NCBI RefSeq assembly: GCF_019263805.1
Contig: NZ_CP079195.1
Coordinates: 1,715,001-1,779,000 of the forward strand
Length of the DNA: 64,000 nt
From: Polaribacter sp. NJDZ03
Lineage (GTDB): Bacteria > Bacteroidota > Bacteroidia > Flavobacteriales > Flavobacteriaceae
Direction of reading: 5' to 3'
The notes under the pieces are model-generated. The model searched no databases, was not told the origin of the DNA, and was given only the letters and a program-made list of their open reading frames with translations. A program made the translations under genes and the position numbers. Of this stretch, positions 1 to 64,000 are shown piece by piece (positions within the stretch are counted from its first letter, which is position 1; every line of letters starts with the position of its first letter).

Positions 1-435
1 CAAAACTTCATAAAAAGCTTTAAAGATAAACCTACTTAAAATAAGTACTAAAGTAGTTACTAAATAGTGGATAACTATTATAGATTTAGGAATGTAAAAA
101 GAATCGATTGCTTTAAAAAAGACATTAAAAGTAATGGCTAAAAGCAGTAACAGACAAACTAAAGAACTTGCTATAAAAACATTAAAAGCATCTCTAATAC
201 CTGTATGTCTAATAATACCTTTGTAAGAACCTACTGTTAAAAAACTTATCAGCGCAAAACCTAAAACATAAGGTATTTGATTTAATAAATTAGAAACATT
301 AAAATTAAAACTTACATTAAAACGTATAAAATAAGCGATAAAAAAAGAGATAAAAACTAAGGATAAGTCTACGAATAAAACGAGCCACTTAGATGCATAT
401 TTATTTAAGGTTCTTAGAAAAAAGGTTCTTATCAT
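1..435 (-). CDS. FlaA1/CapD-type nucleotide-sugar 4,6-dehydratase, N-terminal part (cut by window edge)
   Basis: An open frame of 145 codons runs from an ATG at 435-433 to the window edge without a stop. Only the membrane part of the protein is visible: a short basic start (MIRTFFLRTLNKYA), then about four hydrophobic segments near residues 17-37, 55-68, 86-106 and 115-132, with the conserved YKGIIRHTG stretch near residue 72. This is the usual N-terminus of the roughly 640-residue membrane-bound FlaA1/CapD/PglF family, which convert UDP-GlcNAc to a 4-keto-6-deoxy sugar. The catalytic domain lies outside the window, so the exact reaction is not shown. It starts 33 bp past the aminotransferase stop and is probably the next gene of the same operon. 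The PglE-type aminotransferase upstream could use its product. Confidence 0.8.
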   Translation of the reverse strand, partial: MIRTFFLRTLNKYASKWLVLFVDLSLVFISFFIAYFIRFNVSFNFNVSNLLNQIPYVLGFALISFLTVGSYKGIIRHTGIRDAFNVFIASSLVCLLLLLAITFNVFFKAIDSFYIPKSIIVIHYLVTTLVLILSRFIFKAFYEVL

Positions 436-468
436 TTTTTAGTTTTCTAGTTGATTTTTTTTACAAAT

Positions 469-1575
469 CTACAAAAATTTCTTAATGCATTCTGAGATTC
501 TTATTAAATCATTTTTATTAAGGGTAGATCCAGATGGAAGGCAGAGTCCGTGTAGAAATAAATTTTCAGCTACCTCAGCACCATAAAATGGAAAATCTTT
601 AAAAACAGGTTGCAAATGCATCGGTTTCCATAAAAAACGGGCTTCAATATGGTTGTTTTTAAGAAACGTTAGAAGTTTTAGCTTCTTAGTCTCAACATCT
701 TTTACTTTTATAAGAATACAACTTAACCAATGGTTTGATACAAAATCTGATGAAGGCTCTTTTAAAAAATATACTTCTTTAAAATTAATAAAATACGCTT
801 TGTAAAAATCATTAATCGTACGTCTCTTTCTTATATAATTTTTCAACTCTTTAAGTTGGGTTATTCCAATAAGTGCTCCTAAAGAATTCATCCTATAATT
901 ATACCCTATTTTTGTATGCTCGTAATGACTTTCTTTCTCCTTGGCCTGGGTAGCATAAAAAAAGGCTTTTTCTTTTTCTTTTGCTGTATTGCATATTAAA
1001 GCACCACCACCTAAAGTAGATACAATCTTATTATTATTAAAAGAAAGTATTGCAAAATCTCCAAAAGAGCCACATTTTCTACCTTTGTAGGTTGCTCCCA
1101 ATGCTTCTGCAGCATCTTCAATTAATGGAATATTGTATTTACGAGAAATACGAACTATTTCTTCAATTTTTGCTGGCATGCCATACAAATGCACAAAAAT
1201 AATTGCTTTTGGTTTTTTACCTTTTAAGATTCTATCTTTTATAGCACGTTCTAATTGAATAGGACACATATTCCAAGTATCGTTCTCACTATCAATAAAA
1301 ACAGGAGTTGCATTTTGGTAGATAATTGGGTTTATAGTGGCAACATAGGTTAACGACTGACATAAAACCTCATCTCCTTCTGCTACACCACTTAAAATCA
1401 GTGCCAAATGAATAGCCGAAGTTCCAGAATTTAAGGCCAAAACACTTTTCTTCCCCTCATAATACGCTTCTAAAGATTTTTCAAATTCTGCTACAACACC
1501 AATATCTATTGATGAAAAAGTAGTTTTTAAATCAATAGATATAATAGACTCCGATAAAGGAATTTTATTACGCAT
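469..1575 (-). CDS. DegT/DnrJ/EryC1-family sugar aminotransferase (PglE-like)
   Basis: This 368-residue PLP enzyme would transaminate a 4-keto-6-deoxy nucleotide sugar to a 4-amino sugar in the cytoplasm. The PLP lysine is K183 in SFNNNKIVSTLGGGAL, a form typical of PglE-type enzymes rather than the WbpE/WlbC type. D154 in LIEDAAEALG would bind the pyridine nitrogen, and NSGTSAIHLAL (49-59) binds phosphate. The first 30 residues lack the usual DTNWI-like segment. The ATG overlaps the end of the glycosyltransferase-4 gene by 8 bp, so the two are translationally coupled. With the CapD-like gene that follows, it suggests an amino-dideoxy-hexose in the repeat unit. The regiochemistry of the amino group is inferred. 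Confidence 0.85.
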   Translation of the reverse strand: MRNKIPLSESIISIDLKTTFSSIDIGVVAEFEKSLEAYYEGKKSVLALNSGTSAIHLALILSGVAEGDEVLCQSLTYVATINPIIYQNATPVFIDSENDTWNMCPIQLERAIKDRILKGKKPKAIIFVHLYGMPAKIEEIVRISRKYNIPLIEDAAEALGATYKGRKCGSFGDFAILSFNNNKIVSTLGGGALICNTAKEKEKAFFYATQAKEKESHYEHTKIGYNYRMNSLGALIGITQLKELKNYIRKRRTINDFYKAYFINFKEVYFLKEPSSDFVSNHWLSCILIKVKDVETKKLKLLTFLKNNHIEARFLWKPMHLQPVFKDFPFYGAEVAENLFLHGLCLPSGSTLNKNDLIRISECIKKFL

Positions 1576-2539
1576 TACTCATTTTTGCTTTTTTAGCTAA
1601 CACTCTAAAAAGATAAACATAAAGTATGATAAAAAGAACAATCATACCAAAAAACACTATTAATTGGATTGACATCTCTAATTTATAGGATTTAAGAATG
1701 ATAAAATTAACTACTAATTGAAGTACACCATATCCTAAAGAAACTTTTAAATGAGATATTTTAGACACATCCACTAATTTTTGATACATGTGATGCCTAT
1801 GAGGATCTAAAACACTTTCCTTGGTATATATAAGCCTATAAAGCATTGTAAGTGCTGTATCTGCTCCATATACTAGAATTAACAATAAAAATATTATTGA
1901 ATTTAATTTTATAACAAATAAAAATCCGATAAAAAAAAGCAACATTCCTATGGCAATGCTACCAATATCTCCTGCAAAAAAAAGTGCTTTTTTTCTAAAA
2001 TTATAAAAACCAAATACAATCAATGACAAGCCCGAATACACAATTAAATCTGTATGAACAATCGTTTCATTTAAATTGATAAAATACATACCAGACAATA
2101 CTACCAAACTATAAATACCAGTAATACCATTAATCCCGTCCATAAAATTGAACATATTAATTACTGCAACTCCAAATACTAAGCAAAATATTGAATAATA
2201 CAATGGAAAAACAGGAAACGCTGCTTGATATAAAATTAAGAATATAGCAATGATTTGAAAAGGAAACCGAACCTTTGAACTTAACGTATAGATGTCATCT
2301 AAAAAACTAACAAAAGAAATTAAAAATAGCCCTAAAACAAAAAAGGGATATTGAAAATCATTCATAAAGAAGAATAATAGAATTGCAATCGGAAAAATAA
2401 TTCCACCTCCCCTAATCGTTACTTTCGTATGCGAACTTCTTTCATTGGGTTTGTCAACAATATTAAATTTTTTAGCTAACTTTAAATACACAAAAGATGC
2501 TGCAATTAATATACATAAAACAATTAAATTCTTCTCCAT
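1568..2539 (-). CDS. WecA/TagO/WbpL-like undecaprenyl-phosphate HexNAc-1-phosphate transferase (GT4, MraY family)
   Basis: A 323-residue polytopic membrane protein that would start repeat-unit synthesis by moving a HexNAc-1-phosphate from UDP to undecaprenyl phosphate. Family marks are DKPNERSSH (29-37), the Mg-binding SFLDDIYTLSS (78-88), NMFNFMDGINGITG (128-141), FAGDIGS near 190 and the HRHHMYQ loop near 249. About ten hydrophobic segments are spread over the length. It lies directly after a NAD-dependent reductase, the same pairing as wbpL/wbpV-type genes that load QuiNAc or FucNAc. The sugar is therefore probably N-acetyl-quinovosamine or fucosamine, but this rests on context only. Confidence 0.88.
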   Translation of the reverse strand: MEKNLIVLCILIAASFVYLKLAKKFNIVDKPNERSSHTKVTIRGGGIIFPIAILLFFFMNDFQYPFFVLGLFLISFVSFLDDIYTLSSKVRFPFQIIAIFLILYQAAFPVFPLYYSIFCLVFGVAVINMFNFMDGINGITGIYSLVVLSGMYFINLNETIVHTDLIVYSGLSLIVFGFYNFRKKALFFAGDIGSIAIGMLLFFIGFLFVIKLNSIIFLLLILVYGADTALTMLYRLIYTKESVLDPHRHHMYQKLVDVSKISHLKVSLGYGVLQLVVNFIILKSYKLEMSIQLIVFFGMIVLFIILYVYLFRVLAKKAKMSNA

Positions 2540-2543
2540 AAAC

Positions 2544-3467
2544 TTAAAATGATGCGATTGTTTTTTTGATTCCTTCTTCTACTGATAAAGGTAATTCTTT
2601 TTGAAGTGCCTTTTTAATCTTTACATTAGATACTTCGTAATTTTCTGTCAATTTTTGTAACCTTTCAGAATTAACGGGTAATGGTAACACATCTCCTACT
2701 TTTGCTAAAAGCCCAACAAAAAACTTTGGAATATTTAAAACCTTAGCAGGTTTTTCTATGACATCTCCTATAATTTTAACCAAAGCTGTTGTAGATAAAG
2801 AGGCATTATCTGCCACATTATAAATGCCAGAAGGTACACCCGTATTTTCTATCAATTCATTAATTACAAAACATAAATTTTCTACAGAAACAAAAGATCT
2901 TGCATTTTTATATTTACCAAAAGGATACGGAATTCCTTTAGATACAAAACTATACAACAAATTTAAATTCCCTTTATTATTAGGACCATGAATCATGCAA
3001 GGTCTTAAAATGTACACTCTTTTATTTTGAGGTATTTCTTGTGATAAAATATACGTTTCAGCGGCTAATTTAGATTTGCCGTAAACTGTAACAGGATTAG
3101 GCGTTACATCTTCGGTTAAAACACCTTCTACTTCATCTGCAGCAGCTTTTACAGAACTCATGTAAATAAAAACTTCACAATCACTCTTTAAAAATTGATT
3201 GAAAAGTGTTTTAGTCAATTCTGTATTTACTTCAAAATATGCTGAGTCTTCAGATATCTTTTTTAAATCGTGCGCTTTCCCTGCTAAATGAATAAAACTC
3301 TTAGCTTGGTTCAATTTTTCTAAACTTAAAGTTTCATAACTAAGCTCTTCATTCTTTGGCGTTCTAGATACACCAACAGTTTCTTTTTTATTTCTCTTAA
3401 AATAGTCTATCAAATTAAGACCAACAAAACCTTTATTTCCTGTAATTATATGTAAGTTACTGTTCAT
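2544..3467 (-). CDS. NAD-dependent epimerase/reductase (WbpV/WbpK-like 4-keto-hexosamine reductase)
   Basis: An extended SDR protein of 307 residues. I take the ATG at 3467-3465 as the start; a TTG one codon earlier is less likely. It has the nucleotide-binding glycine motif TGNKGFVG near residue 9 and the catalytic YGKSK near residue 129, with SSV as the serine position. Small SDR proteins of this type beside a WecA-like transferase reduce UDP-4-keto-6-deoxy-HexNAc to UDP-QuiNAc or UDP-FucNAc before loading onto the lipid carrier. It sits 4 bp upstream of the transferase gene and 3 bp after the GT2 stop, so the three form one unit. The family is certain; the substrate is inferred. Confidence 0.8.
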   Translation of the reverse strand: MNSNLHIITGNKGFVGLNLIDYFKRNKKETVGVSRTPKNEELSYETLSLEKLNQAKSFIHLAGKAHDLKKISEDSAYFEVNTELTKTLFNQFLKSDCEVFIYMSSVKAAADEVEGVLTEDVTPNPVTVYGKSKLAAETYILSQEIPQNKRVYILRPCMIHGPNNKGNLNLLYSFVSKGIPYPFGKYKNARSFVSVENLCFVINELIENTGVPSGIYNVADNASLSTTALVKIIGDVIEKPAKVLNIPKFFVGLLAKVGDVLPLPVNSERLQKLTENYEVSNVKIKKALQKELPLSVEEGIKKTIASF

Positions 3468-3470
3468 CAA

Positions 3471-4220
3471 TTACTTTTTATTTAAAAACCCAATTATTTT
3501 CCAAAAGCCTCTTAACTGTACTTTTAAATAACTAAATTTTATATTATTTCTGGTCAATGCTTTTTTTATTTCTTTTGAAATTAATTGATAACTACTAAAA
3601 CCAGAACTACTTACACCACCTATTAACATAGACGTAGTGGTAATATCAGAAAATTTCCAAGTGATTTTATGTTGTAAGAAAAAACGAGTAATCAATTCAT
3701 AATCTGCACCAATGGTAAAGTCTAAATGGTAAAGTCCATATTTTTTAAACAAATCTCTTTTAAAAAATATCGCTGGATGCGCTGGCATAAAACCTATTTT
3801 CAGCTTCTCTGGATTCCAATTTTTAGCGGAATACTTTCTTACCGTTTTCCCTTCTTCATTAAATTGTAAAATATTACCTACAGAAGCATCAATATTTTTA
3901 TTTTTTAAATGAAAATTAGCTACATTTTCTAACACTTTTTCATCTGTAAAAATATCATCAGAATTTAAAATCCCTACAATATCTCCTGTAGCCATTTCAA
4001 TCCCTTTGTTCATGGCATCATACAAACCTTTATCTGGTTCAGAAACCCATTGAGACACCATAGACATGTATTTCTTTACTAAATCTATAGTAGTATCTTT
4101 AGAACCCCCATCTACTACAATGTATTCTACGTTTTTATACGTTTGATTTTGTACTGATTTAAAGGTTTTTTCGATGGTTTTTGCACTATTGTAACAGACT
4201 GTTATTATAGAGATTTTCAT
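3471..4220 (-). CDS. Glycosyltransferase family 2
   Basis: A 249-residue cytoplasmic GT-A fold enzyme. The N-terminus MKISIITVCYNSAKTI is the classic GT2 start, followed by VVDGGSKDTT near residue 36, SEPDKGLYDAMNKGI near 61-75 and the metal-binding NSDD near residue 87. The C-terminal part is short and has no clear membrane helix. Members with the DKGLYDAMNKG motif add single sugars to polyprenyl-linked repeat units. It lies 3 bp from the next glycosyltransferase in an unbroken minus-strand operon. Donor and acceptor cannot be read from the sequence. Confidence 0.9.
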   Translation of the reverse strand: MKISIITVCYNSAKTIEKTFKSVQNQTYKNVEYIVVDGGSKDTTIDLVKKYMSMVSQWVSEPDKGLYDAMNKGIEMATGDIVGILNSDDIFTDEKVLENVANFHLKNKNIDASVGNILQFNEEGKTVRKYSAKNWNPEKLKIGFMPAHPAIFFKRDLFKKYGLYHLDFTIGADYELITRFFLQHKITWKFSDITTTSMLIGGVSSSGFSSYQLISKEIKKALTRNNIKFSYLKVQLRGFWKIIGFLNKK

Positions 4221-4223
4221 TAA

Positions 4224-5309
4224 TTATAAATTATTTATTATTTCTCCAACTTTCATATCAAAAGTATTTGGATTATATTTTAACATAGCTTCTTTATGAT
4301 TAAAGCCTTGTATTTTCTGTAATCTTTTTTTATCCTGAAATAAAATTGTAACATTATCAACGATATCATTAAATGACTTCGTTTTTATTAGGGCACCATT
4401 TTTTAAATCAATTACATCTTTTAAATAATTATGATCTGTAGTTATTATTGCATTCCCAAAATACATTGCCTCTATAATAGTCAGTGGAAAAGCTTCTGTT
4501 TTGTAAAATGTAGGTAAAACAAAAATAGAACTTTCTTTTAATAAATCTTCCTTATCCTTTCCTTGAACAACACCTAGATATAAAAATCTTTTAGGATATA
4601 ATAATTTTAACTCTTCTGATATTTCTTTAAATTTAATGCTTACGTTTTTTGTAGACATCAATTCATCACCCATTGGCAAACCCGCAATCTTTATAATTAA
4701 ATCTTTATCCTTATCTAATAACTCTTTAATAGCTTCTAAAAAAACAAAAACACCTTTTGAATATATTAAATTTGATAAAAAAACAAGTTGTTTTTTCTTC
4801 AATGAAAAATCAACTTTATAGTCTTTAAAATCTGACGAATAACAATTAGCAACTACTTCTATTTTTGAAGAAGAAAACTCGTTAAACTGATCTTTCATTG
4901 AGGGTAATAAAACAATGTTTGTATTAATATGATTGTAGCTCCACCTAATTAATTTCTTTAAAAAACCAGAATTCTTATAAAAATCTATAAAATCAGCACC
5001 GTGTAAATGATTAACAACTTTTTTATTAAAAATTTTAGCGAATAATAATAATTGAAAATCTTTTATAAAACCAAATTTACTTCTTGTACAAGTAAAATAT
5101 ATTTTATCAAATTTATAGAAGACGAAAACTATAGGCAAAAAAAACAGACAATATAATGAATTAATTATCTTGTTCTTTTTAAAATTAGTTGTGTTAAATA
5201 AAATTTTATCAGAATTAAAATTCTCAAAAACTTGTTTAAATGAAATTGACTGACCTGTATAAGGTTCTGGAAAAGGTCCAAAAAAAAGAATTTTACTTTG
5301 TTTATTCAT
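4224..5309 (-). CDS. Glycosyltransferase family 4 (GT-B)
   Basis: A 361-residue GT-B enzyme. The N-terminal half starts with FFGPFPEPYTGQS, a glycine loop often seen in capsule GT4 proteins. The C-terminal half carries FLSNLIYSKGV near residue 180 and the donor-binding E-x7-E motif in EAFPLTIIEAM near 275. A hydrophobic stretch near residues 55-70 may be membrane-associated. The start overlaps the end of the upstream GT4 gene by 8 bp. It should add one sugar to the lipid-linked repeat unit; the linkage is unknown. Confidence 0.88.
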   Translation of the reverse strand: MNKQSKILFFGPFPEPYTGQSISFKQVFENFNSDKILFNTTNFKKNKIINSLYCLFFLPIVFVFYKFDKIYFTCTRSKFGFIKDFQLLLFAKIFNKKVVNHLHGADFIDFYKNSGFLKKLIRWSYNHINTNIVLLPSMKDQFNEFSSSKIEVVANCYSSDFKDYKVDFSLKKKQLVFLSNLIYSKGVFVFLEAIKELLDKDKDLIIKIAGLPMGDELMSTKNVSIKFKEISEELKLLYPKRFLYLGVVQGKDKEDLLKESSIFVLPTFYKTEAFPLTIIEAMYFGNAIITTDHNYLKDVIDLKNGALIKTKSFNDIVDNVTILFQDKKRLQKIQGFNHKEAMLKYNPNTFDMKVGEIINNL

Positions 5310-6459
5310 TTAATAGACTTTTAATAACATTTAACTGATTGTATGGATTATACAAATCATCTATAATTTGGTAACAATTATCTCTAATTACACTTCTATT
5401 TTTAGGTAAATTCACCCAATTTGATATTACATTTTCTAGTGACTGAATATTATTTTCTTCAAAAAAACAACCAGTTACACCTTCTTCTATAACTTCTACC
5501 TCTGGCATTTGATTTAAATAGTTTGAATGTGTACAAACAGGTGTGCCAAAACTTAAAGAATGTATAGCTGTTAAACCTACATTTCCTGGTGATACACAAA
5601 GTTCTGAATAATAGATAAAACTAGCTAACTTTTCTTCATCATAACAAGCACCGTAAAACTGAACATTAGTCTCTATGTTTAACTCTTTGACTAATTCTTT
5701 TAGGTTTCCTGTTATTTCTGAGTCTCCCTGTCCAATCAACAAGAGATTTAATTTTTTATCTGTTTTGTTTATATTGGAAACTGCACTAATTAATAGATCT
5801 AATTTTTTAACGCGTGTTAACCTACCCACAAAAATAAGATAGGGTAAATCTTGATTCAAAAAGGTAAATTCTTTACTTTCAGCTTGAAAATCATTTAAAG
5901 ACTGTAGCTTATGTCTAATACTAAGATGCTTATCATAATTTAAAGAATTAAAAACAACTAGCATTTTTTCTGATTTAATACCTTCTGCAATTAATAACTT
6001 TTTGGCTCTTCTTTCATACAATAAAATTTTATCAGCGGTATTATAAAAGAAAACCCTAATTTTCTTTTTTAGATTAGATTCATTACCATAAATACCGTGC
6101 GTCCAATACACTACTTGTATCCCCCTAATTTTACAAATTATCATTGCTAACCAAGTGGAAATAACTTGAATTTCACCCAAAAAAATAGCTGTATGAAAAT
6201 CATCTTTGAAACAACTTTTAATAACACCACTTTGCCAAATTAAAATTCTTTTCTTTAACCAATAATTTTTTATGATATGAAGCCTATCAGAATCTTTTTC
6301 GAAACTTTCTTTATTAAAGTCAATCTCTTTTATATTCAACTTATTTTTTATTGCAAAAAAGAAATGAAATTCAAAAAAATTAGATTTTATTAATTTCTCC
6401 CATAACAAGCCTCTGTAGTGAGAAGGAATGTTAGTAAAGTTGTGTATTTTTTTTTGCAT
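5302..6459 (-). CDS. Glycosyltransferase family 4 (GT-B) lacking the usual E-x7-E pair
   Basis: A 385-residue GT-B protein. It begins with HNFTNIPSHYRGLLWE, has a YWTHGIYG motif near residue 120 and the donor-site segment LIFVGRLTRVKKLDLL near 210. In the place where most GT4 enzymes have E-x7-E it reads SPGNVGLTAIHSLSFGTPV, so the first glutamate is replaced. I have seen this PGNVGLTAIHS form in other GT4-annotated capsule genes, so it is probably a subfamily feature rather than damage. A 97-bp AT-rich gap separates it from the Wzy-like gene upstream. The function within the pathway is inferred. Confidence 0.85.
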   Translation of the reverse strand: MQKKIHNFTNIPSHYRGLLWEKLIKSNFFEFHFFFAIKNKLNIKEIDFNKESFEKDSDRLHIIKNYWLKKRILIWQSGVIKSCFKDDFHTAIFLGEIQVISTWLAMIICKIRGIQVVYWTHGIYGNESNLKKKIRVFFYNTADKILLYERRAKKLLIAEGIKSEKMLVVFNSLNYDKHLSIRHKLQSLNDFQAESKEFTFLNQDLPYLIFVGRLTRVKKLDLLISAVSNINKTDKKLNLLLIGQGDSEITGNLKELVKELNIETNVQFYGACYDEEKLASFIYYSELCVSPGNVGLTAIHSLSFGTPVCTHSNYLNQMPEVEVIEEGVTGCFFEENNIQSLENVISNWVNLPKNRSVIRDNCYQIIDDLYNPYNQLNVIKSLLNE

Positions 6460-6556
6460 GTAGTTTTAATTAGTACTCTGATATATATAAACTCTAAATC
6501 TATTATTTTACACACTTCCACTATAATATTTCTGGTAATTTATATAATAAAATCTA

Positions 6557-7747
6557 TTAATCATTGTTATTTCTTCTAATTTTATATACAGAACAGCTTT
6601 TACCAAAATCATCATTCACAATAACTTCAATTAAAGAAAAACTAAGTATTAATGGTATAAAAAAGAAAAAAAAGTGGTAGAACCCAGAAAAAACACTGTA
6701 AATTAAAAAAATTAATACTGTACTTAATACAAATTGAAAGTGTTTATTTTTTTTACCCCAAAGTATTATTAAAATTTTAAATAATCTAATATAAAATAAT
6801 AATAAACATAGTACAGCAAATATACCATAATCATACGCAAAATCTAATATATCATTATGGGATGACTCATAATTTGAGAGCCCCGATTTTCTTCTAAACC
6901 CATAATAACCAGAACCAATAATTTTGTTTTCTAAAGGCACATAACTATTATCTATCCAATTATTAAAACCAACTATATATAAATTATCTCTACCTGAACC
7001 TCCATCTTCAGACAAGCGTTCTATACGCCCCATAGCTTTGTCTAAATTTTCTGAACTTTTATCTTGTAAAAAAAACAAGTAACCACTCATTAGCAAAAGT
7101 ATTGTTAAAACAGCCCATTTTAAACTAAAAATTACTTTGCCTTGTTGAACTCTAAAAAACACCATAATAAATAGCGTTACAAATAGAGAAATTAAACCTG
7201 TTCTTTTTAAGCCTATAATAATAAAAGCTCCTATAAATAATAAAAAAGCGTATTGCAAACTTCTTTTTTTTATTAAAAAAACTACTGGAAGACAAGCACT
7301 TAATAAGTTAGACCAATTTGTTTGCAGGGTATTGCTATTTGAATCTACCAATAATTTAGTAACAAAAAACACTTTGTAACTAGCTAACACAGCAAGTAAC
7401 AATACTAACAATATAAATACATTAATACTTAAATACCGCTTTTTAAACAAATAAAAATTGGTTTGAAACATTACTATAGGAAAAAAAGCTAAAGAAACAT
7501 ATTTAAGCCAATTGTTTGATGTATTGTTTGCTATTATCGCTATAAAAAAAATGACATACAATGCTGAAGCTTTAACAGGAATTGAGTTTTTAAATAATAG
7601 ATCGTTATTTACTAACGTAAAAAATATAAAACAAACAAAAATATAACCAAAACAAAATAGCCAAATAAATTCTTGTCTTTGATTTAAAAGCGTTATGATT
7701 AAACACAAGAAAATATTAATAAGCACAAAAAATAATTTATTTTTCAT
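6557..7747 (-). CDS. Wzy-like O-antigen/capsule polymerase (O-antigen ligase superfamily)
   Basis: A 396-residue membrane protein with about ten to twelve hydrophobic helices. A large external loop near residues 235-290 ends in ESSHNDILDFAYDYGI, matching the HND-x-L-x3-YDYG signature of the Wzy_C/O-antigen ligase family. Wzy proteins polymerise lipid-linked repeat units on the outer face of the inner membrane, and a Wzx flippase is encoded in the same locus at 11447-12967. Sequence is poorly conserved in this family, so polymerase versus ligase is decided by context: a repeat-unit locus with a flippase favours polymerase. It lies 3 bp from the next gene. Confidence 0.8.
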   Translation of the reverse strand: MKNKLFFVLINIFLCLIITLLNQRQEFIWLFCFGYIFVCFIFFTLVNNDLLFKNSIPVKASALYVIFFIAIIANNTSNNWLKYVSLAFFPIVMFQTNFYLFKKRYLSINVFILLVLLLAVLASYKVFFVTKLLVDSNSNTLQTNWSNLLSACLPVVFLIKKRSLQYAFLLFIGAFIIIGLKRTGLISLFVTLFIMVFFRVQQGKVIFSLKWAVLTILLLMSGYLFFLQDKSSENLDKAMGRIERLSEDGGSGRDNLYIVGFNNWIDNSYVPLENKIIGSGYYGFRRKSGLSNYESSHNDILDFAYDYGIFAVLCLLLFYIRLFKILIILWGKKNKHFQFVLSTVLIFLIYSVFSGFYHFFFFFIPLILSFSLIEVIVNDDFGKSCSVYKIRRNNND

Positions 7748-7750
7748 TTC

Positions 7751-8926
7751 TTATGATTTAATAGTGCTTTTAAATAAGCGCAACCATTTCTTACCCCAAA
7801 TTTCATTGGTAAATCTTTTAAGAAATGCTTCTCTACCATTACTTGCTATTTTGTCATACAAATCATTACTTAGTAATAATGCCGAAATGTATTTACTAAA
7901 ACTTTCTACACTATTATCTTCTACTAGAAAACCTGTATTTTTATGATCTATAATTTCTAATGGCCCACCTTTTCCTGTAGCAATAACAGGTATATTACTA
8001 GACATAGCTTCAATAGCCACTAAACCAAAACTTTCTATACTATTAACGCTTATTAAAAGATATATATCTATTATTGGATAAAAATCTTCATTATTTACAT
8101 TACCAAGAAAGTGAATTCTATTAGCATAATCACTTTTACTTGCAAAAGACTTTACTTCTTTAAAATATTCTTTTTCACTATCACTAGATGGGCTACCACC
8201 TAATACACAGTGTAGATTTTGATGCTCTAAAGCTAAGGTTTCGAATATGTTAATCAATTCTAAAAAACCTTTCGTTTTAGAAAACCTTCCTAAAGAACCT
8301 ATACTCTTTGTGTTTAAAGGTATGTTAAACTTTTCTTTTAATATTATTTTTTTATCCTTAAAAACTGAAAAATCTTTACAACTGTTAGGTATTAAGATAA
8401 TTTCTTCTTTTAAAAACTTTTCTAACCTTTGTCTAATAACATCGCCTACAGCAACCACTTTATCAACTTTTGATAATTTATAAGTTATAAACCTACTCTT
8501 CAATTTAAAAGGCGTAGTATCTATACGCGGTACAGTATGTAACACAGATATTACTTGTACGTCTTTTCTTTTAACACGTAACTTAGGTATATCACTAAAA
8601 CCAATTGTAATAAGTCTATCTATTTCATTTTCATCTACAAGTTTAGAAATTTCAATAGAATTTAAATTTTTAGTTTTCCAATTATGAAGCATTACTCTTG
8701 GCGAATACCAAGGAATTCCTGCAACTACTTTTGGGTTATACATTTTACTTTTACTGGGTAATATATACGCTTTACCATAATTAGATAAAGCTTTATAACT
8801 TGCTCCTTTTAATGAAGCTGCAAAAGATAAATTAACTCCTGCTTTATCTAATTCCTTTGCTAAATCAACCAACCAAGTTAAAACTCCGCCTTTGTCATTT
8901 CCTCCTATAATAAATAAAATATTCAT
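7751..8926 (-). CDS. Glycosyltransferase family 4 (GT-B)
   Basis: A 391-residue cytoplasmic enzyme. The N-terminus MNILFIIGGNDKGGVLTWLVDLA is the glycine-rich acceptor loop of GT4. The second domain has IGSLGRFSKTKGFLELI near residue 210, HFLGNV near 270, and the donor-binding ESFGLVAIEAM (E-x7-E) near 295 followed by GGPLEII. All expected elements are present at normal length. It is the first of the four transferases in transcription order after the pyruvyl transferase, with a 42-bp gap. Which sugar it moves is not visible. Confidence 0.9.
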   Translation of the reverse strand: MNILFIIGGNDKGGVLTWLVDLAKELDKAGVNLSFAASLKGASYKALSNYGKAYILPSKSKMYNPKVVAGIPWYSPRVMLHNWKTKNLNSIEISKLVDENEIDRLITIGFSDIPKLRVKRKDVQVISVLHTVPRIDTTPFKLKSRFITYKLSKVDKVVAVGDVIRQRLEKFLKEEIILIPNSCKDFSVFKDKKIILKEKFNIPLNTKSIGSLGRFSKTKGFLELINIFETLALEHQNLHCVLGGSPSSDSEKEYFKEVKSFASKSDYANRIHFLGNVNNEDFYPIIDIYLLISVNSIESFGLVAIEAMSSNIPVIATGKGGPLEIIDHKNTGFLVEDNSVESFSKYISALLLSNDLYDKIASNGREAFLKRFTNEIWGKKWLRLFKSTIKS

Positions 8927-8968
8927 TAAAAACGTATTATCAACTAAATTATATAAAAACTATTTCAA

Positions 8969-10060
8969 TTACTTTAAAGCACTTAATAAAAAAGATTTCG
9001 AAGCAACTTTTTCTTTATTTAATAACTCTTGTACCTCATTAAAATTTATTTTTTTAAATAACATCTCTTTATTATAAGGATTTTTACTTGTTATTAATCG
9101 ATCCATTAATCCTAATTTACTTAAAATAGAATTGAACCTAGCAAGCCCTCTTCTTTCATTACCTATAACAAGAAACTGTTTTTTAAATAAGATTGAAAAT
9201 ATTGTTCCGTGAAATGAGTCTGTTATTATAAATTCTGCATCTCTAAAACCTCTTAGCCAATTAGAAACAGATGGATATATATAATTATAAAAATCTAATG
9301 ATTTATTCTTTAATAATAATCCCGGATCTTTTTTATAATTTATAGATACCGCTTCTAAATTTAATGCCGCAGCAGCATCCGATATAATATCGTTATTAAC
9401 TTTAGATGCATCTAAAACATAAGTTGTCATTGTATTTACTAGTTTGGGGCTAGATTTATCAATAATAGGAAGGTAATCATCACTATTTAGTAATAAAACG
9501 GGGTCTAAAACATGTGCTGCCTTTACATCAAATGTTTCAGAACAAATTTTAACGCCACTTTCTTCTCTTACGGAGATAGCATTAAATTGTTTTAAAAGAG
9601 AACTTATTTCATTTAACGATTCTTCAGTTCCATCAACACTATCTTTTCCAAAAGAAGCAGCGTATGCCACTTTTTTAACATTTTTATCTTTAATAAAATC
9701 TAAAAAGTAATTATTTTTTACACCACCAGTATGCTCAACTCTCCAAACTTGATCACTACCAACAACAAAAGCATCAAACCCCTCATTATTAAGATCTAAC
9801 ATTCTTTCTTGTGATCTTATTTCGAAAGTTTTAGGATTAATCCATTTCTTATTAAATTTTTTAACTTTACCTATAAGAAGGTTGTGGTATATAATTTTTT
9901 GGATATAGTACTTTAGATTTTTTTGTGTTTGGTTCCACTGTCTATCTACTAAATAAGCATCAAAACCATTTTCCTTTAAAAAAGTAGTTAATGCAAAAGC
10001 TTGTAAAACGCCTCCATAGTTTCCTTTCAATGGTAATGTTAAAACTCCAATTTTTTTCAT
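8969..10060 (-). CDS. Polysaccharide pyruvyl transferase family protein (CsaB/WcaK type)
   Basis: A 363-residue protein of the family that forms ketal-pyruvate on sugars using phosphoenolpyruvate. It opens with the family signature GVLTLPLKGNYGGVLQAFAL, has GSDQVWR near residue 98, a central YAASFGKDS segment and the C-terminal ITDSFHGTIFSILF near 285, whose histidine is conserved. Pyruvylated sugars add negative charge to capsules. It is 10 bp from the ferredoxin-like gene 10071-11447, a pairing common in Bacteroidota capsule loci. The acceptor sugar is unknown. Confidence 0.88.
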   Translation of the reverse strand: MKKIGVLTLPLKGNYGGVLQAFALTTFLKENGFDAYLVDRQWNQTQKNLKYYIQKIIYHNLLIGKVKKFNKKWINPKTFEIRSQERMLDLNNEGFDAFVVGSDQVWRVEHTGGVKNNYFLDFIKDKNVKKVAYAASFGKDSVDGTEESLNEISSLLKQFNAISVREESGVKICSETFDVKAAHVLDPVLLLNSDDYLPIIDKSSPKLVNTMTTYVLDASKVNNDIISDAAAALNLEAVSINYKKDPGLLLKNKSLDFYNYIYPSVSNWLRGFRDAEFIITDSFHGTIFSILFKKQFLVIGNERRGLARFNSILSKLGLMDRLITSKNPYNKEMLFKKINFNEVQELLNKEKVASKSFLLSALK

Positions 10061-10070
10061 ATTCTATAAA

Positions 10071-11447
10071 TTATTTTTTTTTCCAAACAAAAACTCTATT
10101 AATAATGCCATCATAGTAATGATAATATTTTGTAAATTTTTTTAATTTAATTAAATCTTTTTTTATTTCGTTATCAAATGTAATAGCATTTGGAGAATTT
10201 TTCCATATTTTCAAGCTATTAGAGCGCATTTTCATTCTTAAACTTTGCACAATTTTAAATGCTATTGTAATTTTTTCATTATTAAATCTTTTTGGAATTT
10301 TTATATTTTTTTTCTTCATCCTAAAACCAAGTGCTCTTTGACGATGATTAAAACTACCTTTTTGAGATTTTAAAAAAGCTTCTAAAGATATACGATCAAT
10401 TACAAGTTCTTTTTTAATCAACCCCTCCTCTATAATCTTCTTTGCTAAAAGAGATCTAGTAACAATAACATTTGTCCCTTTACCATCTTTAAGGTAAGGA
10501 GGCATCCAAGCATCTCCTAAAGAAATATCGGCAAGTTCAGTTGTTACATCATCACAAAAATCACAAGCATTAGCCTTAAAAAGGCCGGTACCCCACATAT
10601 CACCAACAGTTTTCATCCTTATGGATTTTTCTTCTTTAGTAGAAGAACTTACACAGCCAAAGGAATAATCACCAGCTGTACTTTTATGGTTTTTAATACG
10701 AAACTGAGGCTTCTCGTAATCATTTTTGTTTACACTTGATTTCTCAGCTAGATATTCAGTAAAAAATCGGCTTTTAACTCCACCACAAATAATACCAACA
10801 ATAAATGAAATTTTTTCTTTCAACTCAACATCTTTGTACTGGGCTAATCTAATTGCTTTAACAAAACATGCAACACCTGTAATAGCGACCTTACCTTCTA
10901 GCTCTTTAATTCTTAACAGTGCTGTATCCATTGAAACAGGAAAATATTTAGTCTTAGATGCTGATAAAATATCATTTAACGAACTTGAAATAGCAAATTC
11001 GTAATGAGCATCTTTAGTATTTGATTGCTTAACAGAAATAACATGCTGCACTATATTTTGTTTAAAAAGGTTTTCAAAAATATAAGTAGCGGTACCACCT
11101 GAAGAGGAAGTTATTCTATGAGATTCTGAATACCCTGCATAAAGACCATTGTACTTACCAATTCTAGGATGAGATTCTGTTTCATCTTTTAGAAAGATAT
11201 CTGCTATTTCTGTTTCTGTTTTCACTGCTTCTTCTGGAAAAGGATTAAAAGGACAAACAGTTATACATTCCCCACTTGAATCACAATCATTTACTTTAAC
11301 AGGAACCTTAAAGCCTTCATCACTCCAAGCCATTTCAAGTGATTTTGTAGGACAAACAGGAACACACATTCCACAACCAATACACATATTTGGGTTTACA
11401 ACAAAATCTATAACTTCTGGTTGTTTATTTTCTTCTTGTTTAATCAT
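10071..11447 (-). CDS. Coenzyme F420 hydrogenase/dehydrogenase beta-subunit-like protein with two 4Fe-4S motifs
   Basis: A 458-residue protein. Residues 17-35 hold a ferredoxin cluster motif CIGCGMCVPVCP, and a second set (C-x5-C-x3-CP, CDSSGECITVCP) follows near 53-64. The middle and C-terminus match the FrhB/F420 beta family, with GVACFVKAIRLAQ, GIICGGVKSRFF and a four-cysteine-region segment ANACDFCDDVTTELADISLGD. The organism is not expected to use F420, and homologues in capsule loci sit next to pyruvyl transferases. A redox step on a sugar or cofactor is plausible but not demonstrated. The start codon overlaps the wzx stop by 1 bp. Confidence 0.82.
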   Translation of the reverse strand: MIKQEENKQPEVIDFVVNPNMCIGCGMCVPVCPTKSLEMAWSDEGFKVPVKVNDCDSSGECITVCPFNPFPEEAVKTETEIADIFLKDETESHPRIGKYNGLYAGYSESHRITSSSGGTATYIFENLFKQNIVQHVISVKQSNTKDAHYEFAISSSLNDILSASKTKYFPVSMDTALLRIKELEGKVAITGVACFVKAIRLAQYKDVELKEKISFIVGIICGGVKSRFFTEYLAEKSSVNKNDYEKPQFRIKNHKSTAGDYSFGCVSSSTKEEKSIRMKTVGDMWGTGLFKANACDFCDDVTTELADISLGDAWMPPYLKDGKGTNVIVTRSLLAKKIIEEGLIKKELVIDRISLEAFLKSQKGSFNHRQRALGFRMKKKNIKIPKRFNNEKITIAFKIVQSLRMKMRSNSLKIWKNSPNAITFDNEIKKDLIKLKKFTKYYHYYDGIINRVFVWKKK

Positions 11448-12967
11448 TAATTTCTTAGTTTTAATATTCTTTTTAATGGTTGTATTATAATGTTTTTCTC
11501 ATATTTATTCATGCTAAAAAACCAAAAGCATGGTATATACAAAAATGCAAAAAACAGTATACCTATTAAGAATTCTAATAAAGTGTTAATTGGAAATAGA
11601 GTTTTTAAATAATAAATAAGTGCACCTACAAGTATTGGTGCAATAGCCATTTTAAATATTTCTGACCAAAATTTCAAAATATTAATTTTTTGCTTTATGT
11701 GATAGTAAATATTCATAACTATAATCTGTCCTAAAAATATTGATATTGAAATGGCAATAGCAATTCCAATACCACCAAATTTCTTAGCTAGAGGAATCTG
11801 TAAAACTATACTTAAGATAGAAATCAAAAAATACATAATTGACCTAAATTTCATTTGATTACGAGCTTGAAGAATGGCAATTCCTAAATTTTGTATCAAA
11901 GGAACCGTTAACGGGATAAAAAACAAAAGAGCCATATAATAAGCTTTTTCATATCCTTTTCCTGCCCATAATATCACGAAATTTTTACCAAATAAAATAA
12001 AACCTGTCAAAATAAATGACATAACTATAAACTGTATTCTACCTGTTTTTATAAAAACTTCTGAAACAGCGGTTTCTGAATTTTTTTCTACAACCATTCC
12101 TGTTATTTTAGGAAGAAATACCCCTGTAACTGCTTGAGAAAAACTCATATATAAACCTTGAAGCTGAATTGCTACAGCAAAAACAGCTATTGCTGCAGTA
12201 CCTATAACTGCACCCAATATAAATTGACCAGAGCTCCAATATATTTTATCCATTATTACCCCTAAAAAAATATAAAATGAATAAATAGCAATTTCTTTAA
12301 AGAAAACTAATTCAATTTTTTTAAAAATAATCTTAATATGTAACTTAAATTTACAATAAATATAATTTATAAATAATGTTAAAACATTAAAAACAGAAAC
12401 AACAACAACCATTCCAATTGCACGGTATCCCATTTCCAGAATAAGAACCATAATCAATGTATTTAAAACTATTCGTAAAATTTGAATACTTTTTTGAAAA
12501 ACGAATTTTTCATATGCAGTAATAATAGAACCAAATATACTAAATGGAAAAGAAATTGCAAGATTAAACACCATTATCAGTACCATAATACCTGCTTTAG
12601 TCAATTCTACTTCCGTCATTGTGTTCCCAAACAGATAACTGACATTAAAATAGAAGAAAAGACCTATTAAAAGTGCTACAACACCTATTCCTGAATACAT
12701 CAAAAGAAACATTCCAAACATAGAATACTGTTCTTCTAATTTTCCTTCAGCCCTATACTTAGCCGTATACCTTACTATAGCGTTACCAAAACCTAAATCT
12801 AAAATTGTAAGATATCCTATAACTGAAATAACAAGTGAATAAAGTCCATATTCATTCTTACCTAGCATACGTAACATATATGGAGTATAACTTAAACCTA
12901 CAATTGTATTTAATCCTATTACAACATAAGATAATAATATTCCTTTTTTTAACTGACTTTTACTCAT
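11447..12967 (-). CDS. Wzx-type oligosaccharide flippase (MATE/MOP superfamily)
   Basis: A 506-residue protein with about twelve to fourteen hydrophobic helices along its whole length. The N-terminus KGILLSYVVIGLNTIVGLSYTP with YTPYMLRMLGKNEYGLYSL is the usual start of polysaccharide biosynthesis flippases, and RYTAKYRAEG follows near residue 65. Wzx moves the undecaprenyl-linked repeat unit across the inner membrane for polymerisation. It lies between gmd (100 bp away) and the F420-beta-like gene (1-bp overlap). Length and topology are normal for the family. Confidence 0.9.
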   Translation of the reverse strand: MSKSQLKKGILLSYVVIGLNTIVGLSYTPYMLRMLGKNEYGLYSLVISVIGYLTILDLGFGNAIVRYTAKYRAEGKLEEQYSMFGMFLLMYSGIGVVALLIGLFFYFNVSYLFGNTMTEVELTKAGIMVLIMVFNLAISFPFSIFGSIITAYEKFVFQKSIQILRIVLNTLIMVLILEMGYRAIGMVVVVSVFNVLTLFINYIYCKFKLHIKIIFKKIELVFFKEIAIYSFYIFLGVIMDKIYWSSGQFILGAVIGTAAIAVFAVAIQLQGLYMSFSQAVTGVFLPKITGMVVEKNSETAVSEVFIKTGRIQFIVMSFILTGFILFGKNFVILWAGKGYEKAYYMALLFFIPLTVPLIQNLGIAILQARNQMKFRSIMYFLISILSIVLQIPLAKKFGGIGIAIAISISIFLGQIIVMNIYYHIKQKINILKFWSEIFKMAIAPILVGALIYYLKTLFPINTLLEFLIGILFFAFLYIPCFWFFSMNKYEKNIIIQPLKRILKLRN

Positions 12968-13004
12968 TTATTAATTATCTACAATTATAGCGTTTGTTAG
13001 AAAA

Positions 13005-13044
13005 TATGAATTACTTATTTTATGAAAGAAACAAGTAATTCATA
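13005..13044. repeat. 12-bp perfect inverted repeat between wzx and gmd
   Basis: TATGAATTACTT at 13005-13016 is repeated as its exact reverse complement at 13033-13044 with a 16-nt loop. It lies in the 100-bp gap downstream of gmd and upstream of wzx. On the minus strand only a short TTTT follows the stem, so it may be a weak terminator, a processing hairpin or a protein site. Confidence 0.5.
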
Positions 13045-13067
13045 CAACTATTAAATATTGATATTTT

Positions 13068-14195
13068 TTACTCAGCTTGTTTTAAAATTTCATGACCTGC
13101 TTTTAGCAAAACAACATCTTTTTTCATAATTGCAACATCACCTTGCATCATGTCTTTTACCAAAGACGCTAAATCATGCTCTGGAACCCAACCTAATTTA
13201 TTCTTCGCTTTAGAAGGATCTCCAATTAACAAATCTACTTCTGTTGGACGGAAATAAGAAGGATCTACAGATAAGACTTCTTTGCCAATTTCTATTTGAA
13301 AATCTTCATGATTACATGCTGTAACATATGCTTTTTCTTCAACTCCTTCGCCTTTAAATTCTACCTCGATACCAACTTCCTTAAAAGCTAAACGTACAAA
13401 ATCTCTTACTGTTGTAGTTACTCCTGTAGCAATTACCCAGTCTTCTGGTTTATCTGCTTGTAAAATCATCCACATCATGCGAACATAATCTTTTGCATGT
13501 CCCCAATCACGTTTTGCTTCTAAGTTTCCTAAAAAAACTTTTTCTTGTAAACCTAATGCTATTTTAGCTACTGCACGGGTAATTTTTCTTGTTACAAAAG
13601 TCTCCCCTCTTCGTGGTGACTCATGATTAAATAAAATACCGTTACAAGCAAACATGTCATACGCTTCACGATAGTTTTTAGTTATCCAAAAACCATATAT
13701 TTTTGCAACTCCATAAGGAGAACGTGGATAAAATGGAGAAAGTTCATCATAAAAACCTCTTTCATTTTTATTCTCTGGCATACCTCCATATAATTCTGAA
13801 GTAGAAGCTTGATAAATTCTTGTTTTCTTTTCTAAACCTAAAATTCTTACTGCTTCTAAAATACGTAAAGTACCTAATCCATCTACGTTACCAACATATT
13901 CTGGAGTATCAAAAGAAACAGCAACATGAGACATTGCCCCTAGATTGTATATTTCATCTGGTTGACATTCTTGGATGATACGCGTTAAATTCATCGCATC
14001 GGTTAAATCACCATAGTGTAATTTTAATCTTTGATCAGGATCGTGTGGATCTTGGTATAAATGATCTATTCTATCTGTGTTAAATAGCGATGATCTTCTT
14101 TTAATACCATGTACTTCATATCCTTTTTCTAATAATAACTCTGCTAAATATGAGCCATCTTGTCCAGTAATCCCTGTAATTAATGCTACTTTCAT
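13068..14195 (-). CDS. gmd: GDP-mannose 4,6-dehydratase
   Basis: A 375-residue extended SDR enzyme that makes GDP-4-keto-6-deoxy-mannose, the first step to GDP-L-fucose. It shows the NADP loop [18 protein letters not shown] (residues 7-24), [14 protein letters not shown], a catalytic YGVAK near residue 158 and [16 protein letters not shown] near 190, all standard for Gmd. Length is normal. Its partner fcl lies on the same strand at 14944-15894, but the two are split by a four-helix-bundle gene and two heptad repeat arrays. The ATG is only 3 bp from the array, so the translation start region of this mRNA is made of repeat. Confidence 0.97.
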
Positions 14196-14198
14196 GTT

Positions 14199-14361
14199 CG
14201 TTTTTCGTTATTCGTGGTTCGTGGTTCGTTTTTCGTGGTTCGTGGTTCGTGGTTCGTTGTTCGTGGTTCGTGTTTCGTTGTTCGTTACTCGATGGACGAT
14301 AAACGGTAAACGATGGACGATTTTCGTTGGACGATAAACAGTGGACGAAAATCGAAGAACG
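14199..14361. repeat. Heptad CG array 1 (24 units of CG-N5)
   Basis: A CG dinucleotide stands at 14199 and then every 7 bp up to 14360: 24 positions, of which 23 are CG and one (14339) is CA. The left part is made mostly of CGTGGTT, CGTTGTT and CGTTATT units; the right part uses the opposite-strand vocabulary (CGATGGA, CGATAAA, CGGTAAA). The array fills the whole gap between gmd and the four-helix-bundle gene and can be read through without stops in some frames on both strands. Those open frames are a by-product of the repeat, not genes. Confidence 0.9.
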
Positions 14362-14366
14362 ATTTT

Positions 14367-14711
14367 TCACTTTAGTGATTTTATTAATTTATACAGCATC
14401 ATCTTAATTCTTGTACAAAGATCTAATAATTTAGTATACTCATCATTAGAAATATACCCTAAATCTTTTGCCAAAAACAATTGATAATTAGCTTCTTCTA
14501 AAGAGCCTTTTGCAATATATAAAAATTGGATAAACTCCTTTTTATACTGCCTCCCTTGCCCTTCTATTATATTTGTTGGAACACTACTAGAACTTCTTCT
14601 TACTTGATTGGTTAACCCAAATTTTTCTGAGGAAGGAAAGTTTTTTGAAACTTGGTATACATCAAGCGTTAATTGATGCGCTAGTTTCCAAACTTCTAGT
14701 TTACATTCCAT
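14367..14711 (-). CDS. Four-helix-bundle protein (S23/23S rRNA intervening-sequence protein family)
   Basis: A 114-residue protein with the family hallmarks: KLEVWKLAHQLTLDVYQVSKNFP at the start, FGLTNQVRRSSSSVPTNIIEG near residues 31-51, and a C-terminal helix with KGSLEEANYQL and LDLCTRIKMMLYKLIKSLK. The family (PF05635/TIGR02436 type) folds as a pentamer-forming four-helix bundle and includes proteins encoded in rRNA intervening sequences; Avd of diversity-generating retroelements has the same fold. No reverse transcriptase is present here. The gene is inserted between gmd and fcl and is flanked at 5 bp and 9 bp by heptad-CG arrays. Its role is unknown. Confidence 0.9.
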   Translation of the reverse strand: MECKLEVWKLAHQLTLDVYQVSKNFPSSEKFGLTNQVRRSSSSVPTNIIEGQGRQYKKEFIQFLYIAKGSLEEANYQLFLAKDLGYISNDEYTKLLDLCTRIKMMLYKLIKSLK

Positions 14712-14720
14712 TTTTTTGTT

Positions 14721-14939
14721 CGTTATTCGGTTTTCGTTATTCGTGTTTCGTTATTCGTGTTTCGTTACTCGTTGTTCGTTGTTCGTTACTCGTTGTTCGT
14801 TGTTCGTTACTCGATGGACGGTAAACGATAAACGATGGACGATAAACGATGGACGATTTTCGTTGTTCGTTACTCGATGGACGGTAAACGGTAAACGATG
14901 GACGATTTTCGTTACTCGTTGGACGATAAACGCCAAACG
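14721..14939. repeat. Heptad CG array 2 (32 units of CG-N5, no slip)
   Basis: CG occurs at 14721 and then at every seventh base to 14938, 32 times without a single loss or shift. The units are CGTTATT, CGTGTTT, CGTTACT, CGTTGTT in one orientation and CGATGGA, CGGTAAA, CGATAAA in the other, in alternating blocks, so long hairpins could form. The array fills the gap between the four-helix-bundle start and the fcl stop. Confidence 0.93.
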
Positions 14940-14943
14940 ATCT

Positions 14944-15894
14944 TTAAAGCTTAACTTCTTTAAAATTTTCTATATTTTCTATAAACCATTTGTAGGTTTT
15001 TTCAATTCCTTGTTTTAAATCAATTTGATGTTTCCAACCTAAGTTGTGCATTTTAGAAATGTCCATTAGTTTTCTTGGCGTTCCGTCTGGTTTAGAACTA
15101 TCCCAAACTAATTTTCCCTCATGCCCAACAACTTGTTGAATTGTTTCTGCCAATTCTTTAATCGTTAAGTCTTCACCTGTACCTATATTGTAAAGGTATT
15201 CTGGTAATTCATTTTCTAAAGCATACACAACAGCTTCTGCCATATCATCTACAAACAGAAATTCACGCATTGGCGTTCCGCTTCCCCATAAAGTAACATC
15301 TGAATTATTATTCATTTTTGCCTCGTGAAATTTACGAATCATGGCAGGTAATACATGAGAAGACTTTAAATCGAAATTATCATGCGTACCATATAAGTTT
15401 GTTGGCATTAAGCTTACATAATCCTTTTGAAATTGCTTTCTAATTGCCTGACATGCTTTTACGCCTGTTATTTTTGCAATAGCATACCATTCATTTGTTG
15501 GCTCTAAAGAATCTGTTAATAAATACTCCTCTTTTAAAGGTTGTGGAGCTAACTTTGGATAAATACAAGAACTACCTAGAAAAATAAATTTCTCGATCCC
15601 TGCTTTTAATGCAGTATCAATTAAATTATTTTGAATCTGCATGTTTTCCATCAAAAACTGATATGGAAAATCGTTATTTGCTAAAATACCACCAACTTTT
15701 GCAGCAGCATCGATAACTACTTCTGGTTTCTCCTTTTCATAAAAATTAAGAACTGCTTCTTGATTTTTTAAGTCTAACTCTTTACTCGTTTTACCAATTA
15801 AGTTAGTGTATCCTTTTTTCTCTAAAGTTCTCCATACTGCAGACCCAACCATACCTCTATGACCTGCAATATAAATTTTAGTATCCTTTTTCAT
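14944..15894 (-). CDS. fcl: GDP-L-fucose synthase (GDP-4-keto-6-deoxymannose epimerase/reductase)
   Basis: A 316-residue SDR enzyme (WcaG) that epimerises and reduces the product of Gmd to GDP-L-fucose. The NADP loop IAGHRGMVGSAVWR is at residues 9-22, SSCIYPK near 108, the catalytic YAIAK near 137 and NLYGTHDNFD near 166. All are diagnostic for Fcl and the length is normal. It precedes gmd in transcription order with the four-helix-bundle gene in between. A third short heptad array lies upstream, between it and ugd. Confidence 0.96.
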   Translation of the reverse strand: MKKDTKIYIAGHRGMVGSAVWRTLEKKGYTNLIGKTSKELDLKNQEAVLNFYEKEKPEVVIDAAAKVGGILANNDFPYQFLMENMQIQNNLIDTALKAGIEKFIFLGSSCIYPKLAPQPLKEEYLLTDSLEPTNEWYAIAKITGVKACQAIRKQFQKDYVSLMPTNLYGTHDNFDLKSSHVLPAMIRKFHEAKMNNNSDVTLWGSGTPMREFLFVDDMAEAVVYALENELPEYLYNIGTGEDLTIKELAETIQQVVGHEGKLVWDSSKPDGTPRKLMDISKMHNLGWKHQIDLKQGIEKTYKWFIENIENFKEVKL

Positions 15895-15917
15895 CTTTTT
15901 TTTCTTATCTGATGTCT

Positions 15918-15983
15918 CGTTGTTCGATGTTCGTTTTTCGTTTTTCGTTTAAGCGGTAAACGAATATCGAACATCGGAAATCG
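15918..15983. repeat. Heptad CG array 3 (10 units, palindromic)
   Basis: CG stands at 15918, 15925, 15932, 15939, 15946, then after one extra base at 15954, 15961, 15968, 15975 and 15982. The single slip falls at the centre. CGATGTTCG on the left has its exact reverse complement CGAACATCG on the right, so this short array is a hairpin. It lies between fcl and ugd and ends 3 bp from the ugd stop. Confidence 0.85.
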
Positions 15984-15986
15984 GTT

Positions 15987-17309
15987 TTATTTCCCTATTT
16001 GAAAATACTCAAATCCTTTTTCTTCTAAATTGAAAGCATTGTACTGATTTCTTCCATCAAAAATAATAGGATTCTTTAATTGTTGCTTAATTTCTACAAA
16101 ATCTGGAGATCTAAATTCTTTCCATTCTGTTAACAAAATTAATGCATCTGCGTCTTGTAAAACTTCGTATTTAGAAGTACAGTACGTTATGTTTTTAGCA
16201 TCTTTTAAATAGAATTCTTTTGCTTCCTCTATTGCTTTAGGGTCATAAGCTTTCACTTTTGCGCCTCTTTTTTCTAATTCTTTTACAATATAAATTGCTG
16301 GTGCTTCTCTCATGTCATCTGTACCTGGTTTAAAGGCTAAACCCCATAAACCAAAAGTCATTCCTGATAAATCTTCTCCAAAACGTTTTACAATTTTATG
16401 TGCAATTACTAATTTCTGAGCATCATTTACATTTTCTACAGACTCGATTAAGTTTGCTTTATAACCGTTTTCTTCTGCAATTTTCTTTAAAGCTTTTACA
16501 TCTTTAGGAAAACAAGAACCTCCATAACCTGCACCTGGATAAATAAAACTATACCCAATACGCTTGTCTGAACCAATACCGATACGCACCATATTTGCAT
16601 CTGCGCCTACTCTTTCACAAATATTTGCAATCTCATTCATAAATGAAATCTTTGTTGCTAACATTGTATTTGCAGCATATTTTGTCATTTCTGCAGAACG
16701 AATATCCATCGTTATAAAACGATCATGGGTTCTAAAGAAAGGAGAATATAATTGCTTCATTAAATCAAAAGCATAGTCAGAATCTGCACCGATAACAACT
16801 CTATCAGGCTTCATAAAATCGTCTATAGCTGCTCCTTCTTTTAAAAACTCTGGATTAGAGACAACGCTAAACTCTAAATCAGATCCTCTTTTATCTAATT
16901 CTGTCTGAATAGTCGCTTTTACTTTGTCTGCTGTACCAATTGGCACAGTAGATTTATCTACTACAATCAATCTTTTATTCATAGTTTCTCCGATAGACTT
17001 TGCTACGGCTAAAACATATTGTAAATCAGCAGAGCCATCATCACCCATTGGGGTACCAACTGCAATAAAAACAATTTCGGCATCACTAATAGCTTCTCCT
17101 AGGTTCGTTGTAAAAAATAAATTTTTATTTTTTACATTTTTTAAAACCATTTGTTCTAAACCAGGTTCAAAAATAGGAATGATTCCTTCCTCTAATTTTT
17201 GAATTTTCTTCTGATCTATATCTACACAAGTAACCTTGTTCCCCATTTCTGCGAAACAAGTACCAGATACTAAACCTACATAACCAGAACCAACTACAGC
17301 AATATTCAT
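15987..17309 (-). CDS. ugd: UDP-glucose 6-dehydrogenase
   Basis: A 440-residue NAD-dependent enzyme that oxidises UDP-glucose to UDP-glucuronate. It has the Rossmann loop VVGSGYVGLVSGTCFAEMG (residues 5-23), VGTPMGDDGSADL near 88, the FLKEGAAIDDFMKPDRVVIG block near 155-175 and the catalytic cysteine in GAGYGGSCFPKDV near 265. The SGTCFAEMGN start separates true Ugd from the WecC and TviB types also encoded here. A Rho-independent terminator lies upstream, so it may begin a new transcript. Confidence 0.94.
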   Translation of the reverse strand: MNIAVVGSGYVGLVSGTCFAEMGNKVTCVDIDQKKIQKLEEGIIPIFEPGLEQMVLKNVKNKNLFFTTNLGEAISDAEIVFIAVGTPMGDDGSADLQYVLAVAKSIGETMNKRLIVVDKSTVPIGTADKVKATIQTELDKRGSDLEFSVVSNPEFLKEGAAIDDFMKPDRVVIGADSDYAFDLMKQLYSPFFRTHDRFITMDIRSAEMTKYAANTMLATKISFMNEIANICERVGADANMVRIGIGSDKRIGYSFIYPGAGYGGSCFPKDVKALKKIAEENGYKANLIESVENVNDAQKLVIAHKIVKRFGEDLSGMTFGLWGLAFKPGTDDMREAPAIYIVKELEKRGAKVKAYDPKAIEEAKEFYLKDAKNITYCTSKYEVLQDADALILLTEWKEFRSPDFVEIKQQLKNPIIFDGRNQYNAFNLEEKGFEYFQIGK

Positions 17310-17357
17310 AATCCTTTTTATTTTTTAATATTCAATTTTATTTAAGATATTATCATA

Positions 17358-17386
17358 AAAAAACACTTAAAAATAAGTGTTTTTTC
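17358..17386 (-). terminator. Intrinsic terminator after the first TagD-like gene
   Basis: AAAACACTTA and TAAGTGTTTT form a stem around a short AAAA loop, with T-runs on both strands. It starts exactly at the stop codon of 17386-17808 and lies upstream of ugd. This splits the polysaccharide region into at least two transcription units. Confidence 0.75.
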
Positions 17387-17808
17387 TAATTATTTTTTAA
17401 TAACCAAGATGATGATTGTATTTTATCACCCAAACCATCAATCAAGTCAATATGTAATTCTTTACAAACAGGTACTTCAGGAATAGAATTATTATCTTGA
17501 TCTCCTCCATTAGCAAAACCTATTTGATACTCTTTTCCATACTTTTCATGAATAGCACGTATAGATGCACAAACCGTTCTATCGTTATCTACCGAAATCA
17601 TCGCTTTATCTACAGATTTAATGTTCTGCACAATAAACAAGCGTTCTTCTTCTTTTTGAAATTCCTTAGAACCTTTTAAGCCTCGTTGTAAATCACTATT
17701 TACAATTACAATTAATTCATCTGCTAAAGCCTTTGCATTATTAAAATACTCAAGATGCCCTTTATGAATTGGATTAAAATATCCTGATACTATAATAAGT
17801 TTTTTCAT
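17386..17808 (-). CDS. Cytidylyltransferase-like nucleotidyltransferase (TagD/RfaE-C type)
   Basis: A 140-residue single-domain HxGH nucleotidyltransferase. The signature SGYFNPIHKGHLEYF is at residues 8-22, VNSDLQRGLKG near 37-47 takes the place of the substrate loop, and the ERLFIV segment follows. The usual C-terminal ISSS loop appears as IQSSSWLL. Family members make CDP-glycerol, ADP-heptose or CDP-activated sugar alcohols; the substrate cannot be told here. A second, more TagD-like paralogue lies at 17927-18358. The TATATTTG sequence 8 bp upstream of the ATG (17817-17824) fits a Bacteroidota -7 box but has no matching -33 TTG. Confidence 0.78.
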   Translation of the reverse strand: MKKLIIVSGYFNPIHKGHLEYFNNAKALADELIVIVNSDLQRGLKGSKEFQKEEERLFIVQNIKSVDKAMISVDNDRTVCASIRAIHEKYGKEYQIGFANGGDQDNNSIPEVPVCKELHIDLIDGLGDKIQSSSWLLKNN

Positions 17809-17926
17809 TTATTTTGCAAATATAAATTAAATTATCTATCAGAAAAATAGGTGTTTTCACTCAATTTTTGGTCAATTATTAAATCGCCATATAAATGACA
17901 ACTTATCCCCAAAACCTGTAAAACAT

Positions 17927-18358
17927 TTATTTCTCTTTCTTTTTTAAATTCTCTTTCTCCTGAACTTCTTTACGCAGCCCACTACTAGAAAAACGGTGTT
18001 CTCTTTTATTAAAGTACAAGTCGATTCCTTTTTCTTCACAGTATTTTCTACCTGTAAATTGTTTACTCGCGTATTCGTCCCCTATAATTCTAACATCAAC
18101 CTTAAAAGATCTTAAGATATCTTCTAAATCTTGTTCTGTTGCATATGGTACAATTTCATCTACGTGCTTACATCCTTTTAGTTGTATGTATCTTTCTACG
18201 ACCGACTGTACTGGCATATTCTTTTCCGGACGATCTAAAGTAGGATCTGTCTGTATACCACAAATTAAATAATCACATTGTTCTTTTGCGTCTTCTAACA
18301 TTTTTACATGCCCTGCATGAAATAAATCAAAAGCACTAAAGGTTATCCCAACTTTCAT
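17927..18358 (-). CDS. Glycerol-3-phosphate cytidylyltransferase-like protein (TagD family)
   Basis: A 143-residue protein if started at the ATG 18358-18356; a TTG at 18376 would add six residues but overlaps a -7-like TATATTTG, so the ATG is preferred. HxGH motif FSAFDLFHAGHVKML near residues 8-22, the YIQLKGCKHVDEIVPY segment near 57-72 and the closing RFSSSGLR near 124 (the R-x-ISS-T/S equivalent) are typical of TagD-type enzymes. These make CDP-glycerol or a related CDP-alcohol. No TagF-like polymerase is visible, so the product may decorate the polysaccharide. The substrate is inferred. Confidence 0.8.
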   Translation of the reverse strand: MKVGITFSAFDLFHAGHVKMLEDAKEQCDYLICGIQTDPTLDRPEKNMPVQSVVERYIQLKGCKHVDEIVPYATEQDLEDILRSFKVDVRIIGDEYASKQFTGRKYCEEKGIDLYFNKREHRFSSSGLRKEVQEKENLKKKEK

Positions 18359-18652
18359 AAGTTTCTTTTTTGGCAAATATATGTTAATTATTTAATAATT
18401 TATTATACAGTAGTTTTTTCTTTAATTTCTTTAGTTACTTAAAGACTAAATAAAAACACAACCAACTAATTAACAACAACATAATAGTATTTTTATTAAG
18501 ACTAAAAAAGATTTTCCCTTCTTCTAAAACTTCAAATACTACTACTTAAAAACGATAAAAATCATGAATATTTCAAGACTTGAAAAACAATGAAATTTGA
18601 GAAAATTCTGTTCGAATAATTATTTAATAATTAGCTTACTTTAATCAGTATC

Positions 18653-19864
18653 CTATTTAATAATTCCACAAAAATCTAAAACTACTTTATCCCTATCGAT
18701 AGGCAATGTTTTAAATTCGTTATGCGCAACAAGATAAACAACAATATCTGCCTTGCTAAATGCTTCTTTATAATTTGTGATTTTATAAATATTATGTTCT
18801 GTAATATTTGGTTCTACAATAAAATACTCTTCGTTATTCGTATTTTGTAAAACTTTTTGGGCAATGTATTTTGCTGGAGATTCTCGTAAATCATCAATAT
18901 TTGGCTTAAATGCTAACCCCATTAAAGCAATACTTGGTTTTCTTCCGTGCTTTAATTCAAATTTTAATTTCTCATTCTGAATTTTCTCTGCACACCAAAA
19001 AGACTTATAGTTATTTACCTCTCTTGCCGTACCAATAATCTTAGATTCCATTGGATAATCTGACACAATAAAATAAGGATCTACCGCAATACAATGTCCG
19101 CCAACTCCACAAACGGGTTGTAAGATATTCACTCTCGGATGCTTGTTTGCTAAACTAATTAACTCCCAAACATTTATATCTGCTTTGTCACAAATTAGTG
19201 AAAGCTCATTCGCAAACGCAATTTGCACATCTCTAGAAGAATTCTCTGTCAACTTACACATTTCTGCCGTTCTTGCATTTGTAGAATGTAACGCTCCTTT
19301 TACAAATTGTTTGTAAAAATAAATGGCTTTTTGAGTAGATTTTTCATCCACTCCACCAATAACCCTATCATTATAAACCAACTCATGCATTACATTACCA
19401 GGTAAAACTCTTTCCGGACAATAAGCAATATGTAGCTTCCCTTCTAGCTCTGGTCTTAATGAATAAATAAGATTCATCATTTTTTCTGTTGTACCTATCG
19501 GTGATGTAGATTCTATAATATATAAATCGTCTTCTTTTAAAAGCGGAATAATATTTTTAGTAGCAACTTCTACATAAGAAATATCTGGTTCATGATTTCC
19601 TTTAAAAGGGGTTGGTACCACAATTAAATAAGTAGCTGCTTCAACTGGCTTTATGTCTGCTTTTAGAAAACCTTTTTTTACGGCTTCTTCTACAGCAACA
19701 TCTAAACTTGGTTCTACAATGTGTATTTTTCCTTGGTTAATGGTATCTACAACATGTTGATTAACATCAACACCATGAACTTGAATTCCGTTTTGCGCAA
19801 TTAATGCGGATGTTGGCAAACCAATATACCCTAAACCTATCGTTACAACTTCTACTTTTTTCAT
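18653..19864 (-). CDS. wecC: UDP-N-acetyl-D-mannosamine dehydrogenase
   Basis: A 403-residue NAD-dependent four-electron dehydrogenase converting UDP-ManNAc to UDP-ManNAcA. The Rossmann loop TIGLGYIGLPTSALIA is at residues 8-23, VVPTPFKGNHEPDISYV near 87-103, ESTSPIGTTE near 120, and the catalytic cysteine is in CGVGGHCIAVDPYF near 256. It overlaps the wecB stop by one base (TAATG) and wecB makes its substrate, so assignment is firm. The 276 bp downstream (18377-18652) carry no gene and no clear terminator. Confidence 0.93.
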   Translation of the reverse strand: MKKVEVVTIGLGYIGLPTSALIAQNGIQVHGVDVNQHVVDTINQGKIHIVEPSLDVAVEEAVKKGFLKADIKPVEAATYLIVVPTPFKGNHEPDISYVEVATKNIIPLLKEDDLYIIESTSPIGTTEKMMNLIYSLRPELEGKLHIAYCPERVLPGNVMHELVYNDRVIGGVDEKSTQKAIYFYKQFVKGALHSTNARTAEMCKLTENSSRDVQIAFANELSLICDKADINVWELISLANKHPRVNILQPVCGVGGHCIAVDPYFIVSDYPMESKIIGTAREVNNYKSFWCAEKIQNEKLKFELKHGRKPSIALMGLAFKPNIDDLRESPAKYIAQKVLQNTNNEEYFIVEPNITEHNIYKITNYKEAFSKADIVVYLVAHNEFKTLPIDRDKVVLDFCGIIK

Positions 19865-20985
19865 TACTCTAAATTTGAAATAAATTCAATGATTCTCATG
19901 CACGCTTTACCATCTCCATAAGGATTATGTAAAGAACTCATAGATTCATATTTTTGGATATCATCTAACAACCCTTGCGCTTCTTTTACAATTTTAGCTT
20001 TATCTGTACCAACTAAAATAACGGTTCCAGCCTCTACCGCTTCTGGTCTTTCTGTGGTATCTCGCATTACTAAAACAGGCTTCCCTAAACTTGGTGCTTC
20101 TTCTTGCACACCTCCACTATCTGTTATTATTAAGTACGATTGATTCATTAACCAAACAAATGATGGATAAGACAATGGTTTTACCAAATGAATATTATCT
20201 ACATCACCCAACAACTCATTTACTGGCTTTAAAACATTCGGATTTAAATGAACCGGATACACAATCTCCACATCAGGATTATTGACAGCAATTTCTTTAA
20301 GTGCTCCACAAATATTTATAAATCCCTCACCGTGGTTTTCTCTTCTATGTCCTGTTACTAATATAATTCTTTTATCAAAATTAACTTTACTTTTAATTTC
20401 TTTAACATCATTATTATCTAAATTATCTACCCTACTAGAACTTTCTAATAAAGCATCAATAACCGTATTACCAGTAATTAAAATATTTTCTTCGGATATA
20501 TTTTCTTGTAAAAGATTTTCTTTAGATTTTATTGTAGGTGCAAAGTGATAGGTTGCAACTCTACCAGCAACCTGACGATTCATTTCTTCCGGAAAAGGAG
20601 ACAACATATTATTGGTTCGCAAACCTGCTTCTACATGACATACTTTTGCTCCGGCATAAAAACCGGCAATACTTGCTGCCATAGTAGTAGTGGTATCTCC
20701 ATGCACAAAAACATAGTCTGGTTTATACGATTCTAAAATAGGTTTTAATCCAGAAATTACTTCTCCTGTTAAGTTGTATAAATTTTGATTTGGTTTCATT
20801 AAACACAAATCGAAATCTGGAGTAATATCAAAAAAACTTAAAACCTGGTCTAACATTTCTCTGTGCTGACCCGTTACACAAACTTTAGTTTCAAACCTTT
20901 TGTCTGCTAAAAACTGATTTACTAAAGGTGCCATTTTAATAGCTTCTGGCCTTGTTCCGAAAATTAAAAGGTTCTTTTTTTTCAT
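19864..20985 (-). CDS. wecB: UDP-N-acetylglucosamine 2-epimerase (non-hydrolysing)
   Basis: A 373-residue enzyme interconverting UDP-GlcNAc and UDP-ManNAc. It starts with IFGTRPEAIKMAPLV (residues 8-22), has VHGDTTTTMAASIAGFY near 94, HVEAGLRTNN near 118, TGHRRENHGEG near 211 and the UDP-binding TDSGGVQEEAPSLGKPV near 285 with RDTTERPE. This set is complete and diagnostic. It is translationally coupled to wecC. A 115-bp gap separates it from the WlbA-like gene upstream. Confidence 0.95.
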   Translation of the reverse strand: MKKKNLLIFGTRPEAIKMAPLVNQFLADKRFETKVCVTGQHREMLDQVLSFFDITPDFDLCLMKPNQNLYNLTGEVISGLKPILESYKPDYVFVHGDTTTTMAASIAGFYAGAKVCHVEAGLRTNNMLSPFPEEMNRQVAGRVATYHFAPTIKSKENLLQENISEENILITGNTVIDALLESSSRVDNLDNNDVKEIKSKVNFDKRIILVTGHRRENHGEGFINICGALKEIAVNNPDVEIVYPVHLNPNVLKPVNELLGDVDNIHLVKPLSYPSFVWLMNQSYLIITDSGGVQEEAPSLGKPVLVMRDTTERPEAVEAGTVILVGTDKAKIVKEAQGLLDDIQKYESMSSLHNPYGDGKACMRIIEFISNLE

Positions 20986-21100
20986 TATTTTTATTCAAAA
21001 TAATTTGACATTATGATGTTTCTTTTTCAGGAAAACCATCCTTATCATCAATAATAACAAATTATAGGTAAGTTAATTTTTATTTAGAAAATTCCTTTTA

Positions 21101-22030
21101 TTAAACAAACAGATGTTTTTCACCCATTGTACTAATTGCCGCATTTCTAATATTATGAACTATTTTAATAGATTCTTCCGAGTCTTTTAATCCAAACCCA
21201 TTTCCTTTTAATATTTCTTGGTAACTTATAGTATGTAAATCTGTAAAACCCGCACTAAACTCTAATTCTTCATTATCAATAGCTATAGATCTAAAAGTTC
21301 TTTGTCCTTTTTCTTTTATGTCTTGCGGTAAATCTTCTTCATTAATGGATAAAAACCAACGTACTCTAGCGTTTTTAAATTCTAAATATCCGGCAGATTT
21401 ATCTTTTTCTCTAAGATGTACAATATTTTCTTGTACTTCTCCAAAAATCCAAGTCAGCATGTCGTAAAAATGGACTCCAATATTTGTAGCAATTCCTCCC
21501 GACTTACTCTCATCTCCTTTCCAAGAAATATCGTACCATTTGCCTCTAGAGGTAATATATGTTAAATCTACATCGTACTTACCAGCTTTATTTTCTAAAG
21601 CTACTTTGTTTTTTAAAGCAATAATACTTGGGTGTAATCTTAATTGCAGAATGGTATGTATTTTCTGACCAGATTCTTTTTCTATATCTTTTAACGCATC
21701 AACATTCCAAGGGTTTAAAACTAAAGGTTTTTCACAAATAGCATCCGCACCTCTTCTTAAAGCCATTCTAATATGAGAATCATGTAAATAATTTGGTGTA
21801 CAAATACTTACGTAATCTAAATGCGTACCTCCTCTTTTTAGTTTTTCTATATGACGATCAAATCGTTCAAATTCTACAAAAAAATCTGCTTTCGGAAAAA
21901 AACTATCCATCACACCAACGCTATCAAACTTATCTAAAGCTGCAATCAGCTGATTATCTGTTTCCTTAATAGCTCTTAAATGTCTTGGCGCAATATACCC
22001 TGCAGCTCCTATTAATGCAAAATTCTTCAT
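21101..22030 (-). CDS. WlbA/WbpB-type UDP-HexNAcA 3-dehydrogenase (Gfo/Idh/MocA family)
   Basis: A 309-residue oxidoreductase. It opens with FALIGAAGYIAPRHLRAIK (residues 3-21), where the IAPRH segment is typical of WlbA, followed by SICTPNYLHDSHI near 96 and the EKP motif in ICEKPLVLNPWN near 118-129. WlbA oxidises C3 of UDP-GlcNAcA using 2-oxoglutarate-recycled NAD; an aminotransferase (WlbC) and an acetyltransferase (WlbB) then give UDP-2,3-diNAc-glucuronate. Neither partner is next to it here. It lies 3 bp after the TviB-type dehydrogenase that would supply its substrate. Confidence 0.85.
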   Translation of the reverse strand: MKNFALIGAAGYIAPRHLRAIKETDNQLIAALDKFDSVGVMDSFFPKADFFVEFERFDRHIEKLKRGGTHLDYVSICTPNYLHDSHIRMALRRGADAICEKPLVLNPWNVDALKDIEKESGQKIHTILQLRLHPSIIALKNKVALENKAGKYDVDLTYITSRGKWYDISWKGDESKSGGIATNIGVHFYDMLTWIFGEVQENIVHLREKDKSAGYLEFKNARVRWFLSINEEDLPQDIKEKGQRTFRSIAIDNEELEFSAGFTDLHTISYQEILKGNGFGLKDSEESIKIVHNIRNAAISTMGEKHLFV

Positions 22031-22033
22031 TCT

Positions 22034-23317
22034 TTATAGTGATTTATCTACGAGTTTAGAATCTAAGAAATTCTTTACATCGTATACTATTGATTTTTCT
22101 TTTTTTATGTCAGCAAAATCCAAGCTAAGAAACTCTTTGTGAGCAACAACTAAAATAACAGCATCAAATTTCTTTTTAGGTAAAACAGTACTAGACTCTA
22201 ACTGATACTCTCTTTGAACTTCCGCAGCATTTGCATGAGGATCAAAAATAGTTACATTAGCTCCGTATTCTTTTAATTCATAAATAAGATCTACTGCCTT
22301 TGTATTTCTAACATCCGGACAATTCTCTTTAAAAGTAATTCCTAAAACTAAAACTTCAGCTCCTTTTACTTCAACATCTCTCTGAATCATCAACTTAGCA
22401 ACCTCAGAAGCAACATATCTCCCCATTCCATCATTTACACGTCTACCTGCCAAAATTATTTCTGGATGATACCCATATTCTTGTGCTTTTTGAGCTAAAT
22501 AATAAGGATCTACACCAATACAGTGTCCACCAACTAAACCTGGTTTAAAAGGTAAAAAGTTCCATTTTGTTCCCGCAGCTTTTAAAACATCTTGTGTATT
22601 GATATCCATTAATCCAAAAATCTTAGCCAACTCATTTACAAATGCAATATTAATATCTCTCTGAGAATTCTCTATCACTTTTGCAGCTTCAGCAACTTTA
22701 ATTGAAGGTGCTAAATGTGTACCTGCAGTAATTACAGAAGCATATAAATCATTCACTTTTTCGCCTACTTCTTTTGTAGAACCAGAGGTAACTTTTAATA
22801 TTTTTTCTACGGTGTGCTTTTTATCTCCCGGGTTTATTCTTTCTGGAGAATACCCCACAAAAAAGTCTTTATTAAACACCAAACCAGAAACTCTTTCTAA
22901 AATAGGCACACAGTCTTCTTCTGTTGCACCAGGATATACCGTAGATTCATAAATGACGATATCTCCTTTTTTCATAACGCTTCCAACCGTTTCACTTGCT
23001 TTTATTAAAGGCGTTAAAACAGGTCTATTATTTTTATCTACTGGCGTAGGAACCGTAACAACATAATAATTACATTCTTTTAATTCTTCTAAACTAGAAG
23101 TTACAAACAACCCTAAATCATTGTTATTTTCAGTAAGAATCACTTTATCTAAAAGATCTTTAGAAATCTCTCTAGTAACATCTTTACCTTGCTTCAATTC
23201 TTCTACCCTAGTTTGATTGATATCAAAACCAACAACAGAAAATTTTGTTGCAAAAAGCCTTGCTAATGGTAAGCCAACATAGCCCAAACCAATAATACCT
23301 ATTTTAATTTTACTCAT
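22034..23317 (-). CDS. UDP-N-acetyl-hexosamine 6-dehydrogenase (TviB/WbpA/WbpO type)
   Basis: A 427-residue NAD-dependent nucleotide-sugar dehydrogenase. The loop GIIGLGYVGLPLARLFA is at residues 7-23, the VPTPVDKNNRPDL-type segment appears as VPTPVDKNNRPVLTPL near 90, ESTVYPGATEE near 124, and the active cysteine is in LVGGHCIGVDPYYLA near 268. This is the TviB/VipA subtype, which oxidises UDP-GlcNAc or UDP-GalNAc to the uronic acid. It overlaps the upstream 4-epimerase gene by 8 bp, as in tviB-tviC and wbpO-wbpP pairs. Confidence 0.9.
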   Translation of the reverse strand: MSKIKIGIIGLGYVGLPLARLFATKFSVVGFDINQTRVEELKQGKDVTREISKDLLDKVILTENNNDLGLFVTSSLEELKECNYYVVTVPTPVDKNNRPVLTPLIKASETVGSVMKKGDIVIYESTVYPGATEEDCVPILERVSGLVFNKDFFVGYSPERINPGDKKHTVEKILKVTSGSTKEVGEKVNDLYASVITAGTHLAPSIKVAEAAKVIENSQRDINIAFVNELAKIFGLMDINTQDVLKAAGTKWNFLPFKPGLVGGHCIGVDPYYLAQKAQEYGYHPEIILAGRRVNDGMGRYVASEVAKLMIQRDVEVKGAEVLVLGITFKENCPDVRNTKAVDLIYELKEYGANVTIFDPHANAAEVQREYQLESSTVLPKKKFDAVILVVAHKEFLSLDFADIKKEKSIVYDVKNFLDSKLVDKSL

Positions 23318-24299
23318 CCTTTAAGTTTTTCCAATACCAATCTATTGATTCTTTTAATCCTTCTTTTAAAGAAAATTTTGGGTTATAATTTAATAATTTC
23401 TTAGCTTTTGATATATCTGCATGAGAATGCGGAATGTCTCCAATTCTATTAGGACCAAAAACAACTTCTACATCCTTAATTTTAGAATTATACTTAGATA
23501 AGTATTCCTTTAAAGAATCACATAAATGTATTAAAGTATTTCTATCTCCAAATGCTACGTTGTATATTTCATTAGCAGCCTCTTTATCTGCTACTAAACT
23601 TAGTAAGTTTGCCTCAATAACGTTGTCTATGTACGTAAAATCTCTAGAAAAAGAACCATCTCCATTTACAACAGGAGATTCTAAATTCATAAACTGACTT
23701 ACAAACTTAGGTATTACTGCTGCATACGCTCCATTAGCATCTTGCTTTCTACCAAAAACATTAAAATATCTTAAGCCAATTGTTTCTAAACCATACGTTT
23801 TACCAAAAACATCTGCATATAATTCATTTACATATTTGGTAACCGCATAAGGAGATAAAGGTTTCCCTATTACGTCTTCTACTTTTGGTAACGATTCAGA
23901 ATCTCCATACGTAGACGAACTTGCTGCAAACACAAATCTTTTTACATCATTATCCCTTGCCGCAACTAACATATTTAAAAAACCAGTAACATTAACATCA
24001 TTGGTAGTAATAGGATCTTTAATAGATCTTGGCACAGAACCCAGTGCTGCTTGGTGCAAAATATAATCTACTCCAGAAGCAGCCAACTTACAGTCTTCTA
24101 AACTTCTAATATCCCCATTAATTAACGTAAAATTCGGGTTTTCTTTTAAATGTTCAATATTCTCTCTTTTCCCTGTAGAGAAATTATCTAAACAGACTAC
24201 TGTATTCTTTTTCTCAAGTAAAACCTCGCAAAGATTAGAACCGATAAAACCAGCTCCACCTGTAACAAGTATTTTTTTTCCTGATAATTTTATATCCAT
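23310..24299 (-). CDS. UDP-GlcNAc/UDP-GlcNAcA 4-epimerase (TviC/WbpP type)
   Basis: A 329-residue extended SDR epimerase. It has the NAD loop VTGGAGFIGSNLCEVLLEK (residues 13-31), CLDNFSTGKRENI near 36-48, AASSSTYGDSE near 124 and the catalytic YAVTKYVNELYA near 150. The motif set is that of UDP-N-acetylglucosamine 4-epimerases such as WbpP and TviC. It is the first gene of the 24-kb minus-strand polysaccharide region. A TATATTTG box lies 35 bp upstream. Confidence 0.9.
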   Translation of the reverse strand: MDIKLSGKKILVTGGAGFIGSNLCEVLLEKKNTVVCLDNFSTGKRENIEHLKENPNFTLINGDIRSLEDCKLAASGVDYILHQAALGSVPRSIKDPITTNDVNVTGFLNMLVAARDNDVKRFVFAASSSTYGDSESLPKVEDVIGKPLSPYAVTKYVNELYADVFGKTYGLETIGLRYFNVFGRKQDANGAYAAVIPKFVSQFMNLESPVVNGDGSFSRDFTYIDNVIEANLLSLVADKEAANEIYNVAFGDRNTLIHLCDSLKEYLSKYNSKIKDVEVVFGPNRIGDIPHSHADISKAKKLLNYNPKFSLKEGLKESIDWYWKNLKDE

Positions 24300-24333
24300 T
24301 AATATTTTTTTAGCTTTTTTTTTTATAAAGAAA

Positions 24334-24341
24334 CAAATATA
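24334..24341 (-). promoter_or_regulatory. Candidate -7 box of the polysaccharide operon
   Basis: On the minus strand this reads TATATTTG, a perfect TAnnTTTG -7 element, 35 bp before the first gene of the locus. No TTG is found at the expected 17-21 bp further upstream, so the promoter assignment is only partial. Confidence 0.45.
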
Positions 24342-24384
24342 ATAAAAGAATCATTGTCGACTTTACCAAAACCTATTAAAAACA

Positions 24385-24415
24385 AAAAATCCTTCACATA
24401 AATGTGAAGGATTTT
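24385..24415 (-). terminator. Intrinsic terminator of tRNA-Val copy 1
   Basis: ATCCTTCACAT and ATGTGAAGGAT form an 11-bp perfect stem with a 1-2 nt loop, followed on the minus strand by a T-run. It directly follows the 3' end of the tRNA and is identical to the copy at 24585-24615. Confidence 0.85.
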
Positions 24416-24419
24416 GCTT

Positions 24420-24497
24420 TGGTGGGCAATGAGGGATTCGAACCCCCGACCCTCTCGGTGTAAACGAGATGCTCTGAACCAACTGAGCTAATTGCCC
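24420..24497 (-). tRNA. tRNA-Val (anticodon TAC), copy 1
   Basis: The minus strand folds as a full cloverleaf of 78 nt: acceptor GGGCAAT/ATTGCCC, D stem GCTC/GAGC, anticodon stem TCTCG/CGAGA with loop TTTACAC (anticodon TAC, reading GTA), T arm with TTCGAAT, discriminator A and an encoded CCA end. It is identical over the tRNA to the copy exactly 200 bp away. Confidence 0.96.
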
Positions 24498-24507
24498 TAA
24501 GCGGCTG

Positions 24508-24537
24508 CAAATATAACACATTATTTAGATCTACCAA
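24508..24537 (-). promoter_or_regulatory. Promoter of tRNA-Val copy 1 (TTG-N19-TATATTTG)
   Basis: On the minus strand TTG (24537-24535) is followed by exactly 19 bp and then TATATTTG (24515-24508), 10 bp before the tRNA 5' end. This is the Bacteroidota housekeeping promoter. Confidence 0.85.
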
Positions 24538-24584
24538 ATAAAACTAAAAATAATTTCATTTTTTTTTGAAATTATCTAAAAACA

Positions 24585-24615
24585 AAAAATCCTTCACATA
24601 AATGTGAAGGATTTT
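24585..24615 (-). terminator. Intrinsic terminator of tRNA-Val copy 2
   Basis: It has the same ATCCTTCACAT/ATGTGAAGGAT stem and T-run as copy 1 and is placed directly after the second tRNA-Val. Confidence 0.85.
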
Positions 24616-24619
24616 GCTT

Positions 24620-24697
24620 TGGTGGGCAATGAGGGATTCGAACCCCCGACCCTCTCGGTGTAAACGAGATGCTCTGAACCAACTGAGCTAATTGCCC
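24620..24697 (-). tRNA. tRNA-Val (anticodon TAC), copy 2
   Basis: A 78-nt cloverleaf identical to copy 1, with encoded CCA, anticodon TAC and its own promoter and terminator. The two genes with their flanks form a 200-bp tandem duplication. The flanks differ slightly (GCGGCTGC versus GCGGTTGC), so the tRNA bodies are more conserved than the spacer. Confidence 0.96.
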
Positions 24698-24707
24698 TAA
24701 GCGGTTG

Positions 24708-24737
24708 CAAATATAGAACTTATTTTAGTTCTACCAA
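24708..24737 (-). promoter_or_regulatory. Promoter of tRNA-Val copy 2 (TTG-N19-TATATTTG)
   Basis: TTG at 24737-24735 and TATATTTG at 24715-24708 on the minus strand, spacer exactly 19 bp, as in copy 1 although the spacer sequence differs. Confidence 0.85.
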
Positions 24738-24756
24738 GTAAAAAATGATATTTTAT

Positions 24757-25965
24757 TTAAATAATTTCAGCTACCACAAAAGTACTTCCTCCTACATAAA
24801 TGATATCTGCCTGATTTGCATTCAGTAACGCGTCTTCAAAGGCTTCTTTTACCGAAGGATATTTTTTTCCAATTAAATGAAATTCTTTTGCTTGTTCTTG
24901 CAAAACAGCCTCACACATACCTCTTGGAATATCTGGTTTACAATAATAATAATGTGCGTCTTTAGGAAAAAGTGGTAAAACCTCTTCTAATTTCTTATCC
25001 GAAACAACCCCTAAAACAAAATGTATCTTTTTAAATGATTCTTTTTCTAATTGCTTTAAAACAATACTTAAACCATCTTTATTATGCGCAGTATCGCAAA
25101 TTACTTTTGGTTGCTCTTGTAAAATCTGCCACCTACCTTTTAAATTGGTATTCTCAACAACCTTCAACAATCCTTGTTCGATGTTTTCTGTAGATATCGT
25201 GAATCCTTTTAATTTTTGAATGGCTGCAACAGCTGTTTTTGTATTTTTCTTTTGATAATCGCCTAACAAATCTGTTTGATAACTTTTACCATCATCCGAA
25301 GCAAAACAAATAGACGCTTTGCATTCTTCCGCTTTCCCGATAAAAACCTTTTTAACAGCTTGTTGCTCCTCTCCTATTACCACAGGAACATTCATTTTAA
25401 TAATACCTGCTTTTTCAAAAGCGATTTCAGGCAAGGTCTCTCCCAAAAACTGCGTATGATCTAAACCAATATTGGTAATTACAGAAACCTCTGGAGTAAT
25501 AATGTTCGTAGAATCTAATCTTCCTCCCAAACCGACTTCTATAATAGCAATGTCTACTTTTTCTTCTGCGAAATAATCAAAAGCCAAACCCACCGTCATT
25601 TCAAAAAAAGACAGTCTTTGTTTTTCTAAAAAACCTTTATGTTCTTTTATAAAAGATGAAACTTTTGTTTCAGGAATTTCAAAACCATTGATTCTAATTC
25701 TTTCTGTAAAATTCTTTAAGTGAGGCGAAGTATACAAACCCACCTTGTAACCTGCTTCTTGTAAAATAGAGGCCAACATGTGGCTTGTAGATCCTTTTCC
25801 GTTGGTACCACCAACATGAATTGATTTGAACTTTTTTTCTGGGAACTGCAATTCTTTAGAAAGCGCTAAAGTATTGGTTAAATCTTTTTTGAATGCTGTT
25901 TTACCTTCTCTTTGGTACATCGGTAATTGTGCAAACATCCAATCTAATGTTTGTTTATAAGTCAT
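24757..25965 (-). CDS. folC: Bifunctional folylpolyglutamate synthase/dihydrofolate synthase
   Basis: A 402-residue Mur-ligase-family enzyme adding glutamate to dihydropteroate and to reduced folates, with ATP, in the cytoplasm. The P-loop VGGTNGKGSTSHMLASIL is near residues 51-68, IIEVGLGGRLDSTNI near 140-154, ITNIGLDHTQFLG near 162-174 and the CDTAHNKDG segment near 289 begins the C-terminal domain. Length and motif order are normal. The 201 bp upstream (25966-26166) hold no gene; I see no clear promoter there. Confidence 0.95.
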   Translation of the reverse strand: MTYKQTLDWMFAQLPMYQREGKTAFKKDLTNTLALSKELQFPEKKFKSIHVGGTNGKGSTSHMLASILQEAGYKVGLYTSPHLKNFTERIRINGFEIPETKVSSFIKEHKGFLEKQRLSFFEMTVGLAFDYFAEEKVDIAIIEVGLGGRLDSTNIITPEVSVITNIGLDHTQFLGETLPEIAFEKAGIIKMNVPVVIGEEQQAVKKVFIGKAEECKASICFASDDGKSYQTDLLGDYQKKNTKTAVAAIQKLKGFTISTENIEQGLLKVVENTNLKGRWQILQEQPKVICDTAHNKDGLSIVLKQLEKESFKKIHFVLGVVSDKKLEEVLPLFPKDAHYYYCKPDIPRGMCEAVLQEQAKEFHLIGKKYPSVKEAFEDALLNANQADIIYVGGSTFVVAEII

Positions 25966-26166
25966 TAAATATTGATAAAAATAATGTTTATTCGAGCTAA
26001 TTTTAACGCACTATCTAATAATTATAAAAACCTACTAAATAGAAAGACAGAAAACATAGGCGCTGATCTCTATGTGTCTATATGACAAAACAACTACTCA
26101 TATCACGTTCTTGTTTCCGCTTATTTTTTTTCAAAATGAAGCACAACAAGTAACAAATGTAAGTAA

Positions 26167-27045
26167 TTATTGAGACAAAGTAAACTTATAAATAATAGTC
26201 CCCACTTGATTTGCTGGTGCATTATCATCAGGATTCCACTTAGTACTTAAGGCCGCTTCTTTTGCTGCTTTAAGTAAACAAGGTGCAGTATTAGTACTTC
26301 CTTTATACCCTGGTTTTGTAAAAATTACTTTTCCGTTTTTGTCTACTTGAATTTGCACCACAACAGTACCTTCTTCCTGACAATCGGGTTGCACTTTTGG
26401 TTTAGATAGTGCTCTTCTACCAGCTAAATTATAATCACCTCCATCACCACTTCCGGTATTTCCATAGTACTTAGAAGAAGCCGGATCACCAGTTTCTTTT
26501 CCTTTTACACCTGGTTTTGCATCATCTCCTTCTCCTTGTGGTTTTCCATCAGAAGAATTTCCGTTTAATAAATTATTCAACGCATCTTGAGTTGCTTTAG
26601 ATGGTTTCGGCTTTTCTTTCGGAATTTCTTTAACAACCTCCTTCTCCACGGGTTTTACAACCTCTTTCACTTTTTCTACAACCTTTTTAACAGGTTCTTT
26701 CACTACTTCTTTCACCTTTTCTACGACAGGAACCTCTTTTGAAGTCTCTTCCGTAATAATATCTTCTTTCACCACTTCTTGCGGAGTTTCTTTTACAACT
26801 TCTTCTACCACCTCTTTTTCTACAACTTCTTCCTCTACCACTTCTGGTGCAGAAATTTTCTTTGTATCTTCTACAGGTTCTCCACTCCCAACTTCTGAGG
26901 TTCCAAAGTTAATAGCCAATCCGTACTCTTCCGGAGGATCTAAATAATGCATTCCGTAATTTAGAATTCCGAAAATAACAAGCACCAGAATAACCGCTGT
27001 AATTACAGCAGATTTACGTTTATGTGTTGTATTTAGTATTTGCAT
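26167..27045 (-). CDS. tonB: TonB-family energy transducer
   Basis: A 292-residue protein that links the ExbB/ExbD proton channel to outer-membrane receptors. A single membrane anchor spans about residues 15-31. Residues 55-150 are a long Pro/Lys/Glu/Val-rich stalk with repeats of the type KEVVKEPVKKVVEKV. The C-terminal domain from about 215 (GTVVVQIQVDKNGKV, AAKEAALSTKWNP, GTIIYKFTLSQ) matches TonB_C. It follows exbD by 1 bp in the usual ExbB-ExbD-TonB order. Confidence 0.92.
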   Translation of the reverse strand: MQILNTTHKRKSAVITAVILVLVIFGILNYGMHYLDPPEEYGLAINFGTSEVGSGEPVEDTKKISAPEVVEEEVVEKEVVEEVVKETPQEVVKEDIITEETSKEVPVVEKVKEVVKEPVKKVVEKVKEVVKPVEKEVVKEIPKEKPKPSKATQDALNNLLNGNSSDGKPQGEGDDAKPGVKGKETGDPASSKYYGNTGSGDGGDYNLAGRRALSKPKVQPDCQEEGTVVVQIQVDKNGKVIFTKPGYKGSTNTAPCLLKAAKEAALSTKWNPDDNAPANQVGTIIYKFTLSQ

Positions 27046-27046
27046 T

Positions 27047-27439
27047 TTACTTGCCTTTTACAGCTAAAATCATTTTTAACTTGTTCTTATTTGCAATATC
27101 AATTACCTGCATTACATTTTTATAAGGTACATCTTTATCCCCTCTAATAATAATTGTCTTCTTTTTATCGGCTCCAACACTTTTTAGAATTTCACTTTCT
27201 AAACTTGCCGAACTCACTTTTGTTTTATCAATATAAAACAACGACTCATTAGTAATAGACACTGCAACAGATTTACTATTCTCTGTTTTCCCTCCTGCTT
27301 TTGGCAATAAAACATCAATAGCACTTACAGTAACCAATGTAGAGGTAAGCATAAAAAATATCAATAATAGAAAAACAATATCTGTCATTGATGACATATT
27401 GAATGTAGGATCTACTTTATTTCTTCCGCGTAAATTCAT
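27047..27439 (-). CDS. exbD: ExbD/TolR-family biopolymer transport protein
   Basis: A 130-residue protein with one N-terminal transmembrane helix near residues 17-36. The proton-pathway aspartate lies at its start (SMTDIVFLLLIFFMLTSTL), as in all ExbD/TolR proteins. The periplasmic part has IIIRGDKDVPYKNVMQVIDIA near residues 95-114. It lies between exbB (36-bp gap) and tonB (1-bp gap). Confidence 0.94.
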   Translation of the reverse strand: MNLRGRNKVDPTFNMSSMTDIVFLLLIFFMLTSTLVTVSAIDVLLPKAGGKTENSKSVAVSITNESLFYIDKTKVSSASLESEILKSVGADKKKTIIIRGDKDVPYKNVMQVIDIANKNKLKMILAVKGK

Positions 27440-27475
27440 AAAATATTATTTTTCAAACTTTGAATCTAAAACTAC

Positions 27476-28165
27476 TTATACTGGTTCGTTTAATAAATCT
27501 AAGAACTCAACAGATTTTGCTTCCATTTGATAAATTACTTTATCTGTTCTTACCACTAAATGATTATAGGTTATGTACGCTATAATACCCACAATTAACC
27601 CTCCAACTGTTGTTGTCATTGCTGTATACAAACCATCTGAAAGCAATTTAATATCTATTTGACCACCTGCATTTGCAATTTCATGAATGGCAACAATCAT
27701 ACCGATTACGGTTCCTAAAAAACCAATCATTGGTGCCGCTCCAGCAATTGTTGCTAAAACACTTACATTCTTTTCTAATTGATAAACTTCTAACTTCCCT
27801 GCTGTTTCAATTGCGGTATTAATATCATCTAAAGGTTTTCCTATTCTAGAAATTCCTTTTCCAATTAATCTTGCTGTTGGTGTGTTTTTACTTTTACAAA
27901 GCGCATCTGCAGATTCTAATTTTCCATTAGAAACAAAATCTTTAATTTGATTCATAAAATTCTCATCCATTTTTGACGCTGCTTTTATAGCAAAGAATCT
28001 TTCAAAATAAATATATATCGCTACAGCCAACAACACAAAAAGTAGTGCTAAAATTATTTGACCTCCTAAACCACCATCCATAATTAATTTATAGATAGAA
28101 AGTGTTTTTTCTTCCGAAACAACCTCTTCTAAAACCTCTTTATTCTCTTGAAAAAACAACAACAT
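27476..28165 (-). CDS. exbB: ExbB/TolQ-family proton channel (MotA/TolQ/ExbB)
   Basis: A 229-residue inner-membrane protein. Helices lie near residues 34-53, 135-158 and 175-197. The second includes the conserved LATIAGAAPMIGFLGTVIGMI block and the third TAMTTTVGGLIVGIIAYI, which carry the polar channel-lining residues of the family. It is the first gene of the exbB-exbD-tonB operon that energises TonB-dependent uptake. Its C-terminus is short, as usual for this group. Confidence 0.93.
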   Translation of the reverse strand: MLLFFQENKEVLEEVVSEEKTLSIYKLIMDGGLGGQIILALLFVLLAVAIYIYFERFFAIKAASKMDENFMNQIKDFVSNGKLESADALCKSKNTPTARLIGKGISRIGKPLDDINTAIETAGKLEVYQLEKNVSVLATIAGAAPMIGFLGTVIGMIVAIHEIANAGGQIDIKLLSDGLYTAMTTTVGGLIVGIIAYITYNHLVVRTDKVIYQMEAKSVEFLDLLNEPV

Positions 28166-28252
28166 TTAATTCTATTTTTAAGTTCTATTTAAGTAACGAC
28201 CTTTCTATTTTTAAATTGTTTCAACTTAAAATAATCGTCTTTATTTTACATC

Positions 28253-28288
28253 AAAAAAAATGCCATATTACAAAATGACATTTTTATA
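28253..28288 (-). terminator. Candidate terminator of the Glu/Leu/Phe/Val dehydrogenase gene
   Basis: AAAATGCCAT and ATGACATTTT form a stem with one mismatch and an 8-nt loop, followed on the minus strand by a long T-run. It lies 140 bp after the dehydrogenase stop and upstream of exbB. Confidence 0.6.
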
Positions 28289-28429
28289 TTTATTTTTTTT
28301 ATCCCTTTGTACCTCCTAAAATTAATAGCGATACTATTCGTTACAATGCATTTTGATAGAAACATAGAATTAACAACGTCTTATTAAAACACACAACCCA
28401 ATTTTAGAATACAAATTTAACTAATAACT

Positions 28430-29662
28430 TTAAATTAATTGCTTTAAAGCAATTTCAAATGCCGTTGAACAAATTTTTGTTTTAGACGCACTTCTTTTAA
28501 AAGTTCTTTGCAATGCTTTCTTTATAATATTTGAGGTATCATTAAAAATCGCTTTATCCTGCATAGGCAAAGCTACTTTTGATTCCATTAAATAGGCAAA
28601 AACTCTTGCAATACCACAGTTTGAAATAAAATCTGGTAATAAACTTAAATGTTCATCTGTATATTCCATAATTGGACCAAAGAAAATTTCCTTGTCTGCA
28701 AACGGAACATTCGCTCCCGGAGAAATCACCTCTAAACCAGTATCTATCATTCGTTGAACCTGATCTTGAGAAACCAATCTAGAAGCAGCAGCCGGCACAA
28801 ATATTTCTGCAGGCAGGCTCCATATTTTTTCATTAATTTCTTCAAAAGGAATCATATCATCAGACACTAATTGATTTCCATCTTTCGCCAAAAACAATGC
28901 GGTCATTTCTTGCATCGTAAACCCATCTTCATCTATAACTCCTCCATCTCTATCTATAATCCCCACAACCTTAGCACCCAACTGGGTTAAATAATAAGCT
29001 GCCGCAGCCCCCACATTTCCAAACCCTTGAATAATTGCTCTTTTTCCTTTTATTTCTCCTCCGTAAATTGCATAATAATGCTTCACTGCTTCTGCCACTC
29101 CATAACCAGTTAACATATCTGCCACCGTATATTTTCTAGACAAATCTGGCGAAAAAGTTTTATCTTCAATCACCTTAATTACGCCCATACGTAATTGACC
29201 AATTCTATTTATTTTATCTGCTTCTGTCGGTTTAAAATGTCCGTTAAAAATTCCTTCTTGCGGATGCCAAACTCCACAACTTTCTGTGATTGGAATTACA
29301 TCTTTATCTGCATCTACATTTAAATCTCCTCCTGTTCCGTAATAATGTTTTAACAACGGCGTAACAGCTTTATACCAACGCTCTAAAACACCTCTTTTTC
29401 TTGGGTCACTCGGATCAAAATTAATACCAGATTTTGCACCTCCAATTGCAGGACCAGAAACTGTAAATTTCACCTCCATTGTTTTTGCCAGAGACAAAAC
29501 CTCATTCATATTCAACCCTTTTCTCATTCTTGTACCACCACCAGCGGCACCACCTCTTAAAGAGTTGATCACTACCCAACCTTCTGCTTCCGTTTCTGGA
29601 TCTTTCCAATTAAAAACGATTTCTGGTTGCTTATTCTCGTATATTTTTAATAATTCTTTCAT
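28430..29662 (-). CDS. Glu/Leu/Phe/Val dehydrogenase family protein
   Basis: A 410-residue NAD(P)-dependent amino-acid dehydrogenase. The substrate part has GGGTRMRKGLNMNEVLSLAKTM near residues 38-59 and the catalytic region GPAIGGAKSGINFDP near 70-84 with its conserved lysine, then GTGGDLNVDADKDVIP near 109. The cofactor part has the GFGNVG Rossmann loop near 208. Members of this family reversibly deaminate glutamate, leucine or related amino acids. Two N-assimilation systems nearby (Amt/P-II and GOGAT) are compatible with glutamate, but specificity cannot be decided. Confidence 0.9.
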   Translation of the reverse strand: MKELLKIYENKQPEIVFNWKDPETEAEGWVVINSLRGGAAGGGTRMRKGLNMNEVLSLAKTMEVKFTVSGPAIGGAKSGINFDPSDPRKRGVLERWYKAVTPLLKHYYGTGGDLNVDADKDVIPITESCGVWHPQEGIFNGHFKPTEADKINRIGQLRMGVIKVIEDKTFSPDLSRKYTVADMLTGYGVAEAVKHYYAIYGGEIKGKRAIIQGFGNVGAAAAYYLTQLGAKVVGIIDRDGGVIDEDGFTMQEMTALFLAKDGNQLVSDDMIPFEEINEKIWSLPAEIFVPAAASRLVSQDQVQRMIDTGLEVISPGANVPFADKEIFFGPIMEYTDEHLSLLPDFISNCGIARVFAYLMESKVALPMQDKAIFNDTSNIIKKALQRTFKRSASKTKICSTAFEIALKQLI

Positions 29663-29727
29663 AATAAAATTTTAAATAAATTCACTTTTCTTTTTGTTTT
29701 TTAAAACAATTTTATTTTTGGTTAAAA

Positions 29728-29741
29728 TCCCCTTCAGGGGA
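29728..29741 (-). terminator. Short hairpin after anmK
   Basis: TCCCCT-TC-AGGGGA is a compact GC-rich hairpin, rare in this AT-rich DNA, followed on the minus strand by ATTTT. It lies in the 234-bp gap between anmK and the dehydrogenase gene and could end the anmK transcript. The rest of the gap shows nothing else. Confidence 0.5.
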
Positions 29742-29896
29742 AAAGTTAAAGTTGATTCATTTTTAAAATTTTATATTTTTCTTATTAAGCTGATTCCTTA
29801 CAAACTTACAGTAAAAAAACGATTGTTCAAATTTTTTATTTTAAAAGAATTCCCTCCTAAAAACCTATGAAACAAACTTTTTATAAACACCAATTC

Positions 29897-30961
29897 TTAT
29901 AACTTTGGGTAAAAAACCTCTCCAGAAGAATGATTTTCACTTGCACCTGTTACAGAACTCAAACAATTTACCTTGCCCTGACTTTTTAACAAACCTAAAA
30001 AAGCAAAAATAAGTGCTTCTTTAAAATTTATTAATTGATGACCAGGAACAATAAGTTCTACTTCTTTTTCTGCTCTTACTTTATTTATTAAATACTCATT
30101 AAAAGCACCTCCACCCGTAACCAAAACTCTTGCATTTTTAGGCAAAACTGCCGCAATTGCCCAAGCAACATGATCTGTAAATGTTCTTAATAAATCTTCT
30201 GGTTTTCTTTTTATGGATTCTAATCTTGGAAAAATTTCTTTTTGCACCCACTCCAAACCTAAAGATTTTGGTGGTTTTTGCTGATAATAATCCAACAATC
30301 TTAAATCTGACTCTAACTGCATTAAATAAGTTCCGTTTGCTGCAATTTGTCCTTTATCATCATACTCAAAACCTAATTCCTTTGCATATTTATTCAGCAC
30401 AATATTTACCGGACAAACATCATACGCAATTCTTTTACCATCCTCATGAAATGAGATATTAGAAAAACCACCAAGATTTAAGCAATAATCGTAATCAGAA
30501 AAAAGTAATTCATCTCCAATTGGCACCAAAGGCGCTCCTTGTCCTCCTAAATTAACGTCTTGTGTTCTAAAATCGCAAATAACTTTTTGATGAGTAACAT
30601 CTGCAATTGTTTGCCCATCTCCCACCTGAAGTGTAACTCCATTTTCTGGCTGATGCAAAACTGTATGCCCATGAGACGCAATAAAATCGATTTTTTCAAT
30701 CTGAAACTCATCAACAAAAACAGCAATCTCCTCACCTAAAAGTTTTCCATAATTTACATCCAGAATACTTAAATCATCCGAAGAAAAATGAATTGCATCC
30801 TGTAAAGTAGCTTTCCATTTCTCTGAATACGAAACCGTTTTTGAGTATAAAATACTAAAATCTTGATACTTATTTTTATCAAACCGAACATACACCAAAT
30901 CAATACCATCTAGAGACGTTCCAGACATTACCCCTATTATAAAAACCTCATCAATATTCAT
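29897..30961 (-). CDS. anmK: Anhydro-N-acetylmuramic acid kinase
   Basis: A 354-residue ASKHA-fold kinase that converts 1,6-anhydro-MurNAc to MurNAc-6-phosphate during peptidoglycan recycling. It begins with the ATP-binding IGVMSGTSLDGIDLVYVRF (residues 9-27), has SHGHTVLHQPE near 95, QVGDGQTIADVT near 112, NLGGFSNIS near 165 and VTGGGAFNEYLI near 281. The set is diagnostic. It is divergent from the acyl-CoA dehydrogenase gene. A dipeptide epimerase at 62030-63040 is a second muropeptide-recycling candidate in this window. Confidence 0.95.
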   Translation of the reverse strand: MNIDEVFIIGVMSGTSLDGIDLVYVRFDKNKYQDFSILYSKTVSYSEKWKATLQDAIHFSSDDLSILDVNYGKLLGEEIAVFVDEFQIEKIDFIASHGHTVLHQPENGVTLQVGDGQTIADVTHQKVICDFRTQDVNLGGQGAPLVPIGDELLFSDYDYCLNLGGFSNISFHEDGKRIAYDVCPVNIVLNKYAKELGFEYDDKGQIAANGTYLMQLESDLRLLDYYQQKPPKSLGLEWVQKEIFPRLESIKRKPEDLLRTFTDHVAWAIAAVLPKNARVLVTGGGAFNEYLINKVRAEKEVELIVPGHQLINFKEALIFAFLGLLKSQGKVNCLSSVTGASENHSSGEVFYPKL

Positions 30962-30985
30962 ATCTGTAAAAATAACAAATCCTTA

Positions 30986-31016
30986 TTGATAATATGTTAC
31001 GAAATCGATATCTTTG
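30986..31016 (+). promoter_or_regulatory. Promoter of the acyl-CoA dehydrogenase gene
   Basis: TTG at 30986-30988, a 20-bp spacer and TATCTTTG at 31009-31016 match the Bacteroidota consensus. The -7 box is 37 bp before the start codon, in the 92-bp divergent gap to anmK. Confidence 0.65.
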
Positions 31017-31053
31017 GAATCAAATATTACGAATATAACAAATACACATACAG

Positions 31054-32196
31054 ATGGATTTTAGTTTAACAGAAGAACACATCATGATTCGAGATGCCGC
31101 AAGAGACTTTGCGCAAACAGAATTATTACCAGGCGTAATAGAAAGAGACAACAAACAAGAATTTCCAAATGAACTAGTCAAAAAAATGGGAAATCTTGGT
31201 TTTCTTGGTATTATGGTAGATCCAAAATATGGAGGAAGCGGAATGGATGCTATTTCTTACGTATTAATTATGGAAGAACTTTCTAAAATCGATGCATCCG
31301 CTTCTGTTATCGTTTCCGTAAACAACTCTTTAGTTTGTTACGGACTAGAAGCATATGCCAATGAAGAACAAAAGCAAAAATATTTAACAAAATTAGCAAC
31401 AGGAGAATTTGTTGGCGCATTCTGTTTAAGCGAACCAGAAGCAGGCTCAGATGCAACCTCACAAGCAACAACTGCAATAGACAAAGGAGACCACTATATC
31501 ATTAACGGAACCAAAAACTGGATTACAAGTGGCGGACGTGCAGATGTGTATTTAGTAATTGCACAAACAGACAGAGAAAAAGGGCACCGAGGCATCAATG
31601 CATTTATTGTAGAAAAAGGAACAGAAGGGTTTCACGTAGGTCCAAAAGAAGACAAATTAGGAATTCGTGGTTCAGACACACACACTTTACAATTTAACGA
31701 TGTAAAAGTACCAAAAGAAAACAGAATTGGCGAAGACGGTTTTGGATTTAAGTTTGCCATGAAAACACTTTCTGGCGGAAGAATTGGTATTGCAGCTCAA
31801 GCTTTAGGTATTGCAGCTGGCGCATACGAATTAGCTTTAAAATACTCTAAACAACGTAAAGCCTTCGGTACAGAAATTTGCAATCACCAAGCAATTGCCT
31901 TTAAATTAGCAGACATGCACACAGAAATAGAAGCAGCAAGAATGCTGGTTATGAAAGCTGCCTGGGATAAAGACCAAGGTAATAATTACGACATGTCTAG
32001 CGCAATGGCAAAACTCTACGCAAGTAAAGTAGCTATGGAACACACCGTAGAAGCGGTTCAAATTCACGGAGGAAACGGTTTTGTAAAAGACTACCACGTA
32101 GAACGCTTAATGAGAGATGCAAAAATTACACAGATCTATGAAGGCACTTCCGAGATTCAGAAAATTGTAATCTCTCGTGGAATTATCAAAGGTTAA
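31054..32196 (+). CDS. Short-chain-type acyl-CoA dehydrogenase
   Basis: A 380-residue FAD enzyme introducing the alpha-beta double bond in acyl-CoA. It has the N-terminal SLTEEHIMIRDAARDFA, the FAD-binding GAFCLSEPEAGSDA near residue 126 and TKNWITSGG near 159, and the catalytic glutamate in QIYEGTSEIQ near 364. The GNGFVKDYHVERLMRDAK segment near 343 is typical of butyryl/isovaleryl-type members. Length is normal. It stands alone, with its own promoter and two terminators after it. Chain-length preference is not visible. Confidence 0.93.
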   Translation: MDFSLTEEHIMIRDAARDFAQTELLPGVIERDNKQEFPNELVKKMGNLGFLGIMVDPKYGGSGMDAISYVLIMEELSKIDASASVIVSVNNSLVCYGLEAYANEEQKQKYLTKLATGEFVGAFCLSEPEAGSDATSQATTAIDKGDHYIINGTKNWITSGGRADVYLVIAQTDREKGHRGINAFIVEKGTEGFHVGPKEDKLGIRGSDTHTLQFNDVKVPKENRIGEDGFGFKFAMKTLSGGRIGIAAQALGIAAGAYELALKYSKQRKAFGTEICNHQAIAFKLADMHTEIEAARMLVMKAAWDKDQGNNYDMSSAMAKLYASKVAMEHTVEAVQIHGGNGFVKDYHVERLMRDAKITQIYEGTSEIQKIVISRGIIKG

Positions 32197-32221
32197 ATCA
32201 CTCCTTATACATATAAGGTAC

Positions 32222-32253
32222 AAAAATCCATCTTTTTAAAAGGTGGATTTTTC
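32222..32253 (+). terminator. Terminator of the acyl-CoA dehydrogenase gene
   Basis: AAAAATCCATCTTTTT and AAAAGGTGGATTTTT form an imperfect stem ending in a T-run, 26 bp after the stop codon. Confidence 0.75.
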
Positions 32254-32311
32254 TTTTACATCCAACCTTTCAAATCAAACTCGTTTATCTAAACTATTCT
32301 ATATTAATTCC

Positions 32312-32350
32312 AGATCTCACAGGTTTTTAAAACCTGTGAGGTCTTTTTTT
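32312..32350. terminator. Strong bidirectional hairpin between convergent genes
   Basis: AGATCTCACAGGTTTT pairs with AAAACCTGTGAGGTCT (one mismatch) and is followed by a T-run. It lies between the convergent acyl-CoA dehydrogenase and truA genes. The CTCACAGGTTTTAAAACCTGTGAG core resembles a hairpin repeated widely in Flavobacteriaceae intergenic regions, so it may be a dispersed element serving as terminator. Confidence 0.75.
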
Positions 32351-32421
32351 AGTTAACCAATCTTGTCATTCTAATTTCACCTTGAACCCCTTACGCAAGT
32401 TACAATACAAAATTATCACCA

Positions 32422-33204
32422 CTACACCTCCAACTCAATATCATACAATTGCAAACCAGAGGAGGGCGCATTATTTCTCATATACTTTTTATCATTATCC
32501 TCTTTCAAAGAAGCTTCAATAAACTGCAAATCCAAATTTCCTTTTCCAACTTCAAACAACGTCGCCATCATCAATCGAATCTGATAACGCAAAAATCCCT
32601 TTCCTCTTACCTTAAATATATAAGACTTCTCTGGAAAAAAATTAGCCGTTAAAACATCGTTCTCTATAATTTCACAAGAGTCAATTATTCTTTTAAATAT
32701 CGTTTTTTCTGAAGGCCTTGTACAGTATTTATGAAAATAATGCTCACCAGCAAACAACTTCGCCGCTTCTTGCATCGTTTCTAAATCTAGATTTTCATCA
32801 ACATTTACAATAAAAGGCGCAGAAAAAGGATGGTTTTTCTCACCAAAAGAGAAGTAATAATGATACTCTTTAATCTTCGGAGCGTTAATTACATTAAAAC
32901 CTCTATCTACCTTTTGTATAGAAATCGCCTTAAAATCTGGTGAAAAATTAGCATTTAAAGATTCTATAAAAGTATCCTCCTCCACTATTTTATCTGTAAA
33001 CATCTGAATATAGTATGTATTTGCAGAAACTTTAGCATCCGTCCGCCCCACTCCAATCGTCTTATAATGAATGTCTTCAAAAACAAAAGACAAGGTTTTA
33101 TCTACCATATCGTGCAAAGTTTTAGCATTTGTTTGTTTTTGCCATCCAGAAAACCGGAAACCAAGAAATTGTAACCTCACTATATAAGAAAATGAATATT
33201 TCAT
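32422..33204 (-). CDS. truA: tRNA pseudouridine synthase A
   Basis: A 260-residue enzyme making pseudouridine at tRNA positions 38-40. It has QFLGFRFSGWQKQ near residues 12-24 and the catalytic aspartate in IGVGRTDAKVSANTYYIQ near 50-67, the family GRTD motif. IDSCEI near 168 and GKGFLRYQIRLMMATLFEVGKG near 199 complete the TruA pattern. Length is normal for this phylum. It is convergent with the acyl-CoA dehydrogenase gene and divergent from the porin. Confidence 0.93.
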   Translation of the reverse strand: MKYSFSYIVRLQFLGFRFSGWQKQTNAKTLHDMVDKTLSFVFEDIHYKTIGVGRTDAKVSANTYYIQMFTDKIVEEDTFIESLNANFSPDFKAISIQKVDRGFNVINAPKIKEYHYYFSFGEKNHPFSAPFIVNVDENLDLETMQEAAKLFAGEHYFHKYCTRPSEKTIFKRIIDSCEIIENDVLTANFFPEKSYIFKVRGKGFLRYQIRLMMATLFEVGKGNLDLQFIEASLKEDNDKKYMRNNAPSSGLQLYDIELEV

Positions 33205-33357
33205 AGGTGCGAATATACAATAATTGCATTTTTTTTTACAAAAGGCACATTTTTATGGATATCCTAAAATTATGATATACATTTTTACATACCCAATATT
33301 TCAAACCCCTCAAAAACCACAAAATGAAGTTATCTCAGTTTAACCCCTATTTTTTTG

Positions 33358-33381
33358 AGGGTGTAACATCTAAAACACCCT
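33358..33381. promoter_or_regulatory. Candidate operator upstream of the nitrogen operon
   Basis: AGGGTGT (33358-33364) and its exact reverse complement ACACCCT (33375-33381) are 10 bp apart, about two helical turns centre to centre less a few bases. The site ends 19 bp before the -33 TTG of the porin promoter. This placement fits an activator or repressor dimer. The protein is unknown. Confidence 0.5.
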
Positions 33382-33400
33382 ATTTTAAAAAACCACCCCC

Positions 33401-33430
33401 TTGTCAGTTTAAATTTAATATTTACTTTTG
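33401..33430 (+). promoter_or_regulatory. Promoter of the porin-amt operon
   Basis: TTG at 33401-33403, exactly 19 bp, then TACTTTTG at 33423-33430 match the Bacteroidota consensus. The -7 box lies 49 bp before the porin start codon. Confidence 0.75.
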
Positions 33431-33479
33431 ACCCAGTTCAATTAATATAGAAATCATTTAACACTAAAAGAACAACATT

Positions 33480-34475
33480 ATGAAAAAAGTAATTTTCACA
33501 TTATTATTAGCAACCAGCCTAATAGCTACAGCTCAAGAAAACGAAGACAAAGGAACTTTTACATTAAGCGGTACAGTAGATGTATACGGCACAACTAATT
33601 TTACAAGAGACTCTGGAACTCCAGGAATATTAATTGCAGCTCCAGAAAATGCAAATGCATTTGGTTTAGGATTTGCAAACACCGTATTTGCTTACGAAAA
33701 AGGTAAAGCTGGTGTTGTTGCAGATATTGCTTTTGGACCAAGAGCAGATGATGCAAACATGGCAGGAGCAATTAATCAATTATACGCTTACTACAACGTA
33801 TCTGATAAATTAACAATTACAGCAGGTCAATTCAATACTTTTTTAGGATATGAAGTTATCAATCCTTCAGCAAACTTTAACTACACAGTATCTTACCTAT
33901 TTAACGCAGGTCCTTTTTCTCATACAGGAGTAAAAGCAGACTACGCAGTTTCTGAAGACTTATCTTTTATGTTAGCTGTAACAAACGCACATGGAATTTC
34001 TAGCGCAGACGGAAATCTTACTGATGACACTCAGTTAGGTGCTCAAGTAGGATATAAAGGTCAATATTTAAACTTTATTACAGGTGCTGTAAGTGCTGGC
34101 GGAGCAACAGACTGGATATTTTTAGACTACACAGGTGGTTTCGATTTAACAGACACTTTTTATGTAGGTATAAACGCTGCTTACGCAGACTCTAGTGACG
34201 CTAACGAAGGATACCAAGGTGTAGCACTATACTTACAAAATGCTTTTTCTGACAAATTCTCTTTAGGATTAAGACCAGAACTTTTTACAACTAGCGCAGG
34301 AAGCGTAGATAGCAATGTAACTGCTTTCACTTTAACCTCTAACATCAACTTAACAAGCAACTTAAAATTTATAACTGATTTAAGGTTTGATAATTCTGAC
34401 GATTATATTATCGAAGCTTTTCCAACAAAGAAAAACACTTCTACCTTAACAATGGCAGCAGTTTATTCTTTCTAA
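33480..34475 (+). CDS. Outer-membrane beta-barrel porin-like protein
   Basis: A 331-residue exported protein. A signal peptide (MKKVIFTLLLATSLIATA) is cut after ATA near residue 19. The mature part consists of alternating strands such as GTFTLSGTVDVYGTTNF and ends in a strand closing with aromatic YSF, the usual C-terminus of outer-membrane barrels. It resembles the OmpL/porin-2 type. The position right before two ammonium transporter genes suggests a channel for small nitrogen compounds, but selectivity is inference. It lies 51 bp from amt with no terminator between. Confidence 0.75.
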   Translation: MKKVIFTLLLATSLIATAQENEDKGTFTLSGTVDVYGTTNFTRDSGTPGILIAAPENANAFGLGFANTVFAYEKGKAGVVADIAFGPRADDANMAGAINQLYAYYNVSDKLTITAGQFNTFLGYEVINPSANFNYTVSYLFNAGPFSHTGVKADYAVSEDLSFMLAVTNAHGISSADGNLTDDTQLGAQVGYKGQYLNFITGAVSAGGATDWIFLDYTGGFDLTDTFYVGINAAYADSSDANEGYQGVALYLQNAFSDKFSLGLRPELFTTSAGSVDSNVTAFTLTSNINLTSNLKFITDLRFDNSDDYIIEAFPTKKNTSTLTMAAVYSF

Positions 34476-34526
34476 GAAAAGACAAAGATCAATATAACAA
34501 TTCATTCACTAAAACTTTAAACATAT

Positions 34527-35816
34527 ATGAGTTTATTTTTAACATTATTTCAAGACACTCCAGTAACAGAAGTTTCAAAAGCTGTTGAACAAATAAATGG
34601 AGATATGGGAATGCTTTGGATGCTTATTGCAGGTATCTTGGTTTTCTTAATGCAAGCAGGATTTACATTAGTAGAATCTGGTATGACAAGATCTAAGAAT
34701 GCAGTTAACATTGCAATGAAAAACTTATTAGATATTTGCGTAGGCTCATTAACGTTTTGGTTAGTTGGATACTCTTTAATGTATGGTGACACCTCTAACG
34801 GATGGTTCTTCTGGAGCGGTTTATTTCAAGGTGAAGGAGCAGATTTGTTTTTCCAAACTATGTTTGCTGCAACAACTGCAACCATCGTTTCTGGTGCAAT
34901 TGCAGGTAGAACAAAATACTCTACATATATTATTTTCTCTATTGTAATGACTGCTGTTATTTATCCAATCTCTGGAGGATGGCAATGGCAAGGTAGTGGA
35001 TGGTTAACAGAAATGGGCTTCATCGACTTTGCAGGTTCTTCAATTGTACACTCTGTTGGTGGATGGGCTGCTTTAGTTGCCGCTTTTATGGTAGGTCCAA
35101 GAATTGGAAAATACGTAGACGGAAAAGTATTACCCATTCCTGGTCATAATCAAATACTAGCAACTTTAGGTGTATTTATCCTTTGGTTTGGATGGTTTGG
35201 TTTTAACGGTGGATCTCAACTAGCTTGGGGTGGCGCAGATTCTATAGCTGCATCAAACGTTGTATTAATCACAAACTTATCAGCTGCTGCTGGTGGATTA
35301 GGAGCATTAATTACTACTTGGATCTGGTACGGAAAACCTAATTTAGCACAAACTCTTAACGGCGTATTAGCTGGTTTGGTAAGTATTACTGCTGGTTGTG
35401 GAAACATGACTGCAGGAGGCGCTGTACTTGCCGGTTTAATTGGAGGTATCATTGTAGTTTTTGCAATTGAAATTATAGAAAAGAAATTAAAAATTGATGA
35501 CGCTATTGGAGCTGCTTCTGTTCACGGTGTTGCCGGAGCATGGGGTACTTTAGTTATCGGTCTTTGGGGCGTAGATGGAGACACAGCTATTGGATTATTC
35601 AATGGTGGTGGCGCTGCTCAATTAGGAGTTCAAGCAACTGGAGTATTAGCGTATGCTGCTTGGGCAATTGGCTTATCATTTATTGTTCTTGGAATCTTAA
35701 AAGCAACAATGGGATTACGTGTAAGTAAAGAAGTAGAAATCGAAGGATTAGATGTTCACGAACACGGATCTATCGCATACCCAGGAGTTAGACAAAGAGA
35801 GTTTGACGATAAATAA
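34527..35816 (+). CDS. amt: Ammonium transporter (Amt/MEP/Rh family), copy 1
   Basis: A 429-residue membrane protein with eleven predicted helices. It carries the Amt signature GFVxVxSGMTRSKNAVN-like segment FTLVESGMTRSKNAVNI near residues 46-62, the first pore histidine in SSIVHSVGGWAALVAA near 175 and the second in SVHGVAGAWGTL near 333, plus FGWFGFNGGSQ near 225. These are the twin histidines of the conduction path. Unlike bacterial AmtB it has no cleavable signal peptide obvious at the start. It shares an operon with P-II and a second Amt. Confidence 0.94.
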   Translation: MSLFLTLFQDTPVTEVSKAVEQINGDMGMLWMLIAGILVFLMQAGFTLVESGMTRSKNAVNIAMKNLLDICVGSLTFWLVGYSLMYGDTSNGWFFWSGLFQGEGADLFFQTMFAATTATIVSGAIAGRTKYSTYIIFSIVMTAVIYPISGGWQWQGSGWLTEMGFIDFAGSSIVHSVGGWAALVAAFMVGPRIGKYVDGKVLPIPGHNQILATLGVFILWFGWFGFNGGSQLAWGGADSIAASNVVLITNLSAAAGGLGALITTWIWYGKPNLAQTLNGVLAGLVSITAGCGNMTAGGAVLAGLIGGIIVVFAIEIIEKKLKIDDAIGAASVHGVAGAWGTLVIGLWGVDGDTAIGLFNGGGAAQLGVQATGVLAYAAWAIGLSFIVLGILKATMGLRVSKEVEIEGLDVHEHGSIAYPGVRQREFDDK

Positions 35817-35853
35817 ATCATCAAAAAAAAAGTTTAGTTATTATTATTTTTTA

Positions 35854-35892
35854 AAAATCACATAACTTACCAAAATAAGTTGTGTGATTTTC
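35854..35892 (+). terminator. Hairpin between amt copy 1 and the P-II gene
   Basis: AAATCACATAACTTA pairs with TAAGTTGTGTGATTT (one mismatch) around a CCAAAA loop and is followed by TTCACAC and an A-run rather than a clear T-run. It sits in the only long gap (128 bp) of the amt operon. It may be a leaky terminator or an mRNA-stability element setting the ratio of transporter to P-II. Confidence 0.6.
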
Positions 35893-35944
35893 ACACAAAA
35901 AAAAACGATAAACTAAATAATAACAAATAACAATTAACTATATC

Positions 35945-36295
35945 ATGAAAAAAATAGAAGCGATTATAAGAAAATCAAAATTCAGCGATGTAAAAGAAGC
36001 ACTACACGCAGTTGACGTAAATTTCTTCTCTTATTGGGACGTTACTGGTTTAGGCAACGAAAAAGAAGGACACGTATACAGAGGCATCAGCTACAGCACA
36101 AGCGATATACAACGTAGACATGTATCTATAGTAGTAAATGATGATTTTGAACAAATAACCATAGACGCATTACTTAAATCTGCTGCCACAGGAGATGTTG
36201 GTGATGGTAAAATTTTTGTATCAGACATCACAGAAGTATACAGAATAAGAACCGGAGAAAAAGGTGGTGAAACTTTAAAGAAAAAATCAAAATAA
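35945..36295 (+). CDS. P-II family nitrogen regulatory protein (GlnK-like) with a variant T-loop
   Basis: A 116-residue signalling protein that would bind ATP/ADP and 2-oxoglutarate and gate ammonium transporters. The B-loop TGDVGDGKIFV (around residues 82-92) and C-terminal YRIRTGEKG are intact. The T-loop is one residue shorter than in E. coli GlnK and reads GLGNEKEGHVYRGISYSTSD. By alignment E39 stands where GlnK has Q39, a residue that helps hold Mg-ATP-2-oxoglutarate, and the Lys58 equivalent is Arg. Tyr50 matches the uridylylated Tyr51, but whether it is modified here is unknown. It lies between two amt genes, 7 bp before the second. Confidence 0.9.
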   Translation: MKKIEAIIRKSKFSDVKEALHAVDVNFFSYWDVTGLGNEKEGHVYRGISYSTSDIQRRHVSIVVNDDFEQITIDALLKSAATGDVGDGKIFVSDITEVYRIRTGEKGGETLKKKSK

Positions 36296-36302
36296 AAAAA
36301 AC

Positions 36303-37544
36303 ATGGAATTATTAACAATTAACAATGTATGGATGATGATCTGTACAGCACTAGTTTTCTTTATGCATTTAGGTTTTGCATTTTTAGAAATTGGTTTAAC
36401 GAGACAGAAAAACACACTTAACATACTTTTTAAAAATATATTCATCATAACAACCGGACTTCTACTATACGCACTAGTAGGTTTTAATTTAATGTACCCT
36501 GGTTTCGCAGAAGGTTCTTCTGGAATTTTTGGTTTTGCAGGATTTGGATTATCATCTCCATTAACAGCTGAAGGCGCTTTAGACTTAGCTTACAATGAAG
36601 GCTACACCTACTGGACAGATTTCTTATTTCAAGGAATGTTTGCTGCTACTGCCGCTACCATAGTTTCTGGTGCAGTTGCAGAAAGAATGAAAATTCTTCC
36701 ATTTATGATTTTCGCAGTAATCTATGTAGGAATCGTTTACCCAATTGCAGGTTCTTGGAAATGGGGTGGTGGATTTTTAGATCAACTAGCAACACCTTTT
36801 TACGATTTTGCAGGATCTACACTAGTACACTCCGTTGGAGGATGGGCTGCCGTTGTAGCTGTATGTTTATTAGGAGCTAGAATAGGAAAATTTAAAAAAG
36901 GAAAAATACAAGCAATCCCTGGTCACAACATACCATTAGCAACTGCTGGTGTTTTAATACTTTGGTTAGGATGGTTTGGTTTTAACGGTGGTTCTGTTTT
37001 ATCTGCAGACCCAGGATTAACATCTTTAACACTTGTAACCACTTGTTTATCTGCTGCTGCAGGAGGAGTTGTTGCGGCTATCGTTTCTACTATAATGTAT
37101 AAAAATTTAGATTTAACAATGTTCTTAAATGGTATTTTAGGAGGGTTAGTTGGTATTACTGCAGGAGCAGATCAAATGTCTCCTACAGACGCAATTTTAA
37201 TCGGGGCTATTGCTGGTGTAATTATTGTTTTTGCAGTTAGCTTAATAGATAAATTAAAATTAGATGACCCTGTTGGAGCTATTGCAGTTCACTTAATCTG
37301 TGGTATTTGGGGAACTTTAGCTGTTGGTTTATTTGGTAACCTTGCAGGTGTAGATCAATTTATAAGTCAACTAATTGGTGTTGCATCTTATGCAGTATTT
37401 TGCTTATCAACTTCATTCATCATCATATACACCCTAAAGAAAACAATGGGTATAAGAGTTAGTGAAAAAGAGGAATTAGAAGGATTAGATGTTCATGAAC
37501 ATGGTATGGATGCATACCCTGATTTTCGCTTAAATGAGCACTAA
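36303..37544 (+). CDS. amt: Ammonium transporter (Amt/MEP/Rh family), copy 2
   Basis: A 413-residue paralogue of the gene at 34527. It has FLEIGLTRQKNTLN near residues 27-40 in place of the SGMTRSKN signature, pore histidines in STLVHSVGGWAAVVAV near 177 and IAVHLICGIWGTLAVGLFG near 322, and LGWFGFNGGS near 221. Replacement of the usual HGV by HLI after the second histidine is a difference from copy 1. It ends with DVHEHGMDAYPDF, nearly the same C-terminal tail as copy 1 (DVHEHGSIAYPG), a likely P-II contact region. A terminator follows. Confidence 0.93.
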   Translation: MELLTINNVWMMICTALVFFMHLGFAFLEIGLTRQKNTLNILFKNIFIITTGLLLYALVGFNLMYPGFAEGSSGIFGFAGFGLSSPLTAEGALDLAYNEGYTYWTDFLFQGMFAATAATIVSGAVAERMKILPFMIFAVIYVGIVYPIAGSWKWGGGFLDQLATPFYDFAGSTLVHSVGGWAAVVAVCLLGARIGKFKKGKIQAIPGHNIPLATAGVLILWLGWFGFNGGSVLSADPGLTSLTLVTTCLSAAAGGVVAAIVSTIMYKNLDLTMFLNGILGGLVGITAGADQMSPTDAILIGAIAGVIIVFAVSLIDKLKLDDPVGAIAVHLICGIWGTLAVGLFGNLAGVDQFISQLIGVASYAVFCLSTSFIIIYTLKKTMGIRVSEKEELEGLDVHEHGMDAYPDFRLNEH

Positions 37545-37565
37545 TCAAATCATTAAATGATTATA

Positions 37566-37602
37566 AAAGTCTGCAAACTTAAAAATTTGCAGACTTTTTT
37601 TC
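37566..37602 (+). terminator. Terminator of the porin-amt-P-II-amt operon
   Basis: AAGTCTGCAAA pairs perfectly with TTTGCAGACTT around CTTAAAAA and is followed by seven T residues, 22 bp after the second amt stop. Confidence 0.9.
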
Positions 37603-37760
37603 TTATTTTATGAATATGATAATAAAAATCCATTAGATTGTCATAAGTAATCTTTTTACACAGTTTTATTGTTTTCATCACAAAAATCACATTAAAACAG
37701 CGAGAATACTGAATCCTTTTCAATAAAATACATAGATTTGTATATATAATTGAACACAAT

Positions 37761-40700
37761 ATGGAGAAACAAGGATTATACTTACCAGAGTTTGAACACG
37801 AAAATTGCGGTGCTGGTTTTATCTGTAATTTGAATGGAGATAAAACAAATCAAATTATACACGATGCCCTAGAAATTCTAGTAAAACTAGAACATAGAGG
37901 AGGTGTTAGTGCAGATGGAAAAACGGGAGATGGAGCCGGAATATTAATAGATATACCTCACGATTATTTTAGAAGAGTTTGTAATTTCCCCTTACCCGAA
38001 CAACGACAATATGCTGTTGGAATGGTATTTCTTCCTAAAGTTAGCAACCAATATAATTTTTGTAAAACCACATTTGAAGAAGAAATAAAACAACAAGGAC
38101 TTGCCATCTTAGGATGGAGAGAAGTACCTGTAGATTCTTCTCAATTGGGAGAGATTGCTTTAGCTTCAGAACCAAATATTGAGCAATTATTTGTTGGAAA
38201 AACAGATGAAATTGACGAAGCTACTTTTAAAGCTAAGCTATATGCTGCTAGAAAAATAGCAGAACATACCATCAGAAAATCTAAAATTTCTGAAAGTAAA
38301 TATTTCTACATTCCAAGTTTATCACTTACCACTATCATCTATAAAGGTATTATTATGCCAGAAGATATTGGACCTTATTATAAAGATTTACAAGAAATAG
38401 ATTTAGTAACACGTTTGGCACTTGTACACCAACGTTTCTCTACCAATACAATGCCAACTTGGGAGCTTGCGCAACCATTTAGACACATGTGTCAGAATGG
38501 AGAAATTAACACTTTACGTGGTAACGTAAGTAGAATGCGTGTACGTGAAGAAATCATGAAAAGTGATGTCTTTGGGCCACAAATAGACAAATTATTTCCA
38601 ATTATTTTACCAGGAAAATCAGATTCTGCTTCTATGGATATGGTGGTTGAGTTATTAACTCATACCGGTCGTTCATTACCAGAAATTATGATGATGATGA
38701 TTCCTGAAGCCTGGGAAAAACACGCAACAATGTCTAAAGAGCGTAAATCTTTTTACGAATACAATGGTTGTATTATGGAGCCTTGGGATGGACCTGCTTC
38801 TGTACCTTTTACAGATGGAGATTACATTGGAGCCTTATTAGACAGAAATGGTTTAAGACCCTCTAGATACACAGTTACCAAAAGTGGTAGTTTAATTATG
38901 TCATCAGAAATTGGTGTTGTAGATGTTGCGCCAGAAGACATTAAAGAACACGGAAGGTTAGAGCCAGGAAAAATGTTCTTAGTAGACATGAACGAAGGAA
39001 GAATCATTGAGGATGAAGAAATAAAAAGTAAAATTGTTTCTGAAAGACCTTATCAAGAATGGTTAGATAAATCTCGTTTACACTTAAAAGATGTTCCTTA
39101 TAAAGGTGAAACTTGCCCAATTGAAACAATTGACATAAAAACGCGTCAACGTTTATTTAATTACACTTTTGAAGATATTCAAGAAGTAATTACACCAATG
39201 GCAATAGTAGGTAAAGAAGCTTTAGGATCTATGGGAATTGATACTCCTTTAGCAGTTTTATCAGACAGACCTCAATTAATATCAAACTACTTTAAACAAT
39301 TATTCGCACAAGTTACAAACCCTCCTTTAGATGGTATTCGTGAAGAAATTGTAACTGACATTAGTTTAAATTTAGGAAAAGACAGAAATATTTTCAGCAT
39401 TACAGACAGACAATGTAGAAAATTAAGAATTCAAAATCCGGTAATTTCAAATGCCGATTTAGAAAAAATAAGAAATATAGATATTGAAAGTTTCAAAGCA
39501 AAAACTATTGAAATTTTATATCCAAAAGCACAAGGACTAAACGGACTTGAAAATGCATTAGACGCAATTGTTATTCAGGTTGAAAAAGCAATTGAAAACA
39601 AGAACAACATCATTATATTATCAGACCGTGGTGTAAACCAAGAGTTTGCTCCTATTCCTGCTTTATTAGCATGTTCTTTTGTTAATCATCAATTAAACCG
39701 TTTACGTAAGCGTTCTTTTTTCGATATAATTATCGAATCTGCAGAACCACGTGAACCACATCATTTTGCTACTTTATTTGGTTATGGCGCAAGTGCCGTA
39801 AACCCATATATGGTAAATGAAATTATTAGAACGCAAGTTAAAGAAGGTTTCATTACCGGTATGGACGAGCAAAAAGCGGTTGATAATTTCAACAAAGCAA
39901 TTGGTAAAGGAATCTTAAAAGTGATGAACAAAATAGGAATCTCTACATTACATTCTTATAGAGGTTCTCAAATTTTCGAAATTGTAGGATTCAATTCTCA
40001 ATTTGTAGAAAAATATTTCCCATACACCGCTTCAAGAATAGAAGGTATTGGGTTGTATGAAATTGAAAAAGAAATAGATCAACGTTACAAACAAGCATAC
40101 CCAGACAATCAAATTGACAAAAACTTAGGTTTAAATGTTGGTGGAGATTACAGATGGAGAAGAAACGGAGAGCGTCATTTATTTAACCCAACTACGGTAG
40201 CAAAACTACAACAAGCGGTAAGATTAAGTGACCAAGCTAGTTATGATGTTTACGCGAAAGCTATTAACGATCAGGCAGAAAGCCTAATGACAATTCGTGG
40301 TTTGTTTCAGTTTGATAACTTAGATCCAATTCCTTTAGAAGAAGTAGAGCCTTGGACAGAAATTGTAAAACGTTTTAAAACGGGTGCAATGTCTTATGGA
40401 TCTATCTCTAGAGAAGCACACGAAAATTTAGCTATTGCCATGAACAGAATTGGAGGTAAATCTAATTCAGGTGAAGGTGGAGAAGACAGAAAACGTTTTC
40501 AAAAAGATATCAATGGAGATAGCAGAAACTCTGCTATTAAACAAGTAGCATCTGGTCGTTTTGGGGTAACTTCTCATTATTTAACAAATGCGAAAGAGAT
40601 TCAAATAAAAATGGCTCAAGGAGCAAAACCTGGTGAAGGTGGTCAATTACCTGGAACAAAAGTATATCCTTGGATTGCTGCTGTCCGTAACTCCACTCCA

Positions 40701-42272
40701 TTTGTAGGTTTAATTTCACCTCCTCCACATCACGATATTTATTCAATCGAAGATTTAGCACAATTAATCTACGATTTAAAAAATGCCAATCGTGAAGCAA
40801 GAATTAATGTAAAATTAGTTTCTGAAGTTGGTGTTGGTACAATTGCTGCTGGTGTTGCAAAAGCAAAAGCAGATGTTGTTTTAATTTCTGGTTATGATGG
40901 TGGAACAGGAGCTTCTCCTTTAACATCATTAAAACACGCAGGTTTACCATGGGAACTTGGTTTAGCAGAAGCACAGCAAACTTTAGTAATGAATAGCTTA
41001 CGAAGTAGAATTGTTGTAGAATGTGATGGTCAATTAAAAACAGGTAGAGATGTTGCAATTGCTGCATTATTAGGTGCTGAAGAATTTGGTTTCGCAACCG
41101 CTCCTTTAGTAGCTTCTGGCTGTATCATGATGCGTAAATGTCATTTAAATACATGTCCGGTTGGTATTGCAACTCAAGATAAAGAGTTACGTAAAAACTT
41201 TAAAGGAACACCAGAACACGTAATTAATTTCTTCTTTTACATTGCAGAAGAATTAAGAGCAATTATGGCACAACTTGGTTTTAGAACACTAGACGAAATG
41301 GTTGGTCAAACACATAAAATCAATGCAAATCATGCTATTAAGCATTACAAAGCAAAAGGTTTAGATTTATCTAGCATCTTACATAGACCAACTGGTTATA
41401 AAGGGATGATTGTTAAAAATACAGAAAGCCAAGACCATAACTTAGAAGAAGTTTTAGACTTTACTATATTAAAAGATTCTCACAGAGCTTTATATAGAAA
41501 AGAAAAAATGAACTTAGCGTATCCAATAAAAAATACAAATAGAACTGTTGGTGCAATTGTAAGTAATGAAATTTCAAAAATTTACGGACATTTAGGATTA
41601 CCTGAAGACACATTAAATATCAACTTTACAGGTTCTGCAGGTCAAAGTTTTGGAGCATTTGGAGCACATGGATTAACATTTATATTAGATGGTAACACCA
41701 ATGATTATTTAGGTAAAGGATTATCTGGAGCAAAATTAATTGTTAAGAAACCAGCAAAAGCAGACTTTTTAGCAGAAAACAATATCATTGTTGGTAATGT
41801 TTGTATGTTTGGAGCAGTAGCAGGTGAAGCTTATATAAACGGAATTGCAGGAGAACGCTTTGCAGTTCGTAATTCTGGTGCAACTGCGGTTGTAGAAGGT
41901 GTTGGAGATCATTGTTGTGAATACATGACAGGTGGTAAAGTAGTGGTTCTTGGTAAAACAGGTAGAAACTTTGCTGCAGGTATGAGTGGTGGTATTGCCT
42001 ACGTATACGACCCAGAAAACAAGTTTGTAAACGGACTTTGTAATACTGAAGGTATAGAATTCGAAGAAATCTCTAATGAAGTTGCAGATGACTTAAAAGC
42101 AACTATAGAGAAACACGTTTTATACACGGATAGTAATAGAGGTGCTACATTATTAGCAGATTGGAATACAAGTTTAAAAAACTTTGTAAAAGTGATGCCA
42201 ACTGAATATAAGAAAGCATTAATACGTTTAGAAACAGAAGAACCAATGTTCGAAGAATTAACAAAAGCATAA
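37761..42272 (+). CDS. gltB: Glutamate synthase large subunit
   Basis: A 1503-residue enzyme forming two glutamates from glutamine and 2-oxoglutarate. The start is [19 protein letters not shown]; processing before C16 would free the Ntn-type nucleophilic cysteine in CGAGF. The glutaminase domain is followed by the central domain and the FMN domain, which holds GGTGASPL near residue 1050 and the 3Fe-4S motif [19 protein letters not shown] near 1122. The GXGXG-repeat C-terminal domain (Gx[19 protein letters not shown]) is complete. Full length. A TAGATTTG box at 37733-37740 might be a -7 element, but no TTG lies at the proper distance. gltD follows 4 bp later. Confidence 0.97.
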
Positions 42273-42276
42273 TGTC

Positions 42277-43740
42277 ATGGGAAAAATAACAGGATTTAAA
42301 GAATTTGAAAGACAGGATGAAACATACACCTCTGTAAAAGATCGTGTAAAAAATTATAAAGAATTTACCGTTCCTCTTTCTGAAGACGAAATAACAAAAC
42401 AAGGATCACGTTGTATGGATTGTGGTATTCCTTTTTGCCATAGTGGTTGTCCATTAGGAAATCTAATTCCAGATTTTAATCACATGGTACACCAAGGCGA
42501 ATGGAAAAAAGCTTCATGGATACTACATTCTACAAACAATTTTCCAGAATTTACAGGTCGCTTATGCCCTGCTCCATGTGAACAATCATGTGTATTAGGT
42601 ATTATAGAAGACCCAGTTTCTATAGAAAATATTGAAAAAAACATTGTAGAACGTGCATTTAAAGAAGGATGGATTAAACCTCAACCTCCAAAAAATAGAA
42701 CAGGAAAAACAATTGCAATTGTTGGCTCTGGACCAGCAGGCTTAGCAACAGCTCAACAATTAAACAGAGCTGGTCATACCGTTACTGTTTTTGAAAGAGA
42801 CGATGAGGTTGGTGGATTACTACGTTACGGTATTCCAAACTTTAAATTAGAAAAAGGAATTATTGATAGAAGAGTTGCTATTTTAGAAGCAGAAGGAATT
42901 ATATTTAAAACAAACATTAATGTTGGTGTTAATTATGATGTAAAAGACCTAAAAGCTTTTGATAGTATTGTACTATGTGGAGGATCTACAGAAAGACGTA
43001 GCCTACCAACACCAGGTATTGATGCCGATGGTGTTGTACAAGCAATGGACTTCTTAACACAACAAACTAAAGTTGTATTAGGTAAAGAAGTAAAAGATCA
43101 AATAAAAGCTACTGGCAAAGACGTAATTGTTATTGGTGGTGGAGATACAGGTTCAGATTGTATTGGTACATCAAATAGACACGGAGCAAAATCTGTAGTT
43201 AACTTTGAAATTATGCCAAAACCTCCAGGACACCGTTCACCAACTACTCCTTGGCCTTTTTGGCCTTTACAATTAAAAACTTCATCATCTCACAAAGAAG
43301 GTGCAGATCGTAATTGGTTAATCAACACTAAGGAATTTGTTAAAGATGCAGACGGAAAATTAACTGCATTAAAAACAGTTAATGTAGAATGGAAAATGGT
43401 TCCAGGTCAAAGACCTCAATTAATAGAAATTGCAGGTACAGAAAAAACTTGGCCTTGTGACTTAGCTTTATTAGCCTTAGGATTTACAGGTCCAGAAAGC
43501 ACATTAGCTGACAAATTAGGTCTAGAAAAAGATGGACGTTCTAATTACAAAGCGGAATACGGAAAATATCAAACAAACGTAAAAAACATTTTTACTGCTG
43601 GAGATATGCGTCGTGGACAATCTTTAATTGTTTGGGCAATTTCTGAAGGAAGAGAAGCAGCAAGACAAGTAGATTTATTTTTAATGGGTAAAACAGAATT
43701 ACCTTCTAAAGATACTACTGGAGATTTAGTTGCTATGTAA
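42277..43740 (+). CDS. gltD: Glutamate synthase small subunit
   Basis: A 487-residue NAD(P)H-oxidising FAD protein that feeds electrons to GltB. The N-terminus holds cysteine motifs CMDCGIPFCHSGCPLGN (residues 47-63) and RLCPAPCEQSCVLG near 94-107 for two 4Fe-4S clusters. The first dinucleotide site is AIVGSGPAGLATAQQL near 148 and the second VIVIGGGDTGSDC near 283, and TAGDMRRGQSLIVWAISEGREAA near 445 closes the FAD domain. All parts are present. It is coupled to gltB and followed by a strong terminator. Confidence 0.97.
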   Translation: MGKITGFKEFERQDETYTSVKDRVKNYKEFTVPLSEDEITKQGSRCMDCGIPFCHSGCPLGNLIPDFNHMVHQGEWKKASWILHSTNNFPEFTGRLCPAPCEQSCVLGIIEDPVSIENIEKNIVERAFKEGWIKPQPPKNRTGKTIAIVGSGPAGLATAQQLNRAGHTVTVFERDDEVGGLLRYGIPNFKLEKGIIDRRVAILEAEGIIFKTNINVGVNYDVKDLKAFDSIVLCGGSTERRSLPTPGIDADGVVQAMDFLTQQTKVVLGKEVKDQIKATGKDVIVIGGGDTGSDCIGTSNRHGAKSVVNFEIMPKPPGHRSPTTPWPFWPLQLKTSSSHKEGADRNWLINTKEFVKDADGKLTALKTVNVEWKMVPGQRPQLIEIAGTEKTWPCDLALLALGFTGPESTLADKLGLEKDGRSNYKAEYGKYQTNVKNIFTAGDMRRGQSLIVWAISEGREAARQVDLFLMGKTELPSKDTTGDLVAM

Positions 43741-43791
43741 ACTACAATACGAGTAATTCTATTTTTTTTCAGAATAGTATCGAAAACATAT

Positions 43792-43828
43792 CAAAACTCA
43801 TCAATTTAATTATTGATGAGTTTTTTAT
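43792..43828 (+). terminator. Terminator of gltBD
   Basis: AAAACTCATCAAT and ATTGATGAGTTTT form a long stem around a TTAATT-type loop followed by TTTT, about 50 bp after the gltD stop. Confidence 0.88.
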
Positions 43829-43850
43829 TTTAAAACAGCAACAATATTTT

Positions 43851-43980
43851 GGGCGTGTCCATTTTTCAAGAAACTATTTAGAACAACAAACATTTTGCGT
43901 TAAAAATGGTCAGGCTATCCACTACAAGTCCTCGTTCGTACCTCACTATGGGCTTTTCTTTTCTATCCTTCACGCAGTGA
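43851..43980. repeat. Dispersed intergenic repeat, family A
   Basis: This runs from GGGCGTGTCCATTTTTC through AAAAATGGTCAGGCTATCC to CTATCCTTCACGCAGTGA. TCCATTTTT and AAAAATGG(T) can pair. The layout GGGCGTG...GGTC-GGCTATCC...TATCCCTCACGCAG is one I know as a common Flavobacteriaceae intergenic repeat; here it is one degenerate copy with an insertion-like stretch in the loop. Confidence 0.55.
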
Positions 43981-44045
43981 TCATTCTAAAAATTGAAGTC
44001 AATAAAAGCTATTATTAATATAAATTACACCAATTAACAGTTCAC

Positions 44046-44320
44046 TTATGCTTTTTCAACACCTTTTTCAAATTTCCCAAAACTATCTGTAGGATTCAAC
44101 CATTTGTTTTTAGTTGTTATATAATTTTTTAGTCCTCACTCTCTACTTCCACTTCTATTTTAAGGGTATTTTTTAACGCTATATTCTTTTTTCCCCACAG
44201 TATCTTGTATGTTACAATTAACAGCTCATTAACTTGATCTTCATCAATATCATATTTTTTTGATTTTACAAGAACCTTTTTTAAAACGACAACACACAAA
44301 AGAGCAAAAAACTATAAAAC
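44046..44320 (-). pseudogene. Remnant of an unidentified protein gene
   Basis: On the minus strand a frame without an ATG encodes about 60 residues, including KSKKYDIDEDQVNELL and WGKKNIALKNTLKI, and stops at 44131-44129. A second frame then continues as TTKNKWLNPTDSFGKFEKG and stops at 44048-44046. The amino-acid composition looks protein-like and the two pieces fit one frameshifted gene. I do not recognise the family. It may be chance, because the stretch is short and no start is visible. Confidence 0.3.
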
Positions 44321-44417
44321 AAAAAAACTACCACCTTAAAATATATTAATTAAAAAAAAAACACAATAAGCTATTTTACTGCGACTTACAAATTAAAAGT
44401 TAAATTATAAGCATAAA

Positions 44418-44451
44418 AAAAAGTCTTATCAATAAAGATAAGACTTTTTTT
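44418..44451 (-). terminator. Terminator of tRNA-Asn copy 1
   Basis: AAGTCTTATC and GATAAGACTT form a perfect stem around AATAAA with T-runs on the minus strand, directly after the tRNA. The same hairpin follows copy 2 at 46232-46263. Confidence 0.85.
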
Positions 44452-44452
44452 G

Positions 44453-44526
44453 CTCCCTCTCAAGGACTCGAACCTTGGACCCTCTGATTAACAGTCAGAT
44501 GCTCTAACCAACTGAGCTAAGAAGGA
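44453..44526 (-). tRNA. tRNA-Asn (anticodon GTT), copy 1
   Basis: A 74-nt cloverleaf on the minus strand: acceptor TCCTTCT/AGAGGGA, D stem GCTC/GAGC, anticodon stem TCTGA/TCAGA with loop CTGTTAA (anticodon GTT), T arm CAAGG-TTCGAGT-CCTTG and discriminator G. CCA is not encoded, unlike the tRNA-Val genes. It is identical to copy 2 and is separated from it by the ISL3-type element. Confidence 0.95.
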
Positions 44527-44557
44527 GTTTGCGACACATAAACGTGTTTTGCGAGTG

Positions 44558-44587
44558 CAAATATAAATCTTTTTATTACATCCACAA
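44558..44587 (-). promoter_or_regulatory. Promoter of tRNA-Asn copy 1 (TTG-N19-TATATTTG)
   Basis: TTG at 44587-44585, 19 bp, TATATTTG at 44565-44558 on the minus strand. A 31-nt leader with an ACACG-TTTA-TGTGT hairpin lies between the box and the tRNA. Confidence 0.82.
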
Positions 44588-44721
44588 GTGTTTCTTCATT
44601 TTTTTTCACTCTAAAAAGAAAGTTTTTAAAATACTGTTTAAACTAGTTGAAAAACATCTATTTCTTCCACTTATACTTCCCTAATATTTAAGCATAGTTC
44701 TAAAATTCTTCAACTTTTAAG

Positions 44722-44729
44722 ATTGCTTT
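44722..44729. repeat. Left target-site duplication of the IS element
   Basis: ATTGCTTT, repeated directly at 46156-46163 right after the other end of the element. An 8-bp duplication is the rule for the ISL3 family. Confidence 0.85.
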
Positions 44730-44796
44730 GGATCAACACAAAAAGTTGTGGAGTAAAATAAAAAGGAAGAACTTTGACTTTTAAATTACTTCTATT

Positions 44797-45147
44797 TTGG
44801 ATACTTCAATTGAGCTTATTAAATTATTACTACCAGAAATACTTGTTAACTATTTTAAACTTACCAAACACGAAGTTAAAAATGAAGAACTCCATTTCTA
44901 TTTCACTGAGTTAAACACAATTCCTGAAGAATTTAAAACACTTAAATTAAGCTCTAAAGGATTTTTTCCAGAAGCCACTATTCAAGATTTTCCTATTCGA
45001 GGTAAAAACGTTTTTCTACATGTTATTAGAAGGCGTTGGATTGATGATAATTCTAAAAAATTAGTGATAAGAGATTGGCAGTTAGTAGCAAAAGGCACTA
45101 GAATTACTAGTGAATTTGCTGCTTTTTTAAAACAAATCAGTCTGTAA
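44797..45147 (+). CDS. ISAon1-type transposase N-terminal-region protein
   Basis: A 116-residue protein starting at TTG 44797. It contains LLLPEILVNYFKLTKHEV near residues 10-27, FFPEATIQDFPIRGKNVFLHV near 55-75 and RRWIDDN near 78. This matches the separate first ORF of ISAon1-type elements, which supplies the N-terminal, probably DNA-binding, part of the transposase. The second ORF is in the +1 frame, so either a programmed shift or an old indel separates them. No ATG and no strong ribosome-binding site are seen, in keeping with low transposase expression. Confidence 0.8.
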   Translation: MDTSIELIKLLLPEILVNYFKLTKHEVKNEELHFYFTELNTIPEEFKTLKLSSKGFFPEATIQDFPIRGKNVFLHVIRRRWIDDNSKKLVIRDWQLVAKGTRITSEFAAFLKQISL

Positions 45148-46123
45148 TAATGCTACAAGTACATCTGTTGTAGCAACCTTTTACGGAGTAAGCCCTAGAA
45201 ACTTACAGAGACAATACAAAGATTATTTAAGTGATTTTAAGCAATAGAACCAAAAACCACATGCTGAACAATGGTTGCTTTTTCCTGAAAATACTGGAAG
45301 CTATCTTTCCATAGATGAAACAGCATTTTCTAATGGAGATTTATATACTATCGTGACTAATAAAAATGCGAATGGAAAAAAAGGTGCTTTACTGGCCATG
45401 ATTAAAGGCACTAAAGCAGAAGATGTTATTAGAATCCTTAATAAAATCTCTTTAAAACAACGAAAAAAAGTAAAAGAAGTAACCTTAGACATGGCAGCAA
45501 ACATGGGGTTAATCGTTAAAAAATCATTTCCAAAAGCAGTACTAGTTATAGATCGATTTCATGTGCAAAAATTAGCTTTAGATGCTTTGCAAGAAATTAG
45601 AATTAAACATCGTTGGGAAGCAATAGATAAAGATAACGACGCCATAGAAAATGCTAGAAACAACTCCTTAAAATATGTTCCTAAACTACTACCAAATGGA
45701 GATACTCTAAAACAATTATTAGCTAGAAGTAGATACCTATTGTATAAATCTAGTAACAAATGGACTAACTCCCAACAAGAAAGAGCTGAAATACTTTTTA
45801 AAACTTATCCAGATATAGAAAAGGCATACAATTTATGTCAAAACTTATCCTGGATTTACAATCAAACAAAAGATAAAACCGTTGCCTTAACTAGACTTGC
45901 TAAATGGGATGAAAATGTAAGACAAGCGAAGTTTAAAAGCTTTAATACCATTGCTAGAACAATGTCTATACATTATCAGAATATACTCAACTATTTTGAC
46001 AATAGAAGTACAAATGCTTCTGCAGAATCGTTTAATGCTAAAATAAAAGCATTTAGAGCACAATTTAGAGGTGTTAGAAACATCAAATTTTTCCTTTTTA
46101 GACTCTCAAATATTTATGCCTAA
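45131..46123 (+). pseudogene. ISL3-family DDE transposase, interrupted by an amber stop
   Basis: The frame is open from 45131 and encodes TSVVATFYGVSPRNLQRQYK and then DYLSDFKQ before TAG at 45245-45247; the same frame continues as NQKPHAEQWLLFPENTGS and a 282-residue DDE domain to 46123. Related elements have a tryptophan at this point, so TGG to TAG is the likely lesion. The catalytic region has LSIDETAFSNGDLY, VTLDMAANMG, VIDRFHVQKLALDAL and, near the end, STNASAESFNAKIKAF with the glutamate. A restart at TTG 45275 would give only the second half. The copy is probably immobile unless complemented. Confidence 0.85.
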
Positions 46124-46155
46124 TTTCTAAATCCCACAACTTTTGGACTTGATCC

Positions 46156-46163
46156 ATTGCTTT
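46156..46163. repeat. Right target-site duplication of the IS element
   Basis: ATTGCTTT, the direct partner of 44722-44729. Removing the element and one copy restores a plain intergenic sequence. Confidence 0.85.
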
Positions 46164-46231
46164 TAACTTTAGTCTTACCCCCAAGCTAATCCTCAATCAC
46201 TAAAAAAATCAAAAAAAATTTAGAACAAAAA

Positions 46232-46263
46232 AAAAGTCTTATCAATAAAGATAAGACTTTTTT
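46232..46263 (-). terminator. Terminator of tRNA-Asn copy 2
   Basis: AAGTCTTATC/GATAAGACTT hairpin with T-run, the same as at copy 1. Confidence 0.85.
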
Positions 46264-46264
46264 G

Positions 46265-46338
46265 CTCCCTCTCAAGGACTCGAACCTTGGACCCTCTGAT
46301 TAACAGTCAGATGCTCTAACCAACTGAGCTAAGAAGGA
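46265..46338 (-). tRNA. tRNA-Asn (anticodon GTT), copy 2
   Basis: Identical in sequence and fold to copy 1: 74 nt, anticodon GTT, discriminator G, no encoded CCA. It has its own promoter and terminator. The duplicated block covers about 150 bp including the leader. Confidence 0.95.
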
Positions 46339-46369
46339 GTTTGCGACACATAAATGTGTTTTGCGAGTG

Positions 46370-46399
46370 CAAATATACATCCTTTTTTAACTTCACCAA
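46370..46399 (-). promoter_or_regulatory. Promoter of tRNA-Asn copy 2 (TTG-N19-TATATTTG)
   Basis: TTG at 46399-46397, 19 bp and TATATTTG at 46377-46370 on the minus strand. Confidence 0.82.
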
Positions 46400-46533
46400 A
46401 CAATTTTAAAAAAAAGATTAAAATAATACAAAAAAAAGTATTTTGTATTATTATCAATAAATAATACGGGTTTACTACAAAATTTGTATTTTTGATTCTG
46501 CATTACATACTTTAAAAAAGTAGAAACTATAAT

Positions 46534-49269
46534 ATGGATAAATTTTCGTTTTTAAACGCAGCACACACAGGCTTTATAGCTGATTTATATGATAAGTATT
46601 TGATAAACCCAGATGCCGTAGAACCAAGCTGGAGAAGCTTTTTTCAGGGATATGATTTAGCAAATGAGAATTATTCTTTAAAAGATGAAGAAGAAGTTTC
46701 ATCAGAAATACCTCAAGAAGTTCGTAAAGAGTTCTTTGTTGTAGATTTAATTAATGGGTATAGAACACGTGGTCATTTATTTACAAAAACAAACCCAGTT
46801 AGAGATAGAAGACAATATTACCCAACTTTAGATCTTGAAAACTTTGGTCTTTCCGAAATCGATTTAGACAAAGAATTTTCGGCAGGTGAGCTTTTAGGCT
46901 TAGGAAAAGCAACACTTTCTGAAATTATAAAAAACTTACAACGTATTTACTGCGATTCTATTGGTGTAGAATACATGTACATGCGTAACCCAGAAAAATT
47001 AAAATGGTGGCATGAACGTTTTAATAAAAACGACAACCACCCTAACTACTCTACAGAAGCTAAAAAATATATTTTAGGAAAATTAAATCAAGCAGTAACC
47101 TTTGAAAGTTTTTTACAAACTAAATACGTTGGTCAAAAACGATTTTCTTTAGAGGGTGGAGAAACTTTAATACCTGGTATTAGTGTTCTTTTAAGAGATG
47201 CTGCAGAAATATACGGAGTTAAAGAATGTGTTTTAGGAATGGCTCATAGAGGGCGTTTAAACACTTTGGTTAATATCTTTAAAAAACCTGTAAGAGATTT
47301 ATTTAGTGAATTTGAAGGTAAAGATTTTGAAGATGAAGATATTGATGGAGATGTAAAATACCATTTAGGGTTAACGTTAAGTAAAACCTACAGAGATGGT
47401 AATGAAATTAAAATGAATTTAGTTCCAAATCCATCTCATTTAGAAACTGTAGCTGCAGTAACAGAAGGAATTACTAGAGCTAAAATAGACAGAAAATACG
47501 ATGGTGATTCTAGTAAGATATTACCAATTATAATTCATGGAGATGCTGCAATTGCAGGCCAAGGTATTGCGTATGAGGTTACTCAAATGGCAAAATTAAA
47601 TGGTTATAAAACAGGTGGTACAATTCACATTGTTGTAAATAATCAAATTGGTTTTACAACTAATTATTTAGACGCACGTTCTAGTACGTACTGTACAGAT
47701 GTTGCAAAAGTAACTTTATCGCCAGTATTACACGTAAATGCAGACGATACAGAAGCTGTTTGTCATGCAATGGAAATGGCGTTAGAGTTTAGAATGAAGT
47801 TTAAACAAGATATTTTTATCGATTTATTAGGCTATAGAAAATATGGCCATAATGAAGGTGATGAACCTCGTTTTACACAACCAACCTTATACAAAGCAAT
47901 CTCAAAACATAAAAATCCAAAAGATATTTATGCTGCACAATTAATTGCAGAAGGAGCTATAGATAATTCATATTTAAAAGAAATTACTTCAGAGTTCAAA
48001 CAAATGCTTGAAAGAGAATTTGATGAAGCTAAAAAAGTAGAAAAATCTATTGTTAGAGAGTTTATGCAATCTACTTGGGAAGGTTTTGAACGCCAAGATT
48101 TAGATGCAATGTTACTTACAGATGATACAAAGTATTCTGAAGTAAAATTAAAAGAAATTGCAAAAGTAGTTTCTACAGTACCAGAAGGAGCAAATTTTGT
48201 TAGAAAAGCAGAACGTATATTAGCAGGAAGAGCAAAAATGGCTTTTGAAACCAATAATTTAGATTGGGGAATGGCAGAAACGTTAGCTTACGGTTCTTTA
48301 ATGGAAGAAGGATATAACATTCGTATTTCTGGACAAGATGTAGAAAGAGGAACGTTTTCTCACAGACATGCTATCTTGCGTGATGAAGTTACAGAAGAAC
48401 GCATCAACTTACTAAACACAAACCCAAATAATAAAGGACAAATGACGATTTACAATTCGTTATTGTCTGAATACGGTGTACTTGGTTTTGATTATGGTTA
48501 CGCCATGGCAAACCCAAATACATTAACAATTTGGGAAGCGCAGTTTGGAGATTTCTCTAACGGTGCACAAATTATGTTTGACCAATATATTTCTGCGGCA
48601 GAAGATAAATGGAAATTACAAAACGGAATTGTAGTCTTATTACCTCACGGTTATGAAGGACAAGGTTCTGAGCATTCATCTGCTAGAATAGAACGTTATT
48701 TACAATTATGTGCCATAGATAATATGACGGTTGCAAATTGTACAACACCTTCTAACTTTTATCATTTATTGCGTAGACAAATGAAACGTACGTATAGAAA
48801 ACCTTTAATTGTATTTACACCTAAAAGTTTATTACGTCATCCAAAAGCAGTTAATACGATTCAAGATTTAGCTACTAGTGAATTTCAAGAAGTTATAGAT
48901 GATACACTAGCACCTAAAAAAGTTAAGAAAATAGTTTTCTGTATGGGTAAATTCTATTATGATTTATTGGAAGAAAGAGAAAACTTAGAAAGAGACGATA
49001 TTGCACTAGTAAGAATTGAGCAATTATTCCCTTTACATTTAGAGAAAATACAGAAAGTAATAGACAGATATCCTAATGTGGAAGAATATATATGGGCACA
49101 AGAAGAACCAAGAAACATGGGAGCTTGGAGTTATATGTTAGAACGTTTTGAGTTGGTAAAATTAACAGTTCGTTCTCGTAAATACTATGCAGTACCTGCA
49201 GCTGGTTCTAGTACAAGATTTAAAAAACGTCATAAAGCTGTTATAGACAGTGTTTTTGATACTGAGTAA
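46534..49269 (+). CDS. sucA: 2-oxoglutarate dehydrogenase E1 component
   Basis: A 911-residue thiamine-diphosphate enzyme of the TCA cycle that decarboxylates 2-oxoglutarate and passes succinyl to E2. The start DKFSFLNAAHTGFIADLYDKYL is the usual E2-interacting N-terminus. It has GMAHRGRLNTLVN near residue 240, HGDAAIAGQG near 335 for the ThDP site, and GHNEGDEPRFTQP near 441. The C-terminal domain has GSEHSSARIERYLQL near 711 and RNMGAWSYM. Length is normal. sucB follows after 196 bp with a terminator-like hairpin between. Confidence 0.97.
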   Translation: MDKFSFLNAAHTGFIADLYDKYLINPDAVEPSWRSFFQGYDLANENYSLKDEEEVSSEIPQEVRKEFFVVDLINGYRTRGHLFTKTNPVRDRRQYYPTLDLENFGLSEIDLDKEFSAGELLGLGKATLSEIIKNLQRIYCDSIGVEYMYMRNPEKLKWWHERFNKNDNHPNYSTEAKKYILGKLNQAVTFESFLQTKYVGQKRFSLEGGETLIPGISVLLRDAAEIYGVKECVLGMAHRGRLNTLVNIFKKPVRDLFSEFEGKDFEDEDIDGDVKYHLGLTLSKTYRDGNEIKMNLVPNPSHLETVAAVTEGITRAKIDRKYDGDSSKILPIIIHGDAAIAGQGIAYEVTQMAKLNGYKTGGTIHIVVNNQIGFTTNYLDARSSTYCTDVAKVTLSPVLHVNADDTEAVCHAMEMALEFRMKFKQDIFIDLLGYRKYGHNEGDEPRFTQPTLYKAISKHKNPKDIYAAQLIAEGAIDNSYLKEITSEFKQMLEREFDEAKKVEKSIVREFMQSTWEGFERQDLDAMLLTDDTKYSEVKLKEIAKVVSTVPEGANFVRKAERILAGRAKMAFETNNLDWGMAETLAYGSLMEEGYNIRISGQDVERGTFSHRHAILRDEVTEERINLLNTNPNNKGQMTIYNSLLSEYGVLGFDYGYAMANPNTLTIWEAQFGDFSNGAQIMFDQYISAAEDKWKLQNGIVVLLPHGYEGQGSEHSSARIERYLQLCAIDNMTVANCTTPSNFYHLLRRQMKRTYRKPLIVFTPKSLLRHPKAVNTIQDLATSEFQEVIDDTLAPKKVKKIVFCMGKFYYDLLEERENLERDDIALVRIEQLFPLHLEKIQKVIDRYPNVEEYIWAQEEPRNMGAWSYMLERFELVKLTVRSRKYYAVPAAGSSTRFKKRHKAVIDSVFDTE

Positions 49270-49277
49270 GTTGCGTT

Positions 49278-49304
49278 AAGGATTGAAATGACATCCTTTT
49301 TTGC
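49278..49304 (+). terminator. Terminator after sucA
   Basis: AAGGAT and ATCCTT form a short stem around TGAAATGAC, followed by TTTT, 9 bp after the stop codon. It suggests sucB has its own promoter or partial read-through. Confidence 0.6.
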
Positions 49305-49352
49305 TGTCAGTTCGAGTAAATTTGCTCTTTTGCAAATTTGTATCGAGAACAG
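49305..49352. repeat. REP-like palindrome, family B
   Basis: TCAGTTCGAGT, then AAATTTGC and GCAAATTT as a perfect 8-bp inner stem around TCTTTT, then ATCGAGAAC. The outer GTTCGA/TCGAGAAC arms pair with a 2-nt bulge. The arrangement GTCAGTTCGAG...TCGAGAAC is one I know as a dispersed hairpin in Flavobacteriaceae intergenic DNA. Confidence 0.65.
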
Positions 49353-49465
49353 AAGTAAAAAAGATATAATGGAAAGCCTGTTAAAACGCCCAAATAGTTA
49401 AAAGAAAATATAAAATAATTAAATAGAGTACCTTATTAATTTTGGTATTAATAAATTAAGAAAGC

Positions 49466-50677
49466 ATGAGTGTTTTAGAAATGAAAGTTCCTTCTCCAGG
49501 AGAATCAATTACAGAAGTAGAAATTGCAACTTGGTTAGTAGAAGATGGTGATTATGTAGAAAAAGATCAACCAATTGCAGAAGTAGATTCTGACAAAGCA
49601 ACCTTAGAATTGCCTGCTGAAGAAAGTGGAATTATCACTTTAAAAGCAGAAGAGGGTGACGCTGTTGCCGTTGGTGCAGTTGTTTGTTTAATTGACACTA
49701 GCGCTGCTAAACCAGATGGTGATGCACCTGCTAAAACAGAAACGCCAAAAGAAGAAAAGAAAGTTGAAGTAAAAGAAGCGCCAAAAGCAGCTACTTACGC
49801 AACTGGAACAGCTTCTCCGGCAGCTAAAAAAGTATTAGCTGAAAAAGGAATTGCTCCTTCTGCTGTAAAAGGTAGTGGAAAAGATGGAAGAATTACCAAA
49901 GACGATGCTGTAAAAGCAGTACCATCTATGGGAACACAACCAGCAAGTGGTTCTAGAGGAACAGAGCGTAAAAAAATGTCTATGTTACGTAGAAAAGTTG
50001 CAGAGCGTTTGGTAGCTGTAAAAAGCGAAACGGCTATGTTAACTACTTTTAACGAAGTAAACATGCAACCAATTTTTGATCTACGTACAGAATATAAAGA
50101 AGCTTTTAAAGCGAAACACGGAGTAGGATTAGGCTTTATGTCTTTCTTTACATTAGCAGTGGTTAGAGCTTTAAAATTATTTCCAGATGTAAACTCTATG
50201 ATTGATGGAGATTACCAAATTAAAAATGATTTTCAAGATATTTCTATTGCAGTTTCTGGACCAAAAGGTTTAATGGTTCCTGTAATTAGAAATGCAGAAA
50301 ACTTATCTTTTAGAGGTGTAGAATCTGAAGTAAAACGTTTAGCAATTAGAGCAAGAGACGGACAAATAACTATAGATGAAATGACTGGTGGAACATTTAC
50401 AATCACTAACGGTGGTGTATTTGGTTCTATGTTGTCTACGCCTATTTTAAACCCTCCACAAAGTGGAATTTTAGGAATGCACAACATTGTAAACAGACCA
50501 ATGGCAGTAAATGGCGGAATTGTAATTCAGCCAATTATGTATGTTGCTTTATCTTACGATCACAGAATTGTAGATGGTAGAGAATCTGTTGGTTTCTTAG
50601 TTGCTGTTAAAGAGGCTTTAGAAAACCCAATGGAATTATTGATGGACAACAATCCAGCAAAAGCATTAGAAATGTAG
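49466..50677 (+). CDS. sucB: Dihydrolipoamide succinyltransferase, E2 of 2-oxoglutarate dehydrogenase
   Basis: A 403-residue E2 protein. Residues 1-76 are a lipoyl domain with the lipoylated lysine in [17 protein letters not shown] near residue 43. An Ala/Lys/Glu/Pro-rich linker (near 80-112) leads to a peripheral-subunit-binding domain ([31 protein letters not shown] region, 116-146). The catalytic domain follows, with [21 protein letters not shown] near 370-390 holding the active histidine and aspartate. One lipoyl domain is normal for SucB. It works with SucA encoded just upstream. Confidence 0.96.
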
Positions 50678-50702
50678 TCAAACATTTTGACTTATAAATA
50701 TT

Positions 50703-50733
50703 AAAATCCTGAGCATTTGCTTGGGATTTTTTG
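50703..50733 (+). terminator. Terminator after sucB within repeat family C
   Basis: AATCCTGAGC and GCTTGGGATT pair around ATTT and a T-run follows, 26 bp after the sucB stop. The hairpin forms the left end of the longer repeat. Confidence 0.7.
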
Positions 50734-50822
50734 TTTGTAGCTATTTCCTGCTTTCCACTATATCTTTTTGCCAAAAAGGCAAAAAGGATGGAGTTTCAAT
50801 CAGGGCTAGACTTGTTTGTTCA
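50703..50822. repeat. Dispersed intergenic repeat, family C, copy 1
   Basis: It runs from CCTGAGCATTTGCTTGGG through GCTATTTCCTGCTTTCCACTA and a CTTTTTGCC/GGCAAAAAG hairpin to CAATCAGGGCTAGACTTG. The same framework recurs at 54047-54198 after the esterase gene, with a different hairpin in the middle. It is likely a small dispersed element that also supplies terminators. Confidence 0.65.
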
Positions 50823-50928
50823 TTTATTCCTTTTCCTAAATTTAATTTTATGTTTAGACTTTTATCTTTTCATTAGTTTCTAAGCTGTCAAAAAGATAAC
50901 TTAGCTAAATTCTGATAATTTTAAATAC

Positions 50929-51735
50929 ATGAAACAAATAAAAGGTAAAACAGCACTAATAACCGGCGGAGCATCTGGTATTGGTAAAATAATGGTTCGT
51001 TTACTATTAGAACGCGGAGCCAAAGTGATTATTTGGGATATCAACAATTCTAAAATTCATGAAACTATTTTAGAATTCGCTAACAAAGGTGATCTTGTTG
51101 GTCATGTAGTTGATGTTTCTGATATCAATCAAATTAAAGAAACTGCTAAAAAAGTAATACAAGAAACTGGCACCGTAGATATTCTTATAAATAATGCAGG
51201 CATTGTTGCTGGTAAGTTTTTTCATGAACACACGACAAAGGATATAGTAAAAACAATGGAAATTAATGCCAATGCGCCAATGTTTATAACTAGGGAGTTT
51301 TTAGAAGGGATGTTAGATCAAAATTCTGGACACATCTGTAATATTGCTTCTTCCGGAGGCTTAATTTCTAACCCTAAAATGTCTGTATACGCAGCAAGTA
51401 AATGGTCTTTAATTGGATGGTCTGATAGTTTACGTTTAGAGATGAAACAATTAAAAAAGAGTATTCATGTAACTACCATAATGCCTTACTATATAAATAC
51501 AGGAATGTTTGACGGCGTACAATCTAAAATACCAATTCTAGATCCTGAGGCAGCTTCCCTTACCATTATTAAAGCAATAGAGAATAATAAACGAATGGTA
51601 ACCATTCCAGGCTACATATATAGACTTACAAGAATAGGACAAGGTTTTATGTCTCTTAACATGTTCGATTGGTTTGCCGGCACCGTATTAGGTATTTATA
51701 AAACTATGGAACATTTTACAGGTCGCAAAAAGTAA
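50929..51735 (+). CDS. Short-chain dehydrogenase/reductase
   Basis: A 268-residue classical SDR. It has the NAD(P) loop ITGGASGIGKIMVRLL (residues 10-25), NNAGIVAG near 86-93, SSGG near 141 and the catalytic YAASKWSLIGW near 154-164. The C-terminal part (residues 195-260) has a hydrophobic tract seen in SDRs acting on lipids or retinoid-like substrates. The aldehyde dehydrogenase gene follows after 16 bp, so an alcohol-aldehyde-acid pathway is plausible. The substrate is unknown. Confidence 0.88.
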   Translation: MKQIKGKTALITGGASGIGKIMVRLLLERGAKVIIWDINNSKIHETILEFANKGDLVGHVVDVSDINQIKETAKKVIQETGTVDILINNAGIVAGKFFHEHTTKDIVKTMEINANAPMFITREFLEGMLDQNSGHICNIASSGGLISNPKMSVYAASKWSLIGWSDSLRLEMKQLKKSIHVTTIMPYYINTGMFDGVQSKIPILDPEAASLTIIKAIENNKRMVTIPGYIYRLTRIGQGFMSLNMFDWFAGTVLGIYKTMEHFTGRKK

Positions 51736-51751
51736 TTAAACACACATTCTA

Positions 51752-53128
51752 ATGACAGAAACATCAAAAGATATTATTCTTAAAAATATAGCAGCACATA
51801 AAACATTTTTTTCTACACATAAAACAAAAGATATTGGCTTTCGATTAACGCAATTAAAAACGTTAAAAAAAGCCATTCTTCAATATCAACAAAAAATTGA
51901 AGCTGCTTTATGGCAAGATTTACACAAATCGCCAGAAGAAGCATATTTAACAGAAATAAGTCTTGTTATTGGTGAAATTGACAACCATGTTAAACATTTA
52001 AAAAAATGGGCAGCTCCTAAAAGAGTTGCCTCACCACTTCATTTAAAACCAGCCTCTAGTAAAATTATGTATGAGCCTTTGGGTACAGCATTAATTGTTG
52101 CTCCTTGGAACTATCCTTTTCAACTGCTTATAAACACTTTAGTTGGAGCAATTTCGGCTGGTTGTTGTAGTGTATTAAAACCATCTCCAGACACACCAAC
52201 AGTTGCTAAGGTTATGGACGATATGATTGCAGAAAACTTTGACTCTAATTATATAAGTGTCGTGCATGGCGGTAGAGAAACCAATACCTTATTATTTGCA
52301 CAACGTTTCGATATTATTTTCTTTACAGGAAGTCCTAAAGTTGGTAAAGTAGTTATGAAAGCTGCCGCAGAAAATCTAACACCAGTTGTTTTAGAATTAG
52401 GCGGTAAAAGTCCGTGTATAGTAGATGCCGATGCCAATATAGACATTGCCGCTAAACGAATTATTTGGGGAAAATTAATTAATGCAGGACAAACATGTAT
52501 TGCGCCAGATTACCTTTTTGCACACGAATCTATTAAAGACGAATTACTAAATAAAATTGCCAAAAACATCAAATTGATGTATGGTGATGATATTAAACAA
52601 AGTCGTTTTTATCCGCGCATTGTAAATGACGATGCAGTAATGCGTTTGAGTGGCTTATTAAACGAAGGAACGATACATACAGGTGGAGAAATCGATATGA
52701 AAGAAAAATTTATTGCTCCTACTATTATAGATAATGTTCAGCCAGATTTTAAAATCATGCAAGCAGAAATATTCGGACCAATATTGCCTGTAATGAGTTT
52801 TAGTCATATTAATGAAACTATAGATTACATCAATAAAAATGAAAAACCTTTGGCTTTCTATTATTTTGGAAAAAACAAAAATGCAAAAGATATTTTAGCC
52901 AAAACCTCATCTGGTGGCGCTTGTATTAATGATACGTTAATGCACGTAAGCAACCACAATTTACCATTTGGCGGTGTAGGAAATAGCGGATTAGGAAACT
53001 ATCACGGACAAAACAGTTTTTTTGCTTTTAGCCATAAAAGAGCCGTTGTTACCAACCCAACTTGGATAGATTTACCTTTAAAATATATCCCTTTTAAATA
53101 TTTTAATATTATTAAAAAACTTCTTTAA
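51752..53128 (+). CDS. NAD(P)-dependent aldehyde dehydrogenase (fatty-aldehyde type)
   Basis: A 458-residue ALDH. It has APWNYPFQLLINTLVGAI near residues 111-128, FTGSPKVGKVV near 190, the catalytic glutamate in VLELGGKSPCIVDADANI near 212-229 and the catalytic cysteine in NAGQTCIAPDYLF near 246. GVGNSGLGNYHGQNSFFAFSHKR near 410 and the hydrophobic C-terminus (LPLKYIPFKYFNIIKKLL) resemble class-3 fatty-aldehyde dehydrogenases. It lies in an operon with an SDR and a lipoprotein esterase, which fits lipid-derived alcohol or aldehyde use, though this is inference. Confidence 0.92.
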   Translation: MTETSKDIILKNIAAHKTFFSTHKTKDIGFRLTQLKTLKKAILQYQQKIEAALWQDLHKSPEEAYLTEISLVIGEIDNHVKHLKKWAAPKRVASPLHLKPASSKIMYEPLGTALIVAPWNYPFQLLINTLVGAISAGCCSVLKPSPDTPTVAKVMDDMIAENFDSNYISVVHGGRETNTLLFAQRFDIIFFTGSPKVGKVVMKAAAENLTPVVLELGGKSPCIVDADANIDIAAKRIIWGKLINAGQTCIAPDYLFAHESIKDELLNKIAKNIKLMYGDDIKQSRFYPRIVNDDAVMRLSGLLNEGTIHTGGEIDMKEKFIAPTIIDNVQPDFKIMQAEIFGPILPVMSFSHINETIDYINKNEKPLAFYYFGKNKNAKDILAKTSSGGACINDTLMHVSNHNLPFGGVGNSGLGNYHGQNSFFAFSHKRAVVTNPTWIDLPLKYIPFKYFNIIKKLL

Positions 53129-53161
53129 AATTGCTTAAAGCATAATAAAATTTAAAAAGGA

Positions 53162-54022
53162 ATGAACAAATTAATAGCATCAATTCGTAAACCTATTTAT
53201 TTTAAAAGACTAGCTGTAGTTTTATGTATCTTTTTATTATCTAGCTGTGCGTCTAAAAAAATAAGCGATATAACTTATGTAAAAGATTCAAAAGCATTAG
53301 TAACTTCTTTTCCTCAATTAGATATATACAAGACTCGAAAGTCTAAAGACAACCCCGTTGTAATTTTTATTCATGGTGGTTATTGGAATGAAGGTAAAAA
53401 AGGAATCTACGGATTTTTAGGTAGAAATTTCGCCAAAAAAGGTGTGGTAACTGTTATTCCTAACTATACGTTAAGCCCTAATGGTAATTACGATACGATG
53501 GCAAAAGAAGTTACTGCAGCCATAAAATGGACTTATGAAAACATCGAAAAGTACAACGGAAACCCTGAACAAATATTTTTAATGGGCCATTCTGCAGGCG
53601 GACATTTAATTGCGTTGGTAGGAACGAATCCTAAATATTTAAACAATAAAGAGATGGTTAAAGGAATCATTTTAAATGATGCTGCAGGGCTAGATATGTA
53701 TTCTTTTTTAAAGAAATACCCACCAACTAAAGAACATAATTATGATGTAACTTGGACAAGCAAAGAAGAAAATTGGAAAGATGCTTCACCCATTTATTTT
53801 GTATCAGAAAAAACACCACCTATATTTATGATAACCGGAACAAAAACATTTCCATCAATTATTTCTCAAAATAAAGAATTTGTAGAAAAGTTACATACAT
53901 TTCAACCAAGCGTTCACATCAATTTTCAAGAAAAGAAACACATACCAATGATGAGCCAATTCTTTTGGCCATGGAATAAGAATTACAAAGAGATACTTAA
54001 ATTTATAGATATTAATAAATAG
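53162..54022 (+). CDS. Alpha/beta hydrolase lipoprotein (HSL-like esterase)
   Basis: A 286-residue protein with a lipoprotein signal: a basic N-terminus, hydrophobic RLAVVLCIFLLSSC and lipobox LSSC with the cysteine at residue 29. The oxyanion motif HGGYW is near residue 71 and the nucleophile elbow GHSAGGHL near 143, as in hormone-sensitive-lipase-type esterases; the acid and histidine are near 225 and 260. The export to the membrane separates it from the cytoplasmic SDR and ALDH of its operon. Substrate unknown. Confidence 0.88.
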   Translation: MNKLIASIRKPIYFKRLAVVLCIFLLSSCASKKISDITYVKDSKALVTSFPQLDIYKTRKSKDNPVVIFIHGGYWNEGKKGIYGFLGRNFAKKGVVTVIPNYTLSPNGNYDTMAKEVTAAIKWTYENIEKYNGNPEQIFLMGHSAGGHLIALVGTNPKYLNNKEMVKGIILNDAAGLDMYSFLKKYPPTKEHNYDVTWTSKEENWKDASPIYFVSEKTPPIFMITGTKTFPSIISQNKEFVEKLHTFQPSVHINFQEKKHIPMMSQFFWPWNKNYKEILKFIDINK

Positions 54023-54046
54023 CGTTTCTCCTACTACTTATTTATA

Positions 54047-54198
54047 ATAAAACCCTGAGCTTTTGCTTGGTTTTTTTTATTTGAAGCCATTTCCTGCTTT
54101 CGCTACTCGCTTTCTTTTCCTTCCTCAAAAAAGAGCTCAAACAAATAGCTTTTCTTGAGCTTGACGAAAGGCTTAATCAGCGCTAAACTTGTTTGCTG
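54047..54198. repeat. Dispersed intergenic repeat, family C, copy 2
   Basis: It starts with AAACCCTGAGCTTTTGCTTGG plus a T-run that can act as terminator for the esterase operon, continues with GCCATTTCCTGCTTTCGCTA and ends AATCAGCGCTAAACTTGTTTG. These segments match copy 1 at 50703-50822; the central hairpin differs. The following 180 bp to the helicase start hold no gene. Confidence 0.62.
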
Positions 54199-54377
54199 GC
54201 TATTCTCACAACTAGATCCTAACAACCTAAAATAAACAGCATTAAAGTGTATCACTATAATGGCGAAAAAGGTAAACAATAGTATTCTTTAAAAATTGGT
54301 TAAATTACATGTTAAATCAAGAATAATTATTTTATTATTTATAATAATGTTTATTTACCTTGCACCAAAAAGTAAAA

Positions 54378-56780
54378 ATGTCAAAAAATCCTGAATTAGA
54401 ACTTGCTCTACAATTTATTGATAAAACAGATAGAAATATTTTTGTTACAGGAAAAGCAGGTACAGGAAAAACTACTTTTTTACATCAAATTAAAAAGGAA
54501 TCTTTAAAAAGAATGGTTATTGTAGCACCAACGGGTGTTGCAGCAATTAACGCAAAAGGAGTAACAATTCATTCTTTTTTTCAAATGCCGTTTGGTCCTA
54601 TTTTACCAGATCAGATTGCAAATACAAACCAGCAACGTAAGTTTTCTAAAACGAAGATTGATATTATAAAATCGTTAGATTTAATAATTATTGATGAAAT
54701 TTCTATGGTTCGTGCCGATTTGTTAGACGGAATAGACCAAGTGATGCGTCGTTATAAAAACCGAAATAAAGTTTTTGGTGGTGCACAGGTTTTAATGATT
54801 GGAGATTTACAACAATTAGCGCCAGTAGTTAGGCCAAATGAATGGAGTTTGTTGCAGCAGCATTACAATACTGTTTACTTTTTTAGTTCTAAAGCGTATC
54901 AAGAAGCAGATGTTGTTTCCATAGAATTGAAACATATTTATCGTCAGAAAAATGAAGATTTCATTACCATTTTAAATGAAATTAGAACCGATACCTTATC
55001 AGAAAAATCTGCTGAAATTTTAAATAGAAATTACGATCCCACCTTCTCTCCTACCAAAGATGATGGTTATATTACCTTAACAACTCATAATAATAGAGCC
55101 AATTTAATTAACAGTTCAGAATTAAATAAACTCAATACCAAAAGTTACTTTTTTAAAGCTGATGTTTCTGGTAAATTCAATGATAATGCTTTTCCGAATG
55201 ATGAAAAGTTAGAATTGAAAATGGGAGCACAAGTAATGTTTATCAAAAATGACTCCTCTCCAGATAAGAGATATTACAACGGAAAAATAGGAATTATAAC
55301 AGATATTTCGCTACAAAATGTAACAGTACAGTGTCCCAATGAAATTGATGAGATTGTTACAGAAAGAGAAACTTGGGACAATGTAAATTATTCCATTAAT
55401 GAAGAAACTAAAGAGATTAAAGAAGACGTAATTGGTTCTTTTTCTCAAATTCCCTTGCGATTGGCTTGGGCAATTACCATTCATAAAAGTCAGGGTTTAA
55501 CCTTTGAAAAAGCCATTATAGATGCAGAAGCTTCTTTTGCCCACGGACAAACGTATGTTGCCTTAAGTAGATGTACTTCTTTAGAAGGTTTGGTTTTAAA
55601 AACACCAATTACCAGCAGTGCAATTATTAATGACAGAACCGTTAGTGTTTTTAATGAAAGTGTAGAAGAAAATCACCCAGATGAACGTGTTTTAAACGAA
55701 TCTGAAAGACATTTTCAACTGAATTTAATTTCTGAGTTATTCGATTATCAACCATTTTTATACCCAATATCTAGATTAATTGATATTTTTTATAAAAATC
55801 ATACAAGTATAAAAGGAGATGTTATAGATCATTTACAAACTATAAAAGATGATGGTGTTGTAGCTTTAATGAAAGTTTCTAACGGATTTAAAAATCAGTT
55901 AGCACAAATTTGTGAAGACAATATCTTACCAGAAAATAGTTCTCAAATTCAAGAACGTTTTACAAAAGCAGTAGATTATTTTGTAACACAAACAAAAGGT
56001 AATATTCTAAAACCTTTAAATGCCATTCAATTTTCTACAGACAATAAAACAGTAAAAAGTGATTTTACCAAACAGTTTGACAGCTTACAAGAAAAGCTAT
56101 TAGAAAAACTGTTTGCGCTTCAAAAAATAAACAATGGTTTTAAAGTAAGAGACTATTTAAAAGTAAGAGCAAATGCTGTTTTACAAAAATCATCACCGGT
56201 TAAAAAGAAAACAGTAGCCTCTAAACGCGACCCAATTTTAGCGTTAAAACTACGCCAGCTAAGAGATGATATTTCTAAAGATTTAGGAATTCCGCATTTT
56301 CAAATATTTACACAAGAAGCTTTATACGCCATGTGTGATGACTTACCTAGAACAGAAAAAGCATTGTTAAGCACTGTTGGAATGGGGAAAACTCGCGTAA
56401 CCAAATATGGTGAGCAAATTTTAGAAGTCATTGAAGATTATTGTAAAAAAAACGGAATCAATAAATTAAACGAGCAAAAGAAAGAAGATAAAAAACCTAC
56501 CAAACAAATTACTTTTGAGTTGTTTAAATCTGGGCTTTCAATTAAAGAAATCGTTAAAGAAAGAAGCTTAACTACCGGAACTATAGAAAGTCATTTAGCG
56601 AGTTATATTCCTTCTGGAGATGTTGATATTTTAGAATTAATAGACACTAAAAAGTATAAGCAAATAGTAAATGCTATAGAAGATACAGAATTTAAAAGCT
56701 TAACAGACCTAAAAGAAAAAGTAGATAAATCATTCACTTTTATGGAGTTAAGAATGGTTTTAATGTCAATGGAAAATTAA
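54378..56780 (+). CDS. Pif1/RecD-like helicase with C-terminal HRDC and helix-turn-helix domains
   Basis: An 800-residue SF1 helicase. I start at ATG 54378 (SKNPELELALQFI); a TTG 18 bp earlier is less likely. Walker A is VTGKAGTGKTTFLHQI near residues 25-40, Walker B LIIIDEISMVRADL near 105, the late motif AWAITIHKSQGLTFEKAIID near 362 and VALSRCTSLEGL near 395. An HRDC domain (LRDDISKDLGIPHFQIF to TRVTKYG) spans about 632-700 and an HTH_40-type domain (FELFKSGLSIKEIVKERSL) follows near 718. Together they join a Pif1-type motor to a RecQ-like tail, probably for replication-fork or D-loop DNA. Confidence 0.9.
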   Translation: MSKNPELELALQFIDKTDRNIFVTGKAGTGKTTFLHQIKKESLKRMVIVAPTGVAAINAKGVTIHSFFQMPFGPILPDQIANTNQQRKFSKTKIDIIKSLDLIIIDEISMVRADLLDGIDQVMRRYKNRNKVFGGAQVLMIGDLQQLAPVVRPNEWSLLQQHYNTVYFFSSKAYQEADVVSIELKHIYRQKNEDFITILNEIRTDTLSEKSAEILNRNYDPTFSPTKDDGYITLTTHNNRANLINSSELNKLNTKSYFFKADVSGKFNDNAFPNDEKLELKMGAQVMFIKNDSSPDKRYYNGKIGIITDISLQNVTVQCPNEIDEIVTERETWDNVNYSINEETKEIKEDVIGSFSQIPLRLAWAITIHKSQGLTFEKAIIDAEASFAHGQTYVALSRCTSLEGLVLKTPITSSAIINDRTVSVFNESVEENHPDERVLNESERHFQLNLISELFDYQPFLYPISRLIDIFYKNHTSIKGDVIDHLQTIKDDGVVALMKVSNGFKNQLAQICEDNILPENSSQIQERFTKAVDYFVTQTKGNILKPLNAIQFSTDNKTVKSDFTKQFDSLQEKLLEKLFALQKINNGFKVRDYLKVRANAVLQKSSPVKKKTVASKRDPILALKLRQLRDDISKDLGIPHFQIFTQEALYAMCDDLPRTEKALLSTVGMGKTRVTKYGEQILEVIEDYCKKNGINKLNEQKKEDKKPTKQITFELFKSGLSIKEIVKERSLTTGTIESHLASYIPSGDVDILELIDTKKYKQIVNAIEDTEFKSLTDLKEKVDKSFTFMELRMVLMSMEN

Positions 56781-56881
56781 TTTTAATTATTTTAAAATAA
56801 AGTGTAAGTTTTAATAAAAAGGATCGTCTTAATGATTATGGTAAGATACTTTCTTATCATTTTCTTTTTCATAGCAATTTT

Positions 56882-56912
56882 CCCACTTCTAATTTAGGAG
56901 TGGGTTTTTTAT
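56882..56912 (+). terminator. Terminator after the helicase gene
   Basis: CCCACTTC and GGAGTGGG pair around TAATTTA, followed by TTTTTT, about 100 bp after the stop codon. Confidence 0.82.
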
Positions 56913-56938
56913 TGAAATAAATATTTAGAAATTTAGAA

Positions 56939-57573
56939 TGTCATTCTGAAATGAGGCTTTTTGCCGATTGAGGAATCTAAATAATAATTGTAGAAATTCT
57001 AGATTCCTCATCGTTCCTGCGTCTCTCTGTCGGAATGACATTGGAACTACAAAATAACCTTAAAACTCAAAATGTCATTCCGAAATGAGGCCTTTTGGCG
57101 ATTGAGGAATCTAAATTATAAATACGAAAATTCTAGATTCCTCATCGTTCCTGCGTCTCTCTGTCGGAATGACATTGGAACTACAAAATAACCTTAAAAC
57201 TCAAAATGTCATTCCGAAATGAGGCCTTTTGGCGATTGAGGAATCTAAATTATAAATACGAAAATTCTAGATTCCTCGTCGCTCCTAAGTCTCTCTGTCG
57301 GAATGACAATTGGAACGATAAATTAAACTTAAAAACTAAACATGTCATTCCGAAATGAGTATTTCACGATTGAGGAATCTAAAACTATAATTATAAAAAC
57401 CCAGATTCCTCGTCGCTCCTAAGTCTCTATCGGAATGACAATTGGAACGATAAATTAAACTTAAAAACTAAACATGTCATTCCGAAATGAGTATTTCACG
57501 ATTGAGGAATCTAAATACAATTGCAGAACCTTTAGATTCCTCGTCGTTCCTGCGTCTCTCTGTCGGAATGACA
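56939..57573. repeat. Palindromic tandem array, copies 1-5
   Basis: Five copies lie at 56939-57040, 57073-57174, 57207-57308, 57343-57440 and 57475-57573, with start-to-start steps of 134, 134, 136 and 132 bp. Each begins TGTCATTCCGA and ends with its reverse complement TCGGAATGACA. Inside, GAGGAATCTA and TAGATTCCTC form a second stem in most copies. The 32-36 bp between copies are also similar (TTGGAACTACAAAATAACC or TTGGAACGATAAATTAAAC), so they are not CRISPR spacers. Confidence 0.95.
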
Positions 57574-57577
57574 TTCA

Positions 57578-57877
57578 TTATAAAACATCATTATTTAAAA
57601 AATCCCAATTCGGATTAAAATCTGAGATAATTTTATCTTTCTTTTCTCTCCTTAAACCTTTTAACTGTTTCTCACGTAAAATAGCCAAGTTGATATCCTC
57701 AAAAGTTTCATAATACAGTAAATAATAACAATTGTATTTTCCTGCAAATGATTTCTTTGCATTCTGACTATCAAAATAATGTTGAGAAATTCTTTTTTGA
57801 ATGTTGTTTGTAACTCCTATATATAAAACTGTTTTCTTTTCGTTTGTAATTATATAAATAAAGTATTGTTTAAACAT
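57578..57877 (-). CDS. GIY-YIG nuclease family protein, copy 1
   Basis: A 99-residue single-domain nuclease. The GIY part is FIYIITNEKK (residues 6-15) and the YIG part LYIGVTNNIQKRISQH near 18-33 with the conserved arginine. The family also needs YYET and the glutamate in REKQLKGLRREKK near 68-80, and NPNWDFL near 89; all are present. The stop codon is 4 bp from repeat copy 5 and the gene takes the place of an inter-repeat spacer. The protein differs from copy 2 only by Lys versus Glu in KKDKII/KKDEII. A role in moving or cutting the flanking palindromes is a hypothesis. Confidence 0.9.
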   Translation of the reverse strand: MFKQYFIYIITNEKKTVLYIGVTNNIQKRISQHYFDSQNAKKSFAGKYNCYYLLYYETFEDINLAILREKQLKGLRREKKDKIISDFNPNWDFLNNDVL

Positions 57878-57912
57878 TCTTAAATATAACCAAATATATT
57901 AAAAACTCAAAA

Positions 57913-58014
57913 TGTCATTCCGAAATGAGGCCTTTTGCCGATTGAGGAATCTAAATTACAATTACGAAAATTCAAGATTCCTCGTCGTTCCTGCGTCTAT
58001 CTGTCGGAATGACA
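57913..58014. repeat. Palindromic tandem array, copy 6, between the two GIY-YIG genes
   Basis: A 102-bp copy with intact outer stem TGTCATTCCGA/TCGGAATGACA. The inner right arm reads AAGATTCCTC instead of TAGATTCCTC. It separates the two nuclease genes and is followed by the same ATTCATTATAAAACATC junction as copy 5. Confidence 0.93.
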
Positions 58015-58018
58015 TTCA

Positions 58019-58318
58019 TTATAAAACATCATTATTTAAAAAATCCCAATTCGGATTAAAATCTGAGATAATTTCATCTTTCTTTTCTCTTCTTAAACCT
58101 TTTAACTGTTTCTCACGTAAAATAGCCAAGTTGATATCCTCAAAAGTTTCATAATACAGTAAATAATAACAATTGTATTTTCCTGCAAATGATTTCTTTG
58201 CATTCTGACTATCAAAATAATGTTGGGAAATTCTTTTTTGAATATTGTTTGTAACTCCTATATATAAAACTGTTTTCTTTTCGTTTGTAATTATATAAAT
58301 AAAGTATTGTTTAAACAT
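58019..58318 (-). CDS. GIY-YIG nuclease family protein, copy 2
   Basis: A 99-residue protein with the same motifs as copy 1: FIYIIT, LYIGVTNNIQKR, REKQLKGLRREKK and NPNWDFL. At the DNA level I count only about five differences over the 300 bp, and one changes an amino acid. The duplication unit is one repeat plus one gene, about 440 bp (57475-57912 and 57913-58353). The gene ends 4 bp from repeat copy 6 and starts 35 bp from repeat copy 7. Confidence 0.9.
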   Translation of the reverse strand: MFKQYFIYIITNEKKTVLYIGVTNNIQKRISQHYFDSQNAKKSFAGKYNCYYLLYYETFEDINLAILREKQLKGLRREKKDEIISDFNPNWDFLNNDVL

Positions 58319-58353
58319 TCTTAAATATAATCAATTATATTAAAAACTCAGAA

Positions 58354-58726
58354 TGTCATTCCGAAATGAGGCCTTTTGCCGATTGAGGAATCTAAATTAT
58401 AATTACGAAACCTCTAGATTCCACGTCGTTCCTACGTCTCTCTGTCGGAATGACATTTGTAACGATAAATTAAACTTAAAAACTCAAAATGTCATTCCGA
58501 AATGAGGCCTTTTGCCGATTGAGGAATCTAAATTACAATTACGAAAATTCTAGATTCCTCGTCGCTCCTGCGTCTTTCTATCCGAATGACAATTGTAACG
58601 ATAAATTAAACTTAAAACTCAACATGTCATTCTGAAATAAGGCCTTTTTGCCGATTGAGGAATCTAAATTATAAATACGAAAATTCTAGATTCCTCGTCG
58701 TTCCTGCGTCTCTCTGTCGGAATGAC
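58354..58726. repeat. Palindromic tandem array, copies 7-9
   Basis: Copies at 58354-58455, 58490-58591 and 58625-58726, steps 136 and 135 bp, each 102 bp. Copy 8 has TCCGAATGACA as its right arm and copy 9 TGTCATTCTGA as its left arm, so each has lost one pair. The last copy ends 9 bp from the recJ stop codon. Confidence 0.93.
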
Positions 58727-58735
58727 AATTGCTAT

Positions 58736-60421
58736 CTATCTTAAATCTTTCAATAATAATTGTATCGATTTATTCCCATTCCAATCATTTTCATCTAAGC
58801 CATATACGATATCAAAATCGTTTTGCACAAACTCCATTTTATCACCTAAACCAAAACCAATGGAATTAAAAGTTCTTTTATTATCCCCCTGAAAAACATT
58901 TAGTTTTAAATGCGTTTTATCTGCACCAACTTGTTTTCCGTAACCATTATCTCTTACACAACTTGTTTTAAAAGTCGGTCGCATATTCATAGGACCAAAC
59001 GGTGCCATTTGCTGAATAATTCTAAAAAACTTAGGTGTAATTTCTAACAAATCTATTTCTGCATCTATAGAAATCTCAGGAGTTAACAACTCTTTATCAA
59101 TTGTAGCTTTTACAACTTCTTCAAATTTATTTTTGAAGTTCTCGTAGTTTTCAGGTGCTAAAGTTAAACCTGCGGCATATTTATGTCCGCCAAATTGTTC
59201 TATAAACTCTTCACAAGCATGCAATGCATTATAAACATCAAAACCTTTTACAGAGCGTGCAGAAGCCGCTAATTTATCGCCACTTTTGGTAAAAACTAAG
59301 GTAGGTCTATAATATTTTTCAATTAAACGAGAAGCAACAATACCAATAACTCCTTTATGCCAATCTTGTTGAAAAACCACAGAAGTAAAACGATCTTCCT
59401 CTTCATTGTCAATAATCTGAATTAAAGCTTGGTCTGTAATTTTCTTATCTAAATCTTTTCTATCTGCATTAAAAATTTCTATGGCAGCAGCAAACTCCAC
59501 CGCCGAGTCAAAATCCATTTCTGTTAATAATTCTACCGCATAATTACCATGCTTCATTCTACCAGCTGCATTTATTCTTGGTGCAATGGTAAAAACAACA
59601 TCGGTAATTGTTAATTCAGACTTTTTAGTTTGATGAATAATTGCCTTAATTCCGTTTCTTGGACTTTGGTTAATTACTTGTAAACCATGATACGCCAAAA
59701 CTCTATTTTCGCCATTCATAGGTACAATATCTGCAGCAATTGCTGTAGCAACCAAATCTAAATACGGAACAAAATCTTCTATCGTTTGACCTCTAGAGCT
59801 TCCCAGAGCTTGAATTAACTTAAACCCAACTCCACAACCACAAAGCTCATCAAACGGATAAAAACAATCTTCTCTTTTTGCATTTAGAACGGCAACTGCC
59901 TTCGGTATTTCATCTCCCGGTTTATGGTGATCGCAAATAATAAAATCGACATTTTTCTCTGTAGCATACGCAACCTTGTCAATAGCTTTTATTCCGCAAT
60001 CTAAGGCAATAATTAAAGAGAAATCATTGTCATGCGCAAAATCTATTCCCATATAAGAAACGCCATAACCTTCTGCATACCTATCTGGAATATAAGTTGC
60101 AATATTTGGATAAATCGTTTTTAAATAAGACGCAACCAAAGAAACAGCTGTTGTTCCATCTACATCATAATCACCAAAAACAAGAATATTTTCATTGTTA
60201 GCAATTGCCGTTTCAATTCTAGCAACTGCCAAATCCATATCTTTCATTAAAAAAGGATCGTGAATTTCATCTAAACTAGGGCGAAAATAATTTTTAGCTT
60301 CCTCAAATGTTTCGATACCTCTTTGACAAAGAATTGCTGCTATGGTTTTATCTACCTGAAGCTCTTTTGCTAATTTTTCTATTTTTTCCCTATCTGCTTT
60401 TGGTTTTAACGTCCATCTCAT
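58736..60421 (-). CDS. recJ: Single-stranded-DNA-specific exonuclease RecJ
   Basis: A 561-residue 5'-3' ssDNA exonuclease used in recombination and mismatch repair. DHH-family motifs are complete: NILVFGDYDVDGTTAVSL near residues 78-95, IALDCGIKA near 139, IICDHHKPGD near 160-169 and the GRMKHGNYAVELL segment near 291. The DHHA1 domain has the nucleic-acid-binding EQFGGHKYAAGLTL near 412. Length is normal for this phylum. It ends at the palindromic array, convergent with the helicase gene. The OsmC-like gene is 14 bp upstream. Confidence 0.95.
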   Translation of the reverse strand: MRWTLKPKADREKIEKLAKELQVDKTIAAILCQRGIETFEEAKNYFRPSLDEIHDPFLMKDMDLAVARIETAIANNENILVFGDYDVDGTTAVSLVASYLKTIYPNIATYIPDRYAEGYGVSYMGIDFAHDNDFSLIIALDCGIKAIDKVAYATEKNVDFIICDHHKPGDEIPKAVAVLNAKREDCFYPFDELCGCGVGFKLIQALGSSRGQTIEDFVPYLDLVATAIAADIVPMNGENRVLAYHGLQVINQSPRNGIKAIIHQTKKSELTITDVVFTIAPRINAAGRMKHGNYAVELLTEMDFDSAVEFAAAIEIFNADRKDLDKKITDQALIQIIDNEEEDRFTSVVFQQDWHKGVIGIVASRLIEKYYRPTLVFTKSGDKLAASARSVKGFDVYNALHACEEFIEQFGGHKYAAGLTLAPENYENFKNKFEEVVKATIDKELLTPEISIDAEIDLLEITPKFFRIIQQMAPFGPMNMRPTFKTSCVRDNGYGKQVGADKTHLKLNVFQGDNKRTFNSIGFGLGDKMEFVQNDFDIVYGLDENDWNGNKSIQLLLKDLR

Positions 60422-60435
60422 AGCTGGTTTATCAC

Positions 60436-60867
60436 TTAATTTTCAATTTTATGTAAATGAATTTCAATTTCTACCTCAGCAAATTGACGAAACATTTCCA
60501 TAACACCACAGTATTTTGTTACCGATAAATTTACAGCTTTCTGAATTTTTTCTGGCTTTAAGTCTGTATCAGTAAAATGATAATCTACTTTTACTTTCTT
60601 ATAAAATTTTGGGTGTTCTTCTGTTAATTCTGCAGTAATATCAATTTTAAAATCGGCAACCTCAGCACGCATTTTTGCTAACAAAGACACTACATCTAAA
60701 CCAGAACAACCAGCTAATGATGCTAACATTAAAGCTTTTGGTCTATACCCTTTTCCTTCTCCTCCACTTTCTTCTCCTGCATCCATCGTTAAATTTAATC
60801 CACTCGGATTATCAGATTCGAATTGCATGTTTTCTTTCCAGGTAGTTTTTACAATATTTGTAGCCAT
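60436..60867 (-). CDS. OsmC/Ohr-family protein
   Basis: A 143-residue protein. The two conserved thiol positions are in ASLAGCSGLDVVSLL near residue 54 and in TKYCGVMEMFRQFAEVEIEI near 120, and an N-terminal beta segment with GYRPKALML leads into the long central helix. OsmC-family proteins reduce organic hydroperoxides through this cysteine pair. It precedes recJ by 14 bp, probably one transcript. Confidence 0.9.
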   Translation of the reverse strand: MATNIVKTTWKENMQFESDNPSGLNLTMDAGEESGGEGKGYRPKALMLASLAGCSGLDVVSLLAKMRAEVADFKIDITAELTEEHPKFYKKVKVDYHFTDTDLKPEKIQKAVNLSVTKYCGVMEMFRQFAEVEIEIHLHKIEN

Positions 60868-60929
60868 ATTAGATTGTATTATTATCGTTTTTTTATAAAT
60901 TGAAATAGTAAATTGTGCTTGTTCTTACA

Positions 60930-60958
60930 AAAATAAGAAAACCCTTATAAGTTAAGGG
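60930..60958 (-). terminator. Terminator of the epimerase/oxoamine-synthase operon
   Basis: CCCTTA and TAAGGG form a stem around TAAGT, followed on the minus strand by TTTTCTTATTTTTG. It lies 44 bp after the stop of 61002-62027. Confidence 0.65.
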
Positions 60959-61001
60959 ATAAATTGAATAAATCTATTGAACGTAAAATACAAGACTTCA
61001 T

Positions 61002-62027
61002 TTAATTAAAAATGAAACTTTTACATAAAAAATCTAACTGTTCTTTAGTATGATTTGCATTGAGAACTATTCTATTAAATTTCTTACTACTTGTAGCATA
61101 ATAAAAAGAAGTAATTAAAATATTTTTATCCCATAAAATTTGTGCTATTTTTTCATCAGAATGAAAGAAAACAGGATACGTTTTATCAATAGTAATGGCT
61201 GTATTATTTTTTAATTGATCAAACATATACTCCATATTACTTTTCAGCTTTACTAATTGCCTTTTATAAATTTCTTGAGCATTTATAAAAACCTCTAAAA
61301 AAGCAGGACTCATACCAGCAGCCCCAATAAAAAGATTGTCTTTTTTAATAAGATTGATAAAACTTAAATCTCCAGCAATTACACCGCCATTAATACCAAA
61401 AGCCTTCCCTAAAGAAGAAGTAATAATCACTTTTATATTTTTACTCTTTGGCACTAAATTAGAAATTCCGTTTCCGTTTTCTCCTAAAACTCCTAAACTG
61501 TGCGATTCATCTATAACCAAATAAATAGTATTAGAACTGTCAATTTCATTTAAAAAATCAAAAGAAAACGGCGTTGTTTCAAATGCTGCAATTCCATCTA
61601 AAACAATACTTATTTTTTTGTTTTTAATTGATTTTAAAGAAGGATGTAATTCTAAGTTATTAAAAATAGGTAACGAATTTTCCGGTAAAATTGCCGGATG
61701 CGTTTTAGGCATAAAATAAAAAACATCTACAAACGTGTCTATTTTTTTTATAGCAAATTGTCCAGCTAAAGTTCCTGAAGAAACAGTTACAGCTGTTTCT
61801 GTTTGTAAAAAATTAGCCAAATAAGTTTCACCTTTTTCATAAACAGCTAATTTTATATTTGCTCCTCTAGAACTTCCGTATGAAACTCCCCATTTCTGAA
61901 TTGCTTTAAAAACTAATTCCTGAAATTCGGGTAAAGTAGCAACTCCTAAATAAGAAGTTCCACTAAAATACAAGTATTCTTTTTCGTTTAAAGAAGCTGT
62001 TGTAGTTGGTGCTTTTTCTAATTGCAT
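61002..62027 (-). CDS. Alpha-oxoamine-synthase-like PLP enzyme (BioF/KBL fold type I)
   Basis: A 341-residue protein, clearly shorter than BioF or KBL (about 385-400). It keeps KEYLYFSGTSYLG near residues 16-28, GVSYGSSRGANIKL near 46-59, VSSGTLAGQFA near 82, the D-x-x-H pair in VIDESHSLGVLGENGNGI near 170-187, and the PLP lysine in TSSLGKAFGINGGVIAGD near 203-220. Lys and both nitrogen-contact residues are present, so it should bind PLP. The neighbouring dipeptide epimerase (2-bp gap) suggests amino-acid or muropeptide metabolism. The reaction is unknown. Confidence 0.82.
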   Translation of the reverse strand: MQLEKAPTTTASLNEKEYLYFSGTSYLGVATLPEFQELVFKAIQKWGVSYGSSRGANIKLAVYEKGETYLANFLQTETAVTVSSGTLAGQFAIKKIDTFVDVFYFMPKTHPAILPENSLPIFNNLELHPSLKSIKNKKISIVLDGIAAFETTPFSFDFLNEIDSSNTIYLVIDESHSLGVLGENGNGISNLVPKSKNIKVIITSSLGKAFGINGGVIAGDLSFINLIKKDNLFIGAAGMSPAFLEVFINAQEIYKRQLVKLKSNMEYMFDQLKNNTAITIDKTYPVFFHSDEKIAQILWDKNILITSFYYATSSKKFNRIVLNANHTKEQLDFLCKSFIFN

Positions 62028-62029
62028 AT

Positions 62030-63040
62030 TTATAATAATGAAGCACCAGTTCCATTCTCATCAGCATAAGAAATTACACCATTGTGTATGGTAATTCCTT
62101 TGGCAATATCTTTTTTTAACAACAAACCACCATCCATATCTACATAATCTAAAAGCGGTAATAAATGTGCAATTGCAGAAATACCTACGGTAGATTCCGT
62201 CATGCAACCAACCATTGTTTTTAAACCTAACTCTTTTGCTTTTTCTAACATTCTTTTACCTGGTGTTAGTCCTCCACATTTTGTCAACTTTACATTTACA
62301 CCATGAAACAAACCAAAACATTTTTCTACATCACTTTCTACAATACAACTTTCATCTGCTATGATTGGTAAAGCAGAATTTTTGAATAATATTTTAGCCC
62401 CTTCAATATCATTTGCTTTTAAAGGTTGCTCTAAAAACTCTACACCTAATTCTTTTAATTTAAAAGAGTTTTCTATTGCTTGATCTGCTGTCCAACCACA
62501 ATTGGCGTCAATTCTAAAAATTGCATCAGAATGTTTTCTTAATTCAGTTACTATTTCAATATCATTTTTAGTCCCTAATTTTATTTTATAAATTGGCCAA
62601 GGAAGTTCTTTCATCTTCGCTACCATTTTTTCAACAGAATCGATACCAATAGTATAATCTGTCATTGGATTTTTACCGATATTTAAACCCCAAATTTCAT
62701 ATAACTTTTTGTTTTGTTTACGAGCGTACAAATCATTAAAAGCCATATCTAAAGCACATAATGCAAACATATTTTTAGCAAATAACGGTTGCAATTTTCG
62801 CCAAAAATCAGCAGGTTTCTCGCCTGACAAAGATTCAATAAAAGCCAAGTTTTCTTGAATAATAGCCTTCATATTTGTAACCGTAATATTATAATAAGGG
62901 TTTGAAGTTGCTTCACCAAAACCAGAAAAACCATCTGAAATTAACTCTACAACTAAACTTGGTTGAAAATCATGAGACTCTCTAGATATTGTAAATGTGT
63001 GTTTTAATTGAAGATTATAAGAATGCAGTTTTATTTTCAT
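62030..63040 (-). CDS. Dipeptide epimerase (L-Ala-D/L-Glu epimerase type, enolase superfamily)
   Basis: A 336-residue member of the muconate-lactonising-enzyme subgroup. The first catalytic lysine is in PIYKIKLGTKND (KxK near residue 156), metal ligands are in FRIDANCGWT near 177, FLEQPL near 205 and IADESCI near 231, and the second catalytic lysine is in VNVKLTKCGG near 253. The C-terminal MVGCMTESTVG near 276 fits AEE-type enzymes. These act on L-Ala-D-Glu from peptidoglycan turnover. It starts the two-gene operon with 61002-62027. Confidence 0.88.
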   Translation of the reverse strand: MKIKLHSYNLQLKHTFTISRESHDFQPSLVVELISDGFSGFGEATSNPYYNITVTNMKAIIQENLAFIESLSGEKPADFWRKLQPLFAKNMFALCALDMAFNDLYARKQNKKLYEIWGLNIGKNPMTDYTIGIDSVEKMVAKMKELPWPIYKIKLGTKNDIEIVTELRKHSDAIFRIDANCGWTADQAIENSFKLKELGVEFLEQPLKANDIEGAKILFKNSALPIIADESCIVESDVEKCFGLFHGVNVKLTKCGGLTPGKRMLEKAKELGLKTMVGCMTESTVGISAIAHLLPLLDYVDMDGGLLLKKDIAKGITIHNGVISYADENGTGASLL

Positions 63041-63108
63041 TTTTTTACCGTTATATTTATCGTAAAGTTATAAAATAGAATTCTATAAATAAATTTAAAA
63101 TCATAAAT

Positions 63109-63699
63109 ATGCCATTAGTTACCCCATTATCTTCAGAACACGACATGGAAACAAAAGAATTAGCACTATTCTTTAATGAAACCTTAGGTTTTTGTCCTAA
63201 TTCTGTTTTAACAATGCAACGCAGACCCGCAATTTCTAAAGCTTTCATAAACTTAAACAAAGCAGTTATGGCTAATGAAGGTAGAGTAACATCTGCATTA
63301 AAAAGAATGATTGCTTGGGTTTCTAGTAATGCTACGGGTTGTAGATATTGCCAAGCCCACGCCATTAGAGCCGCAGAACGTTATGGCGCAGAACAAGAAC
63401 AATTAGATAATATTTGGGAATACAAAACACATGCTGCTTTTTCTGATGCAGAACGAGCTGCCTTAGATTTTTCATTAGCTGCCTCTATGGTCCCTAATGC
63501 TGTTGATACAAAAATTAAAAATGAGTTATATAAATATTGGGATGAAGGTGAAATAGTAGAAATGTTAGGTGTTATTTCTCTTTTTGGATACTTAAATCGT
63601 TGGAATGATTCTATGGGAACAACACTAGAAAAAGATGCAATTGAAAGTGGAGATCAATATTTAGGAAAACATGGCTTTGAAGTAGGTAAACATCAATAA
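63109..63699 (+). CDS. Carboxymuconolactone decarboxylase/AhpD-like family protein
   Basis: A 196-residue all-helical protein. The active motif is CRYCQAHAIRAAERYG near residues 78-93: a CxxC pair followed by a histidine, as in AhpD. It has TSALKRMIAWVSSNATG just before and ERAALDFSLAAS near 125 in the C-terminal half. Members are usually peroxidase-related thiol proteins. It is divergent from the dipeptide epimerase, with a 68-bp AT-rich gap. No partner gene indicates its reductant. Confidence 0.88.
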   Translation: MPLVTPLSSEHDMETKELALFFNETLGFCPNSVLTMQRRPAISKAFINLNKAVMANEGRVTSALKRMIAWVSSNATGCRYCQAHAIRAAERYGAEQEQLDNIWEYKTHAAFSDAERAALDFSLAASMVPNAVDTKIKNELYKYWDEGEIVEMLGVISLFGYLNRWNDSMGTTLEKDAIESGDQYLGKHGFEVGKHQ

Positions 63700-63885
63700 A
63701 AATAGTATATTTATTCTCAAAAAAATACCTCCTCATTTAGAATGAGAAGGTTAAAATAAATTATTAAGGTCCCCCAACCTCGTCAAATTTAACAATCAAA
63801 AATAATGAAATAAGATTACTCTAATATTGTATATTCTGCAAAATCTATTTTATTTTTTTGTATTATTTAAGTTTTAAATATCCCT

Positions 63886-64000
63886 ATGAAAAAAGAACAA
63901 GAAAAATTATTTGACTTAATAAAACTAAAACTCCCCAAAAACGTTTCTTTTATAGACGAAATTTCGGATGTTTTAGATTTAAGTTATGATGCTGCTTACC
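63886..64000 (+). CDS. Probable transcriptional regulator, N-terminal 38 codons (cut by window edge)
   Basis: An ATG at 63886 opens a frame running to the window end. The visible part includes KKEQEKLFDLIKLKLP and FIDEISDVLDLSYDAAY. The last segment resembles the first helices of a Bacteroidota helix-turn-helix regulator family that reads DEIADVLNISYDAAYRR-like. The 186 bp before it hold only a weak hairpin at 63731-63750 (CTCCTCATT/AATGAGAAG). With so little visible the assignment is tentative. Confidence 0.55.
   Translation, partial: MKKEQEKLFDLIKLKLPKNVSFIDEISDVLDLSYDAAY

Follow-up and report, generated by a model that had tools for sequence, protein, structure and literature searches.

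Small GIY-YIG nuclease genes lie among cognate GTC(A)-tagged hairpin repeats and may be the missing partner of CGTC/TGTC REPs

Why should two nearly identical nuclease genes stand where an array of palindromes would otherwise have short spacers? The window analysed here, a stretch of 64,000 bp from Polaribacter sp. NJDZ03, carries at 56939-58727 an array of nine palindromes, each 98-103 bp long with arms TGTCATTCYGA / TCSGAATGACA, and two GIY-YIG nuclease genes occupy the gaps after palindromes 5 and 6 in place of ordinary spacers (Table 1). The original prediction, two 99-codon GIY-YIG genes within a palindrome array whose products differ by one residue, is borne out by the ORFs, the Pfam matches and the protein comparison, and the embedding of the genes in the array is thereby confirmed. 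The coordinates also agree that each gene stops 4 bp from a palindrome (the preceding one), while 35 bp separate the gene start from the next palindrome in both copies. The duplicated unit of one palindrome plus one gene, put at about 440 bp, measures 441 bp and is in tandem; only the ordinary spacers, given as 32-36 bp, need correcting, to 32-34 bp. Folding of five of the nine palindromes as DNA gave z values of -3.9 to -5.1 (200 shuffles each). TGTCATTCYGA occurs at 62 sites in the 4.08-Mb genome, 18 of them inside the array region, and the reversed pattern at none.

Table 1. Nuclease genes and palindromes of the array in the window.
Feature	Position	Strand	Remarks	Fold z
Palindrome 1	56939..57040		inverted pair of TGTC-tagged hairpin units	-4.37
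Palindrome 2	57073..57174
Palindrome 3	57207..57308
Palindrome 4	57343..57440
Palindrome 5	57475..57573		adjoins 3' end of gene copy 1	-5.06
GIY-YIG nuclease gene, copy 1	57578..57877	-	99 codons; Pfam PF01541 1.5e-15
Palindrome 6	57913..58014		between gene copies 1 and 2	-4.78
GIY-YIG nuclease gene, copy 2	58019..58318	-	99 codons; Pfam PF01541 1.3e-15
Palindrome 7	58354..58455			-3.89
Palindrome 8	58490..58591
Palindrome 9	58625..58727			-4.34

Elsewhere in the window there are two Flavo-1 RNA matches, at 50740-50811 (-) and 49270-49387 (+), with 65.7 and 44.6 bits, respectively. Two pairs of tRNA genes, at 24423-24697 (-) and 44453-46338 (-), have equal scores within each pair and lie 200 bp and 1.8 kb apart.

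That homologues of these genes should lie nearer to palindromes than other genes do was also predicted, and the outcome was strongly positive. By our strict metric, a gene scores if an inverted pair made of a tetramer and 6 further nt, of which one may mismatch, lies no more than 300 bp away; all 256 tetramers were tried, with no tag presupposed, for 159 unique genes among 163 small ones. GTCA ranked first of the 256, with such a pair at 98 of the 159 genes, followed by the overlapping TGTC (78) and TCAT (75) and then by AAAA (73), the median being 12. It ranked first again in a second, Bacteroidota-wide set (39/52 genes; median tetramer 4), which stood at 44/60 until 5 genes already in the first set and 3 duplicates within the second were removed, and in which some of the 52 genes are neighbouring copies in one genome. 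The named-genome set holds 82 genes from 79 of 80 named loci, these being the best 80 of 545 confirmed places, with relatives in Alphaproteobacteria, Verrucomicrobia, Terracidiphilus, Melainabacteria, Coriobacteria and Clostridia. Of these 82 genes, 62 have a GTCA pair no more than 300 bp away, compared with 29 of 364 control ORFs, which are the remaining ORFs of 120 aa or longer in those loci (Fisher p=9e-36, a value computed on ORFs that within one locus are not independent). Among the 20 genes that failed the strict metric, some of them at contig ends, inspection by eye found one or more tagged hairpins to one side in 19, the sole one showing none being L114. The tag is focused at the gene: its density around the 82 genes (from the same best 80 of 545) falls from 3.63/kb in the nearest 250 bp to 0.06-0.51/kb at distances above 750 bp, and GTCA opens a 5-bp hairpin at 256 of 528 sites no farther than 300 bp from a gene compared with 237 of 2413 lying more than 1.5 kb away.

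These figures bear on the simplest alternative, in which the genes are passengers in repeat-rich intergenic islands, or the hairpins are terminators for any nearby gene. Genes and repeats are indeed both intergenic, and REP hairpins have been proposed as terminators in the sections drawn on here of Di Nocera, De Gregorio and Rocco (2013, PMC3733652), but the control ORFs, the tag ranking and the position profile disfavour such an account, as do the one specific tag and an enzyme-repeat pairing that is kept at non-syntenic loci (see below), and we consider it very improbable.

In the first control set, no GTCA pair was found at any of 21 GIY-YIG domains in frames of at least 370 aa, a weak control because flanks were measured from the domain and thus lay partly inside the ORF; of 24 large-frame hits, two (L102 and L106) had been moved to the small set, their long frame being read-through, and L188, with a 293-aa frame, was placed in neither. 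Relatives are encoded at 39 IMG/VR loci, 33 of them with a GTCA pair, where host DNA at contig edges is possible, and the 50,697 phage records contained no match. A count of 15/16 in the plasmid set was set aside as support because it comprises 13 loci plus Sphingobium orthologues, with one broken gene counted twice, and because GTCA also occurs in the hairpin loop of GC-rich repeats (L213, L216).

What is constant among the repeats is narrower than had been proposed. The palindrome originally named, TGTCATTC, is one of many cognate palindromes, and the shared part is GTCA, more widely GTC, as a tag followed by a hairpin. Among 462 tag sites near 101 genes, the preceding base was T in 317 and C in 80, and the base after GTCA was T in 412 (a stem beginning AT), the sites having been preselected by GTCA. 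The layout with the gene as spacer, seen in the window, is one of two: inward tags correspond to the window layout, with the gene in a spacer between whole palindromes, and outward tags around the gene to the other. The nearest tags pointed outward at 47 of the 101 genes, inward at 27 and in one common direction at 21; at the remaining 6, tags were found on a single side.

The other small genes of the same genome repeat the pattern with different sequences. A search for GIY-YIG domains returned eight matches, one of them a domain in a 454-aa frame and the others small genes, seven in all. By eye, each of the five small genes beyond the window sits amid palindromes of its own distinct sequence, with the words GTCATTTCGA.., GTCATTGCGA.., GTCATGCTGA.., GTCAGTTCGA.. 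and GTCACACTGA.., and an outer GTCA is common to the palindromes at all seven. Four of the seven, both window genes and those of L003 and L004, pass the strict metric and three fail it. A 400-kb sample, one tenth of the genome, contained 3, 3, 5, 5 and 0 sites of these five words and 1 of GTCATTCYGA, the reversed controls giving, in the same order, 1, 0, 0, 0, 0 and 0; whole inverted pairs of GTCA showed no excess over other tetramers in that sample, where A/T-rich words dominate. Among copies dispersed in this genome, information drops sharply just outside TGTCA in the two largest families (24 and 18 sites), the sites of the other families being too few or too clustered to judge such an edge. 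At 2424599-2425890 of the same genome there are four lone TGTCATTCCGA half-units (L020, L024, L027, L031) spaced 385-427 bp apart; the spacer between them is conserved and non-GIY, forming a separate composite repeat.

Enzyme and repeat are matched to one another. The pairing test covered 33 genes in 12 genomes that have more than one gene, all drawn from the 101 rows that pass the strict metric. The 6 nt following the tag were compared with those at the protein's nearest relative in another genome, and repeats were shuffled within each genome. For all relatives the mean was 5.30 of 6 nt in common, compared with 4.40 (sd 0.22) after shuffling, and for non-syntenic relatives only it was 5.03 compared with 4.27 (sd 0.20); none of 5000 shuffles reached the observed value in either case. 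Because the pairing is kept at non-syntenic loci, enzyme and repeat travel together rather than being simply inherited in place. The association, the GTCA tag and the pairing are, taken together, firm, and we hold them to be practically certain.

All 51 aligned nuclease proteins match PF01541, the only other families being T5orf172 (14 proteins) and GIY_YIG_2 (2), and Pfam found no HUH tyrosine transposase domain among them. Y8, Y19, G21, R29, H33, E69 and K70 are invariant in the 51 proteins and N88 is conserved in at least 90%; by I-TevI precedent, we take Y8, Y19, G21, R29, H33, E69 and N88 to have catalytic roles. In 14 of 17 hand-picked pairs, those with unsaturated synonymous sites, dN/dS was 0.03-0.21 (median 0.077), purifying selection that indicates a working protein being kept. 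No intron family reached its gathering score in the 64-kb window, and the nuclease ORF is free-standing. GIY-YIG enzymes are hydrolases, so that re-joining of cut ends would need host enzymes. Every NCBIfam match to the nuclease fell below the curated cut-offs. Anti-phage defence was considered and rejected, PADLOC having given weak matches only, for one of four proteins (6e-5, 9.7e-4).

A GIY-YIG match at E<=1e-3 was present in 130 of 198 Bacteroidota genomes, some of these matches being perhaps large-frame domains, and the maximum per genome was 22 matches in 3.0 Mb (G109:C31, L300), several of them clustered on one contig. Within the window's genus, the median excess of GTCATNCYGA was 5.4/Mb in 25 genomes with the small gene and 0.5/Mb in 11 without it (p=3.6e-4), five of the latter being less than 90% complete. 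Over 49 genomes related at class level or more closely, the gene-repeat link was weak (rank test p=0.023; Spearman 0.29, p=0.045). Two other genera showed no significant relation between gene presence and repeat excess (p=0.12 and 0.53); the pattern GTCATNCYGA detects some repeat families only. Repeats also abound where the gene was not found: GTCATNCYGA occurs 325 times in G060 and 304 times in G176, compared with 28 and 12 for the controls; the places read are mostly tagged hairpins, and the Pfam search found no small GIY-YIG gene in either genome, only domains in frames of at least 460 aa. Ten such repeat-rich genomes were searched, and a weak match was present in two, G141 and G238, in frames of 141 and 136 aa. 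Orphan repeats could reflect loss of the gene, a remotely related enzyme or some other driver. At three G060 loci (L367, L377, L379), GTCA-tagged palindromes of one family lie within the loop of a second family, GTCATTGC..GCAATCT enclosing GTCATCCTGA.., which looks like the insertion of one repeat into another.

A domesticated host enzyme, which would resolve or trim cruciforms of its local repeat family for the stability of the arrays and spread nothing, would accord with the strong purifying selection and the cognate pairing. Patchy presence among relatives, as many as 22 matches in one genome and repeatedly arising tandem copies look selfish rather than like housekeeping, however, and this account seems to us quite improbable. 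Tandem duplication recurs in G000, L072 and G015, in G122 (three copies), and in G206 and G209.

Mobility of the gene-repeat unit is suggested by comparisons between relatives and between copies. In A. lipoferum, the gene with REP dimers lies between sufB and sufC, and three relatives have no gene there. At the Sphingobium fnrL site the whole gene is covered in seven records and missing from four related ones, and three Sphingobium plasmids carry a GTCA-tagged dimer that a fourth, about 93% alike, lacks. Two copies 6.4 kb apart in G130 show no difference along the gene and the 3' hairpin, and their match ends just past TGACA; in a copy pair on two contigs of G194 the likeness continues about 25 bp beyond the tag. 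The Azospirillum, Sphingobium and Shinella comparisons revealed presence/absence differences, but neither clean insertion ends nor a target-site duplication, and the Rhizobium searches yielded no usable empty site. In L106, at about 5001-5285, the 20-bp sequence AGGAGCTGATCAAGAAGCTG stands on both sides of the gene-plus-hairpin unit where the upstream ORF ends, possibly a duplication made on insertion. The G194 pair (L288, L289) carries gene and repeat in a block of about 610 bp, 93% alike, whose ends, in our estimation, resemble integron attC sites.

The main rival is homing into REPs. GIY-YIG homing enzymes are well known, and the nuclease could be a selfish, free-standing homing endonuclease with the REP as its cut site, entering REPs already in place by way of break repair, in which case the REPs would be target rather than cargo and would spread by other means. 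Two gene-less Sphingobium records, TYG74 and TYG64, have a lone GTC-hairpin-GAC at the fnrL site where others have hairpin-gene-hairpin, as homing would predict, and REPs occur where no small GIY-YIG gene is detected. The other two gene-less relatives, however, show no hairpin at that site, and in the window's genus repeat excess is seen only with the gene present. Cognate pairing is compatible with homing and with REP spreading alike. We judge homing unlikely.

We favour, with a probability of roughly 0.65, the reading in which the GIY-YIG nuclease recognises, cuts and spreads cognate tagged hairpins and is the missing partner of the CGTC/TGTC REPs. In its favour are the association with its tag, the focus at the gene, the cognate pairing, the conserved enzyme under purifying selection, the repeat excess of gene-bearing genomes in the window's genus, the G130 copies that part just past TGACA, and the presence/absence differences in Azospirillum and Sphingobium. 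Against it count the repeat-rich genomes G060 and G176, the weak or missing gene-repeat link beyond the genus, the failure to find a target-site duplication or clean insertion junction, the need for host enzymes in re-joining, the 400-kb sample with its lack of a GTCA pair excess, and the three genes of the same genome that fail the strict metric. The unit in the window would then be a free-standing nuclease gene plus its cognate hairpin repeats, each repeat being a CGTC/TGTC-tagged REP, that is, (C/T)GTC followed by a hairpin whose stem usually starts with AT, often in inverted pairs with the tags outward. The nuclease would most likely recognise its own family's tagged hairpin and then cut or nick it, after which host repair or replication may copy hairpins, and sometimes the gene with its hairpins, to new places or to neighbouring repeats. 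Gene-less repeats would be the non-autonomous majority, as REPs are to RAYT, and tandem copies like those of the window could arise by recombination between near-identical flanking palindromes.

The link with known REPs comes from named hosts. Nuclease matches occur in 32 plasmid records, 13 of which we examined closely: Azospirillum lipoferum 4B (the sufB-sufC gene), two Sphingobium, three Rhizobium/Shinella, two Sinorhizobium, Novosphingobium, Aeromonas, Planktothrix, Spirosoma and Neisseria gonorrhoeae, whose GIY-YIG gene has CGTCATTCCCGCGCAGGCGGGAATC on its flanks. By eye, tagged hairpins at the gene are CGTC/TGTC in 11 of the 13 and CCTC in two (L214 and L216, Rhizobiaceae), and several proteobacterial loci have an 8-9 bp stem, a 4-5 nt loop and a CCA-like tail. 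According to the sections of Di Nocera et al. (2013) drawn on here, CGTC REPs are found in several phyla, carry a tag altered to TGTC or CCTC in many copies, have stems that begin with AT and are equated with Neisseria dRS3 and Rickettsia RPE-4/RPE-6; the same sections state that they flank no tyrosine transposase gene and "apparently lack a dedicated transposase". Our hosts overlap with those given there in A. lipoferum, S. meliloti, Sphingobium and Neisseria. As far as those sections describe them, the hairpins at the GIY-YIG genes are the CGTC/TGTC REPs of that study. Among the open-licence, non-preprint papers covered by title and abstract opening, none linked GIY-YIG to these repeats.

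A nuclease family bracketed by CGTC-type REPs, with enzyme and repeat matched, makes the transposase question of 2013 testable at the bench. If our reading is right, unrelated enzymes came to spread REPs on two or more occasions in evolution, and a role is at hand for a very common gene family whose annotation goes no further than "GIY-YIG nuclease" or "excinuclease ABC subunit C". A broader proposal, for which we regard the chances as even, is that stand-alone GIY-YIG nucleases power a class of mobile elements of the form hairpin, ~300-bp gene, hairpin, which at ~400 bp would be among the smallest self-mobile units; their gene-less derivatives would be the CGTC/TGTC REPs of many phyla (dRS3, RPE-4/6, GTCATTC.. 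and GTCATCCTGAGC.. repeats), a REP system independent of RAYT in origin.

How does this system compare with those already described? The nearest solved structures by sequence profile are UPF0213 GIY-YIG proteins (PDB 1zg2 and 1ywl; E 2.3e-12 and 1.1e-8). The Y, YxG, R and H of I-TevI-type homing endonucleases align with ours through a weak match to I-TevI 1mk0 (E 0.047), but the window protein is free-standing, of a type with 95-100 aa, and Pfam sees no extra DNA-binding domain in it. The original comparison with RAYT and REPs fits the anatomy: in REPtrons, the GTAG REPs with RAYT treated in the same parts of PMC3733652, a gene is likewise bracketed by its cognate family of short tagged hairpins in inverted pairs, with a repeat-specific enzyme and many gene-less repeats. 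RAYT, the REP-associated tyrosine transposase, is however an HUH/tyrosine enzyme of IS200/IS605 type and the REPtron tag is GTAG, whereas only GIY-YIG domains and a GTC(A) tag are found here, so that the window system works like a REPtron but is none. The CGTC REPs, as characterised in those parts of the paper, share with our units the CGTC/TGTC tag, the CCTC variant, the stem beginning with AT, dispersal in the genome and frequent dimers, which appear near the genes as inverted pairs, the orientation that we take the paper's "HH" to denote; their stems of 8-9 bp and loops of 4-5 nt differ from the longer, imperfect hairpins of the Bacteroidota units.
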